Assembly: GCA_024401435.1 (NCBI GenBank)
Contig: JAKSLB010000009.1
Span: 1 to 64,000 of the forward strand
DNA: 64,000 nt
Reading direction: 5' to 3'
Source of the DNA: Paludibacteraceae bacterium
Lineage (GTDB): Bacteria > Bacteroidota > Bacteroidia > Bacteroidales > Paludibacteraceae
In this document: piece by piece, positions 1 through 64,000 of the stretch
How positions within the stretch are numbered: the first letter of the stretch is position 1
How the letters are laid out: each line of letters opens with the position of its first letter
Translations under genes and position numbers: made by a program
Notes under the pieces: generated by a model
Database searches by the model: none
Told to the model about the DNA's origin: nothing
Seen by the model: the letters and a program-made list of their open reading frames with translations, nothing else

Positions 1-62
1 TTGATATTGAAGAAATTGATAGACAATATACGGGTCACTTCACATTGATTAGACAATAAAGA

Positions 63-1670
63 ATGTTTCATTCATTCAATAATTTAGAAGGAAAGGTGAA
101 CATGCCACAGCAGTTCACCTTTCCTTTCTTTTATACCCCACATCCGTTATCAGTTGAAGCTGCAAATGAATTACGTCATTATTTGATTTCTAAGGTTGAA
201 TGGGAAAGAGAATTGTCTTTAGGCAAAATGTTCGGTGTCTTGGTTGTTGTGAATCAACAGAAACAACTTGGTTTCTTGGCAGCTTTTTCTGGACAAATCG
301 CTGGATCGTACAATCATGATTATTTTGTTCCTCCCATATATGATTTAAATTCTCCTGATTCTTTTTTTAAAGAAGAAGAGAAAAAAATAAGTGACATAAA
401 TTCTATTTTGAATGATACAGAGTTTCTTAATAAAAAAAAGAGTTTGACAAGTTCATACCAAAAGGCTTTATGTTTATATGAAGAAATAAAAAAAGAGACT
501 AAAGAGTTTTTACAGAAAGCAAAGGAAGAACGAGATAGGAAACGGCAACTTCCATTGAATGAATATGATGAGAAAACTCTAATTAAAGAAAGCCAATTCT
601 TAAAAGCTGAAGCCAAAAGGAAGATAAAAGAATATGAATATAAAGTAGAAGAATCTCTTCGACAATTAAATGCGCATACAACTTATGAAGAGACATTGAA
701 GCAACAAAGGAAACAAATGTCTTTTCTTTTACAAAACAGATTGTTTGAACAATTCGTCTTCCGAAATGCAAAAGGAGAAACTAAAAGTTTAGTCGATATT
801 TTTTCACCCAATATTCCTCCAAGTGGAGCAGGAGAATGTGCTGCTCCTAAACTATTACAATATGCCTATGAGAATCACTATCAACCCATATGTATGGCTG
901 AATTTTGGTGGGGAAAATCTCCAAGTTCACTTATACGAAGACATGGCAAATTTTATCCATCTTGTACATCAAAATGTAAACCTATTTTATCTTTTATGCT
1001 ACAAGGATTGTCAGTTGAATCTAACCCATTAGCATTATCAAATGATAAGACAGAACAATTGCCCGTTTTATATGAAGATGATTACTTGTTAGTGATAAAT
1101 AAACCATGTGGCTTGCTATCTGCTCCTGGTTTGTTGACAAAGCATTCTGTACAGACTATCCTGCAAGAAAAGTATCATGATTCTGAAATCAAGGTGGTTC
1201 ATAGATTAGATATGTCAACGTCTGGATTGTTGTTAGTAGCGAAAAGAGAGAATGTGTATATTATGTTACAAGAAATGTTTTCTAATCGTTTGATAAAGAA
1301 AAGATATTTGGCCTTATTAGATGGGATAATTACTTCCTCTAAAGGTCGTATTGATTTACCATTATCTTCTAGTTGGGAATACAGACCTTATCAGATTGTA
1401 AGTCTTGAAAATGGAAAAGATGCAATAACCGATTATGAATTAATAGAAATTAAAGATGGAAAATCTAAAGTTTGGTTTTATCCATTGACTGGTAGAACAC
1501 ATCAATTAAGATTACATTCTGCTCATAGTAAAGGTTTTAATTGCCCGATAGTGGGGGATGAATTGTATGGAGAGTCTAGTGATAGATTATATCTTCAGGC
1601 GCAGAGGATTGAGTTTGAACACCCAATCACTCATAAACGCCTTAAGATTGAACTTCCTAATGAATTTTAA
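63..1670 (+). CDS. RluA-family pseudouridine synthase with long N-terminal extension
   Basis: Predicted to isomerise specific uridines to pseudouridine in rRNA or tRNA in the cytoplasm. The catalytic domain occupies about residues 335-535. It opens with LPVLYEDDYLLVINKPCGLLS and carries the family motif VVHRLDMSTSGLLLV, with the catalytic aspartate at D383, followed by RTHQLRLH. About 330 residues precede it, including a charged, probably coiled-coil stretch (about 100-220) and a conserved-looking KSPSSLIRRHGKFYPSC segment. As I recall, long N-termini like this are usual in Bacteroidales members of the family, which are far longer than E. coli RluA. The start at 63 is kept because MFHSFNN resembles the N-terminus of relatives. 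ATG 102, with GGAAAGG upstream, is the alternative. The 3' end overlaps the convergent sigma-factor gene by 4 bp. The substrate RNA cannot be told from sequence. Confidence 0.9.
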   Translation: MFHSFNNLEGKVNMPQQFTFPFFYTPHPLSVEAANELRHYLISKVEWERELSLGKMFGVLVVVNQQKQLGFLAAFSGQIAGSYNHDYFVPPIYDLNSPDSFFKEEEKKISDINSILNDTEFLNKKKSLTSSYQKALCLYEEIKKETKEFLQKAKEERDRKRQLPLNEYDEKTLIKESQFLKAEAKRKIKEYEYKVEESLRQLNAHTTYEETLKQQRKQMSFLLQNRLFEQFVFRNAKGETKSLVDIFSPNIPPSGAGECAAPKLLQYAYENHYQPICMAEFWWGKSPSSLIRRHGKFYPSCTSKCKPILSFMLQGLSVESNPLALSNDKTEQLPVLYEDDYLLVINKPCGLLSAPGLLTKHSVQTILQEKYHDSEIKVVHRLDMSTSGLLLVAKRENVYIMLQEMFSNRLIKKRYLALLDGIITSSKGRIDLPLSSSWEYRPYQIVSLENGKDAITDYELIEIKDGKSKVWFYPLTGRTHQLRLHSAHSKGFNCPIVGDELYGESSDRLYLQAQRIEFEHPITHKRLKIELPNEF

Positions 1671-2257
1671 ACTTCCATATAAATGTTATTCTCAGTTGCT
1701 AGTTTTTTTAGGTTGATAAGAGCATATCTCATTCTGCCTAATGCAGTATTAATGCTAATACCTTCCTCATCAGCAATCTCTTTAAAGCTCTGATCCTTGA
1801 AGAATCTTTTACGAACAATTATTTGTTGGTTCTCTGGTAATTGGTCTATTAAGACTACAATTTCGTTTAATGCATTTTCTTTTGCCCAATATTCTTCTAG
1901 ACCATCATCATACAATTTGATGTCGTTGAGCAAGTCCGTTCCATATTCTTCGTTTGAAATGGTGTTTTCGTTCTTGTCCTTACGATAAGAGTCTATGATT
2001 AAATTGTGTGCAATACGTAATAACCATTGAGTAAATCTACCTTTTTCGGTATATTTACCTTGTCGTATGGTCATAATAGCTTTGATTAAGGTCTCTTGAA
2101 ATAAATCATTGGCCTCATCCCGATCTTTTATGGCTGTAAAAATGTAGGAGAAAACTTTATTTTTATGCCTCATTAATAATATGTCGAACGCTTCATTGCT
2201 ACCTTCCGCGTACAACTGAACCAACTCATCGTCGGTCATATAATTCAAACTTTCCAT
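1667..2257 (-). CDS. RNA polymerase sigma-70 family factor, ECF type
   Basis: A 196-residue alternative sigma factor that directs core RNA polymerase to a set of promoters. Region 2 spans about residues 20-95 and includes DEANDLFQETLIKA and the -10 recognition segment FTQWLLRIAHNLIIDSYR. Region 4 spans about 130-190, with LPENQQIIVRKRFFKDQSFKEIA and the helix-turn-helix SINTALGRMRYAL. Length is normal for the ECF group. No anti-sigma gene is adjacent, unlike the FecI/FecR pairs common in Bacteroidetes, so control is probably transcriptional or by an unlinked partner. A good consensus promoter lies 73-103 bp upstream. The regulon is unknown. In Porphyromonas an orphan ECF factor, SigP, controls T9SS genes, but nothing here shows that this protein is its orthologue. 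Confidence 0.92.
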   Translation of the reverse strand: MESLNYMTDDELVQLYAEGSNEAFDILLMRHKNKVFSYIFTAIKDRDEANDLFQETLIKAIMTIRQGKYTEKGRFTQWLLRIAHNLIIDSYRKDKNENTISNEEYGTDLLNDIKLYDDGLEEYWAKENALNEIVVLIDQLPENQQIIVRKRFFKDQSFKEIADEEGISINTALGRMRYALINLKKLATENNIYMEV

Positions 2258-2329
2258 ATCTTCCTTATTTTAGTGAAGTAGGAGTGTTTCGATAGGCATA
2301 AAAATTTAAATTGTTAAACATTACTGATG

Positions 2330-2360
2330 CAAATCTATTCTTATTTTTTATAAAACCAAA
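2330..2360 (-). promoter_or_regulatory. Bacteroidetes-type promoter of the ECF sigma gene
   Basis: On the minus strand TTTG (2357-2360) is followed after exactly 19 nt by TAGATTTG (2330-2337). This matches the Bacteroidetes primary-sigma consensus TTTG-N19-TAnnTTTG. The implied 5' leader is about 65 nt. Confidence 0.65.
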
Positions 2361-2552
2361 AATAATTTCTGTTTTTTGTGTTTTTTTCTTTAATCAGTTT
2401 CTCTTTCCTCTTTAATTTAGTTATTTAAATAGGGTGTTAAGTTTCTTTTTTTATGTTGGTCTACTGATTTGGAACTGAAAATCTTTTTCCCTTGATTTTG
2501 TATTGGATTTAAATTTTTTGTCATTATTATTTTTTTTACACGAGAAAACTGT

Positions 2553-2560
2553 TAAATTTG
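2553..2560 (+). promoter_or_regulatory. candidate -7 box for the CBM6-like protein gene
   Basis: TAAATTTG matches TAnnTTTG, 39 nt before the start codon. No TTTG is seen at the expected -33 distance, only a T-run, so support is partial. Confidence 0.4.
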
Positions 2561-2599
2561 TTTAAAAATAAAATTAAGTTTAATGAAAAATATTAAAAT

Positions 2600-4426
2600 A
2601 TGAAAAAATATTCTTTTTTATTAATCTCTTTGTTGATACCTATAGTAGGTATTAATGCTTCAACATACACAAAAGGTATGATTCAAACGATTCCGAATGA
2701 AAAGTTTCAAGTCGCTTTTTATGCTGAGGGAGGGGAAGGCGTTGCATATCATGATGAGAATAGTAGTGATTTTGAACGTGCGGGATTAGGATATACGACT
2801 AATGTTTATGGAGAGCCTTTATCCAATTTGGATGGTATTAATTCACCCAATTGCAATGCAGGGTATCAGTATTCTTTGAGTGATTACTCATTTCGTGAGG
2901 GCGAATGTGTTGATGTGTATGAATGTTATGGTCTTGATGGTGGTTTTACTGATTATAACTTATCGAGCATAGAGGCAGGTGAATGGTTGGTGTATGATGT
3001 CGAAGTGAAAGAACCAGGCTATTATAAATTACAATATTTATCCACGGTAACAACTTATGGAAATGTGGATTTTAGCATAGAAACAGAAAATGGTCGAGAA
3101 TCAATTATTTATAATTATGTGACAGGTGAGCCGTTTTCTGGAAGTGTCTCGTTCAAACCTTATAAATGCAAAGATGTTGATGTGTGGAAATGTTGGCAAT
3201 GGAAAACATTAGCTTCTACGGGGGATAAATATCCTGCGCTTTTGTTTAAGAAGGCGGGTGTATATCGTTTTGTAATTTCTTTTCTTGAATCTTTTGGCGA
3301 TTTAGGTCCTTTGTCTTTTACTAAGATTAGAAGTTTTGGAACGGATGAACCATTTGAAATCGAAGAAGAGGAAGACGAGGGTGTCTTTGTTGTTGAAGGA
3401 ACGGAAGAAATTATGGAATCTGAAATTGCTATGTCAATATCAACTAATGGTCCTTATAATAATATTACACAACAAATTCCTAATGATGAATTTCAAGTTG
3501 CATTTTATGATGAGGGAGGAGAAGGTGTTGCTTATCACGATAGAAACAGTTCCGATTTTGAACGTTATGCTTTAGGTTACACAACGAATATAAATGGATT
3601 GCCTATAGAATCATTGGATACGTTTAATCATCCTGCAGATTGTAATGCTGCTTATCAATATTCCCTTCCTGATTATTCTTTTAGAGATGGAGAGTGTGTG
3701 GATGTTTTTTCATCGTATGGTATTAAAGGTGATTATTCAGAATATTGTTTAGGACATGTGGAGCAAGCAGAGTGGCTTACTTATACTGTAGATGTTAAGG
3801 AACCAGGTTATTATACTATCCAATACTTGGCTGGTGTAAATACGATGGGTTCTTTTACTATGTTGAATTGTGCTTCTGGTAATATTTTCAGAAATAATAT
3901 TTATAATTATGAGACAGAAGAACCTTATAAGGGTTCTATGAAACTTATGACGAATGATGATTGTGAAAATGAGGAAACATGGAAATGTTGGAAATGGAAT
4001 GATGTGATTGCGGAAGATGATGAGAATCCTGCAGTCTTGTTTAAACAAGCAGGAATACAAAAGATTCGTTTGCTTTTCTTGGATTATTGTAATGATTTTG
4101 GTGCAATGAAATTCACGAAAGTGAAAGATTATATTCCTGTAACTCTTAATTCACCAAGAATGGCTGAGTTAAGTGAGAATGTAAATGTGACACAAAATGA
4201 AATGTTTACTATTTATCCAAATCCTGCGGAAGAATCATTTATGATTGTTTCTCCTGATAATAGAGACAATGTTTCGTTATCAATTTTTAATTTGTTAGGT
4301 CAACAGGTTTGTTCAATTGTATTTTCTGGATCCGTTACAATTGATGAAAAATTTGCTGCAGGTACTTATATCGTTGAATTGAAAAGTGATAATCGTGTAG
4401 AACGGAAAGAGTTGATCATAAAGTAA
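2600..4426 (+). CDS. secreted protein with two CBM6-like modules and T9SS sorting domain
   Basis: A 608-residue exported protein with signal peptide MKKYSFLLISLLIPIVGINA. Two homologous modules follow, about residues 28-247 and 293-510. Each has the pattern FQVAFY.EGGEGVAYHD, then FR(E/D)GECVDV, then a GEWL.Y.V.VKEPGYY segment. That order (GG.GVAYHD ... VDI ... AGEWL.YTV.V...G.Y) is the signature of family 6 carbohydrate-binding modules, so binding of a polysaccharide is likely. No catalytic domain is seen. An acidic linker (about 250-275, EEEEDEGVFVVEGTEE) joins the modules. Residues about 533-608 form a T9SS type A sorting domain (FTIYPNPAEESFMI ... GTYIVELKSDNRVERKELIIK), so the protein should be exported by T9SS and attached to the surface or released. 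It is flanked by terminators and is probably monocistronic. Confidence 0.85.
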   Translation: MKKYSFLLISLLIPIVGINASTYTKGMIQTIPNEKFQVAFYAEGGEGVAYHDENSSDFERAGLGYTTNVYGEPLSNLDGINSPNCNAGYQYSLSDYSFREGECVDVYECYGLDGGFTDYNLSSIEAGEWLVYDVEVKEPGYYKLQYLSTVTTYGNVDFSIETENGRESIIYNYVTGEPFSGSVSFKPYKCKDVDVWKCWQWKTLASTGDKYPALLFKKAGVYRFVISFLESFGDLGPLSFTKIRSFGTDEPFEIEEEEDEGVFVVEGTEEIMESEIAMSISTNGPYNNITQQIPNDEFQVAFYDEGGEGVAYHDRNSSDFERYALGYTTNINGLPIESLDTFNHPADCNAAYQYSLPDYSFRDGECVDVFSSYGIKGDYSEYCLGHVEQAEWLTYTVDVKEPGYYTIQYLAGVNTMGSFTMLNCASGNIFRNNIYNYETEEPYKGSMKLMTNDDCENEETWKCWKWNDVIAEDDENPAVLFKQAGIQKIRLLFLDYCNDFGAMKFTKVKDYIPVTLNSPRMAELSENVNVTQNEMFTIYPNPAEESFMIVSPDNRDNVSLSIFNLLGQQVCSIVFSGSVTIDEKFAAGTYIVELKSDNRVERKELIIK

Positions 4427-4454
4427 TTCATCATAAAACTTATGATACAATGAT

Positions 4455-4486
4455 AGCGGAGTCATTTTGAATGATTCCGCTTTTTT
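4455..4486 (+). terminator. intrinsic terminator after the CBM6-like protein gene
   Basis: Inverted repeat AGCGGAGTCAT / ATGATTCCGCT (one G-T pair) with a short loop, followed by a T-run. It lies 28 bp after the stop codon. Confidence 0.8.
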
Positions 4487-4526
4487 GTTGTTACTACGAA
4501 AATTTCCACACGCTTTTTTGTTTTTA

Positions 4527-4602
4527 CTGTCCGCTAAATGTACAAAAAAAATTATATTACACTGAAATATGGTAGATTCGAATGTGAAAATGTAAGACAA
4601 AT
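4527..4602. mobile_element. degenerate relic of a transposable-element end
   Basis: This stretch begins CTGTCCGCTAAATGT and aligns over about 75 nt with the left end of the 497-bp element at 32528 (GTGTCCGCTAAACGT...). Shared blocks include TGTCCGCTAAA, a TGAAA-nATnGTA block and a GACAA block, with scattered mismatches. No matching second end is seen nearby. I read it as an old, decayed single end of the same family. Confidence 0.45.
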
Positions 4603-4676
4603 CTTCGTTTAGTACACCCCTGCTGTAGTTTATGGATGTACGGCTGCTAATATTGAAGAGTGAAGTAAAAGGATAA

Positions 4677-4705
4677 AAAAAGAGTCACTAAAAAGTGACT
4701 CTTTT
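4677..4705. terminator. bidirectional intrinsic terminator
   Basis: Stem GAGTCAC (4682-4688) / GTGACTC (4695-4701), flanked by an A-run on the left and T-run on the right so it can work in both directions. It lies 20 bp past the stop of the minus-strand surface-protein gene. Confidence 0.85.
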
Positions 4706-4724
4706 CGTATATGGAAACTATAGT

Positions 4725-7010
4725 TTATTTTATTATTACTTTTCCAATTGTCTGTTTGGCTTTGATAACATACAAGCCTGATGTAGGAACCGTAATCGTT
4801 TCCCCTTCATCCATTAATTGTCCTGTGACTGAATAGACTTGAATATTACCTGATGTAGAGTAAATGGTTTTATCTACTATATAGTATGATGGTTCAGATG
4901 TGACATCGAAAATATCAGCAGGATTTAGTGTGGAAATCTTTACATATTTATAACTGGCAATGCTGTTAACTTTATCCCATGCAATGGCACCTTCGCTTTC
5001 GTTCTTTGTGTTAACTAATATGTATGGATTTGTATAAGAAAGTTTGGGTTCTGTATTTGAAATTGCTACAGTGGATGCAGAAAGTTCTACTTCACAATTG
5101 TTGATGTCTAATGATGTCTCTGCAATAAGTGCTGCGGCAGATTCTCCTGTGACATTAATGTTGATATTTGATTTGATGAGATTAGCTGTAGTAGTCCAGA
5201 TTCCGTAATCTTTTTGAACTTGGTCACCCGTTTCATTATAAGAACTTCCTAAAAGATTGATGTCTTTTGCATAAATACCGAATGCTTGTGCTCCTCCTGC
5301 AGTAAGAAATTGGATTTTACAACTGTCGATTTTTAATGTTGAGTCAGAGCGTATTCCCATCGAGAGCGTATTCGCATTGATAGTTTGATTGATGCTGGTG
5401 TTGCTGATTTCTGCAACAGCTGCTTGAATACCTGTGGCATTGATTATGTCAGAAAACGATGATGAGATGGAATCATGACTCATGTTTAACGACTCTGTAT
5501 AAAACCCCAGTCCAGTAGTTCCTGTGATTTTGTCAAAATTGTAGATGTTCTTAGAAGAAGATATTTTTTTTGCAGAGTTGATTATGACAGTACCTTTGGC
5601 ATTGATGTTTGTGTGAAATTCAACATTGTCAAATGTGTTAGTTGTGGTGTTGAGTCCATACATGTCATTTCCAAATTCGCCATTAATTTCTAAAGAACCT
5701 TTTTGAAAGATGGCGTCATTGCCATAGATTCCGCAGCCCTTGAATCCATTGAGGGAAAGGATTATTTGGTTGTTAATCGATTCTAGAGAATCACAACGAA
5801 TACCAATTACATCAATGATGGAACTTTCTTGAATTCTATTCGTGATTTGTTCATTAATAGTATCGTTGTGTAGTTGTATTTTGTTGGCATCTAATCCATA
5901 AGAGATTTCGTTAGAATTTATCTCAGATTGAATGGTACTGAAATCTGCCAGAATGTTTAGAGATTTCAAATTGGTACAAGATGTTCCGATAAGTTTGCTG
6001 CTTAAAGTTGAATTTTTGCAGATTAAATTGTTACTACGTATAGCGTAGATATCTTTAGCGTTTATGATATTGTTAATTTCACTGCTGTTTAGTACGGATA
6101 TCTCTGGTGCATAAATACCAGTTGCTCCATATGAGGCTTGACAGTTTATTGTTATGCGTGTTTTGTCTAATTTGATTTTATCGCCCGATATTCCATAACA
6201 GATATTTCCTTTTGAAAATATGTTGATTGTAGAATTCTCAGCAGAAAGTTTGCCTGAATTAAAGAATATGTTACGAATATATTCGGTTGACGTGTCTTTG
6301 TTGTAAATTTCACCTTCAATGGTACTGTTTGTTATTGAGGTTGAATCCGCTTGTATGGCATAACTTGTTGTTGAGGTCGAATCTGTTTGGATGGAAATAC
6401 TAGATTCATCTATCTTTAAAATGCTACAATTGAAACCAATATTAGTTTTTTCACTATATAAATACATAGCAATGTTGGCCTTGTGGGTAGATATCTTTTC
6501 TGTTTGGAAACTAATTGCTTGACTTTTACCAAATATGTTTTCTATGATAAATGCATTCTCGACAGATAATTGAGAAACGTAGAAGGCAAAGCTCTTGTCG
6601 TTATCCATTTCAATTTCCAATGTGTCACCAACGATGGTGATTGCTTTTTCTGAATGAAAAGCAGAAGATATGTTTCCTTTGTCAGTGATTTTGTTTTTAC
6701 CAATTAATTGGATTTTTAAATCATTGGTTTTGCTGATAATCATAGTACCTATACTATCATGACCTGTTAGTGTGGCATTGTCAAGTGTTAATGTATTGGT
6801 TTTTGCATCATAATAGACACGACCTTCAATGCCTGGACCTTTGATTGTGTCTGCATTTTGGGAAGTGACGGCATAACCTGCAACATAAATATTATAGGAA
6901 GTGACATCTTCTTTGCCATCTTCTGCAAATAAGGCGAAAGAAATACTCAGAAAAGAGATGAGAAATAATGAAGATAATAATCTTCTCAAATTAGTGTGTT
7001 GTAGTATCAT
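4725..7010 (-). CDS. secreted predicted beta-helix protein with probable T9SS sorting domain
   Basis: A 761-residue exported protein of unknown function. The signal peptide is about residues 1-29 (LLSSLFLISFLSISFALFA). Residues about 38-80 hold a motif seen in Bacteroidetes surface proteins (YNIYVAGYAVTS ... YYDAKTNTLTLDNATL). The middle, about 80-650, is a long run of imperfect short repeats with alternating hydrophobic residues and many Asn/Ser (for example IYAPEISVLNSSEINNII, IYAKDINLLGSSYNE), as expected for a parallel beta-helix. The last about 70 residues (VYSVTGQLMDEGETITVPTSGLYVIKA ... GKVIIK) look like a T9SS type A sorting domain. The gene starts 2 nt after the fmt stop codon, so it probably shares the nadK-fmt transcript. 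No enzymatic motif is seen. Confidence 0.8.
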   Translation of the reverse strand: MILQHTNLRRLLSSLFLISFLSISFALFAEDGKEDVTSYNIYVAGYAVTSQNADTIKGPGIEGRVYYDAKTNTLTLDNATLTGHDSIGTMIISKTNDLKIQLIGKNKITDKGNISSAFHSEKAITIVGDTLEIEMDNDKSFAFYVSQLSVENAFIIENIFGKSQAISFQTEKISTHKANIAMYLYSEKTNIGFNCSILKIDESSISIQTDSTSTTSYAIQADSTSITNSTIEGEIYNKDTSTEYIRNIFFNSGKLSAENSTINIFSKGNICYGISGDKIKLDKTRITINCQASYGATGIYAPEISVLNSSEINNIINAKDIYAIRSNNLICKNSTLSSKLIGTSCTNLKSLNILADFSTIQSEINSNEISYGLDANKIQLHNDTINEQITNRIQESSIIDVIGIRCDSLESINNQIILSLNGFKGCGIYGNDAIFQKGSLEINGEFGNDMYGLNTTTNTFDNVEFHTNINAKGTVIINSAKKISSSKNIYNFDKITGTTGLGFYTESLNMSHDSISSSFSDIINATGIQAAVAEISNTSINQTINANTLSMGIRSDSTLKIDSCKIQFLTAGGAQAFGIYAKDINLLGSSYNETGDQVQKDYGIWTTTANLIKSNININVTGESAAALIAETSLDINNCEVELSASTVAISNTEPKLSYTNPYILVNTKNESEGAIAWDKVNSIASYKYVKISTLNPADIFDVTSEPSYYIVDKTIYSTSGNIQVYSVTGQLMDEGETITVPTSGLYVIKAKQTIGKVIIK

Positions 7011-7012
7011 AA

Positions 7013-7981
7013 TTATTCAAATTTATATTCTTCGGTTAATTTAAATCCTCTTAAAAACTCTTCCGTTGACAATCTCTTTTTACCGGGTATTTGAAGAGAT
7101 TTAATGCGGATATATCCATCATTAACCGCAATGTCAATGAATTTTTTGTCGAATTTGAAAGATCCAATTGCTTGATTATGATTCGATTCGATTTTCTCCG
7201 TTTCAAATATCTTTACGATGATAGTATTTCCTTGAGGATCAATCAAATTACACCATGCAGCAGGATAGGGGGAAAATCCTCTTACAAAATTGTGAATGGT
7301 TTTGACATCTTGATTCCAATTGATTCGACACGTTTCTTTGAATATTTTTGGTGCAGGTTTTAATTCACGTTCATCTTTGTAGAAACATTTCTGCTCGTAT
7401 GTTGTTACGTCTCCTCCGAGAATGATGTCCATTGTTTCCGTTACAAGGTCCGCACCCATATCCATGAGTCGATCATGAACATCACCTACACAATCATTTT
7501 CACCAATCACTAATTTCTTTTGTCGAATGATTTTCCCAGTGTCGATTTCATGAGTTAGGAAAAAAGTTGTAACACCAGTCTCTTTTTCTCCGTTGACAAC
7601 AGCCCAATTGATAGGAGCAGCACCTCTATATTGAGGTAGTAGTGATGCATGAAGATTGAATGTGCCTAAACGAGGCATGTTCCATACAACTTCTGGTAAC
7701 ATGCGGAAAGCGACAACGATTTGAATGTCAGCTTTCCAATTTCTCAAATCAGAAAGAAACTGTTCGTCTTTTAGTTTCTCGGGTTGCAACAAAGGAATAT
7801 TCTGAGATAAAGCATATTCTTTGACAGGGGAGAACTGAATGTGATGACCACGACCAGCCTCTTTGTCTGGCATTGTGATACAACCGACCACATTGTATCC
7901 ACCTTCAACTAATCTTTTTAATGGCTCCACAGCGAACTCGGGAGTCCCCATATATACGATGCGTAATGATTTTTTGTCCAT
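7013..7981 (-). CDS. fmt: methionyl-tRNA formyltransferase
   Basis: Transfers a formyl group from 10-formyltetrahydrofolate to Met-tRNA(fMet) for translation initiation. The formyltransferase N-domain (about residues 1-205) has IVYMGTPEFAV and the hallmark NLHASLLPQYRGAAPINWAV, with the catalytic Asn-His pair, plus the later D in THEIDTG. The C-terminal oligonucleotide-binding domain runs to the end (FNPYPAAW-like segment FSPYPAAWCNL). I place the start at 7981 (MDKKSLRIVYMGTPEF, 322 residues), as in other family members. The upstream ATG at 8011 would add ten residues inside the nadK 3' end. With this start there are 5 nt between the nadK stop and the fmt start. A surface-protein gene follows 2 nt downstream. 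Confidence 0.95.
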   Translation of the reverse strand: MDKKSLRIVYMGTPEFAVEPLKRLVEGGYNVVGCITMPDKEAGRGHHIQFSPVKEYALSQNIPLLQPEKLKDEQFLSDLRNWKADIQIVVAFRMLPEVVWNMPRLGTFNLHASLLPQYRGAAPINWAVVNGEKETGVTTFFLTHEIDTGKIIRQKKLVIGENDCVGDVHDRLMDMGADLVTETMDIILGGDVTTYEQKCFYKDERELKPAPKIFKETCRINWNQDVKTIHNFVRGFSPYPAAWCNLIDPQGNTIIVKIFETEKIESNHNQAIGSFKFDKKFIDIAVNDGYIRIKSLQIPGKKRLSTEEFLRGFKLTEEYKFE

Positions 7982-7986
7982 GAATC

Positions 7987-8859
7987 TTATTTTCTTGTGC
8001 CTGTTCCCCACATTAATTTTTCGCGAAGAGTATTGAAGAAGTCGTGATTTTCGCGACGAATGATTTTGGTGGAGAAACTAGCCTTCTTGATTTTTAAAGG
8101 TGTTTGATCATTGAATACATTATTTCTGCCATCGAGAGCAATTAGGAATTGTTTATTGCGGCTTTCCACTTTCAAGTCGATTTCCCATGAATCAGGAATG
8201 ATGATGGGACGAACGTTTAAACTATGAGGTGCTACGGGCGTGATAATGAAATTAGATGCTTGAGGAACAACAATCGGACCACCTACGCTCATGGAGTAAG
8301 CCGTAGAACCGGTAGCGGTTGCAATAAGAAGACCATCGGCTTGATATGAATTGATAAATGTTCCATTGGCCCATGCATGAATTGTAATCATTGAAGAAGA
8401 GTCTCTCTTCAAAATGGCAATTTCGTTGATGGCATAGTTGAAGTCGGTATACAATCTTTCTTCTGTGTGAAGACGAAGAAGCGCGTGATCTTCAATGTGA
8501 TAGTGACCGTCAATGATGTTATTGACAGATTCAATTAAATTGTCACTAGATACATCCGCTAAGAATCCTAAATGTCCAGCATTGATACCCACAATTGGAA
8601 TTTCTTTCCTTCCGATTTTTGCTGAAGTCCTAATAAAAGTTCCGTCGCCCCCGATACTGAATGCTAAATCAGCGTCGAAATTGTCATTGTCAACAATCGT
8701 ATGGTCAAATGATAAATCGACGCCCTTTTCCACTAAAAATTGGCAAAAATCACTTTCAAGTAGAATGTCAATTCCTCGGTTTTGTAAAACGTCCATTACT
8801 TCTTTTGTGTATAAAGCAACGTCGTTATTGCACTTGTTTCCAAAAATTATTACTTTCAT
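7987..8859 (-). CDS. nadK: NAD kinase
   Basis: Phosphorylates NAD+ to NADP+ in the cytoplasm, the only route to NADP. The 290-residue length is normal. Diagnostic motifs are GGDGTFIRTSAKI (the GGDG phosphate-binding loop with its catalytic Asp), NAGHLGFLAD, the NE segment in YAINEIAIL, and TATGSTAYSMSVGGPIV. The C-terminal beta-rich domain carries HSLNVRPIIIPD. It is the first gene of the apparent nadK-fmt-surface protein run. A TATCTTTG -7 box lies about 42 bp upstream. Confidence 0.95.
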   Translation of the reverse strand: MKVIIFGNKCNNDVALYTKEVMDVLQNRGIDILLESDFCQFLVEKGVDLSFDHTIVDNDNFDADLAFSIGGDGTFIRTSAKIGRKEIPIVGINAGHLGFLADVSSDNLIESVNNIIDGHYHIEDHALLRLHTEERLYTDFNYAINEIAILKRDSSSMITIHAWANGTFINSYQADGLLIATATGSTAYSMSVGGPIVVPQASNFIITPVAPHSLNVRPIIIPDSWEIDLKVESRNKQFLIALDGRNNVFNDQTPLKIKKASFSTKIIRRENHDFFNTLREKLMWGTGTRK

Positions 8860-8900
8860 TTTCTGTTGTATGGCAGAGATGTTATTATCAAATTATTTTA

Positions 8901-8908
8901 CAAAGATA
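8901..8908 (-). promoter_or_regulatory. candidate -7 box for nadK
   Basis: TATCTTTG on the minus strand matches TAnnTTTG. No clear TTTG is seen at -33, where a tandem AATTAAG repeat lies instead. Confidence 0.4.
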
Positions 8909-8917
8909 CCATATATA

Positions 8918-8949
8918 ATTAAGAATTAAGAATTAAGAGTTGAGAATTG
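8918..8949. repeat. short tandem repeat of AATTAAG-type units
   Basis: Three to four imperfect copies of a 7-nt unit (AATTAAG, AATTAAG, AATTAAG, then AGTTGAG/AATTG) occupy the nadK upstream region. It could vary by slippage. Confidence 0.6.
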
Positions 8950-9008
8950 CTTTAAGGCATTTCCCTTTTTGATACTACGTTGTAAAATAATAAGTTGATT
9001 GAAAATGA

Positions 9009-9035
9009 AAAAGGCATCCAATTGGGATGCCTTTT
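9009..9035. terminator. intrinsic terminator after rpmE2
   Basis: AAAAGGCATCC / GGATGCCTTTT hairpin with A-run and T-run flanks. It lies 23 bp past the minus-strand rpmE2 stop and is symmetrical enough to act in both directions. Confidence 0.85.
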
Positions 9036-9057
9036 GTAAATTGAAATCAGAGAAAAA

Positions 9058-9309
9058 TTATTTCTTTCTGTTTCCGTAACGGCTCATGAACTTATCAACA
9101 CGACCTGCAGTATCGACCATCTTAGACTTTCCTGTGAAGAAAGGGTGAGATGAACTTGAAATTTCAAGCTTTACAAGTGGCAAAGTTTCGCCATCGATTT
9201 CGATAGTGTCTTTAGTGTTCACTGTTGAACGTGAAATAAACATATCGCCGTTAGATAAATCTTTGAATACTACTGGACGATAATTCTCTGGTTGAATATC
9301 CTTTTTCAT
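9058..9309 (-). CDS. rpmE2: 50S ribosomal protein L31 type B
   Basis: Small 83-residue ribosomal protein bridging the subunits. The sequence MKKDIQPENYRPVVFKDLS..., the SSSHPFFTGK core and the VDKFMSRYG end are typical of L31 type B. It has no cysteines, so it is the zinc-free (C-) form. In bacteria with both forms this one replaces the zinc form under zinc limitation, but many Bacteroidales have only this form. It has its own terminator and a candidate promoter box. Confidence 0.96.
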   Translation of the reverse strand: MKKDIQPENYRPVVFKDLSNGDMFISRSTVNTKDTIEIDGETLPLVKLEISSSSHPFFTGKSKMVDTAGRVDKFMSRYGNRKK

Positions 9310-9373
9310 TATTTTATAAAATTTAATTTCTTTTACAATTTCTTTTGTTGGTAACCTTATGCAAATGGCGGTG

Positions 9374-9381
9374 CAAATTTA
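9374..9381 (-). promoter_or_regulatory. candidate -7 box for rpmE2
   Basis: TAAATTTG on the minus strand, about 65 bp before the rpmE2 start. The -33 element is not clear. Confidence 0.4.
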
Positions 9382-9495
9382 CAAAAAAAATTGTAATGAA
9401 AAACATAATCTTAAAAATAATCTTTTTTTATTGAAAAAAACTGAATTTATAAGCTTTCCGAATGTGAAATTACGTTGAAATAATGCTTCATTCAG

Positions 9496-9526
9496 TTGGA
9501 ATAACTTCGATATTAATATATCTTTG
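9496..9526 (+). promoter_or_regulatory. Bacteroidetes-type promoter of the cyclophilin gene
   Basis: TTG (9496-9498, within GTTGG), a 20-nt spacer, then TATCTTTG (9519-9526). The implied leader is about 65 nt. Confidence 0.55.
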
Positions 9527-9598
9527 CCAACATAATAGTGAAAATTTAGACGATACCTGAATAATCGTCATGTTTTATTAATATAGATTTTGAGTTAT

Positions 9599-10429
9599 AT
9601 GAAGAAAATTTTAATAGTTACATTAACTTTATTATTAGTAGTTATGTCAGTAAATGCAGCAGAGAAGAAATCTCAACAAAAAGGTGTTGTGGTCGAGTTG
9701 AAAACAGAGTTTGGAACCATGAAGATTTTATTGTATGATGAAACACCGCAACATCGTGATAACTTTTTAAAATTGATAAATCAAGGCTTTTACGATAGTT
9801 TGCTCTTTCATCGTGTGATTAAGGATTTTATGATTCAAGGAGGAGATCCTGATTCAAAGAATGCACCTGCCTCTAAACAATTGGGCGCTGGTGATGTGGG
9901 GTATACTATTCCTGCAGAATTTGTTTTTCCAAAATATTTTCACAAAAAGGGTGCTTTAGCAGCAGCTCGTCAAGGAGACCAAGTTAATCCAGAAAAAAGA
10001 TCTTCAGGTTGCCAATTTTACATTGTTCAAGGAAAGAAATTGAATGATGCGGAGATTAAACAAATGGAGATGCGTATGATGGGTAAGGCCAAAGAAACTA
10101 GATTTTATGAGATTGCCAGAGAAAAAAGTGAAGAAATTCAAAAATTGAGAAATGCTAATGATCAGGCTGGTTTGAGAAAACTAAATGATGAGGTGATCGC
10201 TCAATTGGAAAAAGAATTTGAATCAAAAGCTGCTGATTACCAGATGCCTGCTGAAATGAAAGAGGCATATAAAACAATCGGTGGTACTCCATTCTTGGAT
10301 AATGATTACACAGTCTTTGGTGAGGTGATAGAGGGATTGGAAGTGATTGATGCTATTGCAGGTGTTGAAACAAGACCTGGCGACCGTCCTGTAAAGGATA
10401 TCAAAATGAGTATCAAAGTTGTAAAATAA
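9599..10429 (+). CDS. periplasmic cyclophilin-type peptidylprolyl isomerase
   Basis: Predicted to catalyse cis-trans isomerisation of prolyl bonds in exported proteins. The signal peptide MKKILIVTLTLLLVVMSVNA ends before AEKK. The cyclophilin fold shows in VVELKTEFGTMKILLYDETP, FHRVIKDFMIQGGDP (with the catalytic Arg) and CQFYIVQG, and closes with YTVFGEVIEGLEVIDAI. A charged insertion of about 70 residues (about 145-215, rich in K/E/M) interrupts the fold, as I recall from other Bacteroidales cyclophilins. ATG 9599 is chosen over the in-frame TTG at 9590 because it gives a clean signal peptide. The gene has its own promoter and terminator. Confidence 0.93.
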   Translation: MKKILIVTLTLLLVVMSVNAAEKKSQQKGVVVELKTEFGTMKILLYDETPQHRDNFLKLINQGFYDSLLFHRVIKDFMIQGGDPDSKNAPASKQLGAGDVGYTIPAEFVFPKYFHKKGALAAARQGDQVNPEKRSSGCQFYIVQGKKLNDAEIKQMEMRMMGKAKETRFYEIAREKSEEIQKLRNANDQAGLRKLNDEVIAQLEKEFESKAADYQMPAEMKEAYKTIGGTPFLDNDYTVFGEVIEGLEVIDAIAGVETRPGDRPVKDIKMSIKVVK

Positions 10430-10446
10430 GATATCAGTATAATAGT

Positions 10447-10481
10447 AACAACGAGACATATTTTATGTCTCGTTGTTTTTT
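10447..10481 (+). terminator. intrinsic terminator after the cyclophilin gene
   Basis: A 14-bp perfect stem, AACAACGAGACATA / TATGTCTCGTTGTT, with a 3-nt loop, followed by T residues. Confidence 0.9.
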
Positions 10482-10538
10482 CATATAAATATATTCATTT
10501 CAATTGCGATGATTATGAAAGTCTTAAAAAAAATCATT

Positions 10539-13136
10539 ATGAAAGAAACCCATGTGAAAAATACATGTTGTTTCTTCTTATGTTGTTTCGGATTGATTTC
10601 TTGCTCGTCTGATAATAACAATACGACAACCGATACACCTTCTCAAACACAATCGGAAACGACTTCTTCTAATGCATGGTCTGGGGACAATGATTGGGAG
10701 GATTATGACATTCCTGAATCTGCGTTGATGGATTATGAATTGGCAACTGATTTATATCAGCACGAGAAACTGAGTCTTGATTTGTCAGATGGCTTTGGCT
10801 TTGACGCAGATTTATCACCTTATTCTTATGAAGAGTTACGTGTTTTAAAAGCTTACCCTTATGCATGTCATGGCCATTGGTTTAAGGAGTCGGATTTGAA
10901 TAAATTTTATATGCAATATAAATGGTATGAAGATGTTGTAGATACTACTTTAATCGAATATCCTGCAGAAGAACTGAAAAATTGGAATGATACAATAAAA
11001 AAAGATGATGTGTGGTTCCGTTATGCAGAAAGAGATTATAAGACGACGGAGTATGTTAAGGAATATTTAGATATGTGGAATTCAGATTACGAAAAAACGT
11101 ATTCTTTGATACCATTAACATTAGAAGAGAAAAAATTTGTCAGTCGTATAGATTCTCTAATGAGTAAAATGAAGGAAAACAAATATGTGAATGTGGGTGG
11201 AGTTGATTTGCTTAATTCGTCTCTTGCAGTAAATGACAGATACATTGCCAATCCGAATGATGCGACAAAACGATGCCTTAAACAATGTAACTTTTTTATG
11301 AGGAAGACAAATTTAGAGCAATTGTTTAATATCTATGAAACGAATTGGAAAACCTATACGAATACACCAAGTTTTGTGACTACTGATTTGTATTTACAGG
11401 TCTATCATATGTATTTTACGCATTTGTTGAATGAATTAGAAAGTAAAGCTTTTGTACCTCATTTGTCTGCAATGGTTGATGGCATGCTTCAATCTTTGCC
11501 AAAAGATCAGAATCAATCTGATATTATGAAATGGCATGATTTCTTTCAAACTTATTTTGCGGTAGCATCCTATTTGTTGAATGAGAAAAAAATCGAAGTT
11601 CCATCTTCTATGAAATCTATTTATGAAGAAGAAATTAAATTGGTAGAAAGTGCTTCAGCCTTTGAAGAATCGCCATTGCTTGGTAAAACTAAAATTCCAT
11701 ATATGCTTTTTAAACCAAGAGGGAATTATACTAGTACAGAAGAGAAGAAACGTTATTTTAGATCAATGATGTGGTTGCAGACAATATGTTTTATAATGGG
11801 TAAGGAGGGTGATATGCAAAAATCTTTGTATTTGGCATATGCATATCGTCATGCACCAGAATCGGTTAAAGAACATTGTCGTGCCGTTTTTGATCCTGTT
11901 ACATTCTTAATGGGTGAGCCTAATAATATTTCCATTGTTGAATTGGCCGATATGTTGGAATCAAAATTGAATATTAAAACGCTTCAAGATATTGTCAACA
12001 TAAAAGATTTTGATCTTGTCATGCAAAAAATAAATGATCATTTTGGAACTGCGAAAATGATTAATAAAAAGGATCCGACTCGTAAAATTGCTTTTATGCC
12101 CTCTCGCTTTGTCATAGATAACTATGTTTTGACAAATATGGTTGATAGTACAATTAATGCTGATTTTGCTTTTCCTCGTGGTATTGATGTCTTTGATGCG
12201 TTAGGTTCTCCAATAGCATCATCTTTGGTGGAAGAATCTCCAGTAAACAAAACTTGGAATGATTTTGATAAAACCAGAGCAGATATGAAAAAATATTATG
12301 AGAATTATTCAGGATGGAACAATACCATGTATAGTAAGTGGTTGGAGTCGTTGGTTGTATTACAACAGAAGAAAGATTATTTCCCTAATTTTATGAAAAC
12401 TAAAGAATGGGGAAAGAAGAATTTGAATACATCTTTGGCGTCATGGGCTGAATTGAAACATGATGCTATTCTATATACAGAACAACCTCTTTGTGCGGAA
12501 ATGGGTGGTGGGGAATGGTTGGAACTGCCAAGCCCTGTAACGGTTGCTTATTTGGAACCCAATTTGCCTTTCTGGGAAAAAATGAGAGAAATGTTAACAT
12601 TAAATAATATGATACTTAAAAAAATAAACTTCCAAGATGAGGATATAGAGGGTGTGACCAAAGAACTCATGAACGAGGTGGATTTTTGTATTTTAATATC
12701 CCAAAAAGAAATTAAAGGTGAAAAATTAACGGATGAAGAGTATAAACGAATTAATTTCATGGGCTCTCTAATAGAAAATCTTACATATCGAATGATTAAA
12801 GGACCTATTCAATATGAATATATGCTATGGTCTGATATAAAAACAAAAGATAGAAGTATGCCTGTTATTGCGGATATTTTCACGAGACATATTGAAAATC
12901 CTGAACTTTGCCCTAAAAATGGTGCATTGTATGCTGGTGTAGGATATGCTAATGAATTGTATGTGTTGGTTGAAATTAATGGTGAAGTTTATGTAACAAG
13001 AGGTGCTTCATTCAGTTATTATGAATTTGTTAGATCGGCTAAAGACAGATTGACTGATGAACAATGGAATAATATGTTACATGCAGGGAAGTACCCTTCA
13101 GTTCCAGATTGGATAAGCCCTTTAATGTGTCCATAA
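10539..13136 (+). CDS. DUF3160-type lipoprotein
   Basis: A large (865-residue) predicted lipoprotein. The signal sequence ends in the lipobox GLISC, followed by SSDNNNTTTDTPSQ, a low-complexity tether. The body contains FVTTDLYLQVYHMYFTHLLNELE (about residues 275-297), which I recognise as the start of the DUF3160 domain. The rest is alpha-helical in appearance. DUF3160 proteins have no assigned function that I know of. ATG 10539 is preferred because of the short basic n-region and A-rich upstream sequence. ATGs at 10509 and 10515 are in frame. The next gene, also a lipoprotein, starts 4 nt after the stop, so the two probably form one envelope operon. Confidence 0.8.
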   Translation: MKETHVKNTCCFFLCCFGLISCSSDNNNTTTDTPSQTQSETTSSNAWSGDNDWEDYDIPESALMDYELATDLYQHEKLSLDLSDGFGFDADLSPYSYEELRVLKAYPYACHGHWFKESDLNKFYMQYKWYEDVVDTTLIEYPAEELKNWNDTIKKDDVWFRYAERDYKTTEYVKEYLDMWNSDYEKTYSLIPLTLEEKKFVSRIDSLMSKMKENKYVNVGGVDLLNSSLAVNDRYIANPNDATKRCLKQCNFFMRKTNLEQLFNIYETNWKTYTNTPSFVTTDLYLQVYHMYFTHLLNELESKAFVPHLSAMVDGMLQSLPKDQNQSDIMKWHDFFQTYFAVASYLLNEKKIEVPSSMKSIYEEEIKLVESASAFEESPLLGKTKIPYMLFKPRGNYTSTEEKKRYFRSMMWLQTICFIMGKEGDMQKSLYLAYAYRHAPESVKEHCRAVFDPVTFLMGEPNNISIVELADMLESKLNIKTLQDIVNIKDFDLVMQKINDHFGTAKMINKKDPTRKIAFMPSRFVIDNYVLTNMVDSTINADFAFPRGIDVFDALGSPIASSLVEESPVNKTWNDFDKTRADMKKYYENYSGWNNTMYSKWLESLVVLQQKKDYFPNFMKTKEWGKKNLNTSLASWAELKHDAILYTEQPLCAEMGGGEWLELPSPVTVAYLEPNLPFWEKMREMLTLNNMILKKINFQDEDIEGVTKELMNEVDFCILISQKEIKGEKLTDEEYKRINFMGSLIENLTYRMIKGPIQYEYMLWSDIKTKDRSMPVIADIFTRHIENPELCPKNGALYAGVGYANELYVLVEINGEVYVTRGASFSYYEFVRSAKDRLTDEQWNNMLHAGKYPSVPDWISPLMCP

Positions 13137-13140
13137 ATTT

Positions 13141-13674
13141 ATGAAAAAGATGATTCCTTGTCTTATCCTTGTTTCTTTCTTGATGCAAGGATGCTCAAAA
13201 TCGTATGACACATCCTTCGAGTATGATGAAGGATTGGTTAAATTGGAAATGAAAAACGATTCTTTGTCATATCTTCGTTATATTAAAGAAGAACAAATAA
13301 TATCAACGATTGTTTTGCCTTATCCTGTCTATCAGTTTGATTGGGGAGATGTGAACAATGATGGATTGCCCGAGGTAGTGGTTGGTGTTATTAAGTCCAC
13401 TTATTTCTTCCCGAAAAAAGATAAACGCTTGTTTATTTATCATTTGGATGGAGATGGACAATTGAGTCCTATGTGGTTGGGATCTCGTGTTTCGTGTCAA
13501 TTGCTGGATTTTAAGGTGGAAAGGGATTCTGTTCCAGCTTTGGTTCACACATTAGAATTAGGAGCAGATAGTAATTTGTATGAAGTGATGTATGAACAAC
13601 GTGGTTTTGGTCTGCGTTATAAGAGGCATTGGCCGTCGGCTTGCAAAGATTCGATTTTAAGGAGATTTCAATAA
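13141..13674 (+). CDS. small lipoprotein with an FG-GAP/VCBS-like motif
   Basis: A 177-residue protein of unknown function. The signal peptide MKKMIPCLILVSFLMQGC ends in a lipobox (LMQGC). Residues about 66-78 (FDWGDVNNDGLPEVVVG) match a single FG-GAP/VCBS-type calcium-binding blade motif (D.N.DG..E). The rest is beta-rich in appearance and ends with RHWPSACKDSILRRF. It starts 4 nt after the DUF3160 lipoprotein gene and is likely cotranscribed, so the two may act together in the envelope. It is too short for a full beta-propeller. Confidence 0.75.
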   Translation: MKKMIPCLILVSFLMQGCSKSYDTSFEYDEGLVKLEMKNDSLSYLRYIKEEQIISTIVLPYPVYQFDWGDVNNDGLPEVVVGVIKSTYFFPKKDKRLFIYHLDGDGQLSPMWLGSRVSCQLLDFKVERDSVPALVHTLELGADSNLYEVMYEQRGFGLRYKRHWPSACKDSILRRFQ

Positions 13675-13741
13675 AAATGAATGAGTAATTCTTATTTGTA
13701 ATTTTTTCATCGGTGAATTTATTGAAGTCCTCAAAAACTAA

Positions 13742-13777
13742 AAAGATCCCCACGATTTGTGTTTCGTGGGGATCTTT
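13742..13777. terminator. bidirectional intrinsic terminator
   Basis: A 14-bp perfect stem, AAAGATCCCCACGA / TCGTGGGGATCTTT, sits between two convergent genes and can stop both. Confidence 0.9.
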
Positions 13778-13797
13778 ATTATTGTATGCGATAACAA

Positions 13798-15213
13798 TTA
13801 TTCAGACAACACTTCTTCTTGTTTGGGTGTTTCGTCTTGTTTGAATATTGCAGTTAACACAACATCTGATGTGATTGGTAACTCACGGGTTACATTTGTG
13901 TTTTCATCACTCCACTTATCAAATTTGTAACCGTCGTATTCTGTAACAGAGATAATTACGCTTGGTGTACTACCTGATTTTATTTCTTGAACATATGCTG
14001 TTCCTTGTGTGTTGTCAGCATTCAATGTGCAACTTCCATTGGCAAAAATAACGTTGGATAATTTTGTGCAACTAAAGAAAGTTGATGAGTTGACAACTGT
14101 TGTTTTAGCGATTTTAAGTGATTTTAAATTTTTACACATCTGGAATGCGTAAGAACCAATTGATGTAACACTTTCTGGTATTTCGACAGAATTTAGTTTG
14201 CTACAATTTCCGAATGCGAAAGCTCCGATTTGTGAAACTGTGTTAGGAATTGTAATTGCTTTTAATTCACTGCATCCGTTGAATGCGTTAGCTCCGATTT
14301 TTGTGATTGTATTGGGTAATTTTACCGTTGCTAAATTATCACAACCACTAAATACGAAAGAGTCAATCATTGTGATTGAATTAGGAATTTCTACTGATGC
14401 TATTTTCCTGCAATCTTGGAAAGCATAAGCACCAATTTCTTTTACAGTAGTAGGAATGATAATTGATTTAAGATTTTCACAACCGATGAAAGCTTTTGTG
14501 CGAATGTTTGTAACAGTATTTGGAATTTTGATAGAAGCCAAATTGCTACAGAAAGAGAATGTAAGAGAATCTATAGTTGTGATTGTAGCGGGAAGTTTGA
14601 TAGAAACCATATCTCCGCAATCTGCAAATGCAGCCTTGCCAATTGTTTTAACAGAGTTAGGAATATCAATGTTTTTTAAACTTCTGCAACCGGAAAATGC
14701 AGCAGAGTCAATTAATGAAATAGTGTTAGGCAACTTAACCGATGTTAAACTTATACACAAAGCGAAAGTGCTTTTGTTGATTTGAGAAATAGATTGGGGG
14801 AGAGTGATGGATTTTAAACTTTCGCAACCAAAGAATGCACTTTTACCTAGATGAGAAATCGAATTAGGTAACTTTATGGAAGTCAAACTGATGCAACCTG
14901 CAAATGCTGAAGTGTCAATTTTGGTAACACTATTTGGAATGGTGACAGACTCAAGGTTTTCGCAACGAGTGAAAGCTCTTTTGCCGATTTTTGTAATGCC
15001 ATTTTCCATTACTATTTTGTAAATGTCTCTTTTTTTGTCGTTCCATGGATATTGACCATCTTCATTCAATGTGAAATCTGCATCGCTGGAGATTGTTAGT
15101 GTACCATCATCTGTTAAAGACCAATTTGCAAATGAAGTTATACTGGTTGAGAAAAATAAAGCAGTCAGTAGAACCGATTTGCCACATAAACTTTTGAAAT
15201 TTCTTGTTCTCAT
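13798..15213 (-). CDS. secreted BspA-like leucine-rich repeat protein (LRR_5)
   Basis: A 471-residue exported protein with signal peptide about 1-29. About 14 tandem repeats of roughly 23 residues fill positions 55-395, with the BspA/LRR_5 pattern (AFxGCxxLxSxxLPxSIxxIxxx, e.g. SAFAGCISLTSIKLPNSI). A final 70-residue domain (TPSVIISVTEYDGYKFDKWSD ... VVLTAIFKQ) resembles the InlB-type B repeat. The tail TPKQEEVLSE lacks any T9SS sorting domain, LPxTG or transmembrane anchor, so its surface retention is unclear. BspA-like LRR proteins bind host proteins or other bacteria in oral and gut species. The ligand here is unknown. Confidence 0.88.
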   Translation of the reverse strand: MRTRNFKSLCGKSVLLTALFFSTSITSFANWSLTDDGTLTISSDADFTLNEDGQYPWNDKKRDIYKIVMENGITKIGKRAFTRCENLESVTIPNSVTKIDTSAFAGCISLTSIKLPNSISHLGKSAFFGCESLKSITLPQSISQINKSTFALCISLTSVKLPNTISLIDSAAFSGCRSLKNIDIPNSVKTIGKAAFADCGDMVSIKLPATITTIDSLTFSFCSNLASIKIPNTVTNIRTKAFIGCENLKSIIIPTTVKEIGAYAFQDCRKIASVEIPNSITMIDSFVFSGCDNLATVKLPNTITKIGANAFNGCSELKAITIPNTVSQIGAFAFGNCSKLNSVEIPESVTSIGSYAFQMCKNLKSLKIAKTTVVNSSTFFSCTKLSNVIFANGSCTLNADNTQGTAYVQEIKSGSTPSVIISVTEYDGYKFDKWSDENTNVTRELPITSDVVLTAIFKQDETPKQEEVLSE

Positions 15214-15283
15214 AATTATTTTGAATTTAAGGGGATTTCTATGGAATCCCTAGTTGTTAAGTGATATCTTCAAATATTAATTG

Positions 15284-15757
15284 TTAAAATACATGTTTGA
15301 CAAATACCCAAATGAAATATCCGCAAACAATCATTTTTAATCCAGTGTTAGATAAAAAACCAACGAAAGAACCCCAACTTGCTTTTAACGCAATTTTCCC
15401 TTCTTTTCCTGAGAGTAGTTCTGCGCCGAAGGCTCCGATCATTGGACCTAGAATAATACCGATAGGACCAAAAAAGAATCCTACTATTATGCCAATGGTG
15501 CTACCCCAAATGCCCCATTTGCTTCCTCCGAATCTTTTGGTAAACCATATAGGTAGCAGATAATCAGTTATTTGAGCAATGATGGTAAGTGTGATATATA
15601 AAACGAATTCAGTTGTTGTGAAATCGACTGAATCGGTTAGGTGAATTAGCAGTAATCCGATTAAAGCGAGGGGAGTACCTGGCAATACAGGAATAATACA
15701 GCCGAGGAATCCAATTATTAATAATATGCCGCTGATGAAATAAAGAACAATATCCAT
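15284..15757 (-). CDS. DUF456 family membrane protein
   Basis: A 157-residue integral membrane protein of unknown function. Hydrophobic segments lie at about 5-25, 30-50, 52-70, 85-115 and 130-152. The DUF456 signature GCIIPVLPGTPLALIGLLLIH is near the N-terminus. The central segment is glycine-rich (WGSTIGIIVGFFFGPIGIILGP), a glycine-zipper-like helix pair. Length and layout fit the family. It diverges from the DUF349 gene, and nothing in the neighbourhood suggests a role. Confidence 0.88.
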   Translation of the reverse strand: MDIVLYFISGILLIIGFLGCIIPVLPGTPLALIGLLLIHLTDSVDFTTTEFVLYITLTIIAQITDYLLPIWFTKRFGGSKWGIWGSTIGIIVGFFFGPIGIILGPMIGAFGAELLSGKEGKIALKASWGSFVGFLSNTGLKMIVCGYFIWVFVKHVF

Positions 15758-15845
15758 ATCATTTTAAATTTGAGCTCAAAATTACAAATAATATGAGTGA
15801 AGATTAAATTTATAAAAAAAAAGTTTTTTTTTGTGGTTGAAAGAC

Positions 15846-15874
15846 TTGTTTATAAATGTTTTTCATTAAATTTG
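15846..15874 (+). promoter_or_regulatory. Bacteroidetes-type promoter of the DUF349 protein gene
   Basis: TTG (15846-15848), an 18-nt spacer, then TAAATTTG (15867-15874), matching TAnnTTTG. Transcription should start near 15880, which argues that the in-frame GTG at 15797 is not the true start. Confidence 0.6.
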
Positions 15875-15879
15875 CGAAC

Positions 15880-15896
15880 GTTGTCGGAACGACAAC
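15880..15896 (+). repeat. perfect hairpin at the 5' end of the DUF349 mRNA
   Basis: GTTGTCG-GAA-CGACAAC, a 7-bp perfect stem with a 3-nt loop, at the predicted transcript start and before the first plausible ATG. It could stabilise the 5' end or be a binding site. Confidence 0.5.
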
Positions 15897-15931
15897 TCGT
15901 TAGAATATTAATGCTTTTAGATTTAGAGAGT

Positions 15932-17815
15932 ATGCAAGAACAGTTGAATTCTCAAGATAATAAAGAGATAAGTGGGGAAAATAAGGATATTCAATCACCT
16001 GCTTTTGATGAAAACATAGAAGAAGTGAATAATGAAGAAATACAATCCGATATGACAGATGAAACAGAAGTTTCAGAAGAAAGTATCGTTAATTATAATG
16101 ATTTTTCAGAAGGTCAATTGGTTGAGGCTGCCAAAGAATTAATGGCAAGCAATCCCGAAACATATGCTTCTATAAAAGGAGATATGGAAGCTATCAAGCA
16201 CACCTTTTATCGTAAGTTGAAAACGAAAAGAGATGAACTTTTTCAAAAATTTATAGAAGATGGTGGCAAAAAAGAGGATTTTGCAGCTCCAGCTAATCCG
16301 TTAGAAGACGAATTAAAGGAGATTTTAAATAGATTTAAAGAAAAAAGAAATTCTGAGTTGGCTCGTGCTGAGGCAGAAAAACAGCAATGCTTAGAACAAA
16401 AGAAACAAATACTTGATAGTATTAAAGAGTTGCTTGATTCTGAGGAAGATTTCGGAGCTAAGTTGCCTCAATTGAAAAAACTTCAACAAGAATGGAAAGA
16501 GGTGGGTCCAGTACCTGCATCTGAAGTGAATGCTTTATGGAAGACATATCAATTATATGTTGAGAATTTTTACGACAATTTAAAAATCAATAATGAATTA
16601 CGCGATTATGATTTTCGTAAGAATTTGGAACAAAAAGTTGCTTTGTGTGAACAAGCAGAGAAATTGTCTGAAGAGAAAGATGTTCTTTCTGCATTCCGCA
16701 AATTACAAACTTTGCATGAAGATTGGAGAGAGATTGGACCAGTATCAAGAGAAAATCGTGAATCGATTTGGACACGTTTCAAGGAAGCATCAACTGTTGT
16801 AAATAAACGTCATCATGACTATTTTGATCAGTTGAGAAGTGCTGAACAAGAAAATCTTGAGAAGAAAAAAGCATTGTGTGAAAAATTAGAATCCATTGAT
16901 TTGACTGCCTTCAGTTCATATAAGGAGTGGCAAGAGAAATCGGAAGAAATCATTGCTATTCAAGAGGATTGGAAGAAAATAGGTTTTGCTCCTAAGAAAG
17001 ATAATGTTACTATTTATGAACGTTTTAGAACTGCATGTGACAATTTCTTTAAAGCAAAAAATACATTTTTCAAGAGTGCAAAAGAGCAATTGGTTATTAA
17101 TTTGAATAAGAAAATTGCTTTATGTGAGAAAGCAGAAGCTTTGAAAGATAGCAAAGATTGGAAGCAAACTTCCGATGTGTTGGTACAATTACAGAAAGAT
17201 TGGAAAACAATCGGTGCTGTTCCTAAAAAACAATCTGATATAGTATGGAATCGTTTCGTTTCTGCATGCGATTATTTCTTCCAACAGAAGAATTTGGAAA
17301 CAAAGAATCTCAAGTCGGAACAAGAAGAAAATCTAAAGAAGAAAAAAGCACTTATTGAACAAATTAAATCTTTGGAAATAGGAGAAGATTCAAATAAGTC
17401 TTATGCGGAATTGAAGTCTTTGATTGCAGAATGGAACGAAGTGGGACATGTCCCATTTAAAGATAAAGATAAATTGTATAAGGCTTATAAAGCAGCTATT
17501 GATGAGAAATTTGACAAGTTGAATTTGGATCAAGCGACAAGAAGAATGGACGCATTCAAATCTAATTTGCAAGAAATGAATGAGAAAGGGCAACAAAAAT
17601 TATTCTTTGTAGAAAGAAAAAAATTGTTGCGTCAATATGAAACTATAGATCGTGAGATATCTACTTACGAAAACAATATAGGTTTCTTCTCTTCTTCCTC
17701 TAAAAATTCTTCAATGATTAAAGATTTGGAGACTAAAATCCAAAAATTGAAGAAAGAAAGAGACTTGTTGAAGAAGCAAATCAAAATGATGGAAGACTCT
17801 GTTGAACAAAACTAA
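15932..17815 (+). CDS. DUF349 domain protein
   Basis: A cytoplasmic coiled-coil protein (627 residues from this start) built of five DUF349 repeats. Each has the core W(K/R)x(I/V)GxVPxxxxxxxWxxF followed by a helix (WKEVGPVPASE, WREIGPVSREN, WKKIGFAPKKD, WKTIGAVPKKQ, WNEVGHVPFKD). The N-terminus is acidic and disordered (NSQDNKEISGENKDIQ). The C-terminal 60 residues form a basic coiled coil. DUF349 proteins are widespread in Bacteroidetes and poorly characterised. ATG 15932 (MQEQLNSQ) is preferred because AGAGAG precedes it. ATG 15911 is an alternative 7 codons upstream. The RluB-like gene follows after 84 bp with a weak hairpin between. Confidence 0.85.
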   Translation: MQEQLNSQDNKEISGENKDIQSPAFDENIEEVNNEEIQSDMTDETEVSEESIVNYNDFSEGQLVEAAKELMASNPETYASIKGDMEAIKHTFYRKLKTKRDELFQKFIEDGGKKEDFAAPANPLEDELKEILNRFKEKRNSELARAEAEKQQCLEQKKQILDSIKELLDSEEDFGAKLPQLKKLQQEWKEVGPVPASEVNALWKTYQLYVENFYDNLKINNELRDYDFRKNLEQKVALCEQAEKLSEEKDVLSAFRKLQTLHEDWREIGPVSRENRESIWTRFKEASTVVNKRHHDYFDQLRSAEQENLEKKKALCEKLESIDLTAFSSYKEWQEKSEEIIAIQEDWKKIGFAPKKDNVTIYERFRTACDNFFKAKNTFFKSAKEQLVINLNKKIALCEKAEALKDSKDWKQTSDVLVQLQKDWKTIGAVPKKQSDIVWNRFVSACDYFFQQKNLETKNLKSEQEENLKKKKALIEQIKSLEIGEDSNKSYAELKSLIAEWNEVGHVPFKDKDKLYKAYKAAIDEKFDKLNLDQATRRMDAFKSNLQEMNEKGQQKLFFVERKKLLRQYETIDREISTYENNIGFFSSSSKNSSMIKDLETKIQKLKKERDLLKKQIKMMEDSVEQN

Positions 17816-17819
17816 ATAT

Positions 17820-17852
17820 GAGAAGAATTCTTACACGAATTATCTTCTTTTT
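17820..17852 (+). terminator. weak hairpin after the DUF349 gene
   Basis: AGAAGA-ATTC / GAAT-(TA)-TCTTCT with a 2-nt bulge, followed by T residues. It may only attenuate transcription into the next gene. Confidence 0.4.
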
Positions 17853-17899
17853 AATGAATTATATATTATAAGTATTATTGTTTAATAATTTTTGAAAGT

Positions 17900-19435
17900 A
17901 TGAAACCTTTTGATGAAGATTGGCAAGAAGATTCCGGGAGGAACTACAATGCAGAGGGTGGAGAGGAATCTCAACCTACAAGAAAAAGCTTTAACCCTAA
18001 TTTTACAGCGGACAACAAACTAAATCGTCCTGCAGGTGATGGTCAACGTAGACCACGTAAGCGCGTCGGAGAGGCTACAAAGTTCCCTCAAAATGGAGAT
18101 TATTCAAATAACCGTCCATACCGACCTAGAAACAATGATTACAATCAAGGTGGGTATAATCGTGGTGGTTATAACAACCGTGGTTATAACAACCGTGGTT
18201 ATAACAATGGCGGTGGATACAATAACAATGGCGGCTATGATAGAAACTTCGGTGGCGAATTTAATAATGCATCTAAATTTGAAGTTGACTTTGATGATGT
18301 AACATCTAAACAAGGTGTTGAGGATAACAATACTCAACAATCTTACGAGCAAAATTATCAAAACCGCTCTGAAAATCGTCCATACGAAAATCGTGGTGGC
18401 TACGAAAATCGTGGTGGTTATGATAATAATCGTGGTTACAACAATAATCGTGGCTATAATAATCGTGGCGGTTACAACAATAATCGTGGCGGTGGTTACA
18501 ATAATAACCGTGGTGGTTACAACAATAATCGTGGCGGTGGCTACAACAATCGTGGCTATAATAACCAAGGCGGTTACAACAACCAAGGCGGTAATCGTCG
18601 TCCTAACTACGGAGGAAGACCTAATAACAATCGCGGACCTCAAGCAAATAGAGGAAATTTCAATTCTCAAAACCTTACAAGACCTATTGAATATAAGTCA
18701 ATTGTTGAAGATCCAAATGAAGAAATTCGTTTGAATAAATTCTTGGCAAATGCTGGTATTTGTTCTCGTCGTGAGGCTGATGAATTGATTCAAGCTGGTG
18801 TTGTCACCGTAAACGATAAGGTAGTGTCTGAATTAGGTGCTAAAATCTTACGCGGTGATAAGGTCATGATCAACGATCAATTAGTTTCTCCAGATAAGAG
18901 AATCTATTTGTTGTTGAATAAACCTAAAGATTGCGTTACAACAAGTGACGATCCATATGCAAAAACAACCGTAATGGATTTGGTTAAAAATGCATGTCGC
19001 GAGAGAATTTATCCAGTAGGTAGATTGGATAGAAACACAACTGGTGTGTTGTTGTTAACTAATGATGGTGATTTGTCGGCTAAATTAACTCATCCGAAAT
19101 ACAATAAGAAGAAGATTTATCAATTGGTATTGGATAAACCTTTGGAGCAAGAACATTTCAATCAAATGTTGGCAGGTTTCGAATTGGAAGATGGCGAAAT
19201 CAAAGCTGATAATTTGAACATCTTGGATGATGAAGATGGTAGAAAAGTTGGTATTGAGATTCATTCAGGAAGAAATCGTATTGTTCGTCGTATATTTGAA
19301 CATTTTGGTTATCGTGTTATCCGTTTGGATCGTGTATACTTCGCAGGCTTGACGAAAAAGAACTTGAAACGTGGTCAATGGCGTTTCTTGACAGAGAAGG
19401 AAGTCAGCATGCTCCGTATGGGCGCTTTTGAATAA
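17900..19435 (+). CDS. rluB: rRNA pseudouridine synthase (RsuA/RluB family) with RG/NG-rich disordered N-terminus
   Basis: A 511-residue enzyme predicted to form pseudouridine in 23S rRNA. Residues about 274-335 are an S4 RNA-binding domain (IRLNKFLANAGICSRREADELI). The catalytic domain has YLLLNKPKDCVTT and VGRLDRNTTGVLLL with the catalytic Asp at D377, then SGRNRIVRRIFEHFG. The first 270 residues are disordered. Positions about 75-250 are almost entirely Asn, Gly, Tyr and Arg in NRGGYNN-like repeats, with an acidic interruption near 120-140. The E. coli enzyme lacks this. RGG-type tracts often bind RNA or form condensates, and either is inference here. The repeats persist at DNA level and create long spurious antisense frames. 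Confidence 0.92.
   Translation: MKPFDEDWQEDSGRNYNAEGGEESQPTRKSFNPNFTADNKLNRPAGDGQRRPRKRVGEATKFPQNGDYSNNRPYRPRNNDYNQGGYNRGGYNNRGYNNRGYNNGGGYNNNGGYDRNFGGEFNNASKFEVDFDDVTSKQGVEDNNTQQSYEQNYQNRSENRPYENRGGYENRGGYDNNRGYNNNRGYNNRGGYNNNRGGGYNNNRGGYNNNRGGGYNNRGYNNQGGYNNQGGNRRPNYGGRPNNNRGPQANRGNFNSQNLTRPIEYKSIVEDPNEEIRLNKFLANAGICSRREADELIQAGVVTVNDKVVSELGAKILRGDKVMINDQLVSPDKRIYLLLNKPKDCVTTSDDPYAKTTVMDLVKNACRERIYPVGRLDRNTTGVLLLTNDGDLSAKLTHPKYNKKKIYQLVLDKPLEQEHFNQMLAGFELEDGEIKADNLNILDDEDGRKVGIEIHSGRNRIVRRIFEHFGYRVIRLDRVYFAGLTKKNLKRGQWRFLTEKEVSMLRMGAFE
18140..18600 (+). repeat. in-gene tandem repeats encoding NRGGYNN-like units
   Basis: Many imperfect copies of GGTTATAACAA-CCGTGG and AATAATCGTGGCGG-type units within the rluB-like gene. 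Copy number could change in multiples of 3 by slippage or recombination. Confidence 0.85.
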
Positions 19436-19447
19436 AATAGTTTAATA

Positions 19448-19465
19448 GGAGACCTTCGGGTCTCC
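19448..19465 (+). terminator. UUCG-loop hairpin between rluB-like gene and purA
   Basis: GGAGACC-TTCG-GGTCTCC, a 7-bp stem capped by a C(UUCG)G tetraloop. Only a short mixed T/A tract follows, so it may be a leaky terminator or an mRNA stabiliser. Confidence 0.55.
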
Positions 19466-19480
19466 TTAATTAAGTTAAAT

Positions 19481-20758
19481 ATGAAAGTAGACGTTTTATT
19501 AGGATTACAATGGGGTGATGAAGGAAAGGGCAAAGTAGTGGATGTCCTTACTCCTGGTTATGACGTTGTGACCCGTTTCCAAGGAGGACCTAATGCAGGA
19601 CACACTTTGGAGTTTGAGGGACAAAAATATGTGCTTCGTTCCATTCCTTCTGGAATATTCCAAGGTGGAAAAATCAATGTGATTGGTAATGGAGTCGTTT
19701 TAGATCCTGCTTTATTCAAAAAGGAAGTTGAGGAATTAGAAAAATCTGGTCATGATTTGACGAAGAGATTATATATTTCCAAAAAAGCACATTTGATTTT
19801 ACCTACGCATCGTCTTTTGGATGCTGCTTATGAATCAGCAAAAGGTTCTTCTAAGATTGGAACTACAGGAAAAGGTATTGGTCCAACTTACACAGATAAA
19901 GTAAGTCGTAATGGACTTAGAGTAGGTGACCTCTTGTGTAATTTTGAAGAGAAATACAACAAAGCTATTGCACGTCATAAGGAGATATTAAGTCATTATG
20001 ACTTCAAATATGATTTAGCTCCCATTGAAAAAGAGTGGATGGAAGGTGTCGAAAAATTGAAACAATACACCTTTATTGATAGTGAGCATGTTTTGAATGA
20101 CCTTTTAAATGAAGGAAAAACTATTTTGGCAGAAGGTGCTCAAGGTACGATGTTGGATGTTGATTTCGGTTCTTATCCATTTGTTACTTCTTCCAATACA
20201 ATATGTGCTGGCGCATGTACTGGTTTAGGTGTTGCACCTCGTAAAATTGGTGATGTGTTTGGAATTTTCAAAGCCTATTGTACTCGTGTAGGTTCAGGTC
20301 CTTTCCCTACGGAATTGTTCGATGAGACAGGTAAAACCATTCGTGATCTTGGTCATGAATATGGTGCTGTAACAGGTCGTGAACGCCGTTGTGGTTGGAT
20401 TGATTTGGTGGCTTTGAAATATGCTGTTATGATTAATGGTGTGACCAAATTGATTATGATGAAGAGCGATGTCTTAGACGGTTTCGATACAATTAAGGCA
20501 TGTGTCTCTTATAAAATCAATGGAGAGGAAACAGATGAATTCCCATTCGATATTACAGAATCTCAATTAGAACCTGTCTATGTTGAAATGGATGGATGGA
20601 AAACAAATATGACGAAGATGAAGAGTGAGAATGAGTTCCCTGAGGAGTTTAATGCTTACTTGGATTTCTTGGAAGATTATTTAGGTGTTCCTATTAAGAT
20701 TGTTTCTGTTGGTCCGGATCGTGAACAGACAATTATCCGTTATCGTGATTTTGAATAA
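19481..20758 (+). CDS. purA: adenylosuccinate synthetase
   Basis: Joins IMP and aspartate using GTP to form adenylosuccinate, the first committed step to AMP. The 425-residue length is normal. The N-terminus has the GTP/IMP loop QWGDEGKGK with its catalytic Asp, then GGPNAGHTLEF with the catalytic His. GSSKIGTTGKGIGPTY, AEGAQGTMLDVDFGSYPFVTSSNT, TGRERRCGWID and the C-terminal segment VSVGPDREQTI are all in place. A strong terminator lies directly downstream. Confidence 0.97.
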   Translation: MKVDVLLGLQWGDEGKGKVVDVLTPGYDVVTRFQGGPNAGHTLEFEGQKYVLRSIPSGIFQGGKINVIGNGVVLDPALFKKEVEELEKSGHDLTKRLYISKKAHLILPTHRLLDAAYESAKGSSKIGTTGKGIGPTYTDKVSRNGLRVGDLLCNFEEKYNKAIARHKEILSHYDFKYDLAPIEKEWMEGVEKLKQYTFIDSEHVLNDLLNEGKTILAEGAQGTMLDVDFGSYPFVTSSNTICAGACTGLGVAPRKIGDVFGIFKAYCTRVGSGPFPTELFDETGKTIRDLGHEYGAVTGRERRCGWIDLVALKYAVMINGVTKLIMMKSDVLDGFDTIKACVSYKINGEETDEFPFDITESQLEPVYVEMDGWKTNMTKMKSENEFPEEFNAYLDFLEDYLGVPIKIVSVGPDREQTIIRYRDFE

Positions 20759-20779
20759 TTGAAACATTGATAATTTATG

Positions 20780-20810
20780 GGGCGTTCCTTTTTTAGGAAT
20801 GCCCTTTTTT
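20780..20810 (+). terminator. intrinsic terminator directly abutting the next start codon
   Basis: Stem GGGCGTTCCT / AGGAATGCCC (one G-T pair) followed by TTTTTT, whose last T (20810) is immediately before the ATG of the HD-domain gene. Confidence 0.8.
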
Positions 20811-21440
20811 ATGATGAATAGAGAAGATTTAATATATAAATTTGTTTTTGATGAGTTGTCAAAAGACAACTCTGGTCATGATCATCTTCATGCTATGCGT
20901 GTTGTGAAGAATGCGCGAATGATTCTAAAAACTGAGAATGGTGATGAGAATGTAATCATTACAGCTTGCTATTTGCATGATTGTATAGACAAAAAATTAT
21001 TTGAAGATATAACTCTTCAAGAAAAGAAAGTCATTTGTTTATTACAATCACTTCAATATGAAGAGAAAGAAATAGAAGAGGTGCTTTATATAATGAATAA
21101 TATTTCGTTTAGTTCAGGGAAAAGCACAGGGTTGACAAACCGAAATGCTCAAATTGTGTGTGATGCCGATCGTTTGGATGCCATTGGTGCTATTGGTATT
21201 ATTCGAACAATAGAATATGGAGCATCAAGAGGTCGGAAATTTTATCATTCTGATGAGATAGAAAAGGGTAGTGACTGTTATTCGAAAGAGACTACTATTG
21301 CCCATTTTTATGAAAAACTGTTGCTGTTGAAGGATTTGATGTTTACAGAAACAGCGAAACAGTTAGCAGAACAAAGAACACAATTTATGAAAGATTTTTT
21401 GAATGAGTTCTATAATGAAATACAAAGTCCATCTTTGTAG
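20811..21440 (+). CDS. HD-domain phosphohydrolase
   Basis: A 209-residue cytoplasmic hydrolase of the HD superfamily. The metal-binding residues are visible as H in DHLHAMRV, the HD pair in ACYLHDCIDKK, and a later D in IVCDADRLDAIGAIGI. This layout fits the small uncharacterised YedJ-like HD proteins, which probably act on nucleotides or phosphate esters. The true substrate is unknown. ATG 20811 or 20814 is chosen. The ATG at 20799 lies inside the purA terminator stem. Tight packing against that terminator suggests read-through or a promoter inside purA. Confidence 0.85.
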   Translation: MMNREDLIYKFVFDELSKDNSGHDHLHAMRVVKNARMILKTENGDENVIITACYLHDCIDKKLFEDITLQEKKVICLLQSLQYEEKEIEEVLYIMNNISFSSGKSTGLTNRNAQIVCDADRLDAIGAIGIIRTIEYGASRGRKFYHSDEIEKGSDCYSKETTIAHFYEKLLLLKDLMFTETAKQLAEQRTQFMKDFLNEFYNEIQSPSL

Positions 21441-21463
21441 AAAAGGAATGATGCAACAATTCA

Positions 21464-21495
21464 TTTGTTTTCTTGAAATCCTCTTTGTATATTTG
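21464..21495 (+). promoter_or_regulatory. Bacteroidetes-type promoter of the histidine phosphatase gene
   Basis: TTTG (21464-21467), a 20-nt spacer, then TATATTTG (21488-21495), close to consensus. The implied leader is about 40 nt. Confidence 0.6.
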
Positions 21496-21543
21496 TGAAA
21501 GAGATATTCTGTGATAAGTATAAAATTTGCTAAATAAAGTTGT

Positions 21544-22812
21544 ATGAAGATAAAAATGTTGTTGCTTTCGGCTGCGGTTTCTGTTAGTGTATGTGCCCAG
21601 ACGACAAAAGAATATATGATGGATCACATTATGTTGACATCAGGTAATTATGTGCCTTATCCATCAGAGTTTCCTGAACAAACAAAAGCGCCTAAGGGTT
21701 ATAAACCATTTTATATTAGCCATTATGGAAGACATGGCTCTCGTTATCATCATACTGCTGTTGATTATAAAAACATGTATGAACTTTTTGCTAAAGCAGA
21801 TTCTGCTAATGCTCTGACAGAGAAAGGTAAGAGTGTGAAAGATCGTTTCGAGCAAATGTACACGTTGTATTATGATAGAGCAGGAGACTTGACAACCAAA
21901 GGCGTGCAACAACATCGTGGTATTGCAGATAGAATGTACCATTCATTCCCTGAAGTTTTTAAAAAGAATGCAATTGTAGATGTGAAATCGTCCACGTCCG
22001 TGAGATGTGTGATGAGTATGGATGCTTTTTGTCAGCAACTGAAGTCATTGGAACCGACATTACAAATTTCAAATGAGTCTAGTAAACGTTTGATGTATTA
22101 TTTGGCAAACGATCCAATGGAAGATAAAAACAAACGTTTAGCCTTAAAAGAGTGGAATGATGCTTTCGGTGATTTGCATTATCGATTGATACATCCGACC
22201 AGAATGATAAATCAACTTTTTTCGGATAAGAATTATGTTGAAAAGAACATAGATACGATTCCTTTTATGCGTAAGTTTTACGAAATCAAAGGAAGTTTAT
22301 TGAGTGATGATTCACCTATTAATTTTGATGATGTGTGGACAAAGGAGGAGATGTACAATAATTGGGTGGTACAAAATGCATGGTGGTATGGAGCATATGG
22401 ACCATGTCCGATGACACTAAATAGAAGTAGATATTTTGCTAATGATTTGTTGAAGAACATTCTGACAGAGGCTGATTCTGCAGTTAAAAGTGGAAAGGTT
22501 CAGGCACATCTTCGCTTTGGTCATGATACGGCGTTGCTGCCATTGACGGCGTTGTTGGCAGTCAGTGGATGTGGCGATCAGATAAGAGATTTGGATTCTT
22601 TGTTGCATTATTGGAATGAGTATCGTATTATACCTATGGCAGCCAATATTCAATTTATATTTTATAAGTCTAAAAAGAATCCAGACGTGTTGGTGAAGGT
22701 GATGTTGAATGAGAGAGAGGTGAATTTGCCTATCAAGAGTGATATGGCACCCTTTTATAAATGGGAGGAAGTAAAAAAATATTATGAGGACATTATGAAT
22801 AAAAATGAATAA
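21544..22812 (+). CDS. secreted histidine-type acid phosphatase
   Basis: A 422-residue exported member of the histidine phosphatase clade 2. The signal peptide MKIKMLLLSAAVSVSVCA is followed by QTTKEY. The active-site motif is SHYGRHGSRY (R63, H64 the phosphorylated His, R67) and the proton-donor motif is FGHDTALLPL (H327-D328). This HD pair is typical of phytases and glucose-1-phosphatases. Multiple inositol polyphosphate phosphatases such as the Bacteroides enzyme use HAE instead. Likely substrates are phosphomonoesters such as inositol phosphates in the periplasm or outside the cell, but specificity cannot be read from sequence. Its own promoter suggests independent control. Confidence 0.88.
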   Translation: MKIKMLLLSAAVSVSVCAQTTKEYMMDHIMLTSGNYVPYPSEFPEQTKAPKGYKPFYISHYGRHGSRYHHTAVDYKNMYELFAKADSANALTEKGKSVKDRFEQMYTLYYDRAGDLTTKGVQQHRGIADRMYHSFPEVFKKNAIVDVKSSTSVRCVMSMDAFCQQLKSLEPTLQISNESSKRLMYYLANDPMEDKNKRLALKEWNDAFGDLHYRLIHPTRMINQLFSDKNYVEKNIDTIPFMRKFYEIKGSLLSDDSPINFDDVWTKEEMYNNWVVQNAWWYGAYGPCPMTLNRSRYFANDLLKNILTEADSAVKSGKVQAHLRFGHDTALLPLTALLAVSGCGDQIRDLDSLLHYWNEYRIIPMAANIQFIFYKSKKNPDVLVKVMLNEREVNLPIKSDMAPFYKWEEVKKYYEDIMNKNE

Positions 22813-22838
22813 TTCTCGCTTTTGTCCTTATAATTTGC

Positions 22839-22846
22839 TATATTTG
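22839..22846 (+). promoter_or_regulatory. candidate -7 box for pnp
   Basis: TATATTTG, 42 nt before the pnp start. A TTTG occurs upstream, but at a 14-nt spacing that is shorter than consensus. Confidence 0.4.
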
Positions 22847-22888
22847 TGCAATTTTAGATGTAAAAAAGACGATAAAAATTAAGAAAAG

Positions 22889-25042
22889 ATGAATGTAATT
22901 ACAAAGACGGTCGCATTACCTGATGGGAGAACCATCTCGATCGAGACTGGAAAGTTGGCTAAACAAGCCGATGGAGCAGTAGTAGTTCGTATGGGAAATA
23001 CGATGTTATTAGCAACTGTATGTTGCGCACAAGATGCTGTTCCTGGAACAGATTTCATGCCATTGACGGTAGAGTACAAAGAGAAATTTGGTGCATATGG
23101 AAGATTTCCTGGTGGATTTACAAAAAGAGAAGGAAAGGCTTCTGATTATGAAATCTTGACAGCTCGTTTGATTGACCGCGCGTTGCGTCCTTTGTTCCCT
23201 GACAATTTTCATGCAGAAACATTTGTTAATGTATTGATGATTTCAGCAGATGGAATAGATCAACCAGATGCATTAGCAGGTTTGGCTGCTTCTGCTGCTT
23301 TGGCAGTATCAGATATACCATTCAATGGACCAATTTCAGAAGTACGTGTTGCTCGTATTGATGGTAAGTTCGTTATCGATCCTACTTTCGAGCAATTGGA
23401 GAAAGCTGACATGGATTTGATGGTAGGTGCTACTTACGAAAACATCATGATGGTGGAAGGTGAGATGGATGAAGTTTCAGAGCAAGATTTGTTGAATGCT
23501 TTGAAGGCTGCTCACGATGCTATCAAACCAATGTGTTTGGTTCAAAAAGAGTTGATGAAAGAACTCGGAACGGAAACTAAACGTGAATATTGTCATGAGG
23601 AAAATGATGAAGAATTAGAAAAAGATGTATGGGCAAAATGTTATGATAAAGCATATGCTCTTGCAACTTCTGCTAATACGGATAAACATGATCGTGAGGC
23701 TAAGTTCTCTGGCGTGAAAGAAGAATATGTTGCATCTTTGAATTTGACAGATGAAGAGTTGGAAGCAAAGATGGGTATGATTGATCGTTACTATCACGCA
23801 GTAGAAAAAGAGGCTATGCGTCGTTCTATTTTGGATGAAGGAAAACGTTTGGATGGTCGTACGACAACAGAAATTCGTCCTATTTGGTGTGAAGTAGGAT
23901 ATCTTCCTGGTCCTCACGGATCTTCAATCTTTACGCGTGGTGAAACACAATCATTAACTACTTGTACATTAGGTACTAAGTTAGATGAAAAGTTGGTTGA
24001 TGAAGTTTTGATGCATGGTAAAGAACGTTTCTTATTGCATTATAATTTCCCTCCATTCTCTACAGGTGAAGCAAAAGCTCAACGTGGTGTTGGTCGTCGT
24101 GAAATCGGTCATGGTCACTTGGCATGGCGTGCATTGAAACGTATGATTCCTGCTGATTATCCATACTGCGTACGTGTAGTATCCGATATTATGGAATCGA
24201 ATGGTTCTTCTTCTATGGCAACAGTTTGTGCTGGTACTTTAGCATTGATGGATGCTGGTGTTAAGATTAAGAAACCAGTTTCAGGTATCGCAATGGGATT
24301 GATTACAGATAAGGGTAATGTGAAATATTCAGTGCTTTCTGATATTTTGGGTGATGAGGATCACTTGGGTGATATGGACTTCAAGGTAACAGGAACAAAA
24401 GATGGTATCACTGCTACTCAAATGGATATCAAGGTTGATGGTTTGTCTTACGAAATCTTAGAGAAAGCTTTGAATCAAGCTAAAGAAGGTCGTATGCATA
24501 TCTTAGGTAAGATTACTGAAACAATTGCAGAACCTCGTGCTGATTTGAAACCTCATGCTCCACGTATCGTTACATTTGACGTTCCTAAGGATATGATTGG
24601 TGCTATTATCGGTCCTGGTGGTAAGATTATCCAAGATATTCAAGAAAAGTCTGGTGCAACTGTAACAATAGACGAAATAGACGGTAAGGGTAAGGTTGAA
24701 GTGGCTGCTACTAACAAAGAATCTTTGGATGCTGCTGTTTCTCGTATCAAAGCTATCGTTGCAGTTCCTGAAGTAGGTGAAACTTATGAGGCAAAGGTGA
24801 AATCAATCATGCCTTATGGCGCTTTCGTTGAGTTCATGCCTGGTAAGGAAGGTTTACTTCACATCTCTGAAATTGAATGGAAACGTATAGAGAAAATGGA
24901 AGATACAGGAATGAAAGAAGGTGATATGATTACTGTTAAATTGCTTGATATTGATGCAAAAACAGGTAAATTTAAACTTTCTCACAAAGCTCTTCTTCCT
25001 CGTCCTCAACGTGAAGAGAAAAAAGAAGAAAATAAAGAATAA
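22889..25042 (+). CDS. pnp: polyribonucleotide nucleotidyltransferase (PNPase)
   Basis: A 3'-to-5' phosphorolytic exoribonuclease central to mRNA decay. The 717-residue length is normal. Two RNase PH domains (about 1-220 and 310-545) have [20 protein letters not shown] and the catalytic region [30 protein letters not shown] (shown from key residues FSTGE, RREIGHG), and D in [16 protein letters not shown]. The KH domain (about 560-615) has [14 protein letters not shown]. The S1 domain (about 625-695) has [20 protein letters not shown]. It ends with an acidic-basic tail ([10 protein letters not shown]). It has its own terminator. Confidence 0.97.
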
Positions 25043-25060
25043 TAAACCTCTTTATAGATT

Positions 25061-25091
25061 AAAAAAGTCCGGCTTTTAGTCGGACTTTTTT
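25061..25091 (+). terminator. intrinsic terminator after pnp
   Basis: AAAAAAGTCCG / CGGACTTTTTT, an 11-bp stem with A/T-run flanks. Confidence 0.9.
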
Positions 25092-25124
25092 GTTTTTCTT
25101 CTTTTTATCTTAAACGAAATAAAC

Positions 25125-25132
25125 TAAATTTG
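25125..25132 (+). promoter_or_regulatory. candidate -7 box for the EEP-family gene
   Basis: TAAATTTG matches TAnnTTTG, 68 nt before the start. The -33 region is only T-rich. Confidence 0.4.
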
Positions 25133-25199
25133 TTTTGAAAAAATGTGAGTGTGATACGTCATCGCATAAGAAAATATAAATGTTCCTAATAGATAGCTT

Positions 25200-26246
25200 A
25201 TGATTCGCATTATAGTTAATTTGATAGTATTCGTGCTGTTGATTATAATATTCTTTTTTATATATAGTACAATAACTGAATATTCTCCAGAAAAGGTGAC
25301 TCCGTTAGAAGCGGATTCAAGTAAATGTGATGTTCTCTCTTCTGATTCAACTTTCAGATTTTTGATTTGGAACATTGGTTATGCAGGTTTAAATCAAGAA
25401 ATGGATTTCTTTTATGATGGCGGTCATATGGTTCGCCCATCTCAATCTAAAGTCGTTGAAAATCTTACTTCAATACAATCATTTCTGAAAGAAAATGCTT
25501 CTGTTGATTTTTGTATGTTGCAAGAGGTTGATGTAAATTCTAAACGGTCTTATTATATAAATCAAAGAAACTCATTACATGAGACTTTGCAATATAAGTA
25601 CAGCTATTTTGGAATGAATTATAATGTTGGTTATGTTCCTATGCCCATTACTGAACCGATGGGACATGTTGAGGCTGGTTTGCTATCATTGACAAATCTA
25701 AAACCATATGAATGTAATCGTATGTCATATCCATTTAATTTTAAATGGCCTTTACGATTGTTCTTGTTGGATAGATGTTTTATGCCGATGCGTTATAAGG
25801 TTTCGAATGGGAAGGACTTGATTATTATTAACACGCATAATTCGGCTTTTGATGATCAGGGAAAACTTAGAATAGCAGAATTGAACTATTTGAAAGATTA
25901 TCTTATTTCTGAATATGAGCATGGAAATTATGTGGTTGTAGGGGGTGATTTTAATCAGTCTCCAGTAGGGGTTAAACACTATTTCGAAGGTGAGATTTTT
26001 GATGATAAGGAATTTATATCAGTATCTGATTCTTTATTGCCACAAGGTTGGCAATATGTCTTTGACAACACATCACCGTCTAATCGACGTACTGATACTA
26101 TATATGTAAAGGGGCAGACTAGGGTAGCGTTGTTAGATTTCTTTATTGTATCTCCAAATGTATGTGTAGATAGTGTGAAATGTCATAATTTGCATTTTGT
26201 ACATTCCGATCACAATCCTGTTGAAATGACAATTCGCCTAAAGTGA
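25200..26246 (+). CDS. membrane-anchored endonuclease/exonuclease/phosphatase family protein
   Basis: A 348-residue phosphodiesterase-fold protein. Residues about 4-25 form one transmembrane helix or uncleaved signal anchor (IIVNLIVFVLLIIIFFFIY), so the catalytic domain should face the periplasm. EEP superfamily motifs are WNIGYAG (metal-binding Asn), CMLQEVD (Glu), NTHNSAFD (His), VVGGDFNQSP (Asp, Asn) and VHSDHNPVEM (catalytic Asp-His near the end). The fold covers DNases, sphingomyelinases and inositol phosphatases. The exported position makes a phosphodiester or phosphoinositide substrate as likely as DNA. Confidence 0.87.
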   Translation: MIRIIVNLIVFVLLIIIFFFIYSTITEYSPEKVTPLEADSSKCDVLSSDSTFRFLIWNIGYAGLNQEMDFFYDGGHMVRPSQSKVVENLTSIQSFLKENASVDFCMLQEVDVNSKRSYYINQRNSLHETLQYKYSYFGMNYNVGYVPMPITEPMGHVEAGLLSLTNLKPYECNRMSYPFNFKWPLRLFLLDRCFMPMRYKVSNGKDLIIINTHNSAFDDQGKLRIAELNYLKDYLISEYEHGNYVVVGGDFNQSPVGVKHYFEGEIFDDKEFISVSDSLLPQGWQYVFDNTSPSNRRTDTIYVKGQTRVALLDFFIVSPNVCVDSVKCHNLHFVHSDHNPVEMTIRLK

Positions 26247-26268
26247 ATTGACGTGTATTGTTGTAAAA

Positions 26269-26517
26269 ATGCAAGTAAAGTCAAATGTATATGTAGTGAC
26301 TGATTTGGATGACTTGTCTGATATAAACGAGGAATATAACCAATACAAAGGAACTCATATGGAGAGGGAGTGCAAGGACGTTGCCATTGAAAAATGTGGA
26401 TTCTTCCTTCCTGAATTTTCGTACTTTGACTTCATCAATGATGCTCTGGACGATGCTTGTAAGACGATTCTTGTGAAGACGGCAATGGAGAACATTGAAA
26501 AAAATCATCGAATGTGA
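26269..26517 (+). CDS. small hypothetical protein
   Basis: An 82-residue acidic ORF of unknown function from ATG 26269 (MQVKSNVYVVTDLDDLSD). No signal peptide, membrane segment or recognisable domain is seen. It starts 22 nt after the EEP-family gene, and its stop codon lies in a large palindrome. The earlier TTG at 26248 is unlikely. Codon use in the second half (CTGGACGATGCTTGTAAGACG) looks more GC-rich than the neighbours, so it may be foreign or a remnant. It could be non-coding. Confidence 0.4.
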   Translation: MQVKSNVYVVTDLDDLSDINEEYNQYKGTHMERECKDVAIEKCGFFLPEFSYFDFINDALDDACKTILVKTAMENIEKNHRM

Positions 26518-26562
26518 TATGAACCCCGAAAGTTAGATAAAAAACTTTTGGGGTTCATATCA
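26515..26562. repeat. long palindrome resembling joined IS3-type ends
   Basis: TGATATGAACCCCGAAAGTT / AACTTTTGGGGTTCATATCA form a 20-21-bp stem with one G-T pair and an 8-nt loop. The arm GAACCCCGAAAGTTAGA resembles terminal repeats of IS3-family elements from memory. It has no poly-T tail but could still stop transcription from both sides. Confidence 0.6.
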
Positions 26563-26638
26563 GTGACACACTGCATTATGGAACTTTTTGTGTTGTCTGA
26601 TGTTAGTTAGTGAACATAAAAACGTTGTTGGCATATAA

Positions 26639-26675
26639 AAAAGGAGGAGAACAATTGCTGTTTTCCTCCTTTTCT
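26639..26675. terminator. bidirectional terminator after the large LRR gene
   Basis: AAAAGGAGGAGAACA / TGTTTTCCTCCTTTT, a 15-bp stem with one G-T pair and a 5-nt loop, 20 bp past the minus-strand stop. Confidence 0.88.
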
Positions 26676-26694
26676 GTTTAATAAACTATTCTTG

Positions 26695-29600
26695 TTATAA
26701 AAGAATCTTAAATGATTTATTGCCAATTTTTATTATATAAATACCACTTTTGACTTTTATTTGTTCGTGTTTGGAATGAGGTTTGACAATGCAGATTATT
26801 CTGCCCAGATAATCTGATACGATTATATCGTTTCTTGCATTGTCAACGTGGATTATTCCATCATATCCCCATACGTTAACATTCATTGCATTGTTTTCTG
26901 TTAATGATGTTGGTTCTAATACAGGAATTTCTTCTTGTTCTACTAGAATCTTACCACATACAGAACAATGAGACCCTTCAGTCAAACCTGTTGTGGTTTG
27001 AGTCGCAGCTACTTCAGGATCAATGACACTGATATGACCGTGAGATTCAATGTTTACAGTTATGGTGTCATGGAATTTTTGTGTGTTGAAAATAGCTGTT
27101 GCGATGTAGGTGATTGAACCGTCTTCAGTACATGTCGCAGCGATTGTGTCGGTTGTGATTGTGGCTGCAAGGCTTTCTACATGATTTGTATCGTTAGCGC
27201 AAATAAATGAGGCGGTTGCTTTGCTCGAGTCGTTAGCAAAAACGAATGTTGGTTCGCCAAATTTGTGACCTGTGGCTGGAATTGTATCAGTTTCCACCTC
27301 GCCACAAGCGCAAGCACGGGTACGCAAGCCTGATGCTGTGCAGGTTGCAACCAGTGTTGTATCCCATTCACCGAACGAGTGAGCCTCGAATGTTGCCACA
27401 AGAGCAGTGTCGCTCACAACAAGTATTGTATCGTTGGTTTTTGTGCTTCCGTTGTTCCACTCTACAAAGTGATAGCCTTCGTTGGCTTGGCAACTGATTT
27501 CTAAAGTCTCGCCATTTGCGTATTCGCCATTGTTGGCTGATACTTTTCCAAATTTCTCATCGTTTGACGACACAGTAACTGTGTATTTTGGTATTGTAAA
27601 CAAGATTTTGAATTCTTCGGGGGCGAAATTTGAATTTCCTAAATCATAGATGTATGAAATTTCTGTTTCATCGGCAGAGTTTGGAACAATTATAGTCTTT
27701 TCGGTATTATTCAAAATTGTTCCACCTGTAATAGATGTAATGTTTTCTTGCAAAACATTTGGCAATTCGATGCCTTTAACAGAAACCTCCCCAAAGTCGA
27801 TTTGGTTGTTGTGACAATACAATTCATGCAAATTAGTATTCTTCGACAAATCGAGCGAAGTCAATTGGTTATTGTGACAATTTAAATATTCCAATTCTGT
27901 ATTCTTCGATAAATTGAGTGAACTCAATTGGTTGTTGTGACAATATATATATGTCAAATGTTCACTTGCAGGCAAAACAAGCGAGGTCAATTGGTTATCT
28001 TCGCAATCCAAATATTCCAATTCCGTATTCTTCGACAAATCGAGTGAAGTTAATCGCATGTTGCCACAAGTCAAATTAGTTATTTTTGTGAAGTATTCAA
28101 TTCCTTTGAGCGATGCTATTGGTTCGCTCAATATTGTAATTGTTTTAACACGTTGAGTTTCATACGGACTTAATTTGCCGTCTTTTACTATATCATAATA
28201 TGATGAAACATAATCACGGAAAATTGGGTCAGGGAAGTTTGTTTCGTCAATTGCAATGCTCAACGATTGGTCGTATGGCAACACAACTGTAACCCACATT
28301 TTTTCACTAAGAGCGTAGTTTGCATCATATTCGTAAGAAAAACAGATTAAATCGGTATTCTTTATAATGAATTTTGTGTCTTCGGGCTCGGTGCATGATT
28401 CAAAGGAAATACCCTCGTCGCAAGCAATTATATTAAAAACATCAACATTTGGCAAAATAATCGCTTTTTTATCCTCGTCAGCCCATGTTGCTTCGACTAT
28501 ATTGTCATAACAACTGAAAGAATTGATCGCTGTATTCTTCGACAAATCGAGCGAAGTAAATTGGTTGTTGTCACAATACAATTCAAGCAAATTTGTATTC
28601 TTCGACAAATCGAGCGAACTCAATTGATTGCTTGAACAATTTATATATGTCAAATATTCACTTGCAGGTAAAACAAGCGAGGTCAATTGGTTATCAGAGC
28701 AATCCAAATATTCCAAAACCGTATTATTCGACATATTGAGTGATGTCAATTGGTTGTTGTAACAAATCAAAAGTTCCAAATTTGTATTTTCCGACAAATC
28801 GAGCGAAGTCAATTGGTTTTCAGAACAGTTTAATTTTACCAAATAGGTATTATTCGACAAATCGAGTTCTGTCAATTGATTGCCGTGACAGGACAGTTGT
28901 TGTAATGATGTAAAGAGCTCAATACCTTTGAGCGAGGTTATGTTTTTGTAGGGACAATCTATTTGGGTGCACAAACTAATTTCGTATGGAGATAACTTTC
29001 CATTTTTATTTTCATCAAAAAATTTAACATATTGGCGGAAGTTTTCATCAGGGAAATTGATTTCGTCAATTGCAATATTTTTCGATTCATCAATTGGCAA
29101 TACAATTGTAACAATCAATTTGTCGGAAACCTTTTCGTTGTTTACGTCATACGTATAACTAAAGTAACTCAACGAATTATCGGTAATAGTAAATTGAGTT
29201 CCTCCTGTTGAACCTTCGGCAATATCAACACCTTCGGATAATAACTCAACTTTCGAGAAATCGACATTTGACAATACAAACATGCCTTCGGCAGAAATTT
29301 CGCTTAATTCAAAAGTGTTTTCCTGGCCATCAAAATTCCATAGATAACTTTTATTTGACAAGTCGATTGCTGTTAATTGATTATTGCGACATACAACATT
29401 CTCCAAGTTTATATTTACCGACAAATCGAGTTCTGTAAGAAGGTTCTTGCTACAATTTAAACTTAAAAGATTTGTGTTGTTCGACAAATCGAGTTCGGCA
29501 AGATTGTTATCAGAGCAATCCAAATATTCCAAATTTGTAAAATATTCGATTCCTGTCAATGAGGAAATGTCACTTTCATGACAATATACTTCTGTTATAT

Positions 29601-32343
29601 GTTCAATTTCGCTTGCCTCTAAATTTTTACTTTCGTTTTGGTCGAAATTTTCTAATGCAAAATTGCGGAAATTTTCGTCAGGGAAATGCTCTTCGTCGAT
29701 AGCCACTACTATTGGGTCAATAATACTAACTAATAAATTACAAAAAAGGCTGTAATTATCATTTCCATTAGTGACTATATAAGAAAAAGACATAGATTCT
29801 ATGCCATATCTTTCTGGAATAAAGCGAGTACCACCAGTTTCTTCGTCTTTTTCGATTGTATAGTCATAAAGCGAAGATGGATCTACATTCTCGAATATTA
29901 CATTCGGCATTACAAAGCCTGTTTTTTCAATTTCGCCTATATCGTATGTATTATCCAAACAATTGAAATTATACAAATTGGTATTTTGCGATAAGTCGAA
30001 CGTTGTAAAATGGTTAGATGAGCACTCCAAATATACCAATGCCGTATTATAAGACAAATCGAGTTCTGTTAAATCGTTTCCTGAACAATCCAAATATCCC
30101 AAAGCCGTATTGTTCGACAAATCGAGCGAAGTCAATTGATTGTCGTTACAAATCAAATGTTCTAAAGCCGTATTGCGCGACAAATCGAGTGAAGTCAATT
30201 GGTTATAAGAGCAATCCAATAATCTCAAATTTGTAAAATGTTCGATTCCTGTCAATGAGGTAATGTCCCTTTGTTCACAATATACATCTGTTATATGTTC
30301 AATTTCGCTTGCCTCTAAATTTTTACTTTCGTTTTGGTCGAAATTTTCTAATGCAAAATTGCGGAAATTTTCGTCAGGGAAATGCTCTTCGTCGATAGCC
30401 ACTACTATTGGGTCAATAATACTAACTAATAAATTACAAAAAAGGCTGTAATTATCATTTCCATTAGTGACTATATAAGAAAAAGACATAGATTCTATGC
30501 CATATCTTTCTGGAATAAAGCGAGTACCACCAGTTTCTTCGTCTTTTTCGATTGTATAGTCATAAAGCGAAGATGGATCTACATTCTCGAATATTACATT
30601 CGGCATTACAAAGCCTGTTTTTTCAATTTCGCCTATATCGTATGTATTATCCAAACAATTGAAATTATACAAATTGGTATTTTGCGATAAGTCGAACGTT
30701 GTAAAATGGTTAGATGAGCAATCCAAATATTCCAAAACCGTATTATTCGACAAATCGAGTGAGGTTAATTGATTGTCGGTACACTCCAAATATTCCAATT
30801 CTGTATTCTTCAACAAATCAAGAGTTGTCAATTGATTGTCGTTACAAATCAAATATTCTAAAGCCGTATTGTTCTCCAGATTGAGTGATGTCAATTGGTT
30901 GCTTCCACAATTAATAACTGTCAAATGCTCACTTGCAGGCAAATCGAGCGAGGTCAATTTATTGTCAAAACAAGACAATTCTTCCAAATTAGTATTGTTC
31001 GACAAATCGAGTGAGGTCAATTGATTGTCGGTACAAAACAAATATTCCAAAGCCGTATTGCTCGACAAATCGAGTGAAGTCAATTGGTTATAAGAGCAAT
31101 CCAATAATCTCAAATTTTTAAAATATTCGATTCCTGTCAATGAGGCAATGTCATTTTCTTGACAATCTACATCTATTCCTATTTCAATTTCGCTTGCCTC
31201 TAATTTGTTATTTTCGTTATCGTCGAAAATTTCCGATACATATTGGCGGAATTTTTCGTCAGGGAAATGCTCTTCGTCGATAGCCACTATTACAGGGTTG
31301 TTAACTATTACTCCAATTGTGAATTGTGCGTATTTCGATTCACTACATTTATAATTATATTGTAATTCGGAAACCTTATAATTTTCTGGAATAAAGCGAG
31401 TACCGCCAGTTGCTTCGTCTTTTTCGATTGTACAATCATAGAGTATAGTTTCATCTACATTCTCGAATATTACATTCGGCATTACAAAACCTGTTTTTTC
31501 AACCTTGCCTACATTGTAATAATTATCTAAACAGTCAAAATAATTCAAATTGTTATTATTCGACAAGTCGAGAGCAGTCAATTGGTTATCAGAGCAATCC
31601 AAATATTCCAAAGCCGTATTATTCGACAAATCGAGCGATTTCAAATCGTTTTCGTAACACATCAAAGTTTTCAATTTTGTATTATTCGACAAATCGAGTT
31701 CCGAAAGTCTATTACTACTACAATCCAAATATTCCAAATCGTTGTTGCATTTTAACACATTAATTTTATTGTTACTAATAAACAATTCCTTCACTTTGGT
31801 ATTTGGGGTTAAATCAAGTACTGATATAGAATTCTCTATACAAGTCAAATTTTCCAACTTAATGAAGTATTCTATTCCATTCAACCAAGTTATCTCCATG
31901 TTACTACAATCAATTTCGGTTACAGCCAAAATTTCGGAAGCACTTAGATAACCATCTTGATCAGTATCAAAATACGTAGTCACATAAAGACCGAATTTTC
32001 CGTCAGGGAATGTGGTTTCATCAATGGCAAGTTTGTCAACGCCATTCCAATAAACCAAAGTTTCATTCTCTTGAATGTTGTAATAAGCCAAAGTTTTAGA
32101 ATCGTCGAGTTTTGTACCTTTGTAATACAAATCGACCTTATTGGCACTGCTGGCACCCATGGTTTCATAATACAAGAGTTTTAAATCTTCAATCGTAGCG
32201 CTGTTAGATGTAACATCTATTTGTGTTGAAGTTGCACTTGTTAGCGACTTAATATTAAATATAAAGCCACTTTTTCCGGCATACGAATCAATGTTCAATG
32301 CCCCAATTAGCAGAATGCTTAAAAATAATTTGAGATGCTTCAT
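26695..32343 (-). CDS. large modular LRR surface protein with N-terminal ubiquitin-like domain
   Basis: An 1882-residue exported protein. The signal peptide is about 1-22 (LFLSILLIGALNIDSYA). Residues 26-99 form a ubiquitin-like domain: FIFNIKSLTSA, TIEDLKLLYYETMG, then LYYKGTKLDDSKTLAYYNIQ-ENETL, close to the C-terminal half of ubiquitin. Six modules follow. Each opens with IDE..FPD..F and an EF-hand-like loop (best at 126-137, DTDQDGYLSASE), followed by 21-residue LRRs (LEYLDCSDNQLTSLDLSNNT) and a beta-rich spacer (GFVMPNVIFENVD ... GGTRFIPE). Residues about 1580-1660 are an InlB-type B repeat, then Cys-pair segments (RACACGEVE, GSHCSVCGK). The last 70 residues look like a T9SS type A domain. 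Function is probably adhesion, by inference. Confidence 0.88.
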   Translation of the reverse strand: MKHLKLFLSILLIGALNIDSYAGKSGFIFNIKSLTSATSTQIDVTSNSATIEDLKLLYYETMGASSANKVDLYYKGTKLDDSKTLAYYNIQENETLVYWNGVDKLAIDETTFPDGKFGLYVTTYFDTDQDGYLSASEILAVTEIDCSNMEITWLNGIEYFIKLENLTCIENSISVLDLTPNTKVKELFISNNKINVLKCNNDLEYLDCSSNRLSELDLSNNTKLKTLMCYENDLKSLDLSNNTALEYLDCSDNQLTALDLSNNNNLNYFDCLDNYYNVGKVEKTGFVMPNVIFENVDETILYDCTIEKDEATGGTRFIPENYKVSELQYNYKCSESKYAQFTIGVIVNNPVIVAIDEEHFPDEKFRQYVSEIFDDNENNKLEASEIEIGIDVDCQENDIASLTGIEYFKNLRLLDCSYNQLTSLDLSSNTALEYLFCTDNQLTSLDLSNNTNLEELSCFDNKLTSLDLPASEHLTVINCGSNQLTSLNLENNTALEYLICNDNQLTTLDLLKNTELEYLECTDNQLTSLDLSNNTVLEYLDCSSNHFTTFDLSQNTNLYNFNCLDNTYDIGEIEKTGFVMPNVIFENVDPSSLYDYTIEKDEETGGTRFIPERYGIESMSFSYIVTNGNDNYSLFCNLLVSIIDPIVVAIDEEHFPDENFRNFALENFDQNESKNLEASEIEHITDVYCEQRDITSLTGIEHFTNLRLLDCSYNQLTSLDLSRNTALEHLICNDNQLTSLDLSNNTALGYLDCSGNDLTELDLSYNTALVYLECSSNHFTTFDLSQNTNLYNFNCLDNTYDIGEIEKTGFVMPNVIFENVDPSSLYDYTIEKDEETGGTRFIPERYGIESMSFSYIVTNGNDNYSLFCNLLVSIIDPIVVAIDEEHFPDENFRNFALENFDQNESKNLEASEIEHITEVYCHESDISSLTGIEYFTNLEYLDCSDNNLAELDLSNNTNLLSLNCSKNLLTELDLSVNINLENVVCRNNQLTAIDLSNKSYLWNFDGQENTFELSEISAEGMFVLSNVDFSKVELLSEGVDIAEGSTGGTQFTITDNSLSYFSYTYDVNNEKVSDKLIVTIVLPIDESKNIAIDEINFPDENFRQYVKFFDENKNGKLSPYEISLCTQIDCPYKNITSLKGIELFTSLQQLSCHGNQLTELDLSNNTYLVKLNCSENQLTSLDLSENTNLELLICYNNQLTSLNMSNNTVLEYLDCSDNQLTSLVLPASEYLTYINCSSNQLSSLDLSKNTNLLELYCDNNQFTSLDLSKNTAINSFSCYDNIVEATWADEDKKAIILPNVDVFNIIACDEGISFESCTEPEDTKFIIKNTDLICFSYEYDANYALSEKMWVTVVLPYDQSLSIAIDETNFPDPIFRDYVSSYYDIVKDGKLSPYETQRVKTITILSEPIASLKGIEYFTKITNLTCGNMRLTSLDLSKNTELEYLDCEDNQLTSLVLPASEHLTYIYCHNNQLSSLNLSKNTELEYLNCHNNQLTSLDLSKNTNLHELYCHNNQIDFGEVSVKGIELPNVLQENITSITGGTILNNTEKTIIVPNSADETEISYIYDLGNSNFAPEEFKILFTIPKYTVTVSSNDEKFGKVSANNGEYANGETLEISCQANEGYHFVEWNNGSTKTNDTILVVSDTALVATFEAHSFGEWDTTLVATCTASGLRTRACACGEVETDTIPATGHKFGEPTFVFANDSSKATASFICANDTNHVESLAATITTDTIAATCTEDGSITYIATAIFNTQKFHDTITVNIESHGHISVIDPEVAATQTTTGLTEGSHCSVCGKILVEQEEIPVLEPTSLTENNAMNVNVWGYDGIIHVDNARNDIIVSDYLGRIICIVKPHSKHEQIKVKSGIYIIKIGNKSFKILL
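29591..30024 (-). repeat. 434-bp perfect direct repeat, copy 1 (within LRR gene)
   Basis: Identical at every base to 30287-30720, an offset of 696 bp (232 codons, one module). Similarity continues with mismatches beyond both ends. Identity at synonymous sites points to recent duplication or gene conversion. Confidence 0.93.
30287..30720 (-). repeat. 434-bp perfect direct repeat, copy 2 (within LRR gene)
   Basis: The partner of 29591-30024. Recombination between the copies would delete or add one 232-residue module in frame. Confidence 0.93.
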
Positions 32344-32516
32344 ATGAAAGGATAAATTTATGGTGTAATTAATTTTATTAGATAAAGCAACAGTGAAAGT
32401 TGATTTTATTTACAGAATATATGTTAATTAAATTATTATACAAGATACTTTATTTTAGTATGTAAAGATACAAGCTTTTTATATGTTTTGTATTGTTCTA
32501 TGATGTTGTTTAGATG

Positions 32517-32527
32517 AAAATCTTATT
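32517..32527. repeat. target-site duplication, left copy
   Basis: AAAATCTTATT, identical to 33025-33035 on the other side of the element. Confidence 0.85.
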
Positions 32528-33024
32528 ATTGGTGTCCGCTAAACGTGAAAATAAATTTATAACACGTTGAAAGATAGTAAGTACGGATATAAAAACTTGA
32601 GACAACCCCCTTGCTCGAAACACGACTACCACGATCTCTTTTATTTTCTCCATGAAGTATTCCAAGTCTTTCTTGAAATGTTATGGAATCCGTGTCCGTA
32701 TATGGAACAGTCCACGCCCTGAAAGGGCAGTCCTTCCACAGCCTAGGGCAACACCCTAGGTGAAAATATGATGGTGGTAATTCCGCCCTGAAGGGGCAAA
32801 AGCGCTTTGCCGTATAGTTGTTTTGCCCTTTCAGGACGTATGATGGCGGCCATTCATTTCCCTTGGGCGTTGCCCAAGGCTAAGAACTGTTGGGCTTTCA
32901 GCCCGTGGTACATTTATAATAAAATCGACAGTGGATTCTTTTCAAAAAAGCGAATCCGCAATATTGTGTTTACTGGTATTCTGGAATGTATAGTTGACGA
33001 TATTAATGTTTAGCGGACACCAAT
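32528..33024. mobile_element. 497-bp non-autonomous (MITE-like) element
   Basis: The ends are perfect 17-bp inverted repeats, ATTGGTGTCCGCTAAAC (32528-32544) and its complement (33008-33024). The flanks are an 11-bp direct repeat, AAAATCTTATT, at 32517-32527 and 33025-33035, the mark of a recent insertion. An 11-bp duplication fits IS4-family enzymes, which is inference. No transposase is encoded. The interior (32710-32920) is more GC-rich and packed with hairpins: GCCCT-GAA-AGGGC, CCTAGGG-CAACA-CCCTAGG and CCTTGGGC-GTT-GCCCAAGG. A larger inverted pair is CGCCCTGAAGGGGCAAAA / TTTTGCCCTTTCAGGACG. It lies 184 bp upstream of the LRR gene start. Confidence 0.85.
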
Positions 33025-33035
33025 AAAATCTTATT
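33025..33035. repeat. target-site duplication, right copy
   Basis: AAAATCTTATT, directly after the right inverted repeat. Confidence 0.85.
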
Positions 33036-33089
33036 TGCTCTTTATAAGAAGTTGTTTTGTTTTTTATAAAAGAGAATTTTGGTTAAAAA

Positions 33090-33121
33090 AAAGGAGAAAA
33101 TCCGATAAGATTTTCTCCTTT
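33090..33121. terminator. terminator after the flotillin-like gene
   Basis: AAAGGAGAAAATC / GATTTTCTCCTTT, a 13-bp perfect stem, 28 bp past the minus-strand stop. Confidence 0.88.
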
Positions 33122-33148
33122 CAATATTATACAATATTATGTATCGTT

Positions 33149-34702
33149 TTATTTAACGCCTACTACAACGTCATTGTCTCCATCAATATTTATGTTTCTA
33201 TTGACTTTAGCTTCGATTGTGTTAGATTTCATAATATCAGCCATGTCTACGCCAGTGACAGATTTAACGACATCGAAAGTTTGTTTCATCACCGTTGGCA
33301 CATTTTGAGAGATACCAGAAACTTCGTTTCCTGAAGTGCCGTAGATAGTAACGTCTTTGATAGTTGACATTGGTTTTGCAATGTTTTCTGCAACCACTGG
33401 CAAAACTTTCTCGTTCATCTTTGTTAACATATCGATAACGGCAACCTGACCGAATTTAGCGTAAGCTTCAGCCAATTTCTCTTTTGCTTCAGCTTCTGCG
33501 TTTCCTTTAGCAAGGATACCTGCTGCTTCAGCTTCTAGGTTGGCTTGAATGGCAGTTGCTTGAGCCTTACCTTTAGCCTCAATACCGGCAGCTTCTTGAA
33601 GTGCGGCATATTTGTCAGCGTCAGCTTTCGCTTTAACAGCTAATGCTTTTTGTTCAGCCATATAAGCTTCAGCTTCAGCTTCGCGTTTCTTTTGCTCCAA
33701 AGCAGCTTGTGCATTAATCTCTGTTTGGTATTTATTCGCATCAGAGATGACTTGTTTCTCATATTTGTCAGCATCAGCTTTTGCATTTACTTGAGCACGC
33801 AATTCATTCTCTTTGATCTTAATTCTCTCTTCAGACAAAACTTGTTCACGTTTTGTTTGTTCGATTTGAGCATCAACCGTTTTGATGTTGATAGTCTTCA
33901 ACTGCTCTTGTTTCTCAATTTCGTAAGCGGCGTCTGCAACAGCTCGTTTAGTATCAGAAACCTGTTTCAAATCAGCTTGCTTGATGGCTAATTCGTTGTT
34001 ACGTTCAGCAATCTCTGTTTCCGTCTTAACACGAACATCATTAGCAGCTTTTGCGGCTTCTTGATTAGCAATGGCGATATCTCTTTCTGCGTTAGCTTTA
34101 GTGATAGCAGCATTCTTTTTGATGGCGTATGTGTTATCGGCACCTAAGTCGCGAATCAATCCATTTTCATCTGTTACATTTTGAATGTTGCAAGAAATGA
34201 TTTCAAGACCTAATTTACGCATGTCAGGGTCAGCTTTCTTTTGAATTTCATCAGAGAAAGCATCACGATTGGTGTTAATGGCTTCCAATGTGAGTGCACC
34301 AATAACCTCACGCATATTACCTTCCAAAGAGTCTTGAACTTGCTTGGCCATGTCTATTTCGCTCATGTTTAAGAAGTTCTTGGCAGCCAATCTTGTACCT
34401 GACTCATCAGGAATGACACGAATCTTACAAACAGCGTCCACGTTGACATTGATAAAGTCATGAGTAGGAACTGATTTGTTTGTTTTGACATCAACTGTTA
34501 CTTGACCTAAGAATACTTTATCTAAACGTTCTAAAAAAGGTATTTTAAAACCTCCGGAACCGATGAGCACTCTTGGAGACTTACGAACACCAGACAAAAT
34601 AAAGGCTGTTGATGGAGGTGCTTTTACATAGATTGTGATAGCAAGAATAATAAAAACTATTACTAAAACAATAGCACCCGTAATTAAATAAGTTGTTTGC
34701 AT
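33149..34702 (-). CDS. flotillin-like SPFH-domain membrane protein
   Basis: A 517-residue scaffold protein of membrane microdomains. One N-terminal transmembrane segment (about 6-27, LITGAIVLVIVFIILAITIYV) is followed by an SPFH/band 7 domain (about 30-200; TAFILSGVRKSPRVLIGSGGF ... LEGNMREVIGALTLEAI). A long Ala/Glu/Lys-rich coiled coil (about 205-430, with EAEAYMAEQKALAVKAKADADKY type heptads) follows, then a short flotillin-type C-terminus. Relatives organise membrane proteins and affect envelope stress tolerance. In many genomes an NfeD-like gene is adjacent, but none is here. Neighbours are the transposable element and an outer-membrane beta-barrel gene. Confidence 0.92.
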   Translation of the reverse strand: MQTTYLITGAIVLVIVFIILAITIYVKAPPSTAFILSGVRKSPRVLIGSGGFKIPFLERLDKVFLGQVTVDVKTNKSVPTHDFINVNVDAVCKIRVIPDESGTRLAAKNFLNMSEIDMAKQVQDSLEGNMREVIGALTLEAINTNRDAFSDEIQKKADPDMRKLGLEIISCNIQNVTDENGLIRDLGADNTYAIKKNAAITKANAERDIAIANQEAAKAANDVRVKTETEIAERNNELAIKQADLKQVSDTKRAVADAAYEIEKQEQLKTINIKTVDAQIEQTKREQVLSEERIKIKENELRAQVNAKADADKYEKQVISDANKYQTEINAQAALEQKKREAEAEAYMAEQKALAVKAKADADKYAALQEAAGIEAKGKAQATAIQANLEAEAAGILAKGNAEAEAKEKLAEAYAKFGQVAVIDMLTKMNEKVLPVVAENIAKPMSTIKDVTIYGTSGNEVSGISQNVPTVMKQTFDVVKSVTGVDMADIMKSNTIEAKVNRNINIDGDNDVVVGVK

Positions 34703-34795
34703 AAAAATAAAATTTAAAGGGTTTCCCCGGTTTGTAAATATGTAATTAATAAACTCTTCTTTTTTAGTACATATGTTACTTTAAATACTATTTGC

Positions 34796-34812
34796 GCAGA
34801 TACAATATCTGC
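34796..34812. repeat. short perfect inverted repeat
   Basis: GCAGATA-CAA-TATCTGC between the flotillin-like gene and the beta-barrel gene. It could be a regulator site or weak terminator for the gene ending at 34893. Confidence 0.4.
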
Positions 34813-34892
34813 ATAGCATTTTTCACACCAACCTTGTTTGACAAAGACTAAAATCAATCAATACTTGTATCTTCAGAAATTCTTAGATAGAA

Positions 34893-35606
34893 TTAAAATC
34901 TAAATGATACAACACCCATTAATGAATTGTTATGAACTTTATAGTCATACAATTTAGTCTCTAATCCATTGAATAGACCTAATTCGTATGCTACGATATA
35001 GGTGGCACGACCTATTTCTACGCCAGTTCCAATTTTTGCACCCACGTCGAATCTCTTAAACCCGTAATCGTAGTCTTTCGAGAAAGAACTGACAACGGTT
35101 GGTCTGTCTTCGTAGTGGTGACTGAAATCACTCCTTTTGTCACCAGATACGCCTAAACTAAAATATGGACCGATTAAGAATTTCCAACCGACTCTGTGGT
35201 CTATTGAAACATTCACTCCATATAGTATAGGAAGTTCCAAATAGTAAAGATTATTTACTGTTTTATCTCCCTTTTGAAGTTTCCATGGACCTCCTCCGTT
35301 GTTTTCGTCGATGTATAATGCATTGTTAATCCATTCATGTCCCTGAATTCTGCAACCTTTTCTGGCAAAATCAACACCTATTTCTAAAAAGGATACTCCT
35401 TTAAAGTATATGTCAATATCAAATCCAAAAGAGAAAGCGAATATACCATTTTTGTCATACGCGTTATATGCATTTCCCCATTGATTAGCATAACCAGCAC
35501 CTAAATCAAAACCAAATTTAACAGGTCTTTCGTAACCACTTAGTTGAGCATGTAAAGTGCCCATTGCCATAAAAATGCAAACTACGCCAATAAAAAAACG
35601 TTTCAT
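34893..35606 (-). CDS. outer-membrane beta-barrel (porin-family) protein
   Basis: A 237-residue protein with signal peptide MKRFFIGVVCIFMAMGTLHA. The mature part alternates polar and hydrophobic residues in strands that end in aromatics (FGFDLGAGYANQWG, FLEIGVDFARKG, YYLELPILYGVNV, WKFLIGPYFSLGVSG, FDVGAKIGTGVEIG). The last residues are MGVVSFRF with a terminal Phe, the signal for outer-membrane insertion. It fits the small PorT-like / OMP_b-brl families of Bacteroidetes, whose roles are mostly unknown. It stands alone between the flotillin-like gene and mutS2. Confidence 0.85.
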   Translation of the reverse strand: MKRFFIGVVCIFMAMGTLHAQLSGYERPVKFGFDLGAGYANQWGNAYNAYDKNGIFAFSFGFDIDIYFKGVSFLEIGVDFARKGCRIQGHEWINNALYIDENNGGGPWKLQKGDKTVNNLYYLELPILYGVNVSIDHRVGWKFLIGPYFSLGVSGDKRSDFSHHYEDRPTVVSSFSKDYDYGFKRFDVGAKIGTGVEIGRATYIVAYELGLFNGLETKLYDYKVHNNSLMGVVSFRF

Positions 35607-35670
35607 TTTTTACTTTTAAAAATTACAACAATACAAAGTTGATATTTTTTAATGATTTTATGAAATATTT

Positions 35671-38115
35671 TTAGCGAAATTTTACAACAGTTATGCCAGA
35701 ACCACCAAATTCTATATGTTCATCCTTTACAGATTCTATGGATGGTATTGTTTTTAGATAATCTCGAATTAAGGTTCTTAGTATTCCAGAACCTGTTCCA
35801 TGTAATATCCTTACTTGGTCTATATTAAGAATAATTGCATCGTCAATAAAATAAGTGACAGCTTGTAAGGCTTCGTCACCTCTCATTCCGCGAACGTCAA
35901 TTTCTCGTTTGAAATTTAAATTTCTTTGGTGAATATCTTTTGTTGTTTGTTCTGAAACAAAACTGCTTTTGGTTTGTTCTTTTTTTATTTGATTGTTGCT
36001 GACGTGTTCAATGTTTTCCATTTTACAGGTGGTCTTTATCAAACCAAATGCAATAATACCATTTTCACCTTTAATGTCAATTAAAGTTCCAATATTACTT
36101 TGACCTTTTATACGGACATTTTGTCCTATTTGAATAGGTTGCTTTTCTTCTTTCTTTTTAACTTCTTTTTTCTTGTCTCTTTGTTTTAATTGCTCAATTT
36201 TTTTATCAATAGAGTGTTGGCTTCCTCCATCATTAGCACTCTTAGACTTGAATTCTTCAAGTTCTTTTCTTGCTTCTTTTGTTTTTTCTTTTTCAGCTTG
36301 AGCCTCTTTGATTTTACGAACAGTGTTTTCAATGACGGAATTTGCTTGGTCCAAAATTCGTTTCGATTCTTGCTTAGCCTCTTTCATGATTTCTTTTCGT
36401 TGACTAGCAATTTCCTCTAATTCATGTTCGTATTTTTCTGCTAATTCTTCTATTCTTTTCTCCTTTTGACGTATGTTTTGTCTCTTTCCTTCCCAGTATC
36501 TTTTATCACGAACAATATCTTGTAAATATTTGTCGAGATTGACATAGTCTTCACCTACTTTATCAATTGCTTCTTGAATTACGGTTTCTGGTAATCCTAT
36601 TTTCCTTGCTATCTCTATAGCAAAGGAACTTCCAGGGTTGCCAATTTCTAATTTGAAGAGTGGCCTCATTTCATGTCGATCGTATAACATAGCACCATTT
36701 ATAATGCCATCGGTCTCTTTAGCAAAATTCTTCAAATTCGTATAGTGGGTAGTAATAACGCCAAAAGCTTTCTTTTGATTGTAGAGGTTTAATAAAGCTT
36801 CTGCAATTGCACCTCCAATTTTAGGTTCCGTTCCACTTCCAAATTCATCAATCAGTAATAAACTTTTTTCATCACATGATTTGACAAATTGTTTCATGTT
36901 TGTTAAGTGGGAGCTATATGTACTCAAATCATTTTCTATGGATTGTTCGTCACCTATATCAATTAATATGTTATTGAAGATTCCCATAATGCTACTTTTA
37001 TGTAGCGGAACCAATAATCCACATTGCATCATGTATTGTAGTAATCCCACAGTCTTTAAACAGACTGATTTACCTCCTGCATTAGGACCAGAAATAAGTA
37101 AAATACGTTGTTCTTTATTTAATTCAATAGAAAGGGGTATCACATCTTTCCCTGAGGCTTTGTGAGTTAAGTAGAGAATGGGATGTTTAGCTTCACTCCA
37201 ATCAATGATTGTTTCTTTCCCAATTTTGGGAAGTGTCGATTCCGTTTCAATAGCAAAGATGGCTTTGGAACGTATGAAATCTATTTGCCCTAAGAAAGAG
37301 TAGGAGTCAAGCATTTCAGGAATGCGAGGCCTAATTTCATTGCTGATGTTGGTTAATATTTTGATAACTTCTCTTTTTTCTTCTGCTATTAGTTCTTTTA
37401 TTTTATTGTTGATTTCGACTGCACTTTCTGGTTCGATAAAGACTGTTTTTCCCGTGGCTGATTCGTCATGCACAATACCTTTTATTTTCCTTTTATGTGC
37501 GGGATTTACTGGAATTACAAGACGTCCGTCTCGAATAGCTGGTTTGGTATCTTTGTCGATGAATCCATCCAGTTGTGCCTTTTGGAGAATAGCAGATACA
37601 GCTTTAGAAATGCTACTTTGAGCAGAAAATATATTTCTTCTAATGTTAGCAAGCTCAGGAGAAGCATTATCTTTTATGTTGCCAAACTTATCTAGTATTT
37701 TATCTATCAAGCGAATTACATCAGGAAATGTGAAGACGTCTTTTGTTAAATCTTTCAGATAAAAGTATTCACTTTCCTCTTTCTCTTGGAAAAATTTTGT
37801 GATAAGGCCAATTGTTTCAAGAGAACGTCTAAGATCGAATAGTTCGTTCTCTTCAATATACATACCTTCTATGGAAATCCTGGTTAAGCTTTCACGAACA
37901 TCGTAGAATGAGTCTAAAGGAAAATCTTCTGCTTGAGTGATGATTTGAACAAATTCATTTACTAGATTTAAATCGGTTATGATTTTGTCATAATTGTTTT
38001 GAAAAATGATGTTGTCAATCCATTCATCTCCTAAAGAGGATAGAGTATGATTGTGTAATATTTGTCGTATTTTAGTAAAACCTGTTTTTACTTCGAAATT
38101 ATCAGGGTAAATCAT
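35671..38115 (-). CDS. mutS2: endonuclease MutS2
   Basis: An 814-residue MutS-family ATPase with a nuclease domain. It is linked in different species to suppressing recombination or to rescuing collided ribosomes. The N-terminal helical core and lever regions span about 1-310. The ATPase has Walker A GPNAGGKSVCLKT, Walker B SLLLIDEFGSGTEP and the TTHY segment. A long coiled coil (about 510-630) carries the KOW-like linker IGQNVRIKGQSNIGTLIDI. The C-terminal Smr domain (about 735-814) has REIDVRGMRGDEAL and ILHGTGSGILRTLI. The mismatch-binding domain of MutS is absent, as expected. It lies just past the terminator of the giant adhesin gene. Confidence 0.95.
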   Translation of the reverse strand: MIYPDNFEVKTGFTKIRQILHNHTLSSLGDEWIDNIIFQNNYDKIITDLNLVNEFVQIITQAEDFPLDSFYDVRESLTRISIEGMYIEENELFDLRRSLETIGLITKFFQEKEESEYFYLKDLTKDVFTFPDVIRLIDKILDKFGNIKDNASPELANIRRNIFSAQSSISKAVSAILQKAQLDGFIDKDTKPAIRDGRLVIPVNPAHKRKIKGIVHDESATGKTVFIEPESAVEINNKIKELIAEEKREVIKILTNISNEIRPRIPEMLDSYSFLGQIDFIRSKAIFAIETESTLPKIGKETIIDWSEAKHPILYLTHKASGKDVIPLSIELNKEQRILLISGPNAGGKSVCLKTVGLLQYMMQCGLLVPLHKSSIMGIFNNILIDIGDEQSIENDLSTYSSHLTNMKQFVKSCDEKSLLLIDEFGSGTEPKIGGAIAEALLNLYNQKKAFGVITTHYTNLKNFAKETDGIINGAMLYDRHEMRPLFKLEIGNPGSSFAIEIARKIGLPETVIQEAIDKVGEDYVNLDKYLQDIVRDKRYWEGKRQNIRQKEKRIEELAEKYEHELEEIASQRKEIMKEAKQESKRILDQANSVIENTVRKIKEAQAEKEKTKEARKELEEFKSKSANDGGSQHSIDKKIEQLKQRDKKKEVKKKEEKQPIQIGQNVRIKGQSNIGTLIDIKGENGIIAFGLIKTTCKMENIEHVSNNQIKKEQTKSSFVSEQTTKDIHQRNLNFKREIDVRGMRGDEALQAVTYFIDDAIILNIDQVRILHGTGSGILRTLIRDYLKTIPSIESVKDEHIEFGGSGITVVKFR

Positions 38116-38134
38116 TCTGTTAAAAAACTTAATA

Positions 38135-38168
38135 AAACGAGGTGCACATATAAATGTGTACCTCGTTT
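38135..38168 (-). terminator. terminator after the giant adhesin gene
   Basis: AAACGAGGTGCACAT / ATGTGTACCTCGTTT, a 15-bp stem with one G-T pair, 20 bp past the adhesin stop codon and 20 bp before mutS2. It separates the two transcripts. Confidence 0.85.
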
Positions 38169-38187
38169 CTTGTTATTTAGTTATAGA

Positions 38188-41100
38188 TTATCGAATCAAT
38201 TGAATAGCACCTTTTTTCTCGCCTTTTTTCTTCAAGCCTTTAAAGATACTCTTGTAATTCACCACATAACCATATACGCCCCAAGGACATTTGTTTCCAT
38301 GTTTGTCGGTACCATCCCAAGCATCATCTTGACTATGACCTTCAAATACGATTGTACCTTGTCTGTTGTAGATGATGAATGACATTTCTGTGATGAATTC
38401 AGTACTGAAGAAATGGAAATCGTCATTTAGACCATCACCATTAGGTGTAAAGGCATTAGGAGCCCATAAGCCTTTCCATACATAGACGTATTCATCCTTT
38501 TCATATTCACATCCGTTTGTTGCTAATGCATAAGCATGAACAAGGAAGGAATCCTGGTCAACACGAGGGTATTTGTATACGGTGTCTCTTACATGCAAAA
38601 TATCATCATTTCCTGGGTTCCATACCCATTCAACTACTTCAAATGGATATTCAGCCTGCATATGGATGACAGGGTTTTCTTCTTCGATAACCTTTGGAGT
38701 AACCAAGAATTCCATAGCTTTTTCTTTGGTTTGCTCAACTGTATAGCTAACACTGTTCTTACATCCATATTCGCTTGTTCCAGTAACAATAACTTCTGTT
38801 TCTTCTGTTAATACAGTTTTAACATGACTGTTAATGCTATCTAATGGAGTTATCTCTGCATAAGGTATGGACTTCCACTGATATGTCTTAGCACCTTCAA
38901 CACCTAATTCTACATTTGTATTACCATCAGGACATCCTATAATCTTATCATCAATGATGTGGATTCTAGGAAGATCATGGACAGTGACATCAAAGTACTT
39001 GTCTGCAGAACAACCCTGCCAGTTCTCACCCCACAAATGGAATCTTGTTGATTTACTTAATTTGTAAGATATTTCACTAGTGGAGTCTCTTGTTGACCAA
39101 TAATATTTGGCAGCACCCATTGCATTGATTCGGGCAATATCACCTGCACAGATATCACTATCACCTTCTATTCTAAGAATTGGAAGATCTTTTGTGGTAA
39201 TATTGAATGTTGTAGAATCAGAACATTTACCGAGTGAAACTGTTAACATAACTTTTGTTGTGTCTTGTATAGGTTTGTATGTTAAATGACCACCCAAGAA
39301 GGACTTAGCGTTATTGTCATTGTAAATTGTCCATATGAAGGTGTCTCCACCTTGAGCTGTCAATTGTACATTTTCGCCTTTACAAACATCTTTCGCACCA
39401 TCAATTACGATTTCAGGTGGGTCTGTGACACTAATCTCTTTGTATACAATGTTTTGACATCCGTTAGTGTCAACACCTGTAACGAAAATTCCAGATTCTC
39501 TATTGATTGGAATTGTAACAAAACCTTCATATTCAGTTTCGTAATCTGTACAACTTTCATCACGTCCCCAATGGTAATTTCTAGCATTACCTTCGGCATG
39601 CATTGTTAAACTTTGACCTCTACAAACTGAATTTTCGCTCTTGATTTCAAAATTAGGTTTTGGATTAACAGTAACAAAAAACGATGTTGTATCAGTACAT
39701 AAGTTTTCACTGATTCCTTTTAATTTGTATATCGTGCTTACAGTAGGATATACTTTTATGATAGAATCCGTATTTCCATTGTACCATTCATAGTATTTTG
39801 CACCAGATGCTTTTAATGAATCAATTTCACCATAGCAGATTTTTGAATGACCAGAAATAGAGATTTCCGGACGCTTCAAAATTTCAACTGAAATAGAATC
39901 TGTTGTAGAACATCCATTTGTTGTTCCTGTGACTTTGTAAGTTACGAAACCAGTATCTTTAGGTGTGTCTGATATTTGGTTAGTAGAAGATCCTATTTCC
40001 CATTTGTATTCGTTTGCACCAAATGCGGAAATGTTTAATCCCTCATTTTGACAAATTGATTTAGGTGCAATAAACGATAGAATAGGGTATTCTTTACTTG
40101 TAACAGTTGTATATAAGTCACTCGAACAATTCTTATCATCTGTTGCAGTGATCTTGAATGTAGTGTTATTGTTAATGTTTGCTGTGATTGTTGAAGTTGA
40201 TTTGGAAATGGTTGCACCGTCTTCGTCCCAACTCCAATTGTACTCATACACTTTGTCTGTATTGCTAACGCTGGTCAATTCAGTTGTTAAACCTTTACAA
40301 ACAGATTTCTCTCCTTCGATTCTGAAATCTGGTAATGGATTGATTACGACTGTATGACTGGCAGTATTAGAACAGCCATGTTCGTCTGTTCCAACAACAG
40401 TGTATGTCATGGTACTTAATGGTGTAGCTGTTAGCGTTTCAGATTGAAGACCATTACTCCATACATATGTGCTGGCACCAGAAACTGTGAGTTTGATAGG
40501 ATCATTGATACAAACTTCAGATTCTCCATCAATGTTGATAGTAGGAAGAGGCAATACATTGACTGGAATAGTTTCTGTTGCTGTACAACCCTCTAAATAA
40601 CCAACGACAGTAAATGCTGTATTGCTTGTTGGCATGGAATTAAGAGTATTTCCAGTTGAATGATTTTCGTCATCCCATTCATAACTATTAGCACCGAGTA
40701 CTGTGATGGTTGCAATTTCTCCTAAACAGATAGGACTATTGGTTGCATAAGTAAGTACAGGAATGTCTTTCTTTCTTACTTGTTTTGTAGCAGAAGAAGA
40801 ACAATTGTTAGTATCTGTACCTATCACAGTATAAATTTGTGTTGTAAGAATGTTTGGTCTGATTGTGTCAGTAGTTTCCTTTGTTGACCAAACATAGGTG
40901 TTAGCACCTTTAGCAACAAGTTGTGCTGTTTCATTGTAGCAGATTGCTGCATCACCTTCAATAGTTACGACTGGCAATGGATTGACAGTAACTTTGAATG
41001 AATCTTTGGATTCACAACCATTGTTACTCTTACCAATTACATAATATTCCGTTGTCATTGTTGGTTTAGCATTAATGCTCTTTGTTCTTGAACCTTCACT

Positions 41101-44100
41101 CCAAATATAAGATGCAGCTCCGTTTGCTTCCAAGAATACTGTTTGGTTAAGACAAATAGCATTTGTCTTACAAAGAATCTTCACATCAGGTAACTCCCAC
41201 ATTTCAATTGTTTTACTTTCTTCTGTAGTACAGCCATTGGTAGTACCATACACGGTATATGTGCGAGTAGCGTTGATTGTGTCTGAAATGTTGTTTTCAG
41301 TTCTTCCATCATCCCATACGTAAGATGCAGCTCCAGTGGCTGTTAAAGTAGCTATGTCGCCAGAACATATAGCATTAGGCGCATTGATTTCAACAATAGG
41401 ATAATCTTTGGTCTTAATGTTTTTAGTTCTGTAAGAAACACATCTGTTACTATCTTCAGCTTTTACTGTAAATTCTTGGTCATTGTCGATGGCAACCATG
41501 ATGGAATCACCTTTTGTATTTGAATGAGATGTCCATGTATAGGTTGCTGGATCACCTTCAACCCATAATGTGTCAATATCACCTTTACAAACTAACTCTT
41601 CTCCCTTGATTTCAAAAGATGGAAGAGGGTTGACGTATACAATGAATTCAGCTTCATTTTGACATCCAAATTCGTCTTTTCCTGTTACATGGTAGGTCGT
41701 TTCTACCAAAGGATGAACAGAAATGTTGTTGCTGGTTGATCCTGTATTCCATGTGTATTTGTCAGCTTCACCACCATTTCCTTTCAATTTGATGCTGTCA
41801 TTCAAACATATATGGTCATTTCCACTTTCAGACTCAATTGAAATAATAGGAAGTTCTTTTACTTCTATTCGTACAGAATCTATTGTTGTACAACCGTTTG
41901 TTGAACCTTCAACAACATAAGTCGTATCTTTTTCTGGAACATCAACAAAACTACGTTGAGTGATTTCTTTGTCGCTTCTCCATTTGTATGTGCTTGCACC
42001 TTTGACAGATACAATTGCAGAATTTCCTTTACATACATATGCAGGATTGTCAAATTTCAAAATAGGATATGCTTTTGCAGAAACAGTACGTTGAGTATTG
42101 TTATAACATCCAAATTCATCTGTAACTTTTAGATAGAATGTTTGCTCTTTTGAAATGGTTGTTTTTAATGTGTCTTTATTGTCAAAGTCAGCATAACCAT
42201 TCCATTTGTATTCTTTAATTGTAAAGTCTTCTGTGGTTTTAGCAATTAATTCGAACGAATCATTTTCACAAATATTAGATACACTTTCAATTTCAATTAA
42301 TGGTATTGGATGAACGATAACATTCGTATCAGCCTTGTTTTGACAACCATATTGGTCTATACCAACGATACTATAATCTGTTGTGTTCGCAGGCGAAACG
42401 ATAATGTTGTCTTTGGTTTCTTTTGTATTCCAAATATAATTACCATTCATACCAGCACCTTCTCCAACAAGTTTGATTCTTCCTTGACCTTTACAAATTT
42501 CGTTTGATTCGTCATTATTATCAGCATTGTATGCTTTGATACTGATAATAGGAAGTTGTCTTACTTTTATTTCTACCGAATCGGTAGTAGAACATCCATT
42601 GGCAGTTCCTACTACTGTAAACACAGTGTCTTGTGTTATGACGTCTGTTCTAAAGTTCTTCGTAGAATAGTCATTTTCCCACAAATAAGAGGTTGCACCT
42701 TTCACTGAAATCGTTGTTCTCTCACCATAACATACATAATAGTCTGCTATACCAAAACTTAATTCAGGATGATCAATCTTCTTCACATCGTAAGAGTTTT
42801 GATAGTGACATCCATTGATATCAGTTACGGTTACATAGAATGTTGTGTCAGATGTGATGGTTGCAGTGATAGATTCAGTATCATATGAAAGAGTATCTAC
42901 TCCTGATGCATCTTTGATCCAATCATATCTTACCGCATCCTTGGCAGATGCTAATAATGTGACTGTAGAGTCGTAGCAAGCTGATTTCTCACCTACAATA
43001 GCTAAATCGGCAGGAAGAGAATTAACTGTTACAGAATGTGTTGCAGTGGATTTACAACCAAATTCATCCGTTGCTGAAATTTCGTATGTCTTATTGACAA
43101 TAGGAGCTTCCGTTATGATTGGATTGCTTTCTCCATTGTGTCTCCATTTATAAATTAAGTCACCTCTGTTTTCAACTTCATTAGGTGTTGCAGTTAATGT
43201 AACAGAATCGTTTAGACAGATAACACTGTCACCCGTGATTTTAAAGATTGGTAATTGAAGTGTGTCAATATGAATGGTGTATGGAGTGACACAACCATTT
43301 GTCGTACCTTCAACAATGAAATCTTTAGGAGCATTTAAGATGTCAGAGAAGGAGTTTCCATTGGATCCGTCTTCTGTCCATACATAATTTTCAGCACCGC
43401 TTACATATAAGGTGATGGCACCATTGACACAAACACTATCTCTACCTGTTGTTGTCTTATGACTTAATATAGGATATTCTTTTGCTTTAATTACAAAGGA
43501 TGCAGAATCGATACAAGAGTTGGCGTCTTTTACAACTAACCAATATGTGTATGAATCATCAGTAATTTGAGTTTTATAACTACTTTCATTTGCATTTTCG
43601 ATGGCTACACCATTCATATGCCATTCGTATTCTGTAGCAGTGCTTGCAACAGCTTTTAATTCTGTTGAATCGCCTCTACAAACGAACTCGTCAGCTTGGA
43701 TGGCAACAGAAGGTAATGAATTGACGAATACTTTAATTGTATCATAGTTCTTACAACCATTGCTATCGATACCAGTTACAGAGTATGAACTTTCGCCTGT
43801 GATGACAGGTGTAACGTAGATAGAGTCATCTGAACTACCTGTATTCCATTTGTATAAATTAGATTCACCACCAGTAGCAACAAGTTTGGCTGGTTGACGA
43901 AGACATATATTATCAATTGGGTTGATCTTAATGTTCGGCAAATCCCAAACTTTGATTATAGTATCGATTACTGATGTACAGCCATTTGTTGTACCTTCAA
44001 CATGGATAGCAGTATCTTTTCTTATATTTTCCAAACGAAGATAGTTGGAAACTTGAGAAGCATCGTTATTCCACTTGTATCCATTTGTGGCACCAGCAAC

Positions 44101-47100
44101 ATAGATAGTTCTTGATTCGTTGTAGCAAACGTAGTTTGTATCCATTCTAAGTGTAAGAACAGGATAGTCTTTTACTTTTACTTTTATTTCCTTTTTGTTC
44201 TTACATGTGTTTGCATCTTGAGCCCAAACAACGAATGACGTATCTTGATTAACACTATGTGTGAATGTGTTGCCAGATTTATATTCACCATTTCTGTCAT
44301 CTTCCCATACGTAAGTTAAGTCACTTTCACTAGCGGTGATTGTTGTTTCTGAACCACGACATATAGGAGAAATGCTTGAAAGAGAGAATTGTGGTAAGTT
44401 GTAAATAGAGACTATGGCTGATGTCTTTCCAACACATCCATTAGGATCAACACCTCTTACATTATAAACGGTTGCAGATGTAAGATTTGGTGTGGTGAAT
44501 ACGCATGTGTCTTCGGATGCACCATCCCATCTGTAAGTGATGTCTGTTCTTCCATTAACTTCATTTGCAACAAGTATTGCACTATCACCATAACAGATAG
44601 CTTGGTCTTCTGCTGTTAATACCGGTAATGGTAACATTGTTACTTCTATAGAGTCTTTCGTCTCACATAAAGTTGAACTAGTAGATGTTGCTGTAACAAT
44701 AAATTTATTCTTTTCTTCTGTGATTTCTTTTTGAATAAATCTTTCCGTTTCACCTGTATTCCATAAGAATGTTGCATCTATGTCTGATTTGACTTCAATG
44801 TATGTTTGATTCATATAACATACGTTATTGTCAAATTTAGCGAATGTTATCGTAGGGTATGGATTAGCTTTGATAACGTGAGAAACTACTGTTTCACATG
44901 CAATTCTTCCGCTTAGTTTACCTTTGACATTAAGAATGGTGTCTTGGAAAATATTCATTATGAATTTTTCCTTTCCTTTGGTTGTGCCTAACAAGTTGTC
45001 ATGAGAATCGTACCATTCGTATAGAAGGTCTATGTCGCTACCATTTAATTCAATGTCATTGTTAATACAGATTTCATTAGCACCTTCAATGAAGAATGTA
45101 GGATTCTTGACAATGTTGACGTTGATACCTGTGTTTCCTATACAGCCATTTTCGTCTTTTGCATATACTTCATGATAGGTATCTGCGCTAGCATAAATAG
45201 AATAAACAGTGTCATTTTCTCTGTAATCATTATTATTCCACTTGTAAGACCATCCTTTTATAGGATTTTTGATTTTCAATTCTGTTTGAGAACCAAGACA
45301 TACAGATATTTTTGGCTCATTTACGATTTTCACTTTAGGACTTGGATATGTGTGTACGAAGAAAGCAGAGTCTTTTGTACATCCATTAACTGTTCCTTGT
45401 ACGTTTATTTCCAATGAATCATAGTAAATGTCAAATGTTTTGAAGTTGTTATAAGTAGACATTACATAACTTGATCCAAGTTTCCATTCGTATTTAGCGG
45501 AACGATTCATACCGCTGATGTTTACACCATTACCATAACATACTGTGTCATAAGTAATGTTTAATGTTGGTATTTGTTTCGTGTTAATGACAATAGAAGA
45601 ACTATCGACGCAACCCAATTCGGTTTTTCCGTATACGACGAATTCACTTACATCTGGATAAGATCCCATTACAAATGAATGTTCAAATTCATCTTTGTAA
45701 GACGATTCTTCTCCGTGACCTTCCCAACTATATACAATGTCTTTGTTCTCAGCTGAAATCGTAACATCTGAGTTTTCACAGACACTCTTGTCAAATTTGA
45801 ATTTTAATGAAGGCAATGAGTTGACTGTTACGGTTGCAGAAGCAGTAGCTTTACAATGGTTAATGTCTTCTGCCGTTACATTGTAGATGCTTGTCATCTT
45901 AGGAAGATCTTTCAACCAATATTCTGCTGGCGTTTCTTCTGTAGCAACAGATGTTTTGACCATTTTTTGATTGGTTTCATTTTCCCATACATATGTGTAT
46001 AAACCATCTTGGGTTTCTAATGTAACTGAATCTCCATAACATATTGTAGCATCATTCAATGATATGATAGGGTTGTCTATTCCTTTCAAAGAAATTTCCT
46101 TGCTTGAAACACAACCTTCTTTTGTTGCATAAACGATGAAGTTTTCAGTATCCTCGGTTACCATTCTGTATATGGTATTAGTAAGAGAAACTTCATTTCC
46201 TGTTGCATCTTTCCAATAGTAACTATCTGCATCACCACCAACAGCAACTGTTGCATATGAGCCTTTGCAGACGGTATTGTCGTTGTTTATAATTTCAATC
46301 GTTGGGTTAACTTTTTCTTTGATCTCATAAGAGATGGTCGTGTCACACATTTTACCCATATTGTCAATTGCTGTGAGATAGATTATGGTGTCTTGTGTGA
46401 TGGTTAATCGAACATCCATACCGTTACCGATTATGTTATCGTTCTTGTCTTTCCAAGTGAATTTGTAATCACCATCGAAAGAGTAATTTGCATATAAGGT
46501 AACGATTGAGTCTTCACAAACACGATTGTCTCCTGTGATGTAGAATTTAGGACGTTGTTGAAGTCTAATAATAATATCATCAGTTCCTTCACAACCTTTA
46601 GCATCTTGTCCCCATAATGTGTGAATTTCTCCGTCTTCAGTTGGTCTGATCTCGTAGAAGTTCTCGGTTGTGATAGGTTTTCCATCCCATTTGTATTTTT
46701 CACCGCCAGAAGCATAAAGTTTTAATGTGGATTGAGTACAAGCCGTATCTGCTTCAGCATTATTGTCAATCAAAATGGTTGGTAATGTGAAGGTGCCTAT
46801 TTCGATTTGGGCTGTTGAAGAACAACCATTCTTAGTACCATATACATTAATAGTTGCTTTGTCGTATATGTTTTCTGTTGTGTATGTAGATCCTGTCTTC
46901 TCAGAATCTGAATTCCAAACATAAGTGGTTTGGTAGTTAGATTGAGATGAAGTATCAGATACCGTTAGTAATGCTGGAGAACCATTACAAACAGAGTCTC
47001 CAGAAATAACTAATTTAGGATTTGGTTTCTTAAGAAGTTGATATGTTACAGTATCTGAGACACAGCCTTTACTGTTCATGGCAACTACTTTGTATGTAGT

Positions 47101-50100
47101 GTCTTTTGTTACAGCTGAAGGTTGATACTTAGATTTGTCTGTATAAGTTCCATTCCAATTATAGGAAAGAATCTCTTCTGCATTTGCCGAAATCACAACT
47201 GAAGAGTCCTCGCAAACATATGTTTTTGCAGGAATAGTGAATTCTGGTAAATAATTGATTTTAACAATTACACTATCCGTTCTCTTACAAGAGTTTTTGT
47301 CTGTACCTTCTACAACAAATTTTGTTGTTTCTAATGGTTGTTTGACAATAGTTGAAGTGTTTCCATCAAGAATATTTTCCCATGAATAAGCTTGCATATT
47401 TGCACCATCAGCAATAAGAGTTATCTTATCTCCATAACAAATTTCAGCTATGTGTGATGCGGAAATTTTTATGTCATCTCCATTTTCATTTTTTGCAAGA
47501 ATTTCTACAGGGGTTCCTGAGTAAACACCAATTTCAAATGTTGTATCCTTATAACAACCATTTACTTCTCCTGTTACTGTGAATTTCGTTTTACGAGTGA
47601 GTGTTTGAGAGTAGTTTCCAGTTGTTATTTCCGGATGTCCTTTCCATGTATATGAATTAGCACCAGTGATTTTGAGGTCTGCAGATGATCCTTTACATAC
47701 ATATTCAGGAACATTTACAGTTAATGTAGGTTGTGGTTTTGTGACAAGATTAAAGAATGATACAACGTTACAATCATCAGTCGTTTGTATTGTGGATTCT
47801 ATCACAATATTGTTTGATGAAGCAACGAAATTAAGTTCTTCTTCTTCTCCTAAAATCACATTGTTTGTGGTATCTCTCCATCTTATGGATTTTATGTTGT
47901 TACCTCCAGCGATAGAAAGATTTACATTGTCACCTTCGCAATAAGCGTCTTTGCCAATGATTGTGAAGGTAGGATTAATGTAGCTAGACAATGTGTAGTA
48001 AGCCGTAGTGTCACATTGCGTTATAGCGTCTGTTACAGTAACGGTGTAAGTAGTTGGGTCAATTGGAGCAGCAACAGTAATTCCCTTAGTTGTAGCGTTC
48101 GTACTCCATTTGTATTCATATACACCATCAGGAATGTCCTGTCTATTCAAATCTTTTACAGAAATTTCTGTGGTTGATTCTTTACATAATGATGCAGGTC
48201 CGTCAATTTTGATTTGAGGACGACTGTGAACATTTACATTAACGGTTGATTTGTTAGAACAACTTAGCACACCTGTTTTTAACAAGTATTGTTTGTAACC
48301 TGTTACTTCGTAATTGTATGGATCAGATGATACGTCTTGAATAGTAGGTTCTGTCCATGATTTAGCTGTTGTTCTAGAAGAATCTGGCCAAATATAGTAA
48401 TCGGCATTACTATTATCAATTATAATAGTGACAGCTTGATTATGACATATGTCTTCTGCTTTAGGTGCAGCAGTAAAGTTTGGTTTTGCTTTAGTATCAA
48501 CTGAAACTTCTTTCTCATAAGAACAAGTCTTGCCGTTTTCTTCTCTTTCAGTTACAAGTTTAATGACATGAGTTCCTTCATTAGTGATATTAGTTTCAAA
48601 GGAAGCGTCATTGAAAGATGTCGGATTACCATCAAATGTCCATGTGTATGATTGAGGAGTAGGGTAGTCGGAAGAACTTTCTGCTTCAATTTCCAATTCA
48701 CTATCGATACAGATAGCTTCAGGGTAAATTAGATTAACAATAGGCTTCTTGTTCTTCTTTACAAAGAAGGTGTCTGTTGCAGAACATTGTTTGTTGTTTC
48801 GGACGATTACAGAGTATTCTGTTAATTCTGCAGTAGGTGATACTTCTATGTTATCAGTCGTTTTATTGTTACTCCAGTTGTAGTTAACATCTTCGGATGC
48901 TGTAGCTGTTAAAGTGACAGCTTCTCCTTCACAAATATAGGCTGTTTTATTGCTTGAAATAGTATTAGCTGCAATTGATACAGAAGGATTATTGTTTACT
49001 TTTATTTCAATTGTTGTATCGGTCTGACAATTGTTCAAAGTGGCTAATATCTTATATTGCGCATCTTTTGTAGGAGTTAGCAATCGGTGATTGCTATAAA
49101 TTGCTTCACTATTTAAGTTTTCAGAGTCGTAATACCATTTATAGTTGCTGTCACTGACACCTGCACCAGAAACTGTAATTGTAGTTGATTGACCTTGACA
49201 AATTTCTCTGGCTCCTGAGAAATATAATGTAGGGTTGTTTTTCTTGGTTACAGTATATTTTTTAGACTTTCCTTCACAACCATATTTGTCGATACCTATT
49301 ACAGTAAATGAACTATCGGATGTGATTGTTGGTGTGATTGTTTCTTCAGTAGAACCTGTGCTCCACTTATAAGATACAGCACCCGTAGCATACAATGTAG
49401 CTTCTGTTCCATCACAAACGCTCTTGTCTCCTGAAATTATTACATTAGGGTTAGCTTTTACAACAATAGGAATGATATTGCTTCCGATACAACCATGAGC
49501 GTCTGTAACTTCCACTTCAAATTTATATGGAGTGGTAGTGTTGGTTAATTTGTAGGTTGTTGTAGTGCTCTCATTCGTAGAAGTAACGTAATTGCTCTTC
49601 CAGTTGTATGAGAATGGAGCTTCACCTGCAGGTGTAGCCTCTAATGTGACGTCAGTGTTGTAACATATAGTGTCTTTGTCTTCTGCAGGTTTGAGAGTTA
49701 CTGTTGGAAGATCATAATACTTGGTAGTAAATGTTGTATCATGACTACATCCCTCGTTTGTGACTTTTAAAGTAATTGTTTTTTCTTTATTTACGACAAG
49801 AGGAAGTGTATTAGCCGCAGTTTTTACGGACTCTCCATCCTCTGTCCATTCATAAGATGAACCTGATAAGCTGGAGAAGGCAGTTAATGTTATTTTACCA
49901 TTTAAACAAACCACATCGTTACCTGTAATTGAGATGCTCGGATTAGGTTTTGATTTAACAGTATATGTTGCTTTGTTTTGACAATGAAGTGTAGTGTTGT
50001 CAGTGACACCAACTTCATAATTGTTAACGCCTTCGTGAGCTGTAATTTGCAATTTGTCGTTTCCGATGGCAGTTGAATCTGGTAACCAGAAATAAGTGTA

Positions 50101-53100
50101 GTCTGTTTGGTAGTTGTTGATTGTAATGAAATCTATTGAATCAGTACAAACTTTTTCATTACCTGTTAATGAAATTTCTGGTAAGGCTTGAATCTTCACT
50201 GTATGCCATGCCGTATCAGAACAACCATCTTTTGTGCCTACGACATAGTAAGTTGTTTCTGTTAATGGCTTAACTGTGTTTGCATTTGCAGTTATACCAT
50301 TATTCCATTTATATGAGGTTACTTCTACAGAGGAAACTTCTCCATATGCATGTAAATCTATTTCTGAATTGTAACAAATTGTTGATTCCCCGTTCTTTTG
50401 ATTTTCAATTGTAACGTTTGGAATTTCGTTTGTTATTACGGCAATTGTTGTATCAAATGAACAACCTTCAGATGACTCTAAATAGATAGTATAATTTTTG
50501 CTTTCTGTAGGAGTCAATCGTAATGTGATAGGAGAGGTTGTTTCATATTCGTTGTCTCGACTAGCTAATATGTTACCACCAGAGTTTCCTAAAATAGTCA
50601 AATCGATAGAGTTACCTAAACATACAGGTTTGTTACCAAAGATTTGAATGTTAGGATTTTGCTTCGTTGTAACTTCTATTATTTGAGAGTTAGAACACGT
50701 TGCATCGTTAGTTGTTTCACTTACTTCAACTACATATTTGGTGTTGTTAGAAATGGTTTGCTTTAATGTGTCACGACCAATTTCTGCACCCTTGTTTCCT
50801 TCGGCACTTTCATCATAACTATACCAAATAACGTTTTGATTGTCTTCTACGTAAAGTTTGACATTGTCTGTTACATCAGGACATACATTTGTATTACCAG
50901 AGATTGAAATAGAAGGAAGAGAGTTGACAATTACCTCAACTGGCATTGTGCTGTAACAACCTTTAATATCAGTAACTTTTGATGTGTAAGTTCTAAGTCC
51001 TGTTTGAGATGGATGTATGGTCAATTTGTTTTCTGAAATTGACATGCTGCTTCCATCTTTGTCAGCATTCCATGAATAGGATAGGTTTCCTCCATTTGGA
51101 TTTGTGGCAATGACAGTCAATTCTTTAGTCTCATTAATACACATTGCAAATGGATCAATTGCTGTTATTGATGGAAGTTCAAGCGGTGTGATTGATCCTG
51201 TCTTTGTTGATGAACAATGACCTAATTTACCAGTAACGCTAAAGTCTTGTTTTTGATTGACTTCATTAAAGTCTATATAAGATCCCGTTTGACTCATATG
51301 CTCTGATCCTATAGACCATGACCAGTCAAAAGAAGTACCGCTTGTGTTGACCGTAAGGTTGACTCTTGCGTTTTGACCTTTACAAACATCCGTAGCGTTG
51401 ATTGTAAAATCAGGAACTGCAGCTACTTTAACTGGATAAGATTTCTCTGATTTACATGTTAAGTCATCATTAATTTTTTGAGAAGCAACAACTTTGAATG
51501 TAGAGTTTTGTGTTATTGTCGGTGATATACGACTACCTTTCTCGGTTTCTGTTGCAGACAATTCATTGCTGTTGCTAAACCATTGGAATGTGTAATTTGT
51601 TCCGACAGCTTCTAATGAGATGCTTTCATTGTTACATACCGTATTGTCTGTAATGTCATCATTTCTAATGATAACAAAGGAAGGATTTGGATGTATGGTG
51701 ATTTCTTTACTAGAATCTTTTACACATCCATTTTGGTCTTCAACCGTTACATTATAAATACCTGTCTTGCTTACTTCGATTGGGTTTTCGTTTTGTGCGT
51801 GACCTATCCATCTAATCTTAAGATTGTTGTCTGGATTTAATACTTGAACAAGAGTAGGATTGCCTTGGCATGTGTCTTTACCTACTATTTCAAATGTAGG
51901 AAGTTCCAATGCTTTTATTGTTATAGTTGAATCTGTAGAACAGGTAATTCCATTGGAAGTATAAAATCCTTTTACAGATAAATTGCTTTCACCTTTACTT
52001 GTTGGAGTATAGGTGTTATCAAGGTAACCTTTTTCTTTGTTTTCCCATTGAATGGCTACACCAGGACCTCCATTGGCTGTTAATTTAATAGAAGAACCTT
52101 CACAAACAGTACGATTGAGAGGCGTAATTGTTAGAGTAGGGTTCTTGATGACATTTACAGCAAATATGTCTGATCTTGATTCACATTGATTTTGATCTTT
52201 TCCACTGACAGACACTTGGATAATGCCTGGTTGACAATCACTTAGAACTATACCCTCAGGATTGTGAGTGTATTCAGAAATAGTGGTTGATGATGGATCG
52301 ATAGTCCATTCTAATGTGCCTTCTCCGTCTGTTGTTAATGTGACAGATCCGTTTTCACATATGGCTGGTTCACCCGCTATATTGATAGGTTGCGGAACAT
52401 AGATTTTAACGGTTTGCGATATTGTATTGGTACAGCCATATTGATTAGTGGCTGTAACTTGGTATGTCGTTTGATCAGTTGGAGTATCGTTTATGCTAGT
52501 TACATTTGTTAATGGAGTTCCTGTGTTGCTGCTCCATGAGTAGGTCGTTTTATTTAGCGTACCAGCTTCTTCTGTGTTGTCTTTTGCATACAATGTGATT
52601 GTTGTGTTAGGACAAACAGTTGTGTCTTTGCCGATAGTTAATGTTTCTCCCTTACTGCCTAATAAAACGATTTCAGGTTTAATGTTAGGCTTAATTGTAA
52701 CTTCAGATTCAATGGCACATTCATTAAGAGAGGCTGAGAACTTAAATGTTGTGTCTTTTGTTATTCCATCTGCAGATTCCCATGAGAAGTTGTTTTGTGA
52801 ATTATCTGGCCAAATATAGAAGTCGGCTTCACTGTTCGCTTTATCTACAGAAATAATACCTTTCTCTCCATAACATATGTTAGGAGCATTTACACTTATA
52901 GTAGGTAATTTCTTAGCATTTACAGTTTTTGTGGCAGAATTCTCACAACCATAAGAGTCTTTGAATTTTAGTAAATAGGTTGTGGTTTCTGTTAATAATT
53001 TTGTTAATGAGAATGTGTTACCAACCAATGTTGTATCACTTCCATTGATTGTAAACCATTGATAATCGGAATAACTTGAAGGAGAGGCTGTGAGTGTGAT

Positions 53101-56100
53101 TTCATCATTGATACATTCTTCATCCTTACCTTCAATATTGATTCTCTCTTCATTATATACATTAACTTCGAATACGCCTTTGTTTTTACAATTGTTGGCA
53201 TCTTTAACAGTCACAGAATATATCTGTTTCTTTCTTGAAGATGCAGAAACTGTGATTTCGTTGGAAGTCTCGTGAGTACTCCATTGGTAAGTAAGTCCAC
53301 TGTCGTCTGAGTCACTCGCTTTTAAGTTTAAAGAACCGTTAAGACATATAGTCTCTGTTGCAGAGTTGACTTTTGGTAAATCATTTACATGAATTTGGAA
53401 GAATGTATCTGTATAACAAATGCCCGATTCTGCATGAATTTGGTATTTGTGACTTTCATTAGCTTTTGAGAATGTGATAGGAAGTGAGTTGGCAATCACA
53501 CTATCTTCTGAAACCCATATATATCGATCGGCACCAGATAATCTGACAATATCTTCAGTTCCTTCACAATTTGTATTACCTAAGACTGTAATACTAGGTT
53601 TGTCAACTTTCTGTATTGTATATTCTTCTGACTTTTTACATCTAGATGCATTGTATGCCTCTGCAACCATTGTGACAGAATTCATATCTTCAGTTACGGT
53701 AAATTGATAACTGTTAGAATTTGATTTTACTATTTGTGAAGTTGTTTCATCAATTTTCTTATACCAATTTAAACTATCGTTACCCGTAGAGTTCAGAATG
53801 GATGCATTGAGTGTAACATCATTTCCAACACAGGTTGCACCTTGTTGTGTGATTTGTAAGATAGGCAATGCATTTACTGTTATTGTTACATCTTTCTTTG
53901 TTGAACAACCTTTGCTGTCAACTGCGGTTGCAGTGTATGTTGTTGTAGATGTTGGTTGAATGGTAACATTTCCGTTTATGTCAGGAGTAGAAAGCCCTTG
54001 ATTCCATGTTATTGTGTATAAGTTGGAATTAGTAGCATTTAATGTTGCTTTGTCACCCGAACAGATTGCCATATTATTAGACACTGCAAATTCAGGAAGT
54101 TTGTTTACTGTGACAGTTGTGCTGTCTTTCTTTTTACAACCTTTTTCAGATGTTGCTTCAACAATGAATTTTCTGTTGTCAGTTAACGATTGAGTAATTG
54201 ATTTTGCATTGTTTACATTTCCTCTTCCGTTAGCATCATTCCATTCCCATTGGTATTGGGTCGTTGCAACATAATTCTTAATGCTTATTGTGTTAGATTG
54301 TCCAGCACAAGCTATGTTGTAATCGAATTCGATTGTTGGATTTGAATTTACTTTAACTTCGTAAGTGGCTGTGTTTGAACAGTAGTCATTGAAACCTGTT
54401 ACTCTATAGATAGCACCTTCTTCCGCATTTGTTATTGTATATACATCTTTGTTCGCATTCGAACTAATAGTTGTGAAATCACTAGCTCCATTTGCTTTTG
54501 TTTCCCATGTATATTGGTTATTTCTTGATCCTGTGGAACCTTCAGCTTTGAGTTCGATTTCTGATTGCTCGCATATTTCCTCTGATCCGTTTGTTTTTCC
54601 ATTGATAGTAATGATTGGATTAGGATTTACAATTACATTGAATGTGTTTTCTGATTCACATCCATTAGCGGATTCTGCATGAGCAATATATGCAAATGTG
54701 CCAGTTGTTTGTGGCTTGACATCGATGTTGTCGGTTCCTAATGCACCCGTATTCCAACGTGTTATATTAGCATCTGTAGTTTTTGCCTTGATGTTGACTT
54801 GTTCATTAAGACAGATGTTGATTTCATTAATGTCGTTTGTTGTCGTTCCATCTTTTGTGGCATCAAAAGTGATGATAGGAAGCTTGTTGATTTTTATTTG
54901 AATTGTTGTGTCTTTTGAACAACCATTATAGTATGCTATGATAGGATATTCAGCATATTCACCATCAGCAGTGGTTGCTACTATGTTGGATAATGTTCTA
55001 GTAGAACCTGTAACAATATCATCGTTTTTCCATGTGATAGATGTCGCGTTGTTGACAGTGACTTGAAGATTTTGACCTTCACAGACATTCAGCGTTCCCC
55101 AATCAGGTCTTACTTCATCTTTTACGGTCACTGTATGTTCAACAGGTAAACTAACACATCCTGTTTTCGCTCCTTCTACCTTAAATGTCGTTGTGGTAGA
55201 AAGATCAGTAGTATAAGTGGATCCTGTCGTAGCTTGATCCACATTATTTAACGACCATTTATAGACATCAGCTCCAGAAGCTTCTATTATGGCAGTCTCA
55301 TTTTGACAAATTGTGGCTGGCCCTTTAATTGTAACGTTAGGACGTTCTTGTACTAGTATGTTAACAATGGCAGTAGATTGACAAGTTAAATTTTGTTGCT
55401 TAGTCTTGTCACTTTTATATGTCTTACTTGAAGTAACAGTATATTTCTGTAAACCTACAGAAGTGGCTGTTAATGATATTTGATCGTCATTGGTGGTTGA
55501 ATTCCATTGGTAATTTGATCCATCGCCCGATGCTGTTAATACATCGGTATCTAAATAACATAAAGTATCAGCTTTTGTTAAATAGTCGAAGTTTGCTTCT
55601 TTGTTTGTTGATATTTGAATTGTTGGATTGCTTAATACATAAGCCGTTATTTCGATAAAGTCTGACAAACATCCGTTTTTAGATCCTCTTACTTTGTAAC
55701 TTCTATCTGCATTTAATACTTCAGAATAAACAGATCCTGTTGCAACAGTATCTTTACCATTCATATTAAAATGCCATTCGTAGAAATCGGCATCACCCAC
55801 TGCTTTGACGGTTGATAATGTTCCTTCGCAAGAGAATGTGTCTCTAACAGTAAATGAAGGGAAAGGTTTTGTTATTATTGTATAGTTAGCACTACCAGGA
55901 CACCCGTAGATTGGTAACGAACCCGTTATTTTATATCTTGTCGTATCTGAAATGATACCTGTATTATATGTATTGGTAGTGTTACTTTCAATCACATCGT
56001 TTTTGTACCATGTGTATTGACTAATGCCTTGCTCTGTGTTTTGTTGACTGGTGGCTGTTAGATTGATACTATTGCCTTCACAAATGATCGTATCTCCAGA

Positions 56101-59100
56101 TGTATGACCATTGATGTATAGAATCGGATTTTCAATGATTGTTATATCTTTTGAATAAGTTCCTGTACAAGAATTATTGTCAATGACAGTAATGATACAT
56201 TTTGTTGGATTGCTGGTTGGCGTGACATTTATCGCATCGCTTTTATCATTTGAAATATTCCATTGATAATCGGTAATATGAGCATCAGGAGAAGCAAGAG
56301 TTACATTTGTTCTTAAATTTAAGCTCATATCACGACAAACTGTGTCTGCACTGATAATAGTAACCTGTGGATTGTCAAATACTTTAACAACTAATGTTTT
56401 TTGAGTTGTACAATTATTGGCCGTAACTTTTGCTATAAATTCGTAATTTCTAACTTCTGTTAGTTCAACTTTGCGAATTTCTTCATTTGCATTAACAATA
56501 TTGGCTTCATGATCTATCCATTCAATGTTACCATTAGAAGAAGATGCAGCCGTCAATTCAATGGTGCTATTTTTACAAGCATGATCTACACCAGTGATTG
56601 TCAAATCTGGTGCATCGTTAATGACGATTTCGTGAAGTTCAGGAAGAGAAACACATCCGAACGTGTCTTCTACAATTACTTGATAAATGGTTGTTTTATC
56701 TAGAGTAGGGAGGTTGAAAGAAATCTCATTGCTACTATTTGTTTCGTTAATGGTATTTCCATTGCTATTATTCTCACATGTCCATTGTCTTATTTGTCCG
56801 CTTTCCCTATTAGATGTTGCTGTCATTGTAATATTGTTCATGCCAGCGCAATTGTCCCCAGTATGAACAATATTTATTTCTGGTTTCTTTATCCAAAGTA
56901 CTTCTTTAGGATCTGAATTTGCAGGACATCCATTTGGATCGGTGATGTTTAATCTGAAGTCTGTGTTTCCAGAAAGTGCCATTTCAGTAGTTTGAGCACT
57001 ATTTCCTCCTTGTGGTAACCATGTGAAATCTTTTATGTCAGCATTATCTACAAGTGTATTGTCCTTGTCATATATTTTAGCGTTCAATTGAATTGTGCTT
57101 CCTTCACATACATGGTTAGCACCTTCGATCTTAACTGTATAATTAGGGAATACGTTGATTGCAAATGTGTCTTCACTAACACATCCATATGTTGATGTAG
57201 CAACTGCGACGAAACGTTTTTGATCGTTTAGATTACCTGTGTTATGGTAACTTTTATTGTCTCCAGTTGTCGTAAAATTATTCTCAGAAGTTTCTTCAAA
57301 CCATTCCCAAGATTGAATGATTGCATCTGAGGTGTTCTTAGCTGTTAAGTTCGTTGAGTTGTTGTTACAAATAGAATGCTCGCCATCTATGGTTACTACA
57401 GGTTTTGGTCGTGCAGTGATGAAGATTTCGGCAGAACTGCTACATGTTACTTGTTCACTATTTTTGGTGTGGATTTCTTTACCTGATACGATGTATTTGT
57501 CGGATTTGGTAATGATAGGATTTATGATATTACAATCTCCAGCATGACATTTAGTATCCTTAGAGTCATTGTATTTGTTACTTTCATTTTCTTCGCTTAT
57601 ATACCATTGATATGTAAGATTTGTAGAACTTGTTGCTTCTAATAAAAGAGCATCTCCTGTACAAGCACTATTCTCTCCTTTAATGGAAATGCTAGGAGGT
57701 AAAAGAACATCAAACTTATGTACTGCTTCATTTGTACATCCGTTTTTGTCAGTTAATATAATCTTAACGGAATCGACTGCACCCGTTGCGATTGTTCTCA
57801 ATGTCTTCTCTTCGCTACCTGTACTCCATTGGTATAGAGAATCTGAGTTGTTTGCAGCACTTGCTGTTAAGTTGATAGAGTCTCCCTGACAGAAAATGTG
57901 GTTACCGCTAATAGTGACATCTGGTCTTTCGTTGATGTTGAATTTAACTTGCAAAGTGTCTTTACATCCATTTTCTTCTCCAATTACGTATATTGTATAG
58001 TCAGTGGCAGTTGATGTTTTGATGTCATTATCAATGAATCTTGTTGAGGATCCTTTTACGACACCGCTACCGTCTACACTTGTTAACCATTCATACGAAG
58101 CTGCACCATCAGCAGAAATACTAATTCCTTCACCTCGACAAATGTCTTTGGCATCTGTTGTGACATTTGGCTTTTGGTAAACAATTACTGAATATGTTTT
58201 GTATGAATAACAGCTGTTTTCGTCGTATCCTGTTACTGAAAATTGAGTTGGACTTGATACGGGCGCTTGAATGATAGAACTATCGCTATTATATACGATA
58301 TCAGATTCGGAAATAGCTGTGTTATAATTCCAATCACAATGTTTTAATGTGTTATTGGCTGTCGCCGTTAATTCTACAGTTTCTCCAGAACAAACAGCTG
58401 GATTTCCTGTAATAGTGATGATTGGAAGTTCGTTGACTTTTACTGTAAATTCTGCGTGACCGTCACAACCACCCGATTGCGCTTTACCAACAACATAGTA
58501 TGTTTGGTCGGAAATAGGTGTTACGTTGATTGTGTTCGTAGTTACACCCATACCAGTCCAGTTCCAATCAGAGATGGCTACTTTTGTACTTTTAGCAGTC
58601 AATGTTGCTACGCCTTGACCTTTACAAATGTTGCTGTCACCTTCAATGATAATTTCAGGCTGCTCTTTGATCGCTATATCAAATGAATGGGTGTTTTCAC
58701 ATCCGTCTTTTACACCTTTAACAGTATAGGTGATTAATCCGCAACCATTGCAATCAGGGTAATCAACTAATGTTCCATATACATCAGGTATTTCCTTCAC
58801 CAAACTGTCCTTATACTTGTAAGACCATGTATATTGGTTTTGCTCGCCTCCAGTTGGTGCTATGGTGACTTGTGAGCCTTCGCAGACTTCGGTAGGGCCT
58901 ATGTGACTAATGTTTGGAACAGGTTTGACGGTTACTTGGGTTTTGGATTCTCCCTCACATCCGTTTGCATCTGTTGCTTTTACGTATATGTCTATATCAT
59001 TATTGATAGGAATACCAATTTTGTTTTCTGTCGTTCCTCTAGAATACCATATAGTATCATGAACGGATGAACCTAAAGAGAACCATTTATATAATGCAAA

Positions 59101-62100
59101 ATTAGGCTCAGCAATAATTGTATCGATTGTTCCTGGACAAACTCTAGGATAAACGGGAGCTACACTGAAAATAGGTAAGTCGTATACTTCAATAGATTTC
59201 GTTGCAGAGCTGGAACATGTACCATTGTCCCAATTGATTGTGTATGTAGAACTTGCAACTGGAGTTATGGTTAGCGTTTTGCTGCTCGTTTTATTTACAT
59301 CATTCCATTGGTATTTAATTGTTCCACTGCCATGAGCAGGATCGTGAGAGTAGTCTGCTGTATCTTGAGCAGAGAATGAAATTGATTTTCCTCTACAAAT
59401 TCCGTCTGGACCGATTATCTTGATTTCTGGTATTTTATAGACGGTGATTGGAACATCTTGCTCTAATGTACAGAATGTATCTGTATAGAATACATATGTT
59501 TTTAATTTGTATACACTTGATACAGGAGGTTCATTAATAGAACTTTCCGTTGGAACTCTTAACATCTGTCCGTATGTGTCACCTCCATCTTTAATCCACT
59601 GACAAGAATCCACGTTGTATACGTTGATAATGACATTCTTGTCTGCACAAACAGGGGATGGTGCTGGAATTGTCGGATTAGGTTTCCTTCTAACTGTTAA
59701 TTGTTTTTGAATGGTGTTATCACAACCTAATTGGTTTCTTCCTGTTAATGTATAGTAATAATAATCAGGTGTGTTATTGGACACTTCTATGGTTGCTGCA
59801 TTGGCTATTTGTGTATTATTAGTATACCATTTGTATGAAGATGTTTCTGAACCAGATAATCCTTGGGCTGTCCATGTGACAACGTCACCTTGACATATTG
59901 CAGAAGGTCCATCGATTGTTAGATCGGGTAATGGTTTAACATTGACCCAAATGCTATCAGAAACATTACATCCGCTTTTGGCAGTAACTATATATTGTGT
60001 GGTATCTGTTGGACCAACATTGATTTTTTTGCCTGTTTCCGTGTTACTCCATGTATATTCATCTACAGCAACAGGAGAACCAGCATCGTTGATTTCGATG
60101 TCTGTTGTTTGACCTTTACAGATGTCGATTTGATATCTACCATCTTTTTTAGTGACATTTTTAAAAGTGAAAGAAGGAACATCTTTTATCGTTACCGTGA
60201 AATTTTTGTGATATACACATTGTTGGTTTCCAATGACAACATTTCCCTCTAATAAGTCTTCCTTACGAGAAATTTCAACACAATAATTTCCTTCGTTTCC
60301 AAATATTCCTTCAATATCAAAATATTGGCTGTTGTTGGTTGAGTCTTGAATGATGGTTCCTTCACATTTGCCATTGGAACATCCCCCTGTACATTTTTTC
60401 CATATATAACGATTGTTAGGATCGTTATAGTTCGTTACTTGTAATTGAGATGTCGTATTTTTACATATGTCGAGTGTGCCTGCTAATTGGATATCAGGTT
60501 GAGGTTGAACTTTAAATGGTTTTGTGTATGACATTGTACATCCTTTTGCCGTTTGTACAGTTAGTGTCATGTCGTATTTACCTTGATTGGCATCGGTCCA
60601 TTCAAATATACCTTGTGGATTTTTTATGCTATTGTCGTTATTAACATCATCTATGGTGTAGGAAGTTAATGTTCCAGATTTTCCATGATGGTCATCGTAT
60701 TTCCAAGTCCATTTAACAATGGTATCAGGTTCAATGTAAGACCCATCTTGTAGAATTTGGGTTATGTGCGATTTGTCTGTAAATGTGACATTGTTATAAC
60801 AAGCATTACTGCTTATGACATCCATTACAATTGGATCTTTTGCAATACGTGTAGAAATGGAAATATCTGCACAATCGGAATTAGAACCTTTTATAGTGCA
60901 TATATAATCTACATCTTGTATTTCTGAACGTTTAACGTATGCATAGTAATTTGTATAAGCCTTACCACTCTCGTCGACGAGACTAACACCATCGGAGGTT
61001 TTCCATATATAATGACCTTCTCCAAAACCTTCAGGCACGGCTATTCTAACTTTGTCATTTGGATTGCTTGGATCTGGACAGTTTTCCACATCAATCTTCA
61101 ATTCCATTGTTTCACCTGTAAGGTAACCATAGGCTGTGTGACCTCCTGCCATTACACGTTTGGTTACATCGACATTTGTTCTGTTACAACCAGAGTAGTA
61201 ACAAGTCCATTGATTCCATCCATTGCTACAATTGTATATTGCAGTGGCACATTTATTTAATTTTACATTACCATTTCCGTAATCTGTAATACCTGTTGAA
61301 TTTGCATGACATGTATTACAATTATTACAAACGTATAATTCTAGTAGACAATCATGCACATATCCTTCAATAACAACTTCAGAACCAATGAAATCTCTTA
61401 AATCATAAATATTGGTTGTCCATGGCTTGTATGTTAGATTGTTTGAACTTGCTCCTGTATAGCAATCTCCATTGTTTTTTTTGGATAATGAAACTAATGT
61501 GTTATCATTACTACTCGCATCTCCGCAATATTGTCCGCAAGGCAATACTCGTGTTCCATTGTCTGCTGTTACATTCAAACACATACCTGGATGCTCATCT
61601 CCAAAGTGCGCACCAGCATCTGTGTTAGGCTCAGAAAGAACGCTTGCGAAGCATAATTTTAATAATGTACTTTTTGGAGTGACTTTAAAACGATAGACTA
61701 GTTTTTCTGCCATTGCCCTTTTCTGCCAATTTCCTGGTGAAATATAATCATATAATATTTCTGCATCGCCTGTACTTCCTACAATACCTGCTGCTTTGAA
61801 CTCATTGGGCAATCTTTGTAACGACTTCCCGTTACACCACATGTTTACATCGTTTCCCTGCGATGTTACTACACTAAATGTACCGTGTATTTCTTCGTTG
61901 GATCCAAAATCATAACTTTCTTCTGTTCCTGATTGATTTGGTGTTCCGTAGGGACTATCTTGAATAAGATATTTTACATGACCTTTTCTACTATTGTATA
62001 GGTATGAATCACCATCACCATTTTTTAATGTCCAAACTTCTTCATTAGGTACTGAGGTTGCATCAGGTGAATTGGTATAGATGTTCGGACTGTTGAAATC

Positions 62101-62280
62101 CATAAAATCGGCGGGACCAAAATAGGCATAATATCGTTCCCAGTTGGCAAATGAACCAAATGAAAAATCTAGATTTGGTGTATCTTCATTTTTCGCAAAA
62201 AGATTTTCTGCGCAAAATAATGACAATATAACAATAAAAAAACTTCTTAGTATTCTATTTTCTAAGTTTGCTTGTTTCAT
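38188..62280 (-). CDS. giant SprB-like surface protein with about 90 Ig-like repeats and T9SS type B sorting domain
   Basis: An uninterrupted 8030-residue protein. The signal peptide is about 1-29 (FFIVILSLFCAENLFA). Residues about 30-480 form a Cys-rich N-terminal region with no family I recognise (clusters such as CNNCNTCHA). Residues about 480-590 are PKD-like (VTFTDKS ... WTWKYDD ... YDMTLTVQTAKGC). About 590-7850 is a tandem array of about 90 units of roughly 81 residues: P.(I/V).I.G...(V/I)C.G....L.A.G...Y.W ... Y.V.G.D..GC. Two Cys per unit sit where Ig B and F strands pair. Residues about 7936-8030 are the gliding-motility-type (type B) T9SS domain (APNAFTPNGDGLNDDF ... WDGTDKHGNKCPWGVYGY). 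The SprF and OmpA genes lie upstream. SprB of Flavobacterium is the best-known relative in architecture. A role in adhesion or motility is inferred. Confidence 0.92.
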   Translation of the reverse strand: MKQANLENRILRSFFIVILSLFCAENLFAKNEDTPNLDFSFGSFANWERYYAYFGPADFMDFNSPNIYTNSPDATSVPNEEVWTLKNGDGDSYLYNSRKGHVKYLIQDSPYGTPNQSGTEESYDFGSNEEIHGTFSVVTSQGNDVNMWCNGKSLQRLPNEFKAAGIVGSTGDAEILYDYISPGNWQKRAMAEKLVYRFKVTPKSTLLKLCFASVLSEPNTDAGAHFGDEHPGMCLNVTADNGTRVLPCGQYCGDASSNDNTLVSLSKKNNGDCYTGASSNNLTYKPWTTNIYDLRDFIGSEVVIEGYVHDCLLELYVCNNCNTCHANSTGITDYGNGNVKLNKCATAIYNCSNGWNQWTCYYSGCNRTNVDVTKRVMAGGHTAYGYLTGETMELKIDVENCPDPSNPNDKVRIAVPEGFGEGHYIWKTSDGVSLVDESGKAYTNYYAYVKRSEIQDVDYICTIKGSNSDCADISISTRIAKDPIVMDVISSNACYNNVTFTDKSHITQILQDGSYIEPDTIVKWTWKYDDHHGKSGTLTSYTIDDVNNDNSIKNPQGIFEWTDANQGKYDMTLTVQTAKGCTMSYTKPFKVQPQPDIQLAGTLDICKNTTSQLQVTNYNDPNNRYIWKKCTGGCSNGKCEGTIIQDSTNNSQYFDIEGIFGNEGNYCVEISRKEDLLEGNVVIGNQQCVYHKNFTVTIKDVPSFTFKNVTKKDGRYQIDICKGQTTDIEINDAGSPVAVDEYTWSNTETGKKINVGPTDTTQYIVTAKSGCNVSDSIWVNVKPLPDLTIDGPSAICQGDVVTWTAQGLSGSETSSYKWYTNNTQIANAATIEVSNNTPDYYYYTLTGRNQLGCDNTIQKQLTVRRKPNPTIPAPSPVCADKNVIINVYNVDSCQWIKDGGDTYGQMLRVPTESSINEPPVSSVYKLKTYVFYTDTFCTLEQDVPITVYKIPEIKIIGPDGICRGKSISFSAQDTADYSHDPAHGSGTIKYQWNDVNKTSSKTLTITPVASSTYTINWDNGTCSSSATKSIEVYDLPIFSVAPVYPRVCPGTIDTIIAEPNFALYKWFSLGSSVHDTIWYSRGTTENKIGIPINNDIDIYVKATDANGCEGESKTQVTVKPVPNISHIGPTEVCEGSQVTIAPTGGEQNQYTWSYKYKDSLVKEIPDVYGTLVDYPDCNGCGLITYTVKGVKDGCENTHSFDIAIKEQPEIIIEGDSNICKGQGVATLTAKSTKVAISDWNWTGMGVTTNTINVTPISDQTYYVVGKAQSGGCDGHAEFTVKVNELPIITITGNPAVCSGETVELTATANNTLKHCDWNYNTAISESDIVYNSDSSIIQAPVSSPTQFSVTGYDENSCYSYKTYSVIVYQKPNVTTDAKDICRGEGISISADGAASYEWLTSVDGSGVVKGSSTRFIDNDIKTSTATDYTIYVIGEENGCKDTLQVKFNINERPDVTISGNHIFCQGDSINLTASAANNSDSLYQWSTGSEEKTLRTIATGAVDSVKIILTDKNGCTNEAVHKFDVLLPPSISIKGENSACTGDALLLEATSSTNLTYQWYISEENESNKYNDSKDTKCHAGDCNIINPIITKSDKYIVSGKEIHTKNSEQVTCSSSAEIFITARPKPVVTIDGEHSICNNNSTNLTAKNTSDAIIQSWEWFEETSENNFTTTGDNKSYHNTGNLNDQKRFVAVATSTYGCVSEDTFAINVFPNYTVKIEGANHVCEGSTIQLNAKIYDKDNTLVDNADIKDFTWLPQGGNSAQTTEMALSGNTDFRLNITDPNGCPANSDPKEVLWIKKPEINIVHTGDNCAGMNNITMTATSNRESGQIRQWTCENNSNGNTINETNSSNEISFNLPTLDKTTIYQVIVEDTFGCVSLPELHEIVINDAPDLTITGVDHACKNSTIELTAASSSNGNIEWIDHEANIVNANEEIRKVELTEVRNYEFIAKVTANNCTTQKTLVVKVFDNPQVTIISADTVCRDMSLNLRTNVTLASPDAHITDYQWNISNDKSDAINVTPTSNPTKCIITVIDNNSCTGTYSKDITIIENPILYINGHTSGDTIICEGNSINLTATSQQNTEQGISQYTWYKNDVIESNTTNTYNTGIISDTTRYKITGSLPIYGCPGSANYTIITKPFPSFTVRDTFSCEGTLSTVKAVGDADFYEWHFNMNGKDTVATGSVYSEVLNADRSYKVRGSKNGCLSDFIEITAYVLSNPTIQISTNKEANFDYLTKADTLCYLDTDVLTASGDGSNYQWNSTTNDDQISLTATSVGLQKYTVTSSKTYKSDKTKQQNLTCQSTAIVNILVQERPNVTIKGPATICQNETAIIEASGADVYKWSLNNVDQATTGSTYTTDLSTTTTFKVEGAKTGCVSLPVEHTVTVKDEVRPDWGTLNVCEGQNLQVTVNNATSITWKNDDIVTGSTRTLSNIVATTADGEYAEYPIIAYYNGCSKDTTIQIKINKLPIITFDATKDGTTTNDINEINICLNEQVNIKAKTTDANITRWNTGALGTDNIDVKPQTTGTFAYIAHAESANGCESENTFNVIVNPNPIITINGKTNGSEEICEQSEIELKAEGSTGSRNNQYTWETKANGASDFTTISSNANKDVYTITNAEEGAIYRVTGFNDYCSNTATYEVKVNSNPTIEFDYNIACAGQSNTISIKNYVATTQYQWEWNDANGRGNVNNAKSITQSLTDNRKFIVEATSEKGCKKKDSTTVTVNKLPEFAVSNNMAICSGDKATLNATNSNLYTITWNQGLSTPDINGNVTIQPTSTTTYTATAVDSKGCSTKKDVTITVNALPILQITQQGATCVGNDVTLNASILNSTGNDSLNWYKKIDETTSQIVKSNSNSYQFTVTEDMNSVTMVAEAYNASRCKKSEEYTIQKVDKPSITVLGNTNCEGTEDIVRLSGADRYIWVSEDSVIANSLPITFSKANESHKYQIHAESGICYTDTFFQIHVNDLPKVNSATETICLNGSLNLKASDSDDSGLTYQWSTHETSNEITVSASSRKKQIYSVTVKDANNCKNKGVFEVNVYNEERINIEGKDEECINDEITLTASPSSYSDYQWFTINGSDTTLVGNTFSLTKLLTETTTYLLKFKDSYGCENSATKTVNAKKLPTISVNAPNICYGEKGIISVDKANSEADFYIWPDNSQNNFSWESADGITKDTTFKFSASLNECAIESEVTIKPNIKPEIVLLGSKGETLTIGKDTTVCPNTTITLYAKDNTEEAGTLNKTTYSWSSNTGTPLTNVTSINDTPTDQTTYQVTATNQYGCTNTISQTVKIYVPQPINIAGEPAICENGSVTLTTDGEGTLEWTIDPSSTTISEYTHNPEGIVLSDCQPGIIQVSVSGKDQNQCESRSDIFAVNVIKNPTLTITPLNRTVCEGSSIKLTANGGPGVAIQWENKEKGYLDNTYTPTSKGESNLSVKGFYTSNGITCSTDSTITIKALELPTFEIVGKDTCQGNPTLVQVLNPDNNLKIRWIGHAQNENPIEVSKTGIYNVTVEDQNGCVKDSSKEITIHPNPSFVIIRNDDITDNTVCNNESISLEAVGTNYTFQWFSNSNELSATETEKGSRISPTITQNSTFKVVASQKINDDLTCKSEKSYPVKVAAVPDFTINATDVCKGQNARVNLTVNTSGTSFDWSWSIGSEHMSQTGSYIDFNEVNQKQDFSVTGKLGHCSSTKTGSITPLELPSITAIDPFAMCINETKELTVIATNPNGGNLSYSWNADKDGSSMSISENKLTIHPSQTGLRTYTSKVTDIKGCYSTMPVEVIVNSLPSISISGNTNVCPDVTDNVKLYVEDNQNVIWYSYDESAEGNKGAEIGRDTLKQTISNNTKYVVEVSETTNDATCSNSQIIEVTTKQNPNIQIFGNKPVCLGNSIDLTILGNSGGNILASRDNEYETTSPITLRLTPTESKNYTIYLESSEGCSFDTTIAVITNEIPNVTIENQKNGESTICYNSEIDLHAYGEVSSVEVTSYKWNNGITANANTVKPLTETTYYVVGTKDGCSDTAWHTVKIQALPEISLTGNEKVCTDSIDFITINNYQTDYTYFWLPDSTAIGNDKLQITAHEGVNNYEVGVTDNTTLHCQNKATYTVKSKPNPSISITGNDVVCLNGKITLTAFSSLSGSSYEWTEDGESVKTAANTLPLVVNKEKTITLKVTNEGCSHDTTFTTKYYDLPTVTLKPAEDKDTICYNTDVTLEATPAGEAPFSYNWKSNYVTSTNESTTTTYKLTNTTTPYKFEVEVTDAHGCIGSNIIPIVVKANPNVIISGDKSVCDGTEATLYATGAVSYKWSTGSTEETITPTITSDSSFTVIGIDKYGCEGKSKKYTVTKKNNPTLYFSGAREICQGQSTTITVSGAGVSDSNYKWYYDSENLNSEAIYSNHRLLTPTKDAQYKILATLNNCQTDTTIEIKVNNNPSVSIAANTISSNKTAYICEGEAVTLTATASEDVNYNWSNNKTTDNIEVSPTAELTEYSVIVRNNKQCSATDTFFVKKNKKPIVNLIYPEAICIDSELEIEAESSSDYPTPQSYTWTFDGNPTSFNDASFETNITNEGTHVIKLVTEREENGKTCSYEKEVSVDTKAKPNFTAAPKAEDICHNQAVTIIIDNSNADYYIWPDSSRTTAKSWTEPTIQDVSSDPYNYEVTGYKQYLLKTGVLSCSNKSTVNVNVHSRPQIKIDGPASLCKESTTEISVKDLNRQDIPDGVYEYKWSTNATTKGITVAAPIDPTTYTVTVTDAITQCDTTAYYTLSSYINPTFTIIGKDAYCEGDNVNLSIAGGNNIKSIRWRDTTNNVILGEEEELNFVASSNNIVIESTIQTTDDCNVVSFFNLVTKPQPTLTVNVPEYVCKGSSADLKITGANSYTWKGHPEITTGNYSQTLTRKTKFTVTGEVNGCYKDTTFEIGVYSGTPVEILAKNENGDDIKISASHIAEICYGDKITLIADGANMQAYSWENILDGNTSTIVKQPLETTKFVVEGTDKNSCKRTDSVIVKINYLPEFTIPAKTYVCEDSSVVISANAEEILSYNWNGTYTDKSKYQPSAVTKDTTYKVVAMNSKGCVSDTVTYQLLKKPNPKLVISGDSVCNGSPALLTVSDTSSQSNYQTTYVWNSDSEKTGSTYTTENIYDKATINVYGTKNGCSSTAQIEIGTFTLPTILIDNNAEADTACTQSTLKLYASGGEKYKWDGKPITTENFYEIRPTEDGEIHTLWGQDAKGCEGTDDIIIRLQQRPKFYITGDNRVCEDSIVTLYANYSFDGDYKFTWKDKNDNIIGNGMDVRLTITQDTIIYLTAIDNMGKMCDTTISYEIKEKVNPTIEIINNDNTVCKGSYATVAVGGDADSYYWKDATGNEVSLTNTIYRMVTEDTENFIVYATKEGCVSSKEISLKGIDNPIISLNDATICYGDSVTLETQDGLYTYVWENETNQKMVKTSVATEETPAEYWLKDLPKMTSIYNVTAEDINHCKATASATVTVNSLPSLKFKFDKSVCENSDVTISAENKDIVYSWEGHGEESSYKDEFEHSFVMGSYPDVSEFVVYGKTELGCVDSSSIVINTKQIPTLNITYDTVCYGNGVNISGMNRSAKYEWKLGSSYVMSTYNNFKTFDIYYDSLEINVQGTVNGCTKDSAFFVHTYPSPKVKIVNEPKISVCLGSQTELKIKNPIKGWSYKWNNNDYRENDTVYSIYASADTYHEVYAKDENGCIGNTGINVNIVKNPTFFIEGANEICINNDIELNGSDIDLLYEWYDSHDNLLGTTKGKEKFIMNIFQDTILNVKGKLSGRIACETVVSHVIKANPYPTITFAKFDNNVCYMNQTYIEVKSDIDATFLWNTGETERFIQKEITEEKNKFIVTATSTSSTLCETKDSIEVTMLPLPVLTAEDQAICYGDSAILVANEVNGRTDITYRWDGASEDTCVFTTPNLTSATVYNVRGVDPNGCVGKTSAIVSIYNLPQFSLSSISPICRGSETTITASESDLTYVWEDDRNGEYKSGNTFTHSVNQDTSFVVWAQDANTCKNKKEIKVKVKDYPVLTLRMDTNYVCYNESRTIYVAGATNGYKWNNDASQVSNYLRLENIRKDTAIHVEGTTNGCTSVIDTIIKVWDLPNIKINPIDNICLRQPAKLVATGGESNLYKWNTGSSDDSIYVTPVITGESSYSVTGIDSNGCKNYDTIKVFVNSLPSVAIQADEFVCRGDSTELKAVASTATEYEWHMNGVAIENANESSYKTQITDDSYTYWLVVKDANSCIDSASFVIKAKEYPILSHKTTTGRDSVCVNGAITLYVSGAENYVWTEDGSNGNSFSDILNAPKDFIVEGTTNGCVTPYTIHIDTLQLPIFKITGDSVICLNDSVTLTATPNEVENRGDLIYKWRHNGESNPIITEAPIVNKTYEISATDEFGCKSTATHSVTVNSLPADLAIVGEKSACYDSTVTLLASAKDAVRYDWIKDASGVDTLSYDTESITATITSDTTFYVTVTDINGCHYQNSYDVKKIDHPELSFGIADYYVCYGERTTISVKGATSYLWENDYSTKNFRTDVITQDTVFTVVGTANGCSTTDSVEIKVRQLPIISIKAYNADNNDESNEICKGQGRIKLVGEGAGMNGNYIWNTKETKDNIIVSPANTTDYSIVGIDQYGCQNKADTNVIVHPIPLIEIESVSNICENDSFELIAKTTEDFTIKEYKWNGYADFDNKDTLKTTISKEQTFYLKVTDEFGCYNNTQRTVSAKAYPILKFDNPAYVCKGNSAIVSVKGASTYKWRSDKEITQRSFVDVPEKDTTYVVEGSTNGCTTIDSVRIEVKELPIISIESESGNDHICLNDSIKLKGNGGEADKYTWNTGSTSNNISVHPLVETTYHVTGKDEFGCQNEAEFIVYVNPLPSFEIKGEELVCKGDIDTLWVEGDPATYTWTSHSNTKGDSIMVAIDNDQEFTVKAEDSNRCVSYRTKNIKTKDYPIVEINAPNAICSGDIATLTATGAASYVWDDGRTENNISDTINATRTYTVYGTTNGCTTEESKTIEMWELPDVKILCKTNAICLNQTVFLEANGAASYIWSEGSRTKSINAKPTMTTEYYVIGKSNNGCESKDSFKVTVNPLPVVTIEGDAAICYNETAQLVAKGANTYVWSTKETTDTIRPNILTTQIYTVIGTDTNNCSSSATKQVRKKDIPVLTYATNSPICLGEIATITVLGANSYEWDDENHSTGNTLNSMPTSNTAFTVVGYLEGCTATETIPVNVLPLPTINIDGESEVCINDPIKLTVSGASTYVWSNGLQSETLTATPLSTMTYTVVGTDEHGCSNTASHTVVINPLPDFRIEGEKSVCKGLTTELTSVSNTDKVYEYNWSWDEDGATISKSTSTITANINNNTTFKITATDDKNCSSDLYTTVTSKEYPILSFIAPKSICQNEGLNISAFGANEYKWEIGSSTNQISDTPKDTGFVTYKVTGTTNGCSTTDSISVEILKRPEISISGHSKICYGEIDSLKASGAKYYEWYNGNTDSIIKVYPTVSTIYKLKGISENLCTDTTSFFVTVNPKPNFEIKSENSVCRGQSLTMHAEGNARNYHWGRDESCTDYETEYEGFVTIPINRESGIFVTGVDTNGCQNIVYKEISVTDPPEIVIDGAKDVCKGENVQLTAQGGDTFIWTIYNDNNAKSFLGGHLTYKPIQDTTKVMLTVSLGKCSDSTTFNITTKDLPILRIEGDSDICAGDIARINAMGAAKYYWSTRDSTSEISYKLSKSTRFHLWGENWQGCSADKYFDVTVHDLPRIHIIDDKIIGCPDGNTNVELGVEGAKTYQWKSIPYAEITPLDSINSHVKTVLTEETEVIVTGTSEYGCKNSVSYTVEQTKEKAMEFLVTPKVIEEENPVIHMQAEYPFEVVEWVWNPGNDDILHVRDTVYKYPRVDQDSFLVHAYALATNGCEYEKDEYVYVWKGLWAPNAFTPNGDGLNDDFHFFSTEFITEMSFIIYNRQGTIVFEGHSQDDAWDGTDKHGNKCPWGVYGYVVNYKSIFKGLKKKGEKKGAIQLIR
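38720..60505 (-). repeat. array of about 90 Ig-like domain repeats inside the giant gene
   Basis: I counted 90 successive starts of the type (L/Y/N/K/I)P-x-hydrophobic-x-hydrophobic ... C from the translation, giving about 242 bp per unit. The units are diverged, not identical. They fall into a three-unit pattern described in the findings. Confidence 0.85.
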
Positions 62281-62438
62281 AATTCTCTAACATTTAATAG
62301 GTTAAATGTAATTATCCCTATTATGGATTATAAATTGAAAGGTAGATTTTTTTTCTGTCTTATCCTAATATTTATTAATGATTATAAATATTTTTTATTC
62401 TATTTTTAGAAAATGTAAAATATTTTGATATAAATCAA

Positions 62439-63347
62439 TTAATTTTTGTGTCTTGTCTTTGGAATCCTAAAAGATAGAAATATTTCATGCGTGTTGCTTG
62501 GTAATGTGTTGTTACTTCCTAGTCCACATTCATAGACATATCCAAATCTGAATATTTGATATTCAAAGCCTAACATAATCGATAAATAGGATGGGTTACA
62601 TTTGTTGACAAGATCTGGTCTCCATGAAAATCCTCCCCAAAACAATCTGTGATAAAAAACTAAAAATCCTAAATCGGCTAAATGAACTTTGTTTCGATTC
62701 ATGTATCCTAAATCAATCATTAAGTCCCAATCTGTATTGATGTTTTGTGTATGAATGGCATATCCATAAAAATGACGATCGGAAGAATAGGAGGTGGATT
62801 GATTGTTTTGAATGTGTGTACACGAAATACCAAATGTCCAATTCATAGAGTTTAATTCAAATCCTAAATTGAAATCGGGTGTTACTTCTTTCTCTTTGTC
62901 AGAAGATAAATTTAACTCTTTTCGTTCTCCTTCAAATTCTAAGGTGTTCATTGTAGGATCATATACTCCAACAAACAATCCTGCTGATATACCCATGGAA
63001 AGAATCCATTTGGGATTTAAATCAATTTGATAAGAATATTCTGCTTTAATTTCTGTCGTGCTGTGTCCTATGCCTAAGGCATCGTATGAGAGTGAAAAAC
63101 CAATGCCTGACTGTGCTTTGGGGAAATAATTGGTGGCATTCAGCAAAATGGTATGTGGCGCATTGTCAACTCCTAACCATTGTAATCTGCCGAGTAAAAA
63201 CAGATCGATGTCTCCTGTGTTTCCAATTCCAGCTGGATTAATGTTGCCCCTCGAAAATGTTTGTTGTGTGAAAAGAAAGTCTTGCTGTGCTGTCATGGTT
63301 TGATGACAACATATGGTGACTAATATGAGAAAAAGGATCTTTTTCAT
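62439..63347 (-). CDS. PorP/SprF-family T9SS outer-membrane protein
   Basis: A 302-residue outer-membrane beta-barrel protein of the PorP/SprF family. The signal peptide is MKKILFLILVTICCHQTMTA. It is followed by QQDFLFTQQTFSRGNINPAGIG, the family's N-terminal pattern (Q...F.Q.......NPA..G). Barrel strands such as GIGFSLSYDALGIG, WILSMGISAGLFVGVYDP, WTFGISCTHIQNNQ and FRFGYVYECGLG follow. SprF of Flavobacterium is needed to secrete its partner SprB, and type B sorting domains generally rely on such partners. The OmpA stop overlaps this ATG by 4 bp (ATGA), and the giant adhesin gene starts 158 bp downstream. The natural inference is a dedicated partner for that adhesin. Confidence 0.9.
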   Translation of the reverse strand: MKKILFLILVTICCHQTMTAQQDFLFTQQTFSRGNINPAGIGNTGDIDLFLLGRLQWLGVDNAPHTILLNATNYFPKAQSGIGFSLSYDALGIGHSTTEIKAEYSYQIDLNPKWILSMGISAGLFVGVYDPTMNTLEFEGERKELNLSSDKEKEVTPDFNLGFELNSMNWTFGISCTHIQNNQSTSYSSDRHFYGYAIHTQNINTDWDLMIDLGYMNRNKVHLADLGFLVFYHRLFWGGFSWRPDLVNKCNPSYLSIMLGFEYQIFRFGYVYECGLGSNNTLPSNTHEIFLSFRIPKTRHKN

Positions 63348-64000
63348 TCTTCTTTTCGTACTTTAATTTCTACTCTTCGATTTAATTGATGTTCTTTCTC
63401 GTTTTTGGCATGCGGTATGGCTAATTCCAATTCGCTTCTGCCTATCATTCGTAGTCGTTTTGCATCTACACCCCTGCGAAGTAGTACATTGTAAACTTTT
63501 AACGAACGTCGCTCGGAAAGTTTTTGATTGTAAGCTACGGTTCCTCGTTCATCTGTATGTCCAATCACATCAAAGTTTTTTCCTTTGTGATAATCGATAA
63601 AACTCATGATGGTGTCAAACTCAGAGGTATAGTCTGTGATAAAATTATCTTGGTCGAATATGAAATAGACGATGCATGTATTAATGTCAGGACGTTCTAC
63701 CAACGATGTTTTCTCATTTTCGTTGTTTTCCGATGTTTGATTTTCTGTACTACTAGCTATTTTATTATCGTTGTTTGAATTATCGAAAGTAGAAGAATCT
63801 GTCGGACTATTATGGGTTGTGTCATTGCTTTGTGCAATTGGAGTTGCATTGGACGATAGTGTAGGCATAGAGTCTGCTGCTAATGTGTCTTTTTCTAATG
63901 GGGACTCTATTGTGAGAGTATCGACAGATAGTGTATCTTGTTGCTCCTCTTTTCCTTCATTCATGACGGGGTATCGCCAACTTCTGTAAAATAACGATGA
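63344..64000 (-). CDS. OmpA-family peptidoglycan-binding protein (5' end beyond the window)
   Basis: The C-terminal 110 residues are an OmpA-like domain: CIVYFIFDQDNFI, then DVIGHTDERGTVAYNQKLSERRSLKV with the peptidoglycan-binding Asp and Arg, and RRVEIKVRKEE at the end. A Ser/Thr/Asp/Asn-rich disordered linker of about 100 residues precedes it (LSVDTLTIESPLEKDTLAADS). The first ATG in the window (63964) has no signal peptide. The frame upstream of it is open to the last base (SSLFYRSWRYPV), so the gene probably begins outside and is 5'-partial here. It overlaps the SprF-like gene by 4 bp and likely anchors the adhesin/SprF complex to the cell wall, by inference. Confidence 0.85.
   Translation of the reverse strand, partial: SSLFYRSWRYPVMNEGKEEQQDTLSVDTLTIESPLEKDTLAADSMPTLSSNATPIAQSNDTTHNSPTDSSTFDNSNNDNKIASSTENQTSENNENEKTSLVERPDINTCIVYFIFDQDNFITDYTSEFDTIMSFIDYHKGKNFDVIGHTDERGTVAYNQKLSERRSLKVYNVLLRRGVDAKRLRMIGRSELELAIPHAKNEKEHQLNRRVEIKVRKEE

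Follow-up and report, generated by a model that had tools for sequence, protein, structure and literature searches.

A ubiquitin-like domain heading a predicted secreted leucine-rich repeat protein of Paludibacteraceae, and related bacterial proteins

Ubiquitin is taught as an intracellular tag of eukaryotes. In the 64,000-nucleotide stretch of Paludibacteraceae DNA that we analysed (referred to as the window; positions 1 to 64,000 of contig JAKSLB010000009.1, assembly GCA_024401435.1), a domain resembling it stands at the N-terminus of a large leucine-rich repeat (LRR) protein, which led us to ask whether this is truly a ubiquitin-like domain (UBL), whether other bacteria carry the same arrangement, and what such a domain might do there.

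The domain and the protein that carries it

Pfam, NCBIfam and a signal-peptide rule place the parts of the open reading frame (ORF) in the order signal peptide, UBL, EF-hand/LRR units, InlB B-type repeat and DUF6383-like C-terminal tail (Table 1). The signal peptide was called by a simple rule, which asks for a hydrophobic stretch with small residues in positions −3 and −1, and not by a trained predictor. By this rule the window protein has a predicted signal peptide, after which it continues GKSGFIFNIKSLTSATSTQIDV..., and the UBL begins a few residues past the predicted cleavage. A UBL straight after a signal peptide on an LRR surface-type protein is what the first-pass annotation had described, and the ORF, the Pfam matches and the signal-peptide rule bear this out. 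The internalin-like LRR model of NCBIfam, NF033187, gave 507 bits against a cut-off of 1700, and the tail falls below both sorting-domain cut-offs, just under for DUF6383 and well under for the T9SS model TIGR04183. Signs of a T9SS are present within the window, namely a PorP/SprF protein at 62439-63347 and an 8030-aa protein bearing a T9SS type B sorting domain. Because of these T9SS genes, and because the tail resembles sorting domains though it scores under their cut-offs, the predicted location of the window protein at the cell surface is likely.

Table 1. Positions in the window of the UBL-LRR gene, its parts and the surrounding interval.
Feature	Position	Strand	Basis
Interval with the UBL-LRR gene here and none in three relatives	26247..33148	.	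G616 (L123), G609 (L138), G617 (L139)
ORF, 1882 aa, ATG start	26695..32343	-	ORF listing, Pfam, NCBIfam
Predicted signal peptide, residues 1-22 (MKHLKLFLSILLIGALNIDSYA)	32278..32343	-	Simple rule
Ubiquitin-like domain, residues 26-99	32047..32268	-	PF00240 over cut-off; AlphaFold2 fold; Foldseek and VIA-align matches
EF-hand-like motif, residues 125-140, in first EF-hand/LRR unit	31924..31971	-	PF13405, 28.3 vs 25 bits
EF-hand/LRR units, starts at residues 108, 356, 651, 883, 1093, 1366; 19 LRR_4 stretches	27796..32022	-	Pfam
InlB B-type repeat, residues 1590-1655	27379..27576	-	PF18998, 35.3 vs 23.6 bits
C-terminal tail, residues 1818-1881	26701..26892	-	DUF6383 (PF19910) 23.5 vs 23.7 bits; TIGR04183 13.2 vs 23 bits

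The ubiquitin family profile PF00240 matched the 86-aa piece past the signal peptide at E 3.7e-9 (36.7 bits, cut-off 25.4) and the whole 1882-aa protein at E 2.9e-7 (30.6 bits). A phmmer search against PDB sequences returned 318 distinct matches at E ≤10; each of the best 60 was a ubiquitin, a ubiquitin fusion or a design based on ubiquitin. Aligned locally to human ubiquitin, the domain scored 80, with 24 identities in 63 aligned positions, and none of 2000 shuffles reached this score (mean 23.8, sd 4.1, maximum 48). Profile, phmmer and shuffle results thus confirm a ubiquitin-like segment at the N-terminus of the LRR protein as it had been proposed, with two corrections: the ungapped stretch against ubiquitin exists but holds 11 identities in 24 positions instead of about 11 in 26, and the domain, at residues 26-99, ends near residue 99 (window position 32047) and not at 102. 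The beta-grasp fold for which structure prediction had been suggested as a check was indeed returned, as AlphaFold2 modelled the window UBL with the ubiquitin fold in ubiquitin order, and Foldseek and VIA-align matched the predicted structure to ubiquitin, which came first for the single-sequence prediction. The low identity to human ubiquitin (34% over ubiquitin positions 1-70) might suggest that the resemblance arose by chance, but against the profile, shuffle, structure-prediction and Foldseek evidence this reading has practically no probability left and we consider it ruled out.

The surface of the domain was compared with that of ubiquitin using the residues that we take to form its core, its structural polar positions and its I44 patch. 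The window UBL keeps 13/14 core hydrophobic and 4/4 structural polar residues and only 2/8 residues of the I44 patch: L8 and G47 are retained, and R42D, I44Y, K48T, Q49K, H68V and V70W are changed, with an uncertainty of one residue in the alignment around H68-V70. Outside the patch there is K63E. The domain therefore shares with eukaryotic ubiquitin (PF00240) the predicted fold, the core residues and K27, D52, T55 and Y59, but differs in having no diglycine, K48 or K63, in six of eight I44-patch residues, and in being part of a predicted secreted fusion. The missing diglycine end had been read correctly from the sequence, the domain running on as ...VYWNGVDKLAID, and the UBL piece is also free of cysteine. 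The same pattern is seen in nine divergent bacterial UBLs, the window's included, where the hydrophobic core is kept at 98%, the four structural polar residues at 92% and the I44 patch at 19%.

Genome context and relatives of the fusion

Eukaryotic contamination was ruled out, as the gene sits on a contig of 101 kb among bacterial neighbours whose order is conserved in relatives, and its GC (0.348) is close to that of the window (0.351). In G616 the genes run giant T9SS protein, MutS2, outer-membrane protein and flotillin, and the orthologue of window 25200-26246 comes immediately next. G609 and G617 lack flotillin as well, and G617 holds another small gene at the site. Since the UBL-LRR gene is absent at this site in three relatives, it was either gained here or lost elsewhere. 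PF00240 was found at E 0.001 in 0/15 other genomes of the genus.

The source genome carries a second ubiquitin (G000:C128:22312-22518; ORF L023:5049-5591, minus strand), a 91.9-bit PF00240 match in a 180-aa ORF. By the simple rule it lies directly after a signal peptide; across positions 1-70 it shares 83% identity with human ubiquitin, and it has no diglycine. Behind this ORF, in another frame, is an ORF with a T9SS-type tail under the cut-off (20.0 vs 23 bits), the two having been searched as separate pieces. This near-canonical protein shares with the window protein the signal peptide followed by ubiquitin, while its passenger is short and different. We do not claim that the window UBL descended from it: the signal peptides resemble each other, both containing ALNxxSYA, but the two domains are no closer in alignment than other pairs, with alignment scores for the window UBL of 70 against this ubiquitin, 80 against human and 93 against that of the Synergistaceae protein L038, described below. 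No E2 (PF00179) was found over the cut-off in the source genome, which is 93% complete (best 14.6 vs 27 bits).

A search of 5.8 billion proteins for close homologues of the window UBL (residues 23-102) found only the domain itself among 86 candidates; the method needs shared 5-residue words and similar total length, and distant relatives can escape it. Residues 1-160 returned 29 proteins, with PF00240 listed only for the window protein. The other 28, EF-hand/LRR proteins of other bacteria, have EF-hand/LRR units of the same kind as the window's, but other N-termini, and PF00240 in 0/28. The UBL tree (74 columns) has no fork at 95% support and a window branch of 9.12, so long a branch that the kinship of the window UBL is not placed by it.

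With PF00240 at E 0.001, and with the source genome included each time, matches were found in 8/358 genomes of the family, 4/295 of the order sample (2 over the cut-off) and 6/395 of the phylum sample. One match of the order sample, in G164 (L009), was taken as chance, lying under the cut-off, inside a chemotaxis-type protein and across 37 profile positions. The UBL sits at or near the ORF N-terminus in 7/7 family relatives. Six of them (L024-L028 and L030) begin with a stretch resembling a signal peptide, followed by the UBL; the seventh, L029, passes the rule just formally, with a stretch of no more than 13 residues and without the first UBL strand. UBL and BspA-type LRR share one ORF in 5/7 (L024, L025, L026, L027 and L029), and of the other two, L028 has an InlB-type repeat under the cut-off (21.8 vs 23.6 bits) and L030 a beta-helix. 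Two further proteins, L036 in G026 and L037 in G263, carry the UBL inside large repeat proteins and not N-terminally, G026 scoring 28.3 bits in the genome search and 22.6 as a whole protein and G263 scoring 24.3, against the PF00240 cut-off of 25.4. Finally, L038, from a goat-reticulum Synergistaceae MAG, has a UBL, InlB-type repeats and LRRs (LRR_EndoS/LRR_4), and across 92 residues its signal peptide and UBL share 35% identity with those of the window protein.

The first-pass annotation had suggested looking for the same fusion elsewhere, and it does recur, in the five family relatives and in L038. As in the window protein, the UBL comes first in all six and the LRRs after it, and 4/6 (L024, L025, L026 and L038) share the InlB B-type repeats as well. 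They differ from the window protein in having more ubiquitin-like UBLs (51.9-104.5 bits), and the five family members have BspA-type LRR_5 repeats, whereas the LRRs of the window protein are EF-hand/LRR_4 units.

Signal peptide, ubiquitin and passenger across bacteria

A profile of seven bacterial UBLs was run against a genome collection with one genome per species (84,980 species), yielding 557 matching stretches, 466 of which encode a relative; the best 80 of the 466 were kept. In 71 of these best 80 loci the simple rule gives a signal peptide that ends right before ubiquitin Met1, and in 63/71 at least 50 residues follow the ubiquitin. The nine that failed the rule and were left out of the 71 (L050, L062, L068, L074, L091, L100, L107, L111 and L113) are all from MAGs, and two of the 80 loci (L089 and L104) belong to one MAG. 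Records not labelled as MAG make up 18/80, and all 18 are of the signal-peptide type. The 71 loci span 15 named phyla and one unassigned, and 10/71 carry labels that we read as pointing to the rumen (RUG, RGIG, R. albus). One of the 71 is assigned to a Methanothrix MAG, possibly through an error in binning.

The passengers that Pfam recognises among the 71 are autotransporter beta-domains (24), outer-membrane barrels (4), and SLH, Glug, List_Bact repeat and IPTL-CTERM (3 each), the others being pairs or singletons such as fn3, SdrD_B, Ig-type parts and a sulfatase-modifying-factor domain. This count covers the first 25 of 51 Pfam families, within which many passengers have no recognised surface anchor. 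The window protein fits the defining order of the set: signal peptide, UBL, longer passenger.

In the 71 canonical-type loci 89% of I44-patch residues match human ubiquitin, with K48 in 65/71, K63 in 68/71 and diglycine in 4/71, a conservation that is partly built in, since the 80 loci were those among the 466 that most resemble canonical-type ubiquitins and the other 386 are not included. The dN/dS of the UBL, calculated for 15 related-locus pairs of canonical-type UBLs and not for the window's, was 0.02-0.16 in 11 pairs and saturated in 4, and the UBL of these related pairs is under purifying selection.

The secreted ubiquitin of Bacteroides fragilis, BfUbb (structures PDB 8hm1 and 8hm2), had been offered as a precedent. 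PMC3352274 gives it as 63% identical to human ubiquitin and able to interfere with ubiquitination in vitro, and PMC5705921 and PMC3352274 describe a free 76-residue protein with homologues that end in cysteine. BfUbb and the window protein are alike in having a bacterial signal peptide (predicted in the latter) directly ahead of ubiquitin. They differ in that BfUbb is free, near-canonical and 76 residues long with a C-terminal cysteine, whereas the window UBL is about 34% identical to human ubiquitin, has no cysteine and heads an 1882-aa LRR protein. As a precedent BfUbb stands, but it is not isolated, because signal peptide and then ubiquitin also occur in the source genome, in the family and in many phyla. 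Interference with host ubiquitin is not its sole reported activity either, as PMC5705921 has BfUbb killing other B. fragilis strains in intraspecies antagonism. Secreted bacterial ubiquitin, in the form of BfUbb, was already known, and what appears new is ubiquitin heading bacterial surface-type proteins. Such an N-terminal ubiquitin was not described among the matches listed from open-licence PMC papers, and the set appears little described and spread across many phyla.

What an exported ubiquitin fold may do

A broad reading, towards which we lean narrowly, is that ubiquitin serves as a widespread bacterial surface-display module: signal peptidase would free its Met1, and the domain would stand at the outer tip of autotransporters, adhesins, LRR proteins and proteins with an S-layer or CTERM anchor. 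Some lineages, the window's among them, would have re-surfaced it into a new recognition head that keeps the ubiquitin fold and little of the signalling face. For the window UBL itself, our best explanation, with a chance put at about even, is that it acts as a binding head, non-conjugable and exposed outside the cell, and not as a ubiquitin signal. The path we infer would begin with a signal peptide-ubiquitin module first taken from a eukaryote into bacteria, which would then have been fused to a common bacterial EF-hand/LRR surface protein. The ubiquitin fold would have been retained as a stable scaffold, its surface diverging toward a new ligand, which could be, for instance, another cell close by, a glycan or a protein of the host. 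Once exported, the UBL would face outward ahead of the LRR stalk, stabilised by its ubiquitin core.

Where a domain keeps nothing but its fold, it may also serve as a structural cap or be a relic in decay, and this is the strongest rival: the UBL would be an inert N-terminal folding cap or relic of a chance fusion, in which only stability matters and the LRRs do the binding. That only fold residues are kept in the window UBL is consistent with it, and so is the high variety of passengers in related proteins, as expected of a mere carrier module. It is nevertheless the less probable account, at perhaps one chance in a handful or slightly better, as canonical-type members keep their I44 patch (partly a selection effect) with low dN/dS, and UBL-LRR and UBL-autotransporter fusions recur, which suggests a benefit of display. 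Since the recognition surface is conserved and dN/dS is low in the canonical-type members, ubiquitin probably does more there than cap the protein.

Other explanations fare less well than a cap. A BfUbb-like antibacterial factor, either anchored on a large surface protein or set free from it and aimed at rival strains, would fit the presence of the gene in one genome and in 0/15 congeners, and BfUbb, itself from a Bacteroidales species, kills other strains of its own species according to PMC5705921; since BfUbb is a free protein of 76 residues whose homologues end in a cysteine, and the window UBL is a cysteine-free part of a large protein, we think this rather improbable. Casual inspection of the surrounding genes showed no immunity-like neighbour. 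The proposal that the domain could mimic host ubiquitin, or that of protozoa, and bind or block ubiquitin-pathway proteins, draws on the shared predicted fold, but it is weakened because six of eight I44-patch residues (K48 among them) and K63 are changed; I44Y, V70W, R42D, K48T, K63E and the missing diglycine together make it a distant prospect. A role in an intracellular bacterial conjugation system shares with the data nothing more than the ubiquitin fold, and the E2 search of the 93%-complete genome, the absent diglycine and the predicted signal peptide all but rule it out, with a residual probability close to nil.

Here, by contrast with its textbook role, ubiquitin appears at the very start of bacterial proteins predicted to be exported (71 of the best 80 loci, from 466), in which the conjugation end has been lost and the recognition surface largely kept in canonical-type members. 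The window protein would mark the far end of this path, with the predicted fold unchanged and the surface new. The wider set is sizeable, shows purifying selection where this is measurable and is open to experiment, so that what an extracellular ubiquitin does can be tested in bacteria, using named strains like Ruminococcus albus 8 or Dyella.

Predicted secreted and stand-alone bacterial ubiquitins

The source genome carries a second, near-canonical ubiquitin, located after a predicted signal peptide, and the separate ORF downstream of it is out of frame and ends in a weak T9SS-like tail. Genome G962 encodes two small ubiquitins side by side, each preceded by a signal-peptide-like stretch, and their sizes are close to that of BfUbb, the secreted free ubiquitin of Bacteroides fragilis. 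Dyella sp. OK004 (locus L060, from 5001 onward) likewise has a predicted signal peptide followed by a stand-alone ubiquitin, which retains the LRLRGG end.

Feature coordinates
Feature	Location	Strand
Small ubiquitin, 96 aa (G962)	L034:4893-5183	+
Small ubiquitin, 97 aa (G962)	L034:5524-5817	+
Second ubiquitin of source genome	L023:5049-5591 (G000:C128)	-
Downstream ORF	L023:4403-5029	
Flotillin-type gene	window 33149-34702	-
8030-aa protein, T9SS type B sorting domain	window 38188-62280	-

Ubiquitin-like segments in other settings

Divergent ubiquitin-like segments at loci L036 and L037 are internal to large repeat proteins, with none N-terminal. Locus L068, in a MAG labelled Nitrospinota, has four repeats of ubiquitin and lacks a signal peptide; this may be a eukaryotic contig.

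Neighbouring genes in the window

In the three relatives without the UBL-LRR gene at the corresponding site (G616, G609 and G617), identity is 79-86% for MutS2, and only ~48-52% for the C-terminal part of the 8030-aa protein whose gene it adjoins. The flotillin-type gene, adjoining the UBL-LRR gene, is likewise patchy in the genus, since a full match (E 1e-50) is limited to 3 of 16 genus genomes, the source genome counted, with 93-94% identity in the other two.
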